The translations under genes were made by a program, and so were the position numbers. From IMG/VR virus record IMGVR_UViG_3300036651_000254, positions 1 through 29,329 of that record: a stretch of DNA of 29,329 nt, one strand, 5' to 3'. Origin of the DNA: a virus. Below are positions 1 through 29,329 of this stretch, piece by piece; the stretch's first letter is position 1; every line of letters starts with the position of its first letter. Below the pieces are notes generated by a model that worked only from the letters and a program-made list of their open reading frames with translations, was not told the DNA's origin and made no database searches.

Positions 1-90
1 TTTTTGTACCTCCGATTGGGGTCCGTGCTAGCACTGAACTTTTGTGTTTGCTCTTTTAATGAGCGGTAGACGGGCGTAACCTCATGTGCT

Positions 91-825
91 ATGAGCACAA
101 ACCAGGGGGAAAAGCCCGAGAGCAGACGGTCCAAGATCGTCGCCGGGGTTGCAGTCGGGATCATCAGCGTTGCCCTGATAGCGGGCGGGGTAACATTCGT
201 TACAGCCGCTAACACGGCACGTGCCGCCGCGGTCGCCGCGAATAACGCGAAAACCGTCTACGCGGCGAACCTTGCCGCGCAATCCCAGACGGCGGAACGA
301 ACTGCGGCCGTCAACGCGTCGGATGCTGCTGCCGCGTCTGCGACAGCCGCTCACGCAGCCGCCACTGACGCGGCCCAATATGTTGCAGACGCCGGCAGTT
401 ATGTCGCCGCAGCGAACTCGGCCGCGACGACAGCCGACACTGCGGCAGCCGCTGCTGCAACCGCAGTAACCGCAGGCGACCTTTACGCCGCACAGGTTGC
501 GGAGTCGACAGCGGCCAGCGCAGCAACGCAGGCGCAGACCGCAGACCAGCAGGCAGCACAAACCGCTGCTGCCGCCGCCGCGCAACGGGCAGCACAAGCC
601 GCAGCACAACAAGCCGCACAACAGGCGGCACAACAGCAGGCAGCCCGGCAAGCGCCAAAGCAGCAGGCATCAACGGGAGGAACGCCGACAAGCAACGGGC
701 TCCCGGCAGGCGCAGCCGTACCCTGGATCCCATCATCCGACCCGAACAACTCGGCAGGCGGATCATGGAACACACAAGCCTGCGCATCCCACAACGCCTC
801 GGGCAACCCTGCACACTGCGACTAA
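91..825 (+). CDS. Ala-rich single-pass membrane protein (possible moron)
   Basis: Function not recognised. The 244-residue product has a short charged N-terminus (residues 1-15), one strong hydrophobic segment (about 16-39, Gly/Val/Ile/Ala rich), then about 150 residues made almost only of Ala, Thr, Gln and Asp that should form a long helical or coiled-coil stalk, becoming Ala-Gln rich near residues 165-190. The C-terminal tail is different: Pro/Ser/Gly/Asn-rich with two Cys (about 231 and 243) that could form a disulfide. Topology suggests N-in, stalk outside. It is the only plus-strand gene in the left half and meets the fibre gene tail to tail with overlapping stops. No Shine-Dalgarno (SD) sequence precedes the ATG; a TAACCT box at 77-82 could give a leaderless transcript. 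It may be a lysogenic-conversion or superinfection gene, or a host gene at a prophage edge. The reading frame is well supported; the function is not. Confidence 0.75.
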   Translation: MSTNQGEKPESRRSKIVAGVAVGIISVALIAGGVTFVTAANTARAAAVAANNAKTVYAANLAAQSQTAERTAAVNASDAAAASATAAHAAATDAAQYVADAGSYVAAANSAATTADTAAAAAATAVTAGDLYAAQVAESTAASAATQAQTADQQAAQTAAAAAAQRAAQAAAQQAAQQAAQQQAARQAPKQQASTGGTPTSNGLPAGAAVPWIPSSDPNNSAGGSWNTQACASHNASGNPAHCD

Positions 826-1685
826 GCGGATGCGCCCGGAGGTGCAGGCGGAACGATCCCAGCAGCCTTCTCTAACGCAGCAAGACGGGACCCGTAATAC
901 GCCTGCATCATAAGACGTTGGTGACGTTCCCGGGCGACCGCCTGAATAAGCGGGGTAACCAGTTCCTCAAACCGGACACCCTCAACCAACCCGTTCTCGT
1001 CATACCAGACGTGAAGCGGGAGGATCGGGGCAACATCCTCCGCCATCATCCCGTCGAACCAGGGCGCAGCGTCCACGCCAAGCTCGAGGATGTCTGACGT
1101 TCGCTGGTAACTGTACGCGGGAAGCGCAAGGAACGCATCAAGGTCGTACCCGGCCGGACCAATATTCGTTTTGAACCGGCGCGACGACGTGTTGCCGCCC
1201 ATGTTCCCCGACGAATCAATGTAGACCGCCGAATACCCCACTGTCACAGTGTTCGATTTCGTGCCCGGGGAATTGATGATGCCCGCCGAAACGACACGAC
1301 CCGATGCGGTAATGTCACCACTTGCACCGACTGTGCCACCCGTCACAGCACTCGATGCTGTGACGTTGATGGCACTGACGCTGCCGCCAGTCGACGTGAT
1401 GTTGGCGCCTGCGGTAATCGTCGTACCCGCTGTCACAGTTGTTGATGCGGAAATACTGCCGGTGGTGTTGATGGCACCGTTCGTGTTAAACGCACCCGTG
1501 CCTTGAATGGTGATCGAACCACCATCGTTGACAAGGATGCCACCAGCACCGATCTGCATAGCCTGACCGGTTTTCGCCGCAGCCTGCTCGGTCAACGCAC
1601 GTTGCGCATCCCGCGTCTGCCTCGACTGAAATGTGGCCGGATATTGGGGGGCCTGCCCCGCCAGTGAGCCTGGGTTAACCGACAT
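822..1685 (-). CDS. Tail fibre/spike with S74-type chaperone domain
   Basis: Probable receptor-binding fibre of 287 residues. An N-terminal part (1-50) is followed by a Gly/Thr/Ala/Ser-rich stretch (about 50-165) with regularly spaced short beta-type repeats, as in trimeric beta-helical stalks. From about residue 165 the sequence matches the peptidase S74 intramolecular chaperone family: the S-S-R-R-F-K-T-N-I box (Ser167/168 and Lys172) corresponds to the family's Ser-Lys self-cleavage dyad, followed by a 'MAEDV' stretch and a C-terminal helix with heptad character. In this family the domain assists trimer folding and is released by self-cleavage. The gene is last in the tail operon; its start overlaps the end of the preceding minor tail gene by 11 bases. 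The family is clear; cleavage activity is inferred. Confidence 0.85.
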   Translation of the reverse strand: MSVNPGSLAGQAPQYPATFQSRQTRDAQRALTEQAAAKTGQAMQIGAGGILVNDGGSITIQGTGAFNTNGAINTTGSISASTTVTAGTTITAGANITSTGGSVSAINVTASSAVTGGTVGASGDITASGRVVSAGIINSPGTKSNTVTVGYSAVYIDSSGNMGGNTSSRRFKTNIGPAGYDLDAFLALPAYSYQRTSDILELGVDAAPWFDGMMAEDVAPILPLHVWYDENGLVEGVRFEELVTPLIQAVARERHQRLMMQAYYGSRLAALEKAAGIVPPAPPGASA

Positions 1686-2835
1686 TGAAAACTCCTGCCG
1701 GTGAAATCAGGGACGGGGTTAGGACCGGAGTATTCGTCAACGTCAAGTCGTACCCGACCGCACGAGCCGTACCGGACAGACCGCCAGGGAACGACGGCAC
1801 CAAATCGTTGCCGTTCGCATCCAGGCCACCAATGTTGAACCCAACATCATCACCAATGAACCAATCGACACCGAGTTGCGGACCCTCAGAAGCCACATAC
1901 GACATGGTTACCGTGTTCGTTCCCGCATACATGGCCGCGACCGCAGTAGAGGCATGACTGTTCAACGTAGCAACATCAATGATCGAGGTTGATGGTGTCC
2001 ACCGGTACTCGATAGTTGGCTGATCGGGGGCCGTGACGGTCTGATGAACCGACTGTGGGCGCACCGAACCCGAACCCGTAGAGACAGCCATCACATCGTT
2101 TGCGCCCTTGCCCTGCGTGTAATCCTCGATCAACTGGAACGAGGTAACCGGCCCAGGGATCTCGAAGGTTGCCGAAGGACCCAACCCGGCAGGAACCGCA
2201 GCCCCCACCCTGTCGCCCACATACAAAACTGGGGTGATGCGTTCTGGGTTTGTCCGCCACTCCCACCCGATATACCATTCGGGGCCACCGATCACACCCA
2301 TCAAGTCGGTGAGAATCGAGTACACGGTTTTGTCGTCCGTGTCAAAGTAGGTGCGTGCTCGAGGTGTCCCCGCGCCGGCAGTCGTGTATTGCACCCGGAT
2401 TGGGATACCGTTCTTCCCTCCGGCACCATCCACAATGTACGAGTTGATCAGGTCGGCAACAATGTCGTTTTGTCCGGTCGTTGTGTAGGTTTTGTCTCCC
2501 CCGTACCGGCAATCCAAATAGGACTCAACGGTTGCCAAATCGAGTTTGATTTCGTCCGAGTGATCGCGGGTGCGCCGCACAATTCGGTGACCGATCAACG
2601 GGATACCGTGCGACGGATCAGACGGGTTATCACCCAACAGGATCAGATGAGACGCGTTCTTCTTCGTCGCCCGCAACCAATCAGCCGGCGCATCCGCCGC
2701 ATTCACCGGCAGGGTAGCACCCGACACTGATTCATACCGGCCAACCGTTTGCTGCACCGACGACACATTCAGCAACGGCAAGTCAGCAATAATCTTGCCG
2801 GTACGAGCCTCCGTAGCAACCCACGAGAAACCCAT
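1675..2835 (-). CDS. Minor tail protein, Gp37-like
   Basis: A 386-residue tail protein resembling the actinophage minor tail proteins of the ReqiPepy6 gp37-like type. These usually follow the distal tail gene and are thought to form part of the tail-tip hub. Visible features are an N-terminal beta-rich domain (1-60), a stretch around 70-115 with 'LLGDNPSDPSHGIPLIGHRI', and a D-H-S-D-E-I-K-L motif typical of this group. No membrane segment or enzymatic motif is seen. It is preceded by the 352-residue tail protein (2 bases apart) and overlaps the fibre gene. The call comes from recognition of the family plus gene order; it could also be described as a baseplate hub component. Confidence 0.75.
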   Translation of the reverse strand: MGFSWVATEARTGKIIADLPLLNVSSVQQTVGRYESVSGATLPVNAADAPADWLRATKKNASHLILLGDNPSDPSHGIPLIGHRIVRRTRDHSDEIKLDLATVESYLDCRYGGDKTYTTTGQNDIVADLINSYIVDGAGGKNGIPIRVQYTTAGAGTPRARTYFDTDDKTVYSILTDLMGVIGGPEWYIGWEWRTNPERITPVLYVGDRVGAAVPAGLGPSATFEIPGPVTSFQLIEDYTQGKGANDVMAVSTGSGSVRPQSVHQTVTAPDQPTIEYRWTPSTSIIDVATLNSHASTAVAAMYAGTNTVTMSYVASEGPQLGVDWFIGDDVGFNIGGLDANGNDLVPSFPGGLSGTARAVGYDLTLTNTPVLTPSLISPAGVFNVG

Positions 2836-2837
2836 TA

Positions 2838-3896
2838 TTACGCCGTCCTATAAGAGAACTTCCACGACAGAACAGCACCGGTCGTCCACGTCACCGGTAT
2901 CACCGACGACAAACTCGACTGGTTCACATACGTGCCCGTCGCGGTCGCTGCCGCTAAAGTGACAACGGTGTTGCCGCCCAGGAACTCAGCGATCAAAGAG
3001 TTGAATGCGCCACCCGAAAGGATCGCCCCACCAATGCCCTGAGCAAACGCAACGTTCGCGAGGTTGTATTTCGCGTTCGCGGCGACAGGAAGAGACACGG
3101 TGACGCCAGGCCCAGGAATCGAAGTGGTTGACCCGAAAACGACGGACCCTTCAACCTCGACATAATCGCCACGCCGCGTGTACTGCGAGTCCAGAGTTCC
3201 GTTGCCCAACGTCAACCCGGCAAGTGTCGGCGTGTATGCGGTCCAGCCGCCATCATCCCAAATGCTGCCAGTCCACCGGACAAGGCCACCCAAAGCGGCA
3301 TCATCGACGTATTGGCCGACAGAAGGTGAAGCTGGGTAGGTGGTTGAGGATCCGGTTGGCAGGATGCCACCCGCAGCAACCGTGTACGGGGCGTTCCAGG
3401 TGACTGTAGGTGAACCGCCACCGGAGACGGGTACGTTGATGTTCGCAATCACGAACGCGCGTGTCACAGGCAGTGCAGGTGCAGATGGTGACGGTGCGGC
3501 CGTACCGGCAAGATACTTGCGAGTCACCGCAGGAACAGATGACCCATCCGACTCGCCCGGGTCATCGATCTGCACATAAATGATGTCCACACGCGGGTTT
3601 GTCGCATTCGCCGCCGTAACTGCACCTGTAGCGACAGCATCAAACGCGAACTGGTACGGGCCAGCAATCGCAGACGACTCCACATCAGCGACACCCGCAA
3701 ACGGTTGCACCGTCCACGTCGTAGACGTAGCAGTGACCGTGCTAGACGGGGTACCCGGACGCACACCCGTCAGAGCACCCAACGGGCGCGCAGATGTTGC
3801 CCCCGCCAACAGTGCGGATGCAGTCTGACGACCCTGACGGCCAGAGAACGCGGGCGCACCCGCAACAGCGTTAACCGCCCAAACTGTATCGACCAT
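2838..3896 (-). CDS. Minor tail protein (baseplate/tip, beta-rich)
   Basis: A 352-residue Ala/Thr/Gly/Val-rich protein without an enzymatic motif. The 'NPRVDIIYVQIDDPGES' stretch near residue 105 and the following segment resemble actinophage tail-tip proteins lying between the distal tail protein and the fibre. The C-terminal third looks like a beta-sandwich and may be exposed on the virion. Position supports a structural role: it starts 3 bases after the preceding tail gene ends and sits 2 bases ahead of the next. Specific function (adsorption or hub) cannot be assigned from sequence alone. Confidence 0.65.
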   Translation of the reverse strand: MVDTVWAVNAVAGAPAFSGRQGRQTASALLAGATSARPLGALTGVRPGTPSSTVTATSTTWTVQPFAGVADVESSAIAGPYQFAFDAVATGAVTAANATNPRVDIIYVQIDDPGESDGSSVPAVTRKYLAGTAAPSPSAPALPVTRAFVIANINVPVSGGGSPTVTWNAPYTVAAGGILPTGSSTTYPASPSVGQYVDDAALGGLVRWTGSIWDDGGWTAYTPTLAGLTLGNGTLDSQYTRRGDYVEVEGSVVFGSTTSIPGPGVTVSLPVAANAKYNLANVAFAQGIGGAILSGGAFNSLIAEFLGGNTVVTLAAATATGTYVNQSSLSSVIPVTWTTGAVLSWKFSYRTA

Positions 3897-3899
3897 GTT

Positions 3900-4742
3900 C
3901 TATTCCCAACTTGGAGTTGCAGTGACGGTGAGCTGCGAAGCAGCGTTATACGTGGCAGCCGCGAACGACCACGTGTTGTTGCCCGGATCAAACCCGGACC
4001 AACCACGCGAAGTGATGTACCCGTTCCTGGACGACTGCCCGTTAGCGAGGACCGTTCGTTTCTCCATGTCCACCAAAAGAAATTCGCCCGTGTTCAACAC
4101 GAGCGAAGAAGAGAAAACGAGCGACTGGGCCGACCCCACATGGGTGATGATCGGCCCCGTACAGGGGCCATCTATTCGCAACGACACAGGCCCGGTTTCG
4201 TTGCCCGGATTAGTGAGCGACAGTTGCCCCGAAACTTGCACAGCGGAGAACGTGGCCGGCCAAGTGGCAGGGAACGTTAGACCGCCGCTCGAAGCGGGGA
4301 GCATGGTTGACCCGGTGAGAGGCGTCCCGAACTTGCGCCAATCCTTCGCGAACACTTGAACCGTGAACGTCGACATCATGTGGTTCAGACGTGACAGGAT
4401 CACATCAGCCGACCTGTACACGTTCACCGAACGGACACGCCCAGACTCCGACACCGACAACAGGGTGGCCGACCGGTTCACATTGTCAATGAGCGTGTCC
4501 GTGTCCAACGAATGTTGCGCCGGCGAAGTGGATACGATCATGCCTGACAGGGTGAGGGTGCGGCCGGTGGAGAACGAATCCCCCACCGACGCACCCGACT
4601 GTCGTGGCTTCTGCACCGGCAATAACGTGGGTGTTGATGTTCCCCATCCGTCGAACTTTTGAACAATCCACTTCGTACCGTTGCCATCAACCGCGTTCAG
4701 GGTGAGCGCGCCAATGGTGATAGGTGAGTTGGAGAGAACCAT
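3900..4742 (-). CDS. Distal tail / minor tail protein (Dit-like)
   Basis: A 280-residue protein directly after the tape measure gene, the canonical position for the siphovirus distal tail protein that joins tube to tip. The N-terminal 100 residues contain the 'G...R.LTLSG' type beta-strand pattern (about 70-80) found in siphovirus tail component/Dit N-terminal domains, and the C-terminal part (about 150-280) looks like a second beta-sandwich. The ATG at 4742 is preferred over the upstream in-frame GTG at 4745: it follows a GGGGG stretch by four bases and overlaps the tape measure stop by one base. Position and fold pattern support the role; it is not proven. Confidence 0.7.
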   Translation of the reverse strand: MVLSNSPITIGALTLNAVDGNGTKWIVQKFDGWGTSTPTLLPVQKPRQSGASVGDSFSTGRTLTLSGMIVSTSPAQHSLDTDTLIDNVNRSATLLSVSESGRVRSVNVYRSADVILSRLNHMMSTFTVQVFAKDWRKFGTPLTGSTMLPASSGGLTFPATWPATFSAVQVSGQLSLTNPGNETGPVSLRIDGPCTGPIITHVGSAQSLVFSSSLVLNTGEFLLVDMEKRTVLANGQSSRNGYITSRGWSGFDPGNNTWSFAAATYNAASQLTVTATPSWE

Positions 4743-7471
4743 CACACCCCCTGCATGGATTGGTAATGGGTCACCATTTGTGCGGTCGCCACACCGTTGT
4801 TCGACTCGGTGATGTAGTAGTTGTTCACCACCGACCTTGAACCGCCGCCAAGCTCTGCACGTGCCGTCGCAGCATCCCCCACGTTCAACGCCTTCAACAC
4901 GGGTCGGAAACGACTAGACCACGGGTTCTGAATAACCTCTTCACCCGTCGACAACCATGCCGGCACGCTGTCAGATTTCGGTCCACCCGGACCCTGGACA
5001 GAACCTCCACCAGCCATGCCGATAGTTCCGCCATCGGCATGCTTGTATGTGGTATACACGTTGCCCGCAGCGTATTGGTTTGCGACGATCTGCGAATTAG
5101 CGGTCAGACGGTCGAGCGCGGCCTGGAGTTGTGCCACGGTCATCATCGCCTGAGTGGCATCGGCCTCCAACTTCACCGTCTTGTCTTTAGGCAACCGCAA
5201 AATCTGATCAACCAACCCGGACACCTGACCGGCATCCAACCCGGCCTGAGTAGCATGATCGATGATCGACTGTCGGTTCTTCGCCAACGCAGCATCACCA
5301 TCAGCCTTAGCCGTCGTCACCGCGATACCTTGCTTCGTCTCCGAAGCCACAACCGCATCCGCCTGCGCTTGCGCATCCTGCACTGCAGTAAGCACCCACT
5401 GATGATTCGCGTTACCCGTTGCCGTGTTGATATCCAACGATGTTGCCTGGGCTGCACCCATCGTTTTCATGCTCGTCTGAATGTTCGCAGCCAACGTGAT
5501 GAAGTCAGCCGCGACCTTAATGTTCGCGGCCTCCAACGTCTGCGGAACACCATTCAGCAGATCGGTTTCGCTCTTCCAATCCTTGGCCGCCTGAGTAGCT
5601 GAGCTTTCCGCAACCGCCAACGCCACGTAGGCCCCTTGGGTCATCCCCAACGCTGCGGCCATCGCCGGAGCACCAGCCTGGAAAGACGCCACAACTTGCA
5701 GATACGCTGAGACTGACATGCCGTACCCGGATGCCAACGCGATCTGCGCATCCAACTGTGCCTTGGTAGAAATGGTCGCCAACCCTTGAGCTGACGCAAC
5801 ATCGTTGTACGCCTTGATGGCGTCGCCGGTCTTTTTCTGGTTGTCGGAAATAACCCCTGTAAGGTTGATCCAGTTTGCGCGGAACGCGGCAACCTTCGCC
5901 GTCGAGTTCGCCGGATTATTCGCATAATCCGTCATCGCCTTATTGACCTTGAGAATGGCCGCGTGGTTCCCCAGCGTCGCCTGGGTCGTGGTTTCCGCCG
6001 TTATACCAAGTTTCCGACCAATATCGATAGCGGACTGTCCAAGACTGTTGTACTGGCCGAGTGAGTTCTTATCAGCCAACGCTTTCGCCGTCTGCTTCCT
6101 AACAGACTCACCAATAACGCCGTTGTCTTGCTCCACGGCAGCGGTGTAATCCTGCAAAGCCGACGCCGCATCCATTGACGCAATCCTGGACGCCACAAAC
6201 GCTGACGCGATATAACCGACAGCCGCAACAGCCATACCGGCAATACCGCCGACGATAGAAAGGCCAACGCCAAACGTCTTTACTGCAAGGGTCGCTTTGC
6301 CAACAACAGGCTCGATCAGTTTCCAAAGCGCGAACGCACCCCAAACCGCACCAGCCGCAGCCGCAATCGGAAGAAGGTTCGCGATCAAAGGGGCAAGTAC
6401 CGTCAACAGTTGCCCTGCAATGCCGACAACTCCGAGGATTACGGTCCCCAGCGGGGCAAACGCGCCGATCAGCGACAGTGCGCCATTCAGCAGAGAACCC
6501 AACGCATCTGTGACTCGCGGGAGTGCTACGGACGCATCCTGGGCGAACTTCGCCAGACCGCCACCATTGGTCCACTTCTGCCAACCAACAGCCAACTGTT
6601 CGATGAACATCCCGGCCTGCAAAAACAGCGGGTTCAAAATTTGGAACCCGGAAATCAGCGTCGAGAGCGCAATTGTGCCCGCAGTCCCCAAAACATGAGA
6701 GAACGAACCAATCTCCGCATTCAACGGACCCATCGAGTCGTTGATCAACGAAATAGCGCGCTGAAACGACACCAACATCGCTGTTGCGGCACTGTTCTCG
6801 AGCTGGTTCAGATTACCGCGCAGAATCTCAAGCCCGGCCGAGAACTGGTTCCCCGCAGCAGTCCCGTCAGCCATCGCATGTTTGATACCCAGCACAGCCA
6901 AAACACCAGCCGCACCCATACCAGCAAACGCGCCACCAAGTGCAGCAACGGTCCCGGCCAAAGCTGAAACCAACGGCAGCAGCGCCGCAATAGCAATACC
7001 GATCGCCACAGCAGGACCAGCAGCAGCACCACCACCCTTGGGAGGGGCAGCAGCGGGAGCCGCCGTGTCGTGCACCCCCGAGCCAACAGCGTTAGCGTCA
7101 TTCAAAACCCGCTGAGCGTCAGCCAGTTTCCGTGTCGCAGCCTCATGTGCAGCCTCAGCACGAGCCGACGCAAGATGCAACGACATCAACCGAGACTCGG
7201 ACGCACCACCCTTCGTCTGAACCTCATCCAACTTCTGGTACGAGATCTTCAAACGGTCGTTAGCGAACCCCAGTTGTTCTTCGGCAGCCTTGACGGCTTC
7301 CATCTTCGCAAGCGCATCAGTAACGGCAGCCTTGACCTTGATTTCAGGGTTCGACGCCCCCAGCTCACGCGCTTTAACCTCAGCGCGGTCAAGCTCAGCC
7401 ACCCACTCCGAATCGTCAACCTTCAACTTGCCAACAATGGAACCGGCTACCGTGGGACCTTCGCCGCTCAT
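4742..7471 (-). CDS. Tape measure protein
   Basis: At 909 residues this is the longest protein in the window, in the expected place after the G/GT chaperone pair. The N-terminal 130 residues are charged and coiled-coil-like. Long hydrophobic Ala/Gly/Leu/Ile segments follow near residues 150-200, 335-385 and 400-430, as expected of tape measure proteins that insert into the host membrane. An Ala-rich helical middle follows, then a Gly-rich segment near 830 ('GGTIGMAGGGSVQGPGGP') typical of actinophage tape measures. The length would correspond to a tail somewhat over 130 nm using about 0.15 nm per residue (inference). No lytic transglycosylase or peptidase motif was seen. The ATG overlaps the GT stop in an ATGA junction. 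Confidence 0.93.
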   Translation of the reverse strand: MSGEGPTVAGSIVGKLKVDDSEWVAELDRAEVKARELGASNPEIKVKAAVTDALAKMEAVKAAEEQLGFANDRLKISYQKLDEVQTKGGASESRLMSLHLASARAEAAHEAATRKLADAQRVLNDANAVGSGVHDTAAPAAAPPKGGGAAAGPAVAIGIAIAALLPLVSALAGTVAALGGAFAGMGAAGVLAVLGIKHAMADGTAAGNQFSAGLEILRGNLNQLENSAATAMLVSFQRAISLINDSMGPLNAEIGSFSHVLGTAGTIALSTLISGFQILNPLFLQAGMFIEQLAVGWQKWTNGGGLAKFAQDASVALPRVTDALGSLLNGALSLIGAFAPLGTVILGVVGIAGQLLTVLAPLIANLLPIAAAAGAVWGAFALWKLIEPVVGKATLAVKTFGVGLSIVGGIAGMAVAAVGYIASAFVASRIASMDAASALQDYTAAVEQDNGVIGESVRKQTAKALADKNSLGQYNSLGQSAIDIGRKLGITAETTTQATLGNHAAILKVNKAMTDYANNPANSTAKVAAFRANWINLTGVISDNQKKTGDAIKAYNDVASAQGLATISTKAQLDAQIALASGYGMSVSAYLQVVASFQAGAPAMAAALGMTQGAYVALAVAESSATQAAKDWKSETDLLNGVPQTLEAANIKVAADFITLAANIQTSMKTMGAAQATSLDINTATGNANHQWVLTAVQDAQAQADAVVASETKQGIAVTTAKADGDAALAKNRQSIIDHATQAGLDAGQVSGLVDQILRLPKDKTVKLEADATQAMMTVAQLQAALDRLTANSQIVANQYAAGNVYTTYKHADGGTIGMAGGGSVQGPGGPKSDSVPAWLSTGEEVIQNPWSSRFRPVLKALNVGDAATARAELGGGSRSVVNNYYITESNNGVATAQMVTHYQSMQGV

Positions 7472-8117
7472 TCGGAATCTCCCTCGTCAGTCGGCCTCAA
7501 CAGCCTGTGAATGCGGGTATCCGCCGCCAACAACCCCTGCAACCGCACCGTGAACCAACGCCACGACTTCACGTGCAGCAGCGCAGACAAGTCGTGGCCG
7601 TACTCGGAATCAAAATCGGATTCGAGTAACGGCCACGCCTCAAAAATTTCCGGCCACGAAACAGCCCGGCCCTTAGTTACTTGGGTGGGGACTTCCTCGT
7701 ACCACTCGTAGAGGCCGGTTGCTTCGTCGTACTGGCCGCGACCGTACTTTTGGAGCGGCGCTGCGCCCTGTTCTGGCTCTTCGCCACGTAGGCGGTCAAT
7801 GCTTTTGGGTCAGCACCAGTCGTCCACACGATTTCGGCAACCTCACGGCCGCGCTGAAAGTCGGCCAGCGCAGCCAGTGCTGCACGGTTCACAGCAGCAG
7901 CAGGCACACCATCGGCCACCATCAGCTCATACGTGCCACCAAGGAAAGCGCCGTAAAACTCTTCATCACTCATCGTCTCCGTAGGGTCCGACCCCTCCGC
8001 CGTAACCCGGGTGAACTTCAAACCAGCAGCCATACTCACCGGAGGAATCGAATACTTGACCCCATTGACCGGGAGAACCAGCGGGTCAACAAGTTCGTTA
8101 AAATCTGCGAAAACCAT
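7468..8117 (-). CDS. Tail assembly chaperone GT (-1 frameshift product)
   Basis: Frameshifted fusion of 216 residues: the first 105 residues are those of the G protein, then the ribosome slips back one base on C CCA AAA (7809 down to 7803) and continues 111 residues in the -1 frame to the TGA at 7470-7468. The extension reads 'YGRGQYDEATGLYEWYEEV', then 'HDLSALLHVKSWRWF', sequences typical of the T part of actinophage GT proteins. The -1 frame has a stop just upstream of the slip site and is open from there to the tape measure start. In lambda-like tails G and GT coat the tape measure and recruit tube subunits. The frame change is read directly from the sequence; slippage efficiency is unknown. 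Confidence 0.88.
7677..8117 (-). CDS. Tail assembly chaperone G
   Basis: The 0-frame product, 146 residues, binds the tape measure during tail assembly in the lambda paradigm. It begins 'MVFADFNELVDPLVLPVNG', a common N-terminus of actinophage tail assembly chaperones, and ends with a basic, Ser/Thr/Lys-rich tail (about 115-146) that is bypassed in GT. The ATG at 8117 is preferred to a longer in-frame start because it has an AAAGG SD about 11 bases upstream and because the longer version would run through the terminator hairpin at 8159-8191. It lies between the major tail gene and the tape measure gene. Confidence 0.88.
   Translation of the reverse strand: MVFADFNELVDPLVLPVNGVKYSIPPVSMAAGLKFTRVTAEGSDPTETMSDEEFYGAFLGGTYELMVADGVPAAAVNRAALAALADFQRGREVAEIVWTTGADPKALTAYVAKSQNRAQRRSKSTVAASTTKQPASTSGTRKSPPK
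7803..7809 (-). other. Programmed -1 ribosomal frameshift site
   Basis: Canonical X_XXY_YYZ heptamer, C CCA AAA in the 0 frame of G (codons 104-105, Pro-Lys), which re-pairs as CCC AAA after a -1 slip. Downstream the -1 frame encodes a recognisable GT extension, and upstream that frame is closed by a TGA four codons before. No strong stimulatory hairpin is obvious just downstream. Confidence 0.88.
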
Positions 8118-8158
8118 TCTGGGTTTGCCTTTCGAATCAACTGGGTAGGAACAAATGA

Positions 8159-8191
8159 GGGGTGCGACCAGACCCAGACCGGTCGCACCCC
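8159..8191 (-). terminator. Hairpin terminator after major tail gene
   Basis: Perfect 11-bp inverted repeat (8159-8169 with 8181-8191) and an 11-base loop, 5 bases after the major tail stop. On the minus strand it is followed by a modest T-rich run (TCATTTGTT). The loop contains CTGGGT, which could also pair with ACCCAG about 20 bases further on, ahead of the G gene. It probably reduces read-through from the highly expressed tail-tube gene into the chaperone genes. Confidence 0.75.
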
Positions 8192-8196
8192 AGCTA

Positions 8197-8895
8197 TCAG
8201 GTACGGGTGTAAGGGAAAGCCGCCGAAGCACCCGTAGCGTTCGTGACCGTCACCGGAGCCGAACCAGCAGAACCGGCAGGCATAACCGCAACAATCAGCG
8301 AATCGGAGACAACAATCCACGACGTGGCGTTCACCGCGCCGAACTTCACACCAGTCGTAATGACGGTGCCCGTGAAGTTCTGGCCTGTGATCTGAACCTG
8401 ACCGCCAACACCCACACCAGAAGGAGTGGCCGTAAGGATCACTGGAACAGAAGCCGGTACGTACGGGTTCGTAATCGAAGTCAGCACACCATCACCAGTC
8501 AGCGTGATCGTGACCTCTTCAAGATCCGCAACCGCAGTCTTAGACGGGTTCCAATCCACAATCGCCAGACCCGAATACGCTTCCGGCGCACCATTACGGT
8601 CATACCAGCGCACATAAATGCGGGCCGCGGACTGGAACTGGAACCGTGCAGCACGCACAAGCTCCTGACCCGGATCAAACACGCCAGCAGTCGTCGGCCG
8701 GAATGCTTTGATAACAAGCTTCCAACCAGTCAGCGTCTTCTCAAACGCGGCGAACCCGTTCGTGTCATACGTGTCAGCAGACTGAATCGTGGGAGTCTCA
8801 GAGTTATTGAGATCATCAATACCCTTCAAATTCACCCATGTTGCATTGTCCGTGGACACATCTACTTTAAACCGTCGTGCAAGTGCCGAGGGCAT
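8197..8895 (-). CDS. Major tail (tube) protein with C-terminal Ig-like domain
   Basis: A 232-residue tail tube subunit. Residues 1-145 fit the actinophage major tail protein ('ALARRFKVDVSTDNATWV' start, 'TLTGWKLVIKAFRP' core). Residues about 148-232 form an IPT/TIG-type immunoglobulin-like domain, with the G-x-x-V-x-I-T-G-x-N-F pattern and a later 'VSD..I....PAG.AG' run. Ig-like domains on tail tubes usually decorate the outside and may bind host surface glycans weakly. The gene lies between the tail terminator/HNH region and the G/GT chaperones. A strong AGGAGG SD precedes the ATG. A hairpin-U-tract leader sits directly upstream and a terminator directly downstream, so its expression seems separately controlled. 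Confidence 0.9.
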   Translation of the reverse strand: MPSALARRFKVDVSTDNATWVNLKGIDDLNNSETPTIQSADTYDTNGFAAFEKTLTGWKLVIKAFRPTTAGVFDPGQELVRAARFQFQSAARIYVRWYDRNGAPEAYSGLAIVDWNPSKTAVADLEEVTITLTGDGVLTSITNPYVPASVPVILTATPSGVGVGGQVQITGQNFTGTVITTGVKFGAVNATSWIVVSDSLIVAVMPAGSAGSAPVTVTNATGASAAFPYTRT

Positions 8896-8914
8896 TGTGC
8901 CTCCTAAAGGCTTT

Positions 8915-8951
8915 GGGGCGTTAAATGAAAAAGCCCCTCAACTTGGAGGGG
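8915..8951 (-). promoter_or_regulatory. Leader element A (terminator hairpin plus third arm) before major tail gene
   Basis: On the minus strand: CCCCTC (8951-8946), a 6-base loop, GAGGGG (8939-8934), C, then T5 (8932-8928), the form of an intrinsic terminator. It is followed by TTTAACGCCCC, whose GCCCC (8919-8915) is complementary to GGGGC (8937-8933) of the terminator's 3' arm. The start codon is only 20 bases beyond. Related elements precede the portal, scaffold and an early gene. Confidence 0.75.
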
Positions 8952-8970
8952 TCTAAACTGGTATCTGGGT

Positions 8971-8982
8971 TTACCAGGAACC
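8971..8982. repeat. 12-base direct repeat, copy 1 (flanks HNH gene)
   Basis: Identical to 9441-9452. The other copy holds the last codons and stop of the tail terminator gene; this one lies on the far side of the HNH gene. The pair is consistent with a duplication made when the HNH gene was inserted. Confidence 0.7.
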
Positions 8983-9000
8983 GGGGAAAAGCCCGGTGGA

Positions 9001-9423
9001 CTAGATGAGCTTGTTGCTCTTGCGCAAGTTACATTTGGCGTGCGCTGGTCTGATGTTCTCCATTGAGTGAGGGCCACCCTTTGACAGGGGGATCACATGA
9101 TCGAAATGAAGATCGGATTTTGATTCGATCGGTGCTTCACATATGTGGCAAGTCATACCGTCGCGTTCGACAATTCCTGCCCAACTGATTCGCTCGAACC
9201 CATTGCCCAGTTTGCGTGCCTTCCGGCGATACCAGCTGTCGCGAACTTTGCCCGCATTCGCGGCACGCCACGCGGCAGACGATTCTTTAGCGCGTTCGCG
9301 ATCAGCTCCCTGTTTCCAAAGGCGTTCACGATCAGGCTGGCTGCGATACAACTCACGCCTTGCAGCCCTGGACGCCTCCACGTTGCGCCAATAGCGGTCG
9401 GCATCACGGTGCTTCTGGCACAT
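9001..9423 (-). CDS. Free-standing HNH homing endonuclease
   Basis: A 140-residue HNH nuclease. The N-terminal 85 residues are Arg/Lys-rich and probably bind DNA. The HNH core lies at about 88-138: C-H-I-C zinc knuckle, 'HFDHVIPLSKGG' (catalytic His and metal ligand), 'ENIRPAHAKCN' (Asn and second zinc pair). Such genes make site-specific nicks or breaks that promote their own copying into related phages. It interrupts the usual tail terminator-major tail gene pair and is flanked by 12-base direct repeats that duplicate the end of the tail terminator gene. No good SD precedes the ATG at 9423. Confidence 0.9.
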   Translation of the reverse strand: MCQKHRDADRYWRNVEASRAARRELYRSQPDRERLWKQGADRERAKESSAAWRAANAGKVRDSWYRRKARKLGNGFERISWAGIVERDGMTCHICEAPIESKSDLHFDHVIPLSKGGPHSMENIRPAHAKCNLRKSNKLI

Positions 9424-9440
9424 ACCGTTGCCGTAGTATC

Positions 9441-9452
9441 TTACCAGGAACC
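9441..9452. repeat. 12-base direct repeat, copy 2 (end of tail terminator gene)
   Basis: Identical to 8971-8982. On the minus strand it encodes the final Gly-Ser-Trp-stop of the tail terminator gene, so the other copy is a displaced duplicate of that gene's end. Confidence 0.7.
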
Positions 9453-9893
9453 CCCTGCGGGCCGGTTGCTTGTGGGGGGATAACTCAAATCAAGGTAATA
9501 CTGGTCAGCACGTTCCCACCGTTTCAACGAATCCATTCCCATAGGAACAGACAAGTGACGGTTCATCTGATTCACATACACCGAATTGAATGTGAGTGCA
9601 GTAGTCCCATGCAGAACAGCGAATATAGAATCGCCCAAATCGTCAACATCTAAAGGTGCACCCGGGTTGCCGCGAGTGCGAACCTGCACCATCACCTGAC
9701 CCAGCGGCATACTGATCTGATCCGTCAACGGAACAACCGTGATGACCACGCACCTGTCAGGTTTCGCCGGCATATCCTTGAACACAATGCCGGTTGCGGA
9801 ATCTGCGTACACGCTCGACGTGTTATAAACAGCAATGCCAGCATTCGAAATCATTGTTGCGATACCGTTCGAAAGGTCGGTGGCAGTACCCAT
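9441..9893 (-). CDS. Tail terminator protein
   Basis: A 150-residue protein that in siphoviruses caps the tail tube and joins it to the head. It has the mixed alpha/beta pattern of the tail terminator/minor capsid family: an N-terminal helix ('DLSNGIATMI'), 'VYADSATGIVFKDMPAKPDRCVVIT' and 'QVMVQVRTRGNP'. It stands last in the head-to-tail connector series. ATG 9893 overlaps the preceding gene's TGA by one base; an in-frame GTG one codon upstream is also possible. Its last 12 bases are duplicated beyond the HNH gene, so the C-terminal residues may have been rebuilt by the insertion. Confidence 0.8.
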   Translation of the reverse strand: MGTATDLSNGIATMISNAGIAVYNTSSVYADSATGIVFKDMPAKPDRCVVITVVPLTDQISMPLGQVMVQVRTRGNPGAPLDVDDLGDSIFAVLHGTTALTFNSVYVNQMNRHLSVPMGMDSLKRWERADQYYLDLSYPPTSNRPAGGSW

Positions 9894-10231
9894 CACATGG
9901 CCTTCCCAAGATCGTCACGCAACATGTCGATAGCTTTCTGGCCTTCAGTCATCATCGGCAGTTCGAGGTACAACGCGTTACCTACAGTGTGATGAAAGTC
10001 GAGAGTGTAATGCTGGTTGCGGGCGTAAGGGCCAGGAATGTAAATTTCGGCACCATCCGCGGTGGGGCGCACTTCCTCAGACCCGACAAGGTTTCCTGTA
10101 TCGACAGGTGTTTGTGACGCCACCACGCTGCGCACAAACTCCATAGCCCGCAAGGATGCCGGAACAATAGCCGCATGTACTTGCTCGTTGATTTGCTGCA
10201 AATGCAAATCAAAATGCCATTCGATGCCCAT
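9893..10231 (-). CDS. HK97 gp10-like head-tail/tail completion protein
   Basis: A 112-residue protein of the HK97-gp10 type. It has the family's 'SQTPVDTGNL' motif near residue 40, followed by 'IYIPGPYARNQHYTLDFHH', the usual T-P-x-D-T-G-x-L plus Y-A-x-x-x-x-Y pattern. The family works in head-tail joining or tail completion. The ATG at 10231 is chosen because a GAGG sits 4 bases upstream; a GTG one codon earlier is less likely. It is sandwiched between stopper and tail terminator genes. Confidence 0.8.
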   Translation of the reverse strand: MGIEWHFDLHLQQINEQVHAAIVPASLRAMEFVRSVVASQTPVDTGNLVGSEEVRPTADGAEIYIPGPYARNQHYTLDFHHTVGNALYLELPMMTEGQKAIDMLRDDLGKAM

Positions 10232-10237
10232 CACGCC

Positions 10238-10564
10238 TCAAATCAAGTTGATAGCCACATGGTCAACGGACGGCATCAAACCGGCAGTGTCATTATTGTT
10301 CGCTTTCAGAACACGTGACACAACACCATTGATTGTCACCCGAGCATCCGTGTTGAACAGTGCATTGTTTGCTGTTGCCGTGTAAACGGTGGTTTCGGAA
10401 ATGATTTGCTCACCATTCGCAGCACGGACTAGTTTGCGCGAATTCTCCACCCAACACCCGTTAGGTGGTGCAAGAATAACCGGGGCCGCAAACACGTCAC
10501 CCATCGCACCTGAACCGAGGAACGTCTCAACGGTTATCGTGTCAACGAACCATCGCGAAATCAT
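10238..10564 (-). CDS. Head-tail stopper (head closure) protein
   Basis: A 108-residue small beta-rich protein in the stopper position between the adaptor and the gp10-like gene. It has the pattern of SPP1 gp16-like head closure proteins: an N-terminal strand 'DTITVETFLG', a Trp-containing middle and 'INGVVSRVLKANNND' near the C-terminus. In siphoviruses such proteins plug the portal and hold DNA until ejection. The ATG at 10564 forms an ATGA overlap with the adaptor stop, which decides it over the upstream GTG at 10576. Assignment rests largely on gene order. Confidence 0.65.
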   Translation of the reverse strand: MISRWFVDTITVETFLGSGAMGDVFAAPVILAPPNGCWVENSRKLVRAANGEQIISETTVYTATANNALFNTDARVTINGVVSRVLKANNNDTAGLMPSVDHVAINLI

Positions 10565-11013
10565 CCGAACACCCACGGGTTAGGGATAAGCAGATTCTGG
10601 TACTCGAGCACACGTTCCGCTTCCGGCACCAAACCAGTAATCGCATCAGCTCGAGCCTTCGCCGCAGCGGCAGCATCCGCGAACGTTTCCGCAGCCGTAC
10701 CAATCTTTGACGACAACGTGACAGTCGGTGTAAGCACACCACCAGTCAACGGGTCGTACCCGATTGCCGCCCACGCAGCCGCCTGAATACACGTAGCCGT
10801 AAATAAGGCGGCGCTTATTTGCGCATCCGTCGCCAACCCTGTCAACGGGTCAACGGGGTAATACGCCATCCGGGTTTCACGCAACACCAGAGCTGTAGCA
10901 GAACGCAACAGGTTCGTCGCATTCGCCGGTGCCGGCAGACCCGTATAAGTTGCCAAATCGGAGGGTTGCGCCAACATGTCCGGGGTAACAAAATTGCCAT
11001 AAACCGCACCCAT
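10561..11013 (-). CDS. Head-to-tail adaptor
   Basis: A 150-residue protein with the mostly helical pattern of the gp15/HK97 gp6-like adaptor that docks under the portal: 'DLATYTGLPAPANATNLLRSATALVLRET', a helix around 65-85 rich in Ala ('CIQAAAWAAIGYDP') and a C-terminal helix ending 'EYQNLLIPNPWVFG'. It is preceded by AAGGGG five bases before the ATG and followed with an ATGA overlap by the stopper gene. Family and order agree well. Confidence 0.8.
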   Translation of the reverse strand: MGAVYGNFVTPDMLAQPSDLATYTGLPAPANATNLLRSATALVLRETRMAYYPVDPLTGLATDAQISAALFTATCIQAAAWAAIGYDPLTGGVLTPTVTLSSKIGTAAETFADAAAAAKARADAITGLVPEAERVLEYQNLLIPNPWVFG

Positions 11014-11022
11014 GCTGACCCC

Positions 11023-11319
11023 TTATTTGACGCTATACATTTCGATCAGATCCGTTTTGGTCTTCGCCTCGGCATCATCCGGGGTAATAGGAGTTCCGGT
11101 CGTCTGGGATATGTGCACTGCCCACCCAACCCATTCGCTCTTCGAAGCGTATGGGGGTGGTTGCACTCGTTCGGATTCCTCCACCAAAGGGGTACCGTCA
11201 GCGTTTACAAGCTTCAGGTACCCCTTCGAGAGACGATCCGCAACAGCCTCATGCAACGGCAAATCCATCGCGATGATGGTTTCCCCGTTCTCACTGAGAA
11301 TGTGGACCGTTTCAGACAT
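11023..11319 (-). CDS. Hypothetical head-region protein
   Basis: A 98-residue hydrophilic protein of unknown function between the decoration-like and adaptor genes. It has a short beta-rich N-terminus ('MSETVHILSENGETIIAM'), a helical piece around 25-40 and a C-terminal segment 'TPDDAEAKTKTDLIEMY' that resembles short C-terminal extension (SAP/Rho-N-like) helices in phage head proteins. It overlaps the preceding gene by one base, so it is co-translated with structural genes. No catalytic motif. Confidence 0.7.
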   Translation of the reverse strand: MSETVHILSENGETIIAMDLPLHEAVADRLSKGYLKLVNADGTPLVEESERVQPPPYASKSEWVGWAVHISQTTGTPITPDDAEAKTKTDLIEMYSVK

Positions 11320-11693
11320 CAGATCCGGCGACCATCCGAAGTGAACGCCGTCACGGTCATAACCACCGACGTTTCGATGAGCAGCGAACCATCAGGCTGC
11401 TGCACACGAGACGAATCGAACGGGCCAACCCACTGGGTGGTCGTGTTCGCAACCGTCACAGTGACCGGGCCAAGACCCGAACTGATAGCGGACGGCTGCG
11501 AACCGGCAAGCACCGAAATGGTGCCCGAACCACCGGACGCGTTCGCAACACGCAGGAACACTTCGTGCTGCGGACGGCTGGAAGCGGGAATGACAAACCC
11601 GTTGCCGGCACCGGCGACAGACGCAGTACCGGCAGGGTCAGCGACTCCACCATTCGCCACAAGGGCGGTAGGGGTAAGAGTTACACGAGCCAT
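11319..11693 (-). CDS. Capsid decoration-like protein
   Basis: A 124-residue Gly/Ala/Val/Thr-rich all-beta protein immediately after the major capsid gene, a usual position for head decoration or minor capsid proteins. The sequence shows alternating strands ('VFLRVANASGGSGTISVL', 'GPVTVTVANTTTQWVGPF') and a start 'MARVTLTPTALVANGG' common to small virion proteins in actinophages. No enzyme motif. It could instead be an internal head protein; the structural role is inferred from position and composition. Confidence 0.65.
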   Translation of the reverse strand: MARVTLTPTALVANGGVADPAGTASVAGAGNGFVIPASSRPQHEVFLRVANASGGSGTISVLAGSQPSAISSGLGPVTVTVANTTTQWVGPFDSSRVQQPDGSLLIETSVVMTVTAFTSDGRRI

Positions 11694-11711
11694 TAGTTAG
11701 TCCTCCCTTTC

Positions 11712-12563
11712 TTAGGAGACGGTGACGAGGGCGGTAGCCCACGAGTCGGGACGGACGAGCTTGCCGCCGTAAAGGGTCAGACCCTTCACGGCGTCCTCGA
11801 AGGACGACTGCGGGCGGTACGCCTCAACCTTGCTGATCTGCTCAGCAAACGTGAACGCAGCCGACGTACCAGCGATGACAGCGAACTGGTTACCTGCCGG
11901 GTTCGGTGCAACGTTCGACACAATGACGTTCATGCCGTACGCAGAACCGATAACACCAGTGTTCAGAGCCGACGACACGTTACCGGCCGCGTTAGACACG
12001 AAACGGGGGTCGCGGAGAAGGCAACTGTTGTACATGTCAGGGGTGACCACAACGGTGCGACCCTCAGCAGGAACGTTCGCCTTGTCCAGTGCGTTCTTCA
12101 GCGGAACAATCACCTTGTCGATGGCGTCCGCATACCCGGTGGAAGCGGTAATGCCGACAGCACCAAGCTGGTTCGCGGTCTGTACACCCGTGTAGAACGA
12201 CGCAATGTACGCGTCAATGTTGGATGCAAGACCAAACGCAGCCTCATTGAGGGCCTGCGGGATGACGTTGCCCTTGGCCTGACGTGCATCAACATCGTCA
12301 ACACCGAACGCGAAGTACTTAGCCTGATCCACCACAAGAGTGCGCTGGTTGTCATTGACCTGCTCAGGGGTGATAACAGTCGAGTTCGGCACATACGTGC
12401 TGATCGTCGGACGACCAATGGACGTGATACGAACAGTGTCGCCAGCGTTCGCAATCTCACCTTCATAGTCACGGTTGACGAATGCGCCATACTGGAGCTT
12501 CGGACGCAACGCAACCAGAAGGTTGGCGCTCCAAATCTCTGGCCGGAAATTGGTAATAGACAC
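11712..12563 (-). CDS. Major capsid protein
   Basis: A 283-residue HK97-fold coat protein of the P22 gp5-like branch common in actinophages. The N-arm begins with F-R-P-E-I-W-S-A-N-L-L-V-A-L-R (residues 6-20), followed by 'GDTVRITSIGRPTI' and 'EGRTVVVTPDMYNSCLLRD', all typical. There is no delta domain and no protease gene nearby; a separate scaffold gene precedes it. The start is GTG at 12563, with AAAGGA 7 bases upstream, 20 bases after the scaffold stop. The N-arm motif recurs in the small protein at 18899-19279. Confidence 0.95.
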   Translation of the reverse strand: MSITNFRPEIWSANLLVALRPKLQYGAFVNRDYEGEIANAGDTVRITSIGRPTISTYVPNSTVITPEQVNDNQRTLVVDQAKYFAFGVDDVDARQAKGNVIPQALNEAAFGLASNIDAYIASFYTGVQTANQLGAVGITASTGYADAIDKVIVPLKNALDKANVPAEGRTVVVTPDMYNSCLLRDPRFVSNAAGNVSSALNTGVIGSAYGMNVIVSNVAPNPAGNQFAVIAGTSAAFTFAEQISKVEAYRPQSSFEDAVKGLTLYGGKLVRPDSWATALVTVS

Positions 12564-12583
12564 GGTTGTGTCCTTTCAGGGGA

Positions 12584-13198
12584 TTAGCCGCCTAGCAGAT
12601 GCCTGAGAAGCCCTTTAGATTGGGCATCCACGATCTCTTCGGCGGACATACGAGCGAGCTGATGCTCATCGATTTGGCCTGTTTCCCCGGTCCCGCCGAG
12701 TTCAGTACCGCTCGCTGCTGCCGCCTGGACTGCTTTGAGTAGAGGGTTCGCCGCAATGGCGGCAGTAATCGCGGCACTAATGGCCGCACCATCGGCGGGG
12801 TCAACCCCGTCGATGGAAGCTTTGAAAGACACAGAGTCGAGCAATTTGCTCGGGTCTGCGCCGGTTGCTGCGGCTGCCTTGAAAACAGCCAGTTCGCGTT
12901 TCGCGGTAGCCGCTTCAGCGGTCGACTTTTTTGCGACCTCTACAGGGTCGGGGGTGTCGGAACCGATACCAGCGGCGGCGAGAATGGCCTGCACGCGGTC
13001 TGTTTCGGTTTTCGCTTTGACACGGTTGTCGCCGGCTTCTTTGCGAAGATCGGTGATGACTTTTTGTACGGCTGGGTCGAGTGATTCGACCTTCCCATCC
13101 CAGGCCGCTGGTGTGGCAGCAACAGGTGCTGCCGGTGCAGGCGCGACCGGTGCGACAGGGGCGGATTCAACGGGTGCTGCGGGTGCCTCTTCGGGCAT
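12584..13198 (-). CDS. Capsid scaffolding protein
   Basis: A 204-residue protein with the composition of phage scaffolds: a low-complexity Pro/Ala/Val-rich N-terminus (1-35), a charged helical middle (about 45-95, 'VQKVITDLRKEAGDNRVKAK'), an Ala-rich region and a short acidic/basic C-terminal helix ('LARMSAEEIVDAQSKGLLRHL') of the kind that binds the coat protein. It lies directly before the major capsid gene. The ATG at 13198 has an AGGAGG SD 7 bases upstream; a longer in-frame start would read through the leader hairpin and is rejected. Confidence 0.85.
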   Translation of the reverse strand: MPEEAPAAPVESAPVAPVAPAPAAPVAATPAAWDGKVESLDPAVQKVITDLRKEAGDNRVKAKTETDRVQAILAAAGIGSDTPDPVEVAKKSTAEAATAKRELAVFKAAAATGADPSKLLDSVSFKASIDGVDPADGAAISAAITAAIAANPLLKAVQAAAASGTELGGTGETGQIDEHQLARMSAEEIVDAQSKGLLRHLLGG

Positions 13199-13239
13199 GA
13201 CTGGGCCTCCTGGGCTCATATCGGGTTTCACCCACGCCA

Positions 13240-13278
13240 GGTGGGACTTAAATACGAAAAGCCCCACCGAAGTGAGGC
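13240..13278 (-). promoter_or_regulatory. Leader element B (terminator hairpin plus third arm) before scaffold gene
   Basis: On the minus strand GCCTCAC (13278-13272), TTCG loop, GTGGGGC (13267-13261) and T4. Then follows CGTATTTAAG and TCCCACC, whose CCCACC (13245-13240) pairs perfectly with GGTGGG (13268-13263) at the 3' arm of the hairpin. The third arm differs from that of element A in the way needed to match its own hairpin. Confidence 0.75.
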
Positions 13279-13331
13279 TTAACAAGTAAAGAAAAGGGCG
13301 AAAAGTTTACATGTTCACGAGACGTGTAAAA

Positions 13332-14411
13332 CTAATTGGCACCAAGATTGAGTTGTTCGCGACGGGTGTTGCGGACGCGGCCGCTCGAATCGATGAACGC
13401 GCGCATGATCGCGAACGCCTGCCGAAGATCCTTCTGCGCTAACGCTTTCTGCTCAGGCGTGTACGCGCCAGCAAGTTCACGCTTCGCCGCCCGAATATCC
13501 CGCTCAAGTTTCCGTTGACGTTGCGACTCGTCATAAGCATGCTGATCATCCGCATTCCACTCGTGCGGTGCCGGAATCTGTGTCACACCCGGGAAGAACG
13601 CCACCAAGACGTGTTTGCAATCCGGGTGAAACAGGCCCGCAGCGGTAGCGTCAGCGATCGTCGCATCCGCCCGAGGGTCATACTCGGCCGACAGGACTTT
13701 GCCCTGCCAGGGGGCACACAAAGGACACGGGTTACCGTCGTCCGACACTGTAAACAGTTCAATACCGAGCGAACGCATCCGGTCCAGGTGGGACACGTTG
13801 AACGCACGCTGCGCAGCCGTCCGCACAGCCATCTCCACGTACGCGGACAACTCCCACTTCCGGCCACGAGAATCAGTGAACCCATCCACCCCACGCCGAG
13901 TCAAAGCCCGGTACGCATCAGATTGTGCGTTAGCGGGTGTAGACCCCAAAACTTGCGAAATTGACGCATCAACCTGGACAGCCTGGTAAATGTCATCCGC
14001 ATACCGGGTGATCCGATACCCAAGCCCGTTCAGTTTCCCGCCCAAATCCTCACGGATCGCCCGGGCCGAACGTTCCGCATGAGACTCAAACGAATCCCCG
14101 GCAACACCAAACGTGGATGTCACACCGTTTCCAGACCCGGAACCAATCTGACCACCAGCGGCCACAGCCCCGCTGATAACTTTATCAACCAAGGCCGGGG
14201 TTTCAGCCTGCAACTGGGTGGCAACATCCTTCGCCGCACGCCGCAAAGCAAACCGCAGAAGGTCACCCATCCCATACGTGGCAATCAGTGTTGCGAACCT
14301 TGTCAAGAGTGCGAGCTGCGCACCCATGAAAGCCGCCAAGACGACGGCAGACGCTGCCGCCACAATAGTGGTGAGTGTCTGATCCTGCTTCTGGGTTTGC
14401 GGATCAGACAT
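13332..14411 (-). CDS. MuF-like minor capsid protein
   Basis: A 359-residue head protein following the portal gene. The N-terminal 60 residues contain a hydrophobic helix (about 14-45). The C-terminal half carries the phage Mu F-type/minor capsid 2 signature: 'NPCPLCAPWQGK' (Cys229, Cys232) and 'FHPDCKH' (His262, Cys265, His267), which probably bind zinc. Proteins of this type sit at the portal vertex and may be ejected with DNA. ATG 14411 is preferred to GTG 14417 because AGGGG lies 5 bases upstream. No toxin or ADP-ribosyltransferase domain is fused to the C-terminus, only a basic helix. Confidence 0.85.
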   Translation of the reverse strand: MSDPQTQKQDQTLTTIVAAASAVVLAAFMGAQLALLTRFATLIATYGMGDLLRFALRRAAKDVATQLQAETPALVDKVISGAVAAGGQIGSGSGNGVTSTFGVAGDSFESHAERSARAIREDLGGKLNGLGYRITRYADDIYQAVQVDASISQVLGSTPANAQSDAYRALTRRGVDGFTDSRGRKWELSAYVEMAVRTAAQRAFNVSHLDRMRSLGIELFTVSDDGNPCPLCAPWQGKVLSAEYDPRADATIADATAAGLFHPDCKHVLVAFFPGVTQIPAPHEWNADDQHAYDESQRQRKLERDIRAAKRELAGAYTPEQKALAQKDLRQAFAIMRAFIDSSGRVRNTRREQLNLGAN

Positions 14412-14419
14412 GCTCACCC

Positions 14420-16093
14420 CTACGTGATCGAGTTAGCGTCCTTCGACACACCACCAACTTTGATTTGCCCCGGCTTCTCCGGCGGCAACGACATCGGATC
14501 CGTCACCGAAGGCGCGAACTCAGACTTGATCTTCGCAACCTCTTCATCCCACATGTCGTCATTCCAGTCAGGGTGCAGGATACGCACCGTCTGATCCTTC
14601 GACGCAGCCTCAGCCGTGAACAAGGTTTGAACGGTTTGCGCCAAACGCAGCATCGACTCCTGCACCGAATCCGGGAACTCAACCCAAATGGGAGCATCAA
14701 CATTCGGTGTGTTGAAGATCGCTTTATCGACGGCGAGCAGTTTGCCCATAATGCGTGACAAGTGCGGAGTCTGCGTACGAATGAACCGGCCACGAGTAAG
14801 GAAGGTCAAACGTTCACGAGCCTCAACCTCAGTAGCAGTCGACTCAATCGACCTCGAGTTGGCCTGACCCGCACCAAATGTCTGAAGAGTGAACCCAGAC
14901 ATGGTAAGAATCTGCTCCAACAAGTTCTGTGCAGTCGTCTGATAGCCGACAGGCTCGAACTTCGGCTGCGCAACCTCAACCTTGTCCGCCATCTTGGCAT
15001 CCTTAGCCAGTTTGGCCTCAGCACCCACATACGTTTCCTGATCCAAATCAGCAACAGAACCTTGCCCTGGCCCAGGGTTACCAAGCAAAGACTTGTCGAA
15101 GAACACACGCGCTTTAGCAGCACGACGGGCACGCATCCAGTCAGACATTGTTTCATCCAACTGATCAATCAAATGCTCAATACCGTCAAGCGAAGAACGC
15201 CCCAACGAACGCCCAACCAGGTCGGTACGCCACAGACGGTTCGGGCCAACGTTCGGCACATACTCCACACACAAACCAGGTGACTGTGAGTCAACCCCGT
15301 CCTTGATGGAAGACGTGGCAGTCATGTTCGCCAGCGGCACCGTCTCGGGACGCGAATCCAACGGAACACGTACGCCGAGTTTGTCGTCCTCACCCTCATA
15401 CAAGCCGTGCAGAATGATGCCGTTGCCGAAAGAGTTCAGTTCGTGCCGTTCCAGATGACGCCAAACCTTCGTACCCTCACGGGCAACAACACGCCAAAAC
15501 GTGACCGCGGTCAACCGTTTGAATCGGAACTCAGGCAACGCCTGATCCGCATCAACAGCATCCAGGAACGGCCGATCGGCAACAAGGGACTTATCCCACG
15601 CAACCCGCAAATACGACCCACCCAGAGCTGCACCAACCTCAGTAGACTCCGCCAGAACCGTGTACAAGCCCTCATCACACAGTTCGTTGAGGCGTTCCTG
15701 AGTCGGATTCGCAACCTTCGCCGGCACACCCGACCCATCATTATCCGTGTCAACACGAACCGTGAACGTGGCAGGGTCAGCCCACAACAGGTCAGACACA
15801 GCCGTGCACACCAGACCGGCAACCGGGATCGGCATTTTCGTGTTCCGGTTCGGCCCCAACGGGCGTTGCCCAACAAAGAACCGTTGCATCCGCTGACCGA
15901 TAGTCGGTTTGAAACCGCCAGTGTCAGATGCGAAGAACCCGGTGTTGTCCGCGGCAACCCCGCCACCATAGGCCGCCTGCAGTTTGGCGAGGTCATTCGA
16001 ATACAATGCAGACCACTGGTTCATGTACGCAAAAATGTTCGTCATGTTCTGCGGAGGCCACACGGTCTTGCTGTCAGAAACGGGCAGCGCCAT
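14420..16093 (-). CDS. Portal protein
   Basis: A 557-residue portal of the SPP1 gp6-like/actinophage class, forming the dodecameric channel for DNA packaging. Recognisable parts are the N-terminal 'WPPQNMTNIFAYMNQWSALYSND', 'FFVGQRPLGPNRNTKMPIPVAGLVC', 'DSRPETVPLANMTATSSIKDGVDSQ' and 'TLQTFGAGQANSRSIESTATEVEARE'. The ATG at 16093 has AAGGGG 7 bases upstream; an upstream in-frame start at 16147 would run through leader element C. It precedes the MuF-like gene by a few bases. Confidence 0.93.
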   Translation of the reverse strand: MALPVSDSKTVWPPQNMTNIFAYMNQWSALYSNDLAKLQAAYGGGVAADNTGFFASDTGGFKPTIGQRMQRFFVGQRPLGPNRNTKMPIPVAGLVCTAVSDLLWADPATFTVRVDTDNDGSGVPAKVANPTQERLNELCDEGLYTVLAESTEVGAALGGSYLRVAWDKSLVADRPFLDAVDADQALPEFRFKRLTAVTFWRVVAREGTKVWRHLERHELNSFGNGIILHGLYEGEDDKLGVRVPLDSRPETVPLANMTATSSIKDGVDSQSPGLCVEYVPNVGPNRLWRTDLVGRSLGRSSLDGIEHLIDQLDETMSDWMRARRAAKARVFFDKSLLGNPGPGQGSVADLDQETYVGAEAKLAKDAKMADKVEVAQPKFEPVGYQTTAQNLLEQILTMSGFTLQTFGAGQANSRSIESTATEVEARERLTFLTRGRFIRTQTPHLSRIMGKLLAVDKAIFNTPNVDAPIWVEFPDSVQESMLRLAQTVQTLFTAEAASKDQTVRILHPDWNDDMWDEEVAKIKSEFAPSVTDPMSLPPEKPGQIKVGGVSKDANSIT

Positions 16094-16108
16094 TCGGTTA
16101 CCCCTTCC

Positions 16109-16140
16109 GGGCGTTAAACACAAAAAGCCCCCGAAGGGGC
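16109..16140 (-). promoter_or_regulatory. Leader element C (terminator hairpin plus third arm) before portal gene
   Basis: On the minus strand GCCCC (16140-16136), TTCG tetraloop, GGGGC (16131-16127), T5 (16126-16122), then GTGTTTAACGCCC. The GCCC at 16112-16109 can pair with GGGC of the 3' arm. The decamer TTTAACGCCC is identical to that in element A. It sits between the large terminase stop and the portal start and doubles as a probable terminator for terminase. Confidence 0.75.
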
Positions 16141-16156
16141 CGAACATTTAGGTCAA

Positions 16157-17647
16157 CTACCAGCCTTCGCCGGACTCCGAACCCAACGGATACGTAAACG
16201 CATCACGATGAAACGACACCGGGCGAGCCTTACGCGGCACCTTAATACCCGACTTCGTTTGACACCACTCAGTATCAGCAGGCACAAGTTGCGGCTCACC
16301 AAACGGCATCTCGCCACGAACAGCCAAATCCACCCGCACCGACGACACCGCCTGCATAAACGACATTGCAACATCATCATGCCCAACACGATCCGGCACA
16401 GCAATCCGCAACGACCCACCGGGCAACTGCTCAAACTCGAGCCCACGCAGTTGCTTCAACAACTCCGGGTCATTCGGCAACACAAGCCGTTTAGCTTGAA
16501 GTAGGCCCTTGATCATGCCAAACCCAGACTGCTTACGCTTCACATCCGTCACCACCGGGGCAACAGCCGCAAACAACCCAGCCTCATCAAACTTGTCATC
16601 CAACATCGTCGTCGGATACTGACCCACACCATTCACCTCAGAAGCAACAACCGGCAAATAATACTTCTTCGCCGTCGCCACAACCCGGTCAATGAAATCC
16701 GTGTAAGCCCATCGATACTTATACTCAAACCACGGAATGAACAGGACCAGTTTCTCGCCCAGGATCTCACGGTTCGCACCATAATCCTCGAGCACGCTCA
16801 CGAGGGTTAGCGCGTTAGCGTCATGGGAGAAACCCCAGTCAATCCCACCCGCAGCCGCATACCGTTGATCCCGCCACCACTCCAAATCCTCCGGCGAACA
16901 AATCTCATAATCCGCCACAGCCTCAGACAGTTCACGCTCAGTGAAAAACGCGCCCGTATCATCCGCAAACTGCCCCAACACCTCAGAAGCAAACCACCAC
17001 GACGGCCGCGAATCCCGCAACTCATCCAAAAGCTTCTTATCCGCAAGAGGCGAATCATACGACGACCATTGCCACGACTGATAATTCTCATCCGGCGCAT
17101 CCATCCCCCGATTCCACAACGCCCGATACCAATGCTCAGACGAACCCCACGGAGACGACGCAACAACCACCCTCGAACCAGGACGCGAAATAATCGCCGG
17201 CAACGCCGCATCCCAAATCTCATTCTCAATAAACCCAGCCTCATCAATGATCAACAAATCAACAGGCCAGCCACGGATCTGCCTTATCGACGCCGGAACA
17301 GACCGAATCACCGACCCATTGCTAAGAGTCAGCAAACCCTTAAAATCATCAACCACCGAACCCGACAACGCAGCAGACGACTTCGCCAACGACACACAAT
17401 CCGCCAGAAGCCGCTTCGCAGCCTCATCACCCGCCGAAACCACAAGTACAAGAATCCCAGCACGCGACGTCGCCTCATGCAACGACACCTTCGCCAACGT
17501 CCGCGACTTACCAACCTGCCGCCCAGCCGCAACACACCGAAACCGAGCCTTACTGCGGGCAAACTCCAACTGGTAATCCCACATCGGCTCACCCAAAACA
17601 CGATCAGCAAACGCCCCCGGATCCTCCCGCAGTTCAGAAAGATCCAC
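16157..17647 (-). CDS. terL: Terminase large subunit
   Basis: The 496-residue DNA-packaging motor. The ATPase domain has Walker A A-G-R-Q-V-G-K-S (about 41-48), Walker B 'LLIIDEA' (about 130-136) and a coupling segment 'VVASSPWGS'. The C-terminal RNase H-like nuclease begins at 'GIDWGFSHD' with its first Asp, and a later acidic residue in 'ASEVNGVG'. The start chosen is GTG 17647, with GAGAGG 7 bases upstream; an earlier in-frame GTG at 17662 lies only 6 bases from the tRNA 3' end and has no SD. The small subunit is not adjacent: a tRNA and a 250-base regulatory gap separate them. Confidence 0.95.
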   Translation of the reverse strand: MDLSELREDPGAFADRVLGEPMWDYQLEFARSKARFRCVAAGRQVGKSRTLAKVSLHEATSRAGILVLVVSAGDEAAKRLLADCVSLAKSSAALSGSVVDDFKGLLTLSNGSVIRSVPASIRQIRGWPVDLLIIDEAGFIENEIWDAALPAIISRPGSRVVVASSPWGSSEHWYRALWNRGMDAPDENYQSWQWSSYDSPLADKKLLDELRDSRPSWWFASEVLGQFADDTGAFFTERELSEAVADYEICSPEDLEWWRDQRYAAAGGIDWGFSHDANALTLVSVLEDYGANREILGEKLVLFIPWFEYKYRWAYTDFIDRVVATAKKYYLPVVASEVNGVGQYPTTMLDDKFDEAGLFAAVAPVVTDVKRKQSGFGMIKGLLQAKRLVLPNDPELLKQLRGLEFEQLPGGSLRIAVPDRVGHDDVAMSFMQAVSSVRVDLAVRGEMPFGEPQLVPADTEWCQTKSGIKVPRKARPVSFHRDAFTYPLGSESGEGW

Positions 17648-17668
17648 GAGACAACCTCTCACATAGAG

Positions 17669-17740
17669 CTACCCACCAAGGATTCGAACCTCGATCAACT
17701 GAGTCAGAGTCAGTTATCCTGCCGGTTAGACGAGTGGGTA
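17669..17740 (-). tRNA. tRNA-Gln (CUG anticodon)
   Basis: Full cloverleaf on the minus strand: a 7-bp acceptor stem TACCCAC/GTGGGTA, a D arm with two wobble pairs, anticodon stem ACTGA/TCAGT with loop CTCTGAC (U33 present, anticodon CUG), and a T arm with TTCGAAT. Discriminator G, no encoded CCA. It sits between terS and terL and would be cut out of the late transcript. Confidence 0.92.
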
Positions 17741-17785
17741 AAGAACGCCTCTTCGAAAAAACGCCATCTAAGACGCTTAGACACT

Positions 17786-17799
17786 CGAACATGTATTCG
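17786..17799. promoter_or_regulatory. SOS-box-like dyad 1
   Basis: CGAACATGTATTCG: matches the actinobacterial LexA consensus CGAAC-N4-GTTCG with one mismatch in the right arm. Nearest to the tRNA-Gln 5' end. Confidence 0.5.
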
Positions 17800-17925
17800 T
17801 ACCAGACCGCGCTAAAAGTCGCTCAGATTGGCACACAAGGCCAATCAGACACGAATGCGAGGACAACCCAGTGCGACCAGGCCGAAACTCAAAAATGCCG
17901 CGCAAAAAATTCGGGGCACGCCGGC

Positions 17926-17939
17926 CGAACATATCTTCG
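17926..17939. promoter_or_regulatory. SOS-box-like dyad 2
   Basis: CGAACATATCTTCG: one mismatch to CGAAC-N4-GTTCG (C for G at the first base of the right arm). Confidence 0.45.
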
Positions 17940-17968
17940 AAAAAGGCCCCCCCGGGGTGGGTCATGGT

Positions 17969-17984
17969 TCGAACATTTGTTCGA
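17969..17984. promoter_or_regulatory. SOS-box-like dyad 3 (perfect)
   Basis: TCGAACATTTGTTCGA: perfect 7-bp arms around a 2-base centre and a full match to the LexA box of Mycobacterium-type actinobacteria. It lies 7 bases beyond the terS stop codon. Confidence 0.65.
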
Positions 17985-17990
17985 CTGCTG

Positions 17991-18464
17991 CTAGCCGGCT
18001 GGGTCGTCCTTGGCTGGCTTAGACAACAGTGTTGCGAGGTCTACTTGTGTGGCTGCTACGTCTTTGCCTAGGCGTGCTGCTGCTGCTGGTGTGAAGCCCA
18101 TAGCGTTGGCGAGTCCTTGTGCTGTGGTCATCCATTTGCGTAGCAGATCCAACGGTGACACTTTGCCGCGTTCACTGTCGATGGCGTCTTCGAGGTCCAT
18201 ACCGTCCACATAGTCGGTCAACACTTCCACCCTGGCTTGTGCTACAGCCCACTGCCACAACTGGGCGTGATACTTGGGGCTGGCTAGGTAGCTGGTGGTT
18301 GGGTCTGATGCGATCTCCTCGAGCAGCCGGCGTGCGATCGGGTCTGTCCGTTTGGCACTGTAGGCACCGTGGGTGACTGATAGTTGGTTGCCGGGTTGGA
18401 ACGGTGGACGTTGGCGATCGAAGTCGGGTGTCCAGGGTGTGCCGTCAGGGTTCACCAACTCCAT
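17991..18464 (-). CDS. terS: Terminase small subunit
   Basis: A 157-residue actinophage-type small terminase. The N-terminal 'GTPWTPDFDRQRPPFQPGNQLSVTHGAYS' segment (Pro-rich, then the N-x-x-x-x-x-H-G-A motif) is characteristic. It is followed by helices around 40-130 for oligomerisation, including 'SPLDLLRKWMTTAQGLANAMGFTPAAAARLG', and a short C-terminal tail for contact with the large subunit. The ATG at 18464 has GGGAG five bases upstream. It should recognise the packaging site; that site is not identified, but the dyad-rich gap just downstream is a candidate. Confidence 0.88.
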   Translation of the reverse strand: MELVNPDGTPWTPDFDRQRPPFQPGNQLSVTHGAYSAKRTDPIARRLLEEIASDPTTSYLASPKYHAQLWQWAVAQARVEVLTDYVDGMDLEDAIDSERGKVSPLDLLRKWMTTAQGLANAMGFTPAAAARLGKDVAATQVDLATLLSKPAKDDPAG

Positions 18465-18497
18465 GTCGACTCCCTGCTATGATGGTGTTACAAACGC

Positions 18498-18530
18498 AGC
18501 CCCGAGGACATCAGCTCCCGGGGCTTTTCT
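18498..18530 (+). terminator. Plus-strand-oriented terminator upstream of terS
   Basis: AGCCCCG (18498-18504) pairs with CGGGGCT (18519-18525), followed on the plus strand by TTTTCT. On the minus strand the hairpin is followed by GCGTTTGT, a poor U-tract, so it works best for rightward transcripts although the genes around it run leftward. Confidence 0.6.
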
Positions 18531-18546
18531 GTGCCCAAAAAACCGC

Positions 18547-18571
18547 CGGTAACTATTATTATGTCAAGAGT
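18547..18571 (-). promoter_or_regulatory. Possible extended -10 promoter for terS
   Basis: Minus strand TGACATAAT (about 18565-18557) fits an extended -10 (TGn plus CATAAT); no good -35 is seen at 16-18 bases. It would give a leader of roughly 80-90 bases before terS. Tentative. Confidence 0.3.
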
Positions 18572-18665
18572 CGTCGGTAAACGTTGGAAACGGAGAGTGT
18601 CTCCGCCAATTCGCGGGGATTTGCAACCCGGCAGTTGCAGGACGGGCGCGACGATCACGACTCGG

Positions 18666-18902
18666 TTATTCGAGCGTGATGTGGGTGTGGAGTTTGAGTC
18701 GGAAGCCTTTGCTGCCCCAAGCGTTGGCGTACATCCATGCGTCGGCTGGTGTGTAGTTGTCTGTTTCTACCCATACGGTGTCCACATCGAAGCCGTGTGC
18801 TACTCGTTTGAGGGTGTCGGTGATGGACGTGCCCTCTATTGGTGAGAACGTGATGGTGCGGCCTAGGTCGTCTGATGTGAGTGCGGCGGCGTGGATCTTC
18901 AT
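18666..18902 (-). CDS. Hypothetical small protein
   Basis: A 78-residue protein, unrecognised. It looks alpha/beta: 'HAAALTSDDLGRTITF', then 'SITDTLKRVAHGFDVDTVWVET' and 'WGSKGFRLKLHTHITLE'. The ATG at 18902 overlaps the preceding stop in an ATGA junction and has GGAG 8 bases upstream, so translational coupling with the capsid-motif protein is likely. A longer in-frame start without SD was rejected. Last gene of the small early group before terS. Confidence 0.7.
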   Translation of the reverse strand: MKIHAAALTSDDLGRTITFSPIEGTSITDTLKRVAHGFDVDTVWVETDNYTPADAWMYANAWGSKGFRLKLHTHITLE

Positions 18903-19279
18903 GATGTGTGCTCCGCGATGATTGCCCGGTTCTCGTCGTTGAGTATGGGGATGCGTACTGTGGCAGGGAGCGGTGGGAGTGTTGCGAGCCTGGCAGCATG
19001 TTCTTCGACTGTTTCGTCGTACACCCATTCGGTGTGCTCTTTGGCTGTTACTGGGAAGATGCCTTCTTCGTAGTCGTCTTCGAGCCAGCCTTTGGCGAGT
19101 AGCTCGTCGGTGAGCTGCTGCCATTGCTTGATGGCTTGTTTGCGGGCTTTGCGTTCGGCTTTGCTGTACTTGGTGACCACACTGTGTCCGAGACGGTTCC
19201 TGCTGGTGTCGCCGTAGAAGATGTTTCGGCGCAGTGCGGTGAGTAGTTCCGCGGACCAGATTTCGGGTACGAATGTCAT
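18899..19279 (-). CDS. Protein with major-capsid N-arm motif
   Basis: A 126-residue protein of unknown function. Residues 3-17 read F-V-P-E-I-W-S-A-E-L-L-T-A-L-R and residues 22-23 Y-G. Over 21 positions 14 are identical to the N-arm of this phage's own major capsid protein. The remainder is unrelated: a basic helix (about 35-50, 'KAERKARKQAIKQWQQ'), then an acidic C-terminal half. In HK97-fold capsids the N-arm contacts neighbouring subunits, so this gene may encode a capsid-binding or capsid-regulating protein that borrows the contact surface (inference). It is the middle gene of three small overlapping genes ahead of terS. Confidence 0.85.
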   Translation of the reverse strand: MTFVPEIWSAELLTALRRNIFYGDTSRNRLGHSVVTKYSKAERKARKQAIKQWQQLTDELLAKGWLEDDYEEGIFPVTAKEHTEWVYDETVEEHAARLATLPPLPATVRIPILNDENRAIIAEHTS

Positions 19280-19494
19280 GGTGTCTCGTGCCCTTCAACG
19301 GTGAGGGGGAATACTTCGGCGTCGTCCTCGATGTGGCGCGAGTGGTGAAGTTCGAGTGTTGTCCAGTCGATGGTGTGGTCGGCGTTGGTTGCTGTGTGGT
19401 GGATGAAATCGAGTGCTGCGGCGAAGGATTGCTTGACGCCTGCGAGGCTGAATGCCGCGTTCTCGACTATGACGTCTGCATGGTACTTGGTCAT
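19276..19494 (-). CDS. Hypothetical small protein
   Basis: A 72-residue His-rich protein (about 8 His), unrecognised. It has one amphipathic helix (about 14-32, 'FSLAGVKQSFAAALDFIHH') and a strand-rich, acidic C-terminus. GGGAG precedes the ATG by about 7 bases; the stop overlaps the next start (ATGA). Leader element D lies immediately upstream, so this gene and the two after it form a separately controlled unit. Confidence 0.72.
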   Translation of the reverse strand: MTKYHADVIVENAAFSLAGVKQSFAAALDFIHHTATNADHTIDWTTLELHHSRHIEDDAEVFPLTVEGHETP

Positions 19495-19516
19495 GGGTGT
19501 CTCCCTGGGTTGGAGT

Positions 19517-19557
19517 GGGGCATGAGTAAAGCCCCGAACCGTGTAAGGGTTCAGGGC
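19517..19557 (-). promoter_or_regulatory. Leader element D (terminator hairpin plus third arm)
   Basis: On the minus strand GCCCTGAACC (19557-19548), a 7-base loop, GGTTCGGGGC (19540-19531; one G-U pair), TTT, then ACTCAT and GCCCC (19521-19517), which can pair with GGGGC (19535-19531). Same layout as elements A-C but without the TTTAA block. It ends the WhiB operon and precedes the 72-residue gene. Confidence 0.65.
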
Positions 19558-19577
19558 TTCGAAGTTGTTAGGGTGCG

Positions 19578-19748
19578 TTACTCTCCGCGCATGGGTCGAT
19601 AGAGGCGATCGAGTTGGGCGACTGATGTGGTGCCGGTTCGCCCGGTCGAGTCGGTGACTTTTACGCCGCCGTCAGGGTCAACGTTGACCACTGTCACAAT
19701 GTGGCCGTTGTACTTGGCTTCTAGGCGTTGGCCGGCCTTGTAGTTCAT
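19578..19748 (-). CDS. Small SH3/KOW-like protein
   Basis: A 56-residue protein translated from ATG 19748 to TAA 19580-19578. 'YKAGQRLEAKYNGHIVTVVNVDPDGGVKVTDSTGRTGTTSVAQLDRL' alternates strands and turns as in small SH3-like or KOW barrels, which often bind nucleic acid or protein; function unknown. The start overlaps the WhiB stop by one base (TAATG), indicating translational coupling. It is the last gene before terminator/leader D. Confidence 0.7.
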   Translation of the reverse strand: MNYKAGQRLEAKYNGHIVTVVNVDPDGGVKVTDSTGRTGTTSVAQLDRLYRPMRGE

Positions 19749-19990
19749 TAGGCTGCCTTGCGTTCGTTGGCTTGGCGTCTCATTGCTCGGCGTTCTTTAG
19801 GTGATGTGCCACCCCAGATGCCGTCAGGGTCTTCGGACTGTGCGAGGGCGTACGCCAAACATTGGGCTTGCACGTCGCAGCGGGTGCAGGTGCGTTTGGT
19901 GACTCTCGCTGTTGCGCCGTCGCCTTTGCCGGGGAAGAACATGTCCGGGGCTGTTTGGGCGCACAATGCGTCATCCTGCCAGTCGAGCAT
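19748..19990 (-). CDS. whiB: WhiB-family Fe-S transcriptional regulator
   Basis: An 80-residue WhiB-like protein with the four Fe-S ligand cysteines at 10, 35, 38 and 44 (C-x24-C-x2-C-x5-C), the family turn G-I-W-G-G (57-61) and a basic C-terminal DNA-contact tail ('SPKERRAMRRQANERK'). WhiB proteins bind sigma factor region 4 and redirect RNA polymerase. Phage copies, such as WhiB of mycobacteriophage TM4, can act against host WhiB2 and affect septation or superinfection. It follows a 51-residue gene by 2 bases under a strong leaderless promoter and faces a divergent HTH gene. High confidence in family; target unknown. Confidence 0.95.
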   Translation of the reverse strand: MLDWQDDALCAQTAPDMFFPGKGDGATARVTKRTCTRCDVQAQCLAYALAQSEDPDGIWGGTSPKERRAMRRQANERKAA

Positions 19991-19992
19991 GG

Positions 19993-20148
19993 TCAGGCTG
20001 CTTTGCGTGCGATGGTGAGGGCGTCGCCGGAAACTTCCAGTTCAACCCAGGGGGCGGTGGAGTCGAGGAACATGGCGGCGAGTGTTTCGTTGATGTTGTA
20101 CTCGTTGGCGTCGTCTTCGATGAGTTCTTGAGCTGTTGTGATCGTCAT
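19993..20148 (-). CDS. Small leader gene of the WhiB operon
   Basis: A 51-residue acidic protein ('TTAQELIEDDANEYNINETLAAMFLDS', ending 'DALTIARKAA'), unrecognised. Its ATG (20148) is exactly 7 bases after a TAATCT -10 box, so the first transcribed base should be the A of ATG: a leaderless mRNA, common in actinobacteria. A TGTAA-N5-TTACA dyad overlaps the -10 and the start codon, giving an obvious site for repression. Two bases separate its stop from WhiB. Confidence 0.75.
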   Translation of the reverse strand: MTITTAQELIEDDANEYNINETLAAMFLDSTAPWVELEVSGDALTIARKAA

Positions 20149-20162
20149 GTAACTAGATTACA
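20148..20162. promoter_or_regulatory. Candidate operator dyad TGTAA-N5-TTACA
   Basis: Perfect inverted repeat covering the -10 box and start codon of the leftward leaderless promoter. A further GTTACA half-site lies at 20201-20206, overlapping the -10 of the divergent rightward promoter. Confidence 0.5.
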
Positions 20163-20183
20163 GTCTTGAGTGTCATAGCACAA
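20155..20183 (-). promoter_or_regulatory. Leftward promoter for WhiB operon
   Basis: -35 TTGTGC (20183-20178), 17-base spacer, -10 TAATCT (20160-20155). The ATG begins 7 bases after the -10, predicting leaderless transcription. Confidence 0.7.
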
Positions 20184-20202
20184 CCTTTTTGCCAACATGA
20201 GT

Positions 20203-20208
20203 TACACT
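20203..20208 (+). promoter_or_regulatory. -10 of rightward promoter for HTH gene
   Basis: TACACT fits the actinobacterial TAnnnT -10 and lies at positions -12 to -7 of the ATG at 20215, again predicting a leaderless mRNA. No good -35 is visible. Confidence 0.5.
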
Positions 20209-20214
20209 GGTTTT

Positions 20215-20412
20215 ATGATTGATCAGATCCGCAGGGACCTCGAAAGCGTCGCCGCCTACCAACACAACCTGCCCAGAGTGCGGGCTGAAGCCGTTGACGC
20301 CGCACGCAAGGCCGGCATGACATGGCGTGAAATCGCATCCATCCTCAACATGACCGAACACGGACTCATCAAAGCAGACAAGAAATGGCGGGAAACCAAC
20401 TCCAAGGTGTAG
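20215..20412 (+). CDS. Small HTH DNA-binding protein (divergent regulator)
   Basis: A 65-residue protein with a helix-turn-helix at about 31-58: 'AGMTWREIASILNMTEHGLIKADKKW', of the sigma-70 region 4/MerR-like short HTH type (T-W-x-E-I-A-x-x-L-x-M-x). The preceding helix (1-28) may dimerise. It is the only plus-strand gene in the right half, divergent from the WhiB operon. The start at 20215 is chosen over ATG 20197 because a TACACT box stands exactly where a leaderless start needs it. By arrangement it could repress the WhiB operon, its own promoter or both; it resembles no known immunity repressor family closely. Confidence 0.82.
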   Translation: MIDQIRRDLESVAAYQHNLPRVRAEAVDAARKAGMTWREIASILNMTEHGLIKADKKWRETNSKV

Positions 20413-20469
20413 CAAACTATGCGTGGTTATGCAGGCATTAGCTGATGCGCGAATATTCACGCCTAGGTC

Positions 20470-20946
20470 TTATCGGTCCATCTCGTTGAACGTGAAAAGT
20501 TCGAGTCGCTTCTTGATTACTGCGGACTCCGCATCAGCAATGTCCCGGAAGTTACCAAGGCGATATCGGATCCCGTCTTGCATGACTTCGGCCGACCACT
20601 TGTTCTCACGCTTGGCCCAGCAGACGCCGCGAATGCCCGAGCGGCTATCTTTGTGCGCCTCAAAGTTTTCGCAGTTCTGCATGGTCGTTACCGCCCGCAG
20701 GTGTTCAGGGTTTACGCACGAACGGTTCCTGCAAGAGTGGTCAATGACCATGCCCTTCGGTATTTCACCTTTGGTAAACCGGTACATGAGCCGATGCGCG
20801 TATTGGGTCTTGCCTTCGAACTGGATCGTCCCGTAGCCCGCGGTAATCTTTGCCGCAACCCATTCCCAACAGCCGGATTCGTCCGACTTATTGATGTTGG
20901 ACCAGAACTTATCGATGCGCTGCTGGGTGGTTTGACCTTTGTACAT
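20470..20946 (-). CDS. HNH homing endonuclease with AP2 domain
   Basis: A 158-residue nuclease. The HNH part (about 25-95) shows 'GCWEWVAAKITAGYG', 'HRLMYRFTKG', 'VIDHSCRNRSCVNPEHLRAV' (catalytic His70 region; Cys72, Cys77 and His82 probably hold zinc). Residues 103-145 ('SGIRGVCWAKRENKWSAEV...GNFRDIADAESA') match an AP2 DNA-binding domain, a pairing frequent in phage homing endonucleases. ATG 20946 has GGGAG 7 bases upstream; a longer in-frame start crosses the hairpin at 20971-21000 and is rejected. It sits alone between the HTH gene (convergent) and the cysteine hydrolase. Confidence 0.92.
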   Translation of the reverse strand: MYKGQTTQQRIDKFWSNINKSDESGCWEWVAAKITAGYGTIQFEGKTQYAHRLMYRFTKGEIPKGMVIDHSCRNRSCVNPEHLRAVTTMQNCENFEAHKDSRSGIRGVCWAKRENKWSAEVMQDGIRYRLGNFRDIADAESAVIKKRLELFTFNEMDR

Positions 20947-20970
20947 TTTGATACTCCCGAGGTAATGCGA

Positions 20971-21000
20971 AAGCCCCAGCAACTCGGGGTGCCGGGGCTT
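20971..21000. terminator. Bidirectional terminator hairpin
   Basis: AAGCCCC (20971-20977) pairs with GGGGCTT (20994-21000) around a 16-base loop with inner C/G runs. A T-tract follows on both strands (TTTC leftward, TTTCTG rightward). It separates the cysteine hydrolase from the HNH gene. Confidence 0.65.
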
Positions 21001-21037
21001 TCTGTCGCGGGTAATTAGTCCGCGAGTTCTTTGGTTC

Positions 21038-21577
21038 TTAGGCCTTGTCTGTGAATCCGCAATCTTTGAAGAGCGCACCGAGCGAGCCCGGGGTCACCGC
21101 ACCATCCGGTCTGTTGTCTCTGAAGAGACGGACGCCAGCATGTTGATAGGCGGCATCCGATAATTGACTACAGATATATGTTTTGCCGTTGTCGAGCCTG
21201 CGCTCTAACCATTGCGGCGTGCGCCAGTGCAGCAACTTTGCCACGCCGATCCAGATGAATGTGAGGCGGCCATAAGGTCGGCCAGGCTGCAACGCGCCAT
21301 CGATTGTTTGCGGGCCTTGAAGCAACGAGAACGCGATGATCTTGTTCTCTTGGGCTTCCGTCAGGGGGAAGTCCGACCAGGCAATGTCGAGGACGCGACC
21401 GCCGATAGCAAAGTCTGTGACGGGCATCAGTTGCACGCCTGCCGGTTCACACGAAATGACCATATGCTCTGACACGCGGTTGATCGTATGATTCCAGTGC
21501 GACCGGGTGACAGTGCGGATGACCCTACTGCTGAAACCTCGAGTGCGAACAACCGCTATTTGGGCGAGGTCGGTCAT
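21038..21577 (-). CDS. Papain-like cysteine hydrolase (YiiX/NlpC-P60 type)
   Basis: A 179-residue protein with the circularly permuted NlpC/P60 (YiiX-like) layout: the His motif comes first ('RSHWNHTINRV', His27/His30) and the catalytic Cys later in 'KTYICSQLSDAAYQHAG' (Cys136). In this fold the enzyme hydrolyses amide bonds in peptidoglycan or lipids. It has no signal peptide or membrane segment. It is far from the tail and any lysis cassette, so it may be a lysis accessory, an internal virion protein or an enzyme acting on host metabolism. GGGGG lies 5 bases before the ATG. The fold is well supported, the substrate unknown. Confidence 0.8.
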   Translation of the reverse strand: MTDLAQIAVVRTRGFSSRVIRTVTRSHWNHTINRVSEHMVISCEPAGVQLMPVTDFAIGGRVLDIAWSDFPLTEAQENKIIAFSLLQGPQTIDGALQPGRPYGRLTFIWIGVAKLLHWRTPQWLERRLDNGKTYICSQLSDAAYQHAGVRLFRDNRPDGAVTPGSLGALFKDCGFTDKA

Positions 21578-21677
21578 CAGATCCCCCCACGTTTCAAGTT
21601 GGCTTGATCTTCGAGGCCAGCATTCAAGTAATAGGGCGATTCACTTGAACTTGGGCTGTCAGTTGACAACGGAAGTT

Positions 21678-21809
21678 TTACGTTTTCGGCTGCTCCTGCT
21701 TTACGTTTTTGGCAAGCCGTTCTTCGACCCTGGCAGCCGCCTCAGACACGTCCCTGACATCCTTCGACTGCAACATGCGCCAATAGCGTTTGAACGTCAT
21801 GTCAATCAT
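21678..21809 (-). CDS. Basic microprotein
   Basis: A 43-residue protein translated from ATG 21809 to TAA 21680-21678. 'TFKRYWRMLQSKDVRDVSEAAARVEERLAKNVKQEQ' is one long amphipathic, highly charged helix. AGGG sits 6 bases before this ATG; a second ATG at 21800 is one base after the previous stop. Function unknown; compact coupling and SD support it as real. Confidence 0.6.
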   Translation of the reverse strand: MIDMTFKRYWRMLQSKDVRDVSEAAARVEERLAKNVKQEQPKT

Positions 21810-21966
21810 CAGCAGCCCTAATCTCGGCCTTCGCTTCACGACGTTCACGCTTATGTGTGCGCCGCTTAATCGACTTCACAACCCCTGGGCGTGCCAGGTA
21901 GCAGTACAGGTGACGCCACGCCGTATAAGCGTCGTGCTCAACCCAATCCTTCATCTGCCTTTTCAT
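21802..21966 (-). CDS. Basic microprotein
   Basis: A 54-residue protein from ATG 21966 to TGA 21804-21802. Residues 1-30 include 'WVEHDAYTAWRHLYCYLARPGVV'; residues 31-49 are strongly basic ('KSIKRRTHKRERREAK'), suggesting nucleic-acid binding. Overlaps the next gene. Unrecognised; coding quality judged from coupling and composition only. Confidence 0.6.
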   Translation of the reverse strand: MKRQMKDWVEHDAYTAWRHLYCYLARPGVVKSIKRRTHKRERREAKAEIRAADD

Positions 21967-22003
21967 GGTCAAAACCATCCCGAAACCGGTATGACTTTGA
22001 CAG

Positions 22004-22153
22004 TCACGGCCGTACCACCTTCACGGGGCGCTCCAACCATTCGACCGGTTCCACATGCTTCAAAGCACAATCACGCGCCAACGACGGGACCACCCAATGG
22101 GTGCCACACACCTGACATTCGAACCGATCCAGGGAATCAATATTCGCTGTCAT
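22004..22153 (-). CDS. Small Cys-containing protein
   Basis: A 49-residue protein from ATG 22153 (ATGA overlap with the upstream stop) to TGA 22006-22004. 'FECQVCGTHWVVPSLARDCALKH' supplies C13-x2-C16 and, with His19, Cys29 and His33, possible zinc ligands, so a small zinc finger is likely. Unknown function; it belongs to the run of small Cys-rich genes 22004-22628. Confidence 0.68.
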   Translation of the reverse strand: MTANIDSLDRFECQVCGTHWVVPSLARDCALKHVEPVEWLERPVKVVRP

Positions 22154-22422
22154 AACGGCGACCAAACAATAGACGACTTATCATGGAACTCACGCTTATT
22201 TGTTGCGCAATGAATAAGCCCACCAGCATCCAAAGCGATAATAAATTGTGCACACACTTTGAACGGGCGACCGCACGGCATAATCAGTTCAAACTTGGCT
22301 GGCCCATCCGAATGCCACACCTTGTCTTTACCATGCGTGCAATGCTCACACGGAGGCTCAAACTCATCCTCCAACACGGTGATAAGCATGTCGTCATAGA
22401 TGGGTGTCTCGACTGGGCTCAT
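22150..22422 (-). CDS. Hypothetical Cys-rich protein
   Basis: A 90-residue protein with 'PPCEHCTHGKDKVWHSDGPAKFELIMPCGRPFKVC' (Cys25, Cys28, Cys50, Cys57) in the middle, a probable zinc-binding fold of a type seen in small actinophage proteins. Both ends overlap neighbours by 4 bases. Role unknown. Confidence 0.75.
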   Translation of the reverse strand: MSPVETPIYDDMLITVLEDEFEPPCEHCTHGKDKVWHSDGPAKFELIMPCGRPFKVCAQFIIALDAGGLIHCATNKREFHDKSSIVWSPL

Positions 22423-22628
22423 GCGCTGGCATCCAGTTTCACATTCAACTGTTCACGCTCGTCATACACGGCAGTAGACGCAGCAAGGAACGGTTCAACC
22501 TCTGCTCCGTGATGAGCACAGAAGGTTAGTTCGCGCCAATCCGAGAACACGAATCGCCAATAAGCGTGAGCGCCGCAAGCGTCGCAGCGGTCAGCATAAG
22601 TCAGCGTGAACTTCTTGCCGGCGTCCAT
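22419..22628 (-). CDS. DUF7455-type zinc ribbon protein
   Basis: A 69-residue zinc ribbon: 'DRCDACGAHAYWRFVF' (Cys15, Cys18) and 'ELTFCAHHGAEVEPFL' (Cys37, His39/40). The C-D-A-C-G-A...F-C-A-H-H-G pattern marks the DUF7455 family, very common in actinobacteria and their phages, function unknown. It overlaps both neighbours, indicating an operon. Confidence 0.82.
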   Translation of the reverse strand: MDAGKKFTLTYADRCDACGAHAYWRFVFSDWRELTFCAHHGAEVEPFLAASTAVYDEREQLNVKLDASA

Positions 22629-22816
22629 CAGTAGAGACCAATCGGAAGGTTCAAATCCGGGTCATACGAATACAGTTCAGGCGGAAAGAACTCGGCATGA
22701 TACGTGCTAGGCCAAAAGCCTGCCTCGGAGCGAGTGATCGGATCAGCGAACGGCAAAGACGCGTTGATATCACGCACAACACGCAGCTCTTGCAGGAACG
22801 ACAACGGATGCGACAT
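22628..22816 (-). CDS. Hypothetical small protein
   Basis: A 62-residue protein, unrecognised. The N-terminal helix 'LSFLQELRVVRDINASL' is followed by a Pro/Tyr/Phe-rich segment ('FWPSTYHAEFFPPELYSYDPD'). GAGGT lies 6 bases before the ATG. First gene of the small Cys-rich operon; an A/T-rich stretch with TAATAA about 30 bases upstream may be its promoter. Confidence 0.7.
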   Translation of the reverse strand: MSHPLSFLQELRVVRDINASLPFADPITRSEAGFWPSTYHAEFFPPELYSYDPDLNLPIGLY

Positions 22817-22884
22817 GGTGTTACCTCGCTTGTTTGGGAGGTTTATTAGAAATGGATAAAGTGACCTAAAGGTCCTAATGGTCG

Positions 22885-22958
22885 TGGGTTACCGCAGGAC
22901 TCGAACCTGCTGCCTTCGGTTCTTCAAACCGACGCTCATCCACATGAGCTTGGAACCC
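22885..22958 (-). tRNA. tRNA-Phe (GAA anticodon), acceptor stem with bulged base
   Basis: Minus strand: D arm GCTC/GAGC, anticodon stem TCGGT/ACCGA with loop TTGAAGA (U33, anticodon GAA), T arm GCAGG-TTCGAGT-CCTGC. The acceptor GGGTTCC pairs with GG-T-AACCC only if one U in the 3' strand is bulged out; without the bulge two pairs mismatch. No CCA. Either a slightly degraded gene or a functional variant. Confidence 0.82.
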
Positions 22959-23163
22959 GAAATTTGGGGGGCGTTTTGTGCGTCAGTCTGATCCGACACC
23001 AACTCACCGGTTGGACGATCGCCCCTGGTCGTGCCCCTAATGCGCGTATGACGGCAGCTTTCAACGGCTCAGGCGGTCCATAGACTCCTGAAGCACCACC
23101 GTATTTATGTACAGCACGAGTCACACGGGGCCAGTAGCCCACGACTCGCGCATATCGCGGCAT
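22936..23163 (-). CDS. Doubtful small ORF overlapping tRNA-Phe
   Basis: 75 codons, Arg/Pro-rich ('YARVVGYWPRVTRAVHKYGG...'), ending inside the 5' part of tRNA-Phe. It has no clear SD and weak codon bias, and resembles nothing I recognise. It follows another doubtful ORF by 9 bases. Kept because the interval otherwise has no gene. Confidence 0.25.
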   Translation of the reverse strand: MPRYARVVGYWPRVTRAVHKYGGASGVYGPPEPLKAAVIRALGARPGAIVQPVSWCRIRLTHKTPPKFRVPSSCG

Positions 23164-23308
23164 TCGTCGCCGCTATTCAACCGACCTAGACGCCGAAACG
23201 TTAGCCGGGAGTTGGAGCGGTAACACCCCAGCATCGGGAGTGCGAGGCCTACTAGGGGCGTATGCATCCGTATCCCATTCAACCCACCAGTCAGCCACTG
23301 GTTCCGCG
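22959..23308. other. Inter-tRNA region
   Basis: 350 bases between tRNA-Phe and the second tRNA-Gln. It holds only two doubtful ORFs and a long-range foldback (GGGGCG/CGCCCC around 22967-23024 enclosing CCAAC/GTTGG) that looks tRNA-like but lacks a T arm. Confidence 0.5.
23173..23298 (-). CDS. Doubtful microprotein
   Basis: 41 codons from GTG 23298 to TAG 23175-23173: 'ADWWVEWDTDAYAPSRPRTPD...'. The N-terminus looks protein-like but there is only a weak GGAA as SD and the start is 11 bases after the tRNA-Gln end. Unrecognised. Confidence 0.3.
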   Translation of the reverse strand: MADWWVEWDTDAYAPSRPRTPDAGVLPLQLPANVSASRSVE

Positions 23309-23380
23309 CTGCTCACCAAGGATTCGAACCTCAACTAACAGGTTCAGGGCCTGTCGTGCTGCCAATTACACAAGTGAGCA
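23309..23380 (-). tRNA. tRNA-Gln-like (CUG) with C33
   Basis: Acceptor TGCTCAC/GTGAGCA, D arm GTGT/GCAC, anticodon stem ACAGG/CCTGT with loop CCCTGAA, T arm with TTCGAAT; discriminator G, no CCA. The anticodon position reads CUG, but position 33 is C instead of the near-universal U. It is a second Gln(CUG) gene with a body different from that at 17669. Confidence 0.8.
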
Positions 23381-23720
23381 AAAACATGATTATGGTTATA
23401 AAACCGCAAAAGGTGAGTAACCACCAATATTGTGAGAGGAACTGTTCGGGAATCCCAAACAGTTGGTAAGGCCTCTTTACCTGATAAGCGGCACATCAGG
23501 CTTTCACACCTGAGTTATACATCGACAACGGGTATAACACCACTTCGATTGATCCAGTAGTTGCAACTCGTCCGCACTTTTTCAGAGGCTCAAATAAGGC
23601 CCACGATGGTTTTTTGTTTGCGGGGTGGAACTGCTGGAAGAATTAGTCGGGCGGCCGTTTGAGCTTTGCCATTATGCTGCGCACCTCAGACGCAGCACCC
23701 GTCACCCGCTAGGCGGGCGT
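23381..23720. other. Structured non-coding region
   Basis: 340 bases without a convincing gene. Hairpins: AGAGG-AACTGTT (23435-23446) with AACAGTT (23458-23464) and CCTCT (23472-23476); CCTGAT (23480-23485) with ATCAGG (23495-23500), where TCAGG can instead pair with CCTGA (23509-23513); GTTATAC (23514-23520) with GTATAAC (23532-23538); GCTGCG/CGCAGC near 23675-23695; and a CCCGC-TAG-GCGGG hairpin near 23705-23717 just past the phosphoesterase stop. Confidence 0.6.
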
Positions 23721-24992
23721 CTAAAGGATGGTCAGCGAGGACAGGTCGAACCCGTCAGGCGTCACATCGAAAATGAGTAAACCGGGATCCGAATCACGGC
23801 CAGCAGTCTGCCTGAACCAGTCAGAACCGTTGTCCAGAGTGGGGGCACCTAGCCAATACCTTTGGCGACCTGTGTGAGGATTACGGCCCGCAACGCCTGC
23901 ACCGAAGGTATGATAATGCCCTGAAAGTAGAACGTCGGCCCGCGTGACTGCTTGTGCGCCGAACGCCTGCTTCTCCCACCAACTGATCGCCTGCCCTGGC
24001 CCGAACTGGTTACCGTGCACTAGCCCGATAACCGTGCCGAGCACATCAACCGCAACCGATTCGTCGTAGTCGTCAGGGAAATGCCATGTCGCGTCCAGTC
24101 GGGCAGCTTCAGCAACTTTCCGCACTTGACGGTGAACAAACAAGCCCAGGTCATCCTTCGGACGCCCCAACGTTTGCTTCGCCTGTCTCCAAGCAGTGTG
24201 GTTAGACAGGACCGCCGCAACATCAACAGGACCATACGGTTGCATCACATCCAGGAACGAATAAATCTCAGTCCCATACACATCCATCTGGTCAGCCAAC
24301 GACAGGTCGTTAGTGAACATCGGGTTCCCGCCCGAATTGAAGTTCTCGAACCCGTCACCACCATCAGCCAACATGGTGCGCTGCGGTTTCCGAACCTTCA
24401 AAACAGCGGTCAGCTTCTCCCGCTTCTCCGCCATCCGGTCCAACAGCTCAGGCGTCCCACCGCGCCGACCAGTCTTCCCGATCTGAGGGTCCGCGAGCAC
24501 AACAATCGTTGCCCGATCGGCCGGCTTCGCCGTCACTTTCGGTTTCGGCTTCAAACGTGCCGTCGCATACAACGCCGGGAGGTCGACTGTCTTCGCGTCT
24601 GCGGCCCTAAAAGGCTTCGGCACAGCAGACATGCGGTTCGAGAACAAACCTTCGCCATACGCGATACTGCGGATGCTGAGAGTGTAATCGTCAGGGTCAT
24701 CACCGGACGCACGAACCCAATCACGGGCATCCTCGAGCGTGATCGGCCGTGTGCGCACGGCAGTGACGGAACGTGACCCGTCAGATGACGCTTCAGTCTG
24801 GTCCGTCAGGCTCTCCGTTTTGTGTGTGTCGGCTTTCGTGGCGGGCAGTTTCCCGCCATCCTCGAGCCGTCGCCGCCATTTGCGGAACGTTGTCGGGTGC
24901 ATACCCCACTTCGCCGCAAGACCACTACCATCGGCGGGTGAACGAAGGTCGGTAATAAAGTCTGGGTTGTCGAGCAAGGGTTGGTGCTGCAT
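23721..24992 (-). CDS. HTH-metallophosphoesterase
   Basis: A 423-residue protein. Residues 24-42 ('GLAAKWGMHPTTFRKWRRR') form a helix-turn-helix; 50-100 is a linker. A calcineurin-like metallophosphoesterase follows at about 160-415: D-P-Q-I-G (168-172; Asp168, with Gln170 where many members have His), G-G-D-G-F-E-N (211-217), S-N-H (263-265), H-G-N (326-328) and G-H-Y-H-T (358-362). The domain order is seen in many actinophages and may recall SbcD/Mre11-type nucleases, but activity (nuclease or phosphatase) is unproven. AGGTGA precedes the ATG. A 9-bp hairpin at 25016-25042 lies just upstream. Confidence 0.88.
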   Translation of the reverse strand: MQHQPLLDNPDFITDLRSPADGSGLAAKWGMHPTTFRKWRRRLEDGGKLPATKADTHKTESLTDQTEASSDGSRSVTAVRTRPITLEDARDWVRASGDDPDDYTLSIRSIAYGEGLFSNRMSAVPKPFRAADAKTVDLPALYATARLKPKPKVTAKPADRATIVVLADPQIGKTGRRGGTPELLDRMAEKREKLTAVLKVRKPQRTMLADGGDGFENFNSGGNPMFTNDLSLADQMDVYGTEIYSFLDVMQPYGPVDVAAVLSNHTAWRQAKQTLGRPKDDLGLFVHRQVRKVAEAARLDATWHFPDDYDESVAVDVLGTVIGLVHGNQFGPGQAISWWEKQAFGAQAVTRADVLLSGHYHTFGAGVAGRNPHTGRQRYWLGAPTLDNGSDWFRQTAGRDSDPGLLIFDVTPDGFDLSSLTIL

Positions 24993-25015
24993 GACAGGTC
25001 ACCTTTCAGCACAAC

Positions 25016-25042
25016 GGACCCCCCCAAACTTGTGGGGGGTCC
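25016..25042. repeat. 9-bp inverted repeat upstream of metallophosphoesterase
   Basis: GGACCCCCC (25016-25024) pairs with GGGGGGTCC (25034-25042) around a 9-base loop. No T-tract on either strand, so it is more likely an RNA stability or regulatory hairpin than a terminator. Confidence 0.55.
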
Positions 25043-25094
25043 GCTGGCAAAAGAAATGGCATCCGGTGAAAGAGTCACAGAATGCCTACAGGCA

Positions 25095-25127
25095 TAGCCT
25101 AGCATAGATGGTTGGACAAAATCTCTA
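25095..25127 (-). promoter_or_regulatory. Possible promoter for metallophosphoesterase
   Basis: In the 149-base gap between the 94-residue gene and the phosphoesterase gene, the minus strand has TTGTCC, 17 bases, TATGCC (with TATGCT overlapping the spacer). Boxes only partly match consensus. Confidence 0.3.
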
Positions 25128-25141
25128 CTTACAGGAAACGC

Positions 25142-25426
25142 TCAGTTACCGGTACGGTGTTCCTCTTGCAGTAACCAAATGTCGACTCGCAACTCGCTGA
25201 CCTCGTGCTCTAGCGCGGCTACCTCAGCATCACGAGACGCCAGACGGTCGATCAGGGCGGAATTGGCCTTGATTGCGTGCTCCCAACTCTTGGAGCGCCG
25301 CTCATTCTCCACCACCAGAGGCTCAATGGCACCAGCGAGTGACCTCGCCAGGCAGCGGAGGTCGCCCTCGGAGTAACCTTTCGTACCGTGGCGTGCTTCC
25401 TCGATCAGTTTCCTGTAGTCCGTCAT
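25142..25426 (-). CDS. Coiled-coil hypothetical protein
   Basis: A 94-residue helical protein: 'MTDYRKLIEEARHG...LARSLAGAIEPLVVENERR' then a coiled coil 'IDRLASRDAEVAALEHEVSELR'. The N-terminal part resembles the 134-residue protein at 27132-27536 (D-Y-x-K-L-I-E, then A-x-x-x-x-L-V) and the C-terminal part shares A-S-R-D-A-E-V with the protein at 26798-27139, including a 22-base DNA identity. AGGAG sits 6 bases before the ATG. Unknown function. Confidence 0.75.
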   Translation of the reverse strand: MTDYRKLIEEARHGTKGYSEGDLRCLARSLAGAIEPLVVENERRSKSWEHAIKANSALIDRLASRDAEVAALEHEVSELRVDIWLLQEEHRTGN

Positions 25427-25435
25427 AAGGCGCTC

Positions 25436-26119
25436 CTATGCTCGTTTCAAGTATTTGCGTTGAATGTGGGCAACCACTTTCGCTGCTGTCGCCCGCTCGC
25501 GCTCCCCCACCAGGAACCGGTCAAACGCTGTCATGTACGTGGCCTCATCAAACACACGCAAACACGTCTCACACTGCCGCAACTCATCCACCCCAAACGT
25601 CACAGGCGGAAACACGGCCACCCGCCCACCATCATCAGGACACGGCATCGCAGAATACTTCGACCTCGGGGCGGAAGGCCACCGGGCGTTCACCCGGTAC
25701 ACATCCCGCAACTCATCCCCGAAATACTCCACATCCTCCCGAACCATGCACGCTTGTGCTTCCGACAGATGCAACACCAACCAGGACGCCATCACACCCG
25801 TCACATAGCGTGCCCCAGCCGGTTCAATCCCGGCAGGCAGGCCCACAACAGTGCCATCAGCAGCCCGCCACGCCCGCACAGCTGGTCCGGGTGCTTGCAC
25901 ACCCAGTTTCCCGGCCACAAACACAGCCCAATACACGAGCCGTTGATAAATTTCGTTCGCATCATTGAACGCTTGCTCATTGAACGGCACCGGAGGTGAC
26001 TTGGAACCGTCAACCCGGTCATCCCCCGTACCAGCTTTGGAGCCAATCAACGAAACAACATGTTCGACAACGACGGGTGCAAGGTGGAGGGCGTTACGGA
26101 TGCTACTCAACTCGATCAT
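25436..26119 (-). CDS. Conserved actinophage hypothetical protein
   Basis: A 227-residue protein of a type frequently present beside early genes in actinophages. It has an N-terminal helical domain (1-150: 'YQRLVYWAVFVAGKLGV', 'WLVLHLSEAQACMVREDVEYFGDELRDVYR') followed by a C-terminal zinc-ribbon-like part with a Cys near 156 ('AMPCPDDGGRVAVFPP') and C-E-T-C, then a charged helix. Not a known enzyme. The start forms a TAATG junction with the nucleotidyltransferase-like gene, with AAGG 7 bases upstream. Confidence 0.78.
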   Translation of the reverse strand: MIELSSIRNALHLAPVVVEHVVSLIGSKAGTGDDRVDGSKSPPVPFNEQAFNDANEIYQRLVYWAVFVAGKLGVQAPGPAVRAWRAADGTVVGLPAGIEPAGARYVTGVMASWLVLHLSEAQACMVREDVEYFGDELRDVYRVNARWPSAPRSKYSAMPCPDDGGRVAVFPPVTFGVDELRQCETCLRVFDEATYMTAFDRFLVGERERATAAKVVAHIQRKYLKRA

Positions 26120-26592
26120 TAGTCGCCTTTCGGGTTGGTGTTGGCTGTACCAGAACGAACGCCGGGCTTGTCGAGTACGTCCGATGCGTTCTGTTCCTGC
26201 AATTGGCGGAGCATCCGCTCCATGTCGACCGTTTGAGCGTCGCCCCGGAAGTCCCCAAGGTTCCGAACTCCAAGCGGGTTGCGGTGCTTGCCGGCGTGCA
26301 GCACGTTCGCCTCGGTCATCCGTTGGATCTGGAAGTCAATCGGCAGACCCGTCAGCGATGCGATGTACTGCCCGACCGCCATGCCGAGGAACGCGACACC
26401 GTTCGGTCGAATCGCCTTGGTGAGCCGGTCGTGCGTCTTGTCGGCCATTATGAACCGGACATCCACGTCACCGAACTTGCGTTTTTCAGCGGCCGTGCCG
26501 ACTAGGTAGCAACCGTACGATCCGAACGCCTCGTTGATCGGCTTGCACGCCTGATCCAGCAAGAACATCTGCCGCGGGCTGAGGGCGCTCAT
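26119..26592 (-). CDS. Nucleotidyltransferase-fold protein
   Basis: A 157-residue protein with the polymerase-beta-type nucleotidyltransferase signature: 'YLVGTAAEKRKFGDVDVRFIM' gives G32-T33 (in place of G-S) and D42-x-D44, and 'GLPIDFQIQ' supplies the third Asp (D86). It is the size of minimal (MNT-like) nucleotidyltransferases and lacks other domains apart from a C-terminal tail. Such enzymes add nucleotides to proteins, RNA or small molecules; the substrate is unknown. It sits in a run of overlapping early genes with no paired HEPN gene visible, so a MNT-HEPN toxin system is not supported. Confidence 0.75.
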   Translation of the reverse strand: MSALSPRQMFLLDQACKPINEAFGSYGCYLVGTAAEKRKFGDVDVRFIMADKTHDRLTKAIRPNGVAFLGMAVGQYIASLTGLPIDFQIQRMTEANVLHAGKHRNPLGVRNLGDFRGDAQTVDMERMLRQLQEQNASDVLDKPGVRSGTANTNPKGD

Positions 26593-26798
26593 CAGTCGGT
26601 CCCTTCGGTGGTGACCGGCTCAACCGTGTCTGTTCGGAGGCCTGTGCCGCTACACGACTCGCACTCGATCTTCTTCACCCAGCCGAGACGAACAGCGATA
26701 TCCGACCCGGGCGGCAGGTTCTCCCAGAACGACCAAGGAGCGTGCTCTTTGTCCGACCCGGTGAAGCCTTCGCCGCCGCATGTCCAGCACTTTTCCAT
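26592..26798 (-). CDS. DnaJ-like zinc-finger microprotein
   Basis: A 68-residue protein with two C-x2-C-x-G-x-G knuckles as in DnaJ central domains: 'CWTCGGEGF' (Cys4, Cys7) and 'CESCSGTGL' (Cys46, Cys49). Between them is a Trp/Pro-rich loop. The knuckles probably share one zinc. Small phage proteins of this sort are common and uncharacterised. Overlaps both neighbours by one base. Confidence 0.8.
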   Translation of the reverse strand: MEKCWTCGGEGFTGSDKEHAPWSFWENLPPGSDIAVRLGWVKKIECESCSGTGLRTDTVEPVTTEGTD

Positions 26799-27139
26799 CA
26801 GTTGCCTATCCCTTCGGTGGTGGTACCAGACCGGTACTCAGCGGCACGCGCGAGCAACCAGTTTCGAACCGTGTACTCGTCGTCATCAGCCGGATCGTCA
26901 GACCACCTCTGCGCTGCTGCTACGAGCGCTTCGGCTTTCGCTTCCCGGATACGACGCTCCAAGTCGGAGGCGTCCACAGTTGGAGTTACGGGTCCACGCT
27001 CCAACTCGGCTTGCAGCGCGTCTACCTCAGCATCACGAGACGCACGGCCATTCAGGAACGACTCGGCTTCCGCTCGCGTCGCGTAAAGAGCCCGGGAACC
27101 CGGGATCAATACCCACAACTCCTTCTCTTCGTCACTCAT
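26798..27139 (-). CDS. Coiled-coil hypothetical protein
   Basis: A 113-residue protein from ATG 27139 (AAGGAG about 9 bases upstream; overlaps the previous gene by 8 bases). The N-terminal ~30 residues form a small domain ('LWVLIPGSRALYATRAEAESFL'), then a coiled coil 'GRASRDAEVDALQAELERG' and 'DASDLERRIREAKAEALVAAAQRW'. Shares the A-S-R-D-A-E-V segment with the 94-residue protein. Unknown function; an in-frame start 8 codons earlier lacks SD. Confidence 0.75.
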   Translation of the reverse strand: MSDEEKELWVLIPGSRALYATRAEAESFLNGRASRDAEVDALQAELERGPVTPTVDASDLERRIREAKAEALVAAAQRWSDDPADDDEYTVRNWLLARAAEYRSGTTTEGIGN

Positions 27140-27536
27140 TGCTCTTGTCTCCTTCGACCTCAACCCACGGACCAGCAGCGAGACGCTTCACGATCGAGAA
27201 CGCCTCACCAACCTGGTGCGTGTACCGCAGAGGCGGATTGGCGATCCAGCGCTCGCACTCCTCACGGGTGCGCATCGTTTCGATCCACCATTGGCTCGGA
27301 ACGGATACGCGGACGCCCCATTCCTCGGTCATGCTGTCGAGTTGGGTACGCAGGGCTTCCGCATCGATCTTGTTGCGGTTCGCCACATCGATGGCGTCGT
27401 TGAGTGCTCGGCGATCCTCCGCCACGTCAGCCACTAGAGCCTCAACAGCATCCGCGAGGTCGCTGTGCAGCGCATCCGTGCATGTATGGTCGTCGCGCAC
27501 CCGCTCGATCAGCTTCCCGTAGTCCGTCTCAGCCAT
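27132..27536 (-). CDS. Coiled-coil hypothetical protein
   Basis: A 134-residue protein from ATG 27536 with an excellent AAAGGAGA SD. N-terminal helix 'DYGKLIERVRDDHTC' and a coiled coil 'LADAVEALVADVAEDRRALNDAIDVANRN' resemble the 94-residue protein at 25142; the C-terminal half ('SMTEEWGVRVSVPSQWWIETMRTREECERWIANPP') looks like a small domain of its own and may bind other early proteins. Function unknown. The long in-frame upstream extension lies over the 31-residue ORF and is rejected. Confidence 0.75.
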   Translation of the reverse strand: MAETDYGKLIERVRDDHTCTDALHSDLADAVEALVADVAEDRRALNDAIDVANRNKIDAEALRTQLDSMTEEWGVRVSVPSQWWIETMRTREECERWIANPPLRYTHQVGEAFSIVKRLAAGPWVEVEGDKSNE

Positions 27537-27624
27537 GTTCGTTCTCCTTTGTGGGGTAGTGGTCACCGTCGTGGCCGACAAACAGGGCACATTCGGGCGT
27601 TTCGCACTCCTGCGGGCCAAGCAT
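27529..27624 (-). CDS. 31-residue zinc microprotein
   Basis: A short ORF from ATG 27624 to TGA 27531-27529. 'QECETPECALFVGHDGDHYPTKENEHG' offers Cys7, Cys12, His18 and His22, a plausible zinc site. GAGG lies 6 bases before the ATG, and its end overlaps the next gene's start, whose SD is inside it. Such Cys2-His2 microproteins recur in actinophages. Coding status is moderately supported. Confidence 0.55.
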   Translation of the reverse strand: MLGPQECETPECALFVGHDGDHYPTKENEHG

Positions 27625-27635
27625 GGGCAACCTCA

Positions 27636-27974
27636 TCAAAAAGGCGTTTCTGTGCTGGCCGTGTTCCACGTTTCCACAGGAGCCGCAACAGCCGGAACGG
27701 GAGCATTCCCGGAACTCTTCACCTTCGCCTTATTCAACGAACGCTTCACCGAATGCCGCACAACACCATCCTTCTCCCACTCATCAACATCATCCGAATG
27801 CAGCCCCGACACCTCCACTTCCTGCCCCTCAAACAGGCCATGCTCCGATTCAAACCAAGCCGTCCAACGTTTTTGCACGGTCTTGTCCCGCACCTGGAAC
27901 GACTCAATAACCTCCGCACCAGTCCCGTTATAAAACACCCTCGACACAACACCACTCACAGACACAAAAGCCAT
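27636..27974 (-). CDS. OB-fold single-strand DNA-binding-like protein
   Basis: A 112-residue protein with the SSB/OB-fold strand pattern: 'VSVSGVVSRVFYNGTGAEVIESFQV', 'KRWTAWFE' (SSB-like R-x-T-x-W), 'GLFEGQEVEVSGLHSDD', 'SLNKAKV'. A Pro/Ala/Thr-rich tail ends in P-F, like the SSB C-terminal tip that binds replication partners, although the tip is only weakly acidic. It lies in the early block with nucleotide-metabolism genes, fitting a replication role. It could be another OB-fold protein. Confidence 0.7.
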   Translation of the reverse strand: MAFVSVSGVVSRVFYNGTGAEVIESFQVRDKTVQKRWTAWFESEHGLFEGQEVEVSGLHSDDVDEWEKDGVVRHSVKRSLNKAKVKSSGNAPVPAVAAPVETWNTASTETPF

Positions 27975-28303
27975 CAGCTTGCCTTCCTTGAATCAAACTC
28001 AGGGTGATCGATCATGAACTGCGCCAACGCGAAACAATGCCACGCCGCCGCGATCACATGCGGCAACTGCATTTCCTCATCAACGTCTTCGCCAGCCCAA
28101 AACTGGTTCAGGTGACGTTGCGCCGCCGCATACGAGTACTTCCACTCGTAACCTTTTTTCCAGTTTGAATCGTCATACTTTTCAGCGCCACGTCCATACA
28201 ACGTCGCCAACAGGCGGAGCGGTTCAGTTGGTATCAGGTCATACCGTTGCTCCTTGCTACCTTTTTGACCCCCAGTTGCGGAAGTCACACGTTTCTCAGT
28301 CAT
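27974..28303 (-). CDS. dATP/dGTP diphosphohydrolase-type protein
   Basis: A 109-residue protein of the N-terminal dATP/dGTP diphosphohydrolase (DUF5664) family. The hallmark run is 'GGQKGSKEQRYDLIP' (11-25), 'YGRGAEKYDDSNWKKGYEW' (36-54), 'RHLNQFWAGEDVDEE' (63-77) and 'LPHVIAAAWHC' (80-90), with acidic residues of the MazG-like helical core. It probably converts dNTPs to dNMPs, altering the pool for replication. ATG 28303 has GGAGG 7 bases upstream and an ATGA overlap with the 5'-nucleotidase gene; an earlier in-frame start is rejected. No PurZ-like gene is in the window, so base modification is not supported. Confidence 0.85.
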   Translation of the reverse strand: MTEKRVTSATGGQKGSKEQRYDLIPTEPLRLLATLYGRGAEKYDDSNWKKGYEWKYSYAAAQRHLNQFWAGEDVDEEMQLPHVIAAAWHCFALAQFMIDHPEFDSRKAS

Positions 28304-28845
28304 CCCAACACCTCCGCCCACTCAGACCACACATTCAACCGCCGCCGATGATCCGCAATCCCAACGTTGTACGGTTGCGTAAAAATCACGTGCTCCCACG
28401 ACGGATCCAAAGACCCCTTCACTTCGGGTTTGTCATCCACCAGATAATCGCCGTACACCAACGTCTTATCCGTTGTGATGATCACCCTCGACGCCCAATG
28501 AGCCCCATAATGGGCGGCAACCCAATTCAATTTGTCCGACGCACAAGTCGGATTTGCCACCCAAGGGCTCGTACAAATCCGCACATCATGCCCCGCCTTA
28601 TCCATAGCATTCAGTGCCTGCTTCGCACCAGGAATCGGTTTCAGGCGACTGTAAAACCCGGGCTCAACCATGACGGCCCCGATAATCGCCTTTTCCCTGT
28701 CTGTGCGGCCAGCGTTCAGGTCAAATGTGGTCTGCTGTTCATGGCGCGGGATCCCGGCTGCTTCATCACCGAACAGGGCGAGCGAATCGTTGAACGCTTG
28801 CCCCCAATCCGCGATCACCCCATCCATATCAACCAAAACTCTCAT
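28300..28845 (-). CDS. 5'(3')-deoxyribonucleotidase (NT5C-like, HAD)
   Basis: A 181-residue HAD phosphatase. Motif I is D-M-D-G-V (6-10; nucleophile Asp6, Asp8), the cap region is at about 15-70, motif II is 'RICTSPW' (Thr or Ser), a motif III Lys follows ('TDKTLVYGDYLVDDKP' including Lys and the D-D pair of motif IV), the usual NT5C order. It would dephosphorylate deoxynucleoside monophosphates. It directly precedes the diphosphohydrolase gene (4-base overlap), so the pair could turn dNTP into deoxynucleoside in two steps. Confidence 0.9.
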   Translation of the reverse strand: MRVLVDMDGVIADWGQAFNDSLALFGDEAAGIPRHEQQTTFDLNAGRTDREKAIIGAVMVEPGFYSRLKPIPGAKQALNAMDKAGHDVRICTSPWVANPTCASDKLNWVAAHYGAHWASRVIITTDKTLVYGDYLVDDKPEVKGSLDPSWEHVIFTQPYNVGIADHRRRLNVWSEWAEVLG

Positions 28846-29111
28846 CGCACTCTCCTTCGCTTATTCGCCGGCAACCCCAGTTCGCGTCGAACCGTCGCAG
28901 CCCGCAAATTCGTCCAACCCAACTCACGAGCAACATCCGCATCACACAAGCCCCGACGCCACCGAACAGCCACACCCGCAGCCTCATCATCCGGGGCCTC
29001 AAACGAGGACGCCACCTTCACCAACCATTGGTCAACCCGCAACCCGGCATCCTCAGCAGCACCCGCCAAACGCCAAAACAAGGCGTCGGGAACATCAACC
29101 TGAACCTTCAA
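28842..29111 (-). CDS. Small HTH-like hypothetical protein
   Basis: An 89-residue protein if it starts at TTG 29111, which has GGAGG 8 bases upstream and a TTGA overlap with the previous stop. GTG 29129, adding six residues, is possible but lacks a clear SD. Residues ~5-35 look like a ribbon-helix-helix-type segment ('VQVDVPDALFWRLAGAAEDAGLRVDQWL'), followed by an HTH-like part ('GLCDADVARELGWTNLRAATVRRELGL'). Probably a DNA-binding protein; target unknown. Confidence 0.72.
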   Translation of the reverse strand: MKVQVDVPDALFWRLAGAAEDAGLRVDQWLVKVASSFEAPDDEAAGVAVRWRRGLCDADVARELGWTNLRAATVRRELGLPANKRRRVR

Positions 29112-29329
29112 AGCGCCAACCTCCGACACTTTTCACACGGCAACGGATAGTAAGGGTGGTCAGGGCACTCAACCGTCCCAACAGTCAACACTTTCGTCTC
29201 CTTCGCCCGACGCGTCTGAGCAATCACATGCGCTGGCAGAAGATATGACGTGGATTCCCGAAAGTGTTGCTCCACGCCCTCACGAGCAGCCTCAAAATCA
29301 AGATGCCCAGCAACCCGGTGCCATTCCTC
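29108..29329 (-). CDS. Partial replication-type protein (C-terminus)
   Basis: The gene runs off the right edge; the visible 73 residues are its C-terminus. 'HLDFEAAREGVEQHFRESTSYLLPAHVIAQTRR' matches the pattern of actinophage replication accessory proteins (possible helicase loader/primosome type) in which a helical segment is followed by a Y-x-x-P-A-x-V motif. The end carries four ligand residues, 'CPDHPYYPLPCEKC', a likely zinc ribbon. The role is inferred from this pattern and its early-gene position. Confidence 0.6.
   Translation of the reverse strand, partial: EEWHRVAGHLDFEAAREGVEQHFRESTSYLLPAHVIAQTRRAKETKVLTVGTVECPDHPYYPLPCEKCRRLAL

Follow-up and report, generated by a model that had tools for sequence, protein, structure and literature searches.

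A small phage protein encoded away from the head genes begins with a segment resembling the N-terminal arm of the major capsid protein

The DNA analyzed here, referred to as the window, is a stretch of 29,329 nucleotides comprising the whole of IMG/VR virus record IMGVR_UViG_3300036651_000254, and it contains a gene for a 126-aa protein whose first part, a helix of 17 to 21 residues, resembles the conserved arm at the N-terminus of the major capsid protein (MCP). Judging by alignments, the part beyond the arm (approximately residues 24–97) falls within a small, unnamed family that is separate from the capsid. The reading that we prefer, to which we assign a probability of roughly 0.4, is that the segment is an ancient captured capsid arm, which would dock on the C-terminus of the scaffold or on a neighbouring MCP during head assembly. 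The features concerned are listed in Table 1. The window record is probably incomplete, because a related record, G001, has 43,367 bases.

Table 1. Positions in the window of the small-protein gene, its parts and neighbours, and the capsid features with which it was compared.
Feature	Positions	Strand	Evidence
Major capsid protein, HK97 fold	11712..12563	-	PHROG 267 (E 1.7e-62); AF2; PDB match
MCP N-arm, residues 6–26 (FRPEIWSANLLVALRPKLQYG)	12486..12548	-	Alignments; AF2 secondary structure
Putative scaffolding protein, proposed partner	12584..13285	-	Directly upstream of MCP; conserved C-terminus
Putative small terminase subunit (terS), next conserved gene past the small-protein operon	17991..18464	-	Position
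78-aa gene downstream of the 126-aa gene, ATGA overlap	18666..18902	-	ORF list; sequence
126-aa small-protein gene, capsid-arm-like N-terminus	18899..19279	-	ORF; L003 and L071 homologues at the same location
Family core, about residues 27–97 (GH..., W..LT.EL, EWVYDETVEEHAAR), unrelated to capsid	18989..19201	-	Alignments with L003, L071, Nonagon gp8 and L085
Capsid-arm-like segment, residues 3–23 (FVPEIWSAELLTALRRNIFYG)	19211..19273	-	MCP-arm identity; profile; nulls
72-aa gene upstream of the 126-aa gene, ATGA overlap	19276..19494	-	ORF list

Residues 3–23 of the 126-aa protein were found to be identical to the MCP arm at 14 of 21 positions in a gapless alignment, so that the match reported in a preliminary description of this DNA was borne out by the alignment, by the profile and by the null comparisons. 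A single-pair BLASTP of the two proteins gave an E-value of 2e-6, and an HMM built from the N-arms of 20 related MCPs matched the 126-aa protein with an i-E of 2e-8 among 11,556 ORFs taken from the window and related loci, where it was the sole non-capsid match of such strength. The profile score was 33–34 bits, and it still ranged from 32.5 to 33.6 bits when the MCPs of the phage's own clade were left out of the profile. The highest score among 200,000 shuffles of the N-terminus was 12.6 bits, while among 200,000 redraws preserving its pattern of hydrophobic, polar and charged residues the maximum was 16.7 bits. When 177,635 PDB sequences were scored with the arm profile, capsids ranked first (49.6 and 22.2 bits) and the top non-capsid sequence obtained 14.4 bits. 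A likeness to the arm by chance is thus excluded for practical purposes. The best non-capsid PDB matches of the profile were BH3-type peptides (RPEIW-AQ), a resemblance that we judged to be coincidence.

The likeness to the MCP stops at about residue 24, and the match to PHROG 267 is confined to residues 2–30 of the 126-aa protein (E 0.019). In the AF2 model of the MCP (pLDDT 84), whose closest solved fold is Che8 gp6 (PDB 8e16), the arm is predicted as a helix spanning residues 8–22; the AF2 model of the 126-aa protein, with a helix drawn at residues 10–17, was unusable (pLDDT 42). In addition, group I introns (Rfam RF00028) were detected in the MCP gene region of relatives (L044:10197-10423 and 11009-11229; L048:5605-5922), and the MCP genes lie in pieces in several related virus contigs.

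At the DNA level, only three of the codons for the 14 shared arm residues are identical, and the remaining 11 have changed synonymously, including a serine switch between TCC and AGC, which confirms that the DNA of the two arms is diverged, as had been noted earlier. The synonymous sites between the arms are therefore saturated, which rules out a recent duplication; recent copying from the phage's own MCP was rejected on the codons together with the unshared residues specific to that MCP. Shared residues that were kept despite saturated synonymous sites would imply constraint. The saturated changes, and the independent copy found in a related phage (L071, below), bear out the suggestion of selection on the peptide, or else of very old shared ancestry under constraint.

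The core of the protein has homologues in two related loci, L003 (126 aa, record G001) and L071 (134 aa, record G046), and more distant ones in gp8 of the Curtobacterium phages Nonagon and Commonplace and in L085 (record G056). The core of the Nonagon gp8-like family, R-x-GH ... E-W-V-x-DE (TVEEH), of about 75 residues, is present in the window protein. A CYECxGEL segment was observed in L003, L071 and Nonagon, and it is missing from L085 and from the window protein, which has DDYEEG and no cysteines; since the segment varies within the family, it was not taken as defining. No function for the core was obtained from PHROGs, Pfam, NCBIfam, PADLOC or PDB, and no homologues of the 126-aa protein were found in the genome contigs or plasmids searched. 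The remainder of the protein, described earlier as unrelated, is indeed not capsid-like, but it does have relatives, forming a small family. The conservation of this non-capsid core in five other records excludes the alternative that the gene is an ordinary coat fragment or pseudogene.

The MCP arm itself is nearly identical in the window phage, L003 and L071 (FRPEIWSAxLLVALR), and we compared its fate with that of the arm in the small proteins. The L071 small protein has the N-terminus TFVPNVWADPLLAELR, which has partly drifted and is matched by the capsid-arm HMM with E-values of 4e-4 to 8e-4 at a large search size. The L003 small protein carries TYLPKAFTDELSAGIAES at the equivalent place, which falls under detection by the same HMM, so its arm has decayed while the MCP arm of that phage is intact; the arm is hence not required in every phage with an arm-type MCP. 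The homologues from Nonagon, Commonplace and L085 have different N-termini with no arm, and searches of their records detected no arm-type MCP; an empty search is weak evidence, and the record of L085 may not be complete. The pattern of arm presence against capsid type fits, as far as alignments of very few independent cases, one of them a decayed copy, can indicate.

A closer comparison with the capsids revealed that the window arm shares only one of the seven residues specific to its own MCP, and that it ties at 14 of 21 with the capsids of L008, L014, L018 and L019. Both the window and the L071 small proteins have V (F-V-P) where their own MCPs have R (F-R-P). The window arm equals the capsid consensus at nine of 11 well-conserved columns, with the differences mostly at variable columns. 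On these alignments, the arm follows the general capsid consensus and is no copy of the capsid of its own phage. The idea of a motif that varies with the capsid of its phage is consequently unsupported on all three counts, namely the specific residues, the V in place of R, and the loss in L003 beside an intact MCP arm; of the selected capsid-like docking peptide proposed earlier, the selection or constraint is supported and the tracking of the own capsid is not.

A capsid arm outside the capsid gene is rare. The isolate phage records with the arm (n = 316) contain it at one place per record, and this place was the capsid gene in 60 of 60 among the matches listed. Second arm copies in related IMG/VR records were located only in the record of L071 and, weakly, in G013, when 45 records were searched with one sequence and 40 with the profile. 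Arm copies as a general phage habit were not found in either set, and the exact PEIWSAELLTA pattern had no occurrence in viral contigs. Sixama gp18 and GantcherGoblin gp50 were examined and dropped as probable chance matches. The weak case in G013, the phage of which has an arm-type MCP, is a 57-aa ORF (L077:1275-1448) with an arm-like DFDPKVWSPRMLAELRKSG away from its N-terminus (profile E 8e-4); this ORF also gave a sub-threshold AbiEi-type match in Pfam.

The ATG start of the 126-aa gene overlaps the stop of the gene upstream of it (ATGA), and such overlaps join it to both flanking genes, neither of which gave a match in family searches. It sits a short way upstream of the same putative terS in the window, L003 and L071; this terS, whose homologues have 64% identity in L071 and 62% in L003, was named by position because its family matches are weak. 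Gene order offers no link between the 126-aa gene and the head genes. The gene lies in a variable region of small genes near a WhiB-type transcription factor gene (19748-19990, minus strand, Pfam E 3.9e-21), which points to an actinobacterial host. The earlier wording "early region" holds insofar as the gene is upstream of the putative terS, on the same strand and in a run with the WhiB gene, but the label is positional only. The window also harbors two HNH endonuclease genes (9001-9423 and 20470-21078, minus strand), the latter with an additional weak AP2 domain match, and three tRNA genes (two tRNA-Gln(ctg) and one tRNA-Phe, at 17668-17740, 22886-22958 and 23308-23380), one of which is located between the putative terS and the large terminase gene, just upstream of the latter.

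The loss of the arm in L003 makes a relic the strongest rival of the docking arm. An old recombination would have joined the 5′-terminal part of an MCP gene to the front of the small gene, giving a capsid-derived N-terminus with no capsid function, the helix of which now serves folding only or is being slowly lost. The decayed arm of L003 and the partial drift in L071 agree with such a history, as do the failure to track the own capsid and the fact that distant homologues manage without an arm; yet 14 of 21 residues kept at saturated synonymous divergence, and concentrated in conserved columns, are unlike free drift, and we regard the relic as unlikely overall. A degraded coat gene, or a recent duplication of the 5′ end of the own MCP gene, would account for the local identity to the MCP, but this is refuted by the core, which other phages conserve and which has no relation to the MCP, by the saturated synonymous sites and by the unshared residues specific to the own MCP.

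Convergence, in which an N-capped amphipathic helix resembles the capsid arm by accident, is very improbable. Helices with a Pro cap and with W and L on the same face are common, the L003 version bears no more than a loose resemblance, and a weak similar segment occurs in the unrelated 57-aa ORF, whereas the score of the window protein lies far above the at most 16.7 bits of the pattern-preserving redraws and the score of the PDB non-capsids, and the arm is at the N-terminus of both proteins. It is also conceivable, and in our estimate quite improbable, that a host factor, either a chaperone or a capsid-recognizing sensor of immunity, binds the arm and that the small protein decoys or engages this factor. 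Defence proteins can sense an MCP plus a second small phage protein, as reported for CapRel (PMC11578894), and the gene is placed in the variable small-gene region near the WhiB gene; on the other hand, the two triggers of CapRel have no sequence similarity to each other (PMC11578894), no known sensor for the window capsid arm was found, and PADLOC gave no match for the window protein.

Under the preferred reading, a captured arm that docks, the 126-aa protein would be an accessory protein in two parts, with a short helix that either shares ancestry with the MCP N-arm or imitates it, and a small family-specific domain. The family may have acquired the arm in the ancestor of the window phage, L003 and L071, in which the arm-type capsid was already present, and the arm would be retained for letting the small protein replace an MCP arm. 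The likeliest docking sites would be the C-terminal helix of the scaffold or the inner face of an adjacent MCP, and a protein that docks there would travel inside the procapsid or adjust the assembly of the head. The C-terminus of the putative scaffold (GQI-E-QLA-MS-EE-A-G-L-HLL) is strongly conserved across the window phage, L003 and L071, making it a concrete candidate partner of the arm. More generally, and rather doubtfully, there might be a class of phage-encoded capsid-arm mimics, in which a captured MCP N-arm fills the site of the arm on the scaffold or shell, thereby regulating or hitch-hiking on the head assembly of the same phage. If the arm docks, it would be a compact natural peptide defining the binding partner of the MCP N-arm during assembly and a simple handle on how arms direct head building, and it would indicate a second use of capsid segments by phages, as docking tags beyond the head genes. 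Were the arm a relic and nothing more, it would be a clear case of a capsid 5′ end exchanged between unrelated genes.

Among known proteins, the Che8-like MCP family (PHROG 267; Mycobacterium phage Che8 gp6, 8e16) has the same N-terminal helix, F-x-P-E-[IV]-W-S-A-x-L-L. The small protein carries this arm motif, but it lacks the NRDYEGEI strand past the arm and the entire HK97 fold. The gp8 of the Curtobacterium phages Nonagon and Commonplace, annotated as a hypothetical protein, has a core homologous to that of the window protein, but it is without the capsid arm, lies far from the terminase genes and occurs with another MCP type. Mycobacteriophage Douge gp113 is a short, helical capsid cement protein whose gene is numbered far apart from the MCP gene of that phage, gp8 (PMC13033339); the window protein is likewise small, helix-rich and distant from the MCP in gene number, and by analogy of gene numbers a head component can be encoded away from the MCP gene. 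In phage 80alpha, the C-terminal helix of the scaffold packs against the N-arm helix of the MCP, and CpmB of SaPI1 bears a copied scaffold peptide that competes for and wins the N-arm site (PMC5644958). Both CpmB and the window protein are small proteins bearing a copy of a head-assembly peptide, the window protein that of the capsid arm rather than that of the scaffold C-terminus; CpmB is encoded by a satellite and its function is proven, whereas the window protein is encoded by the phage itself and its function is putative.
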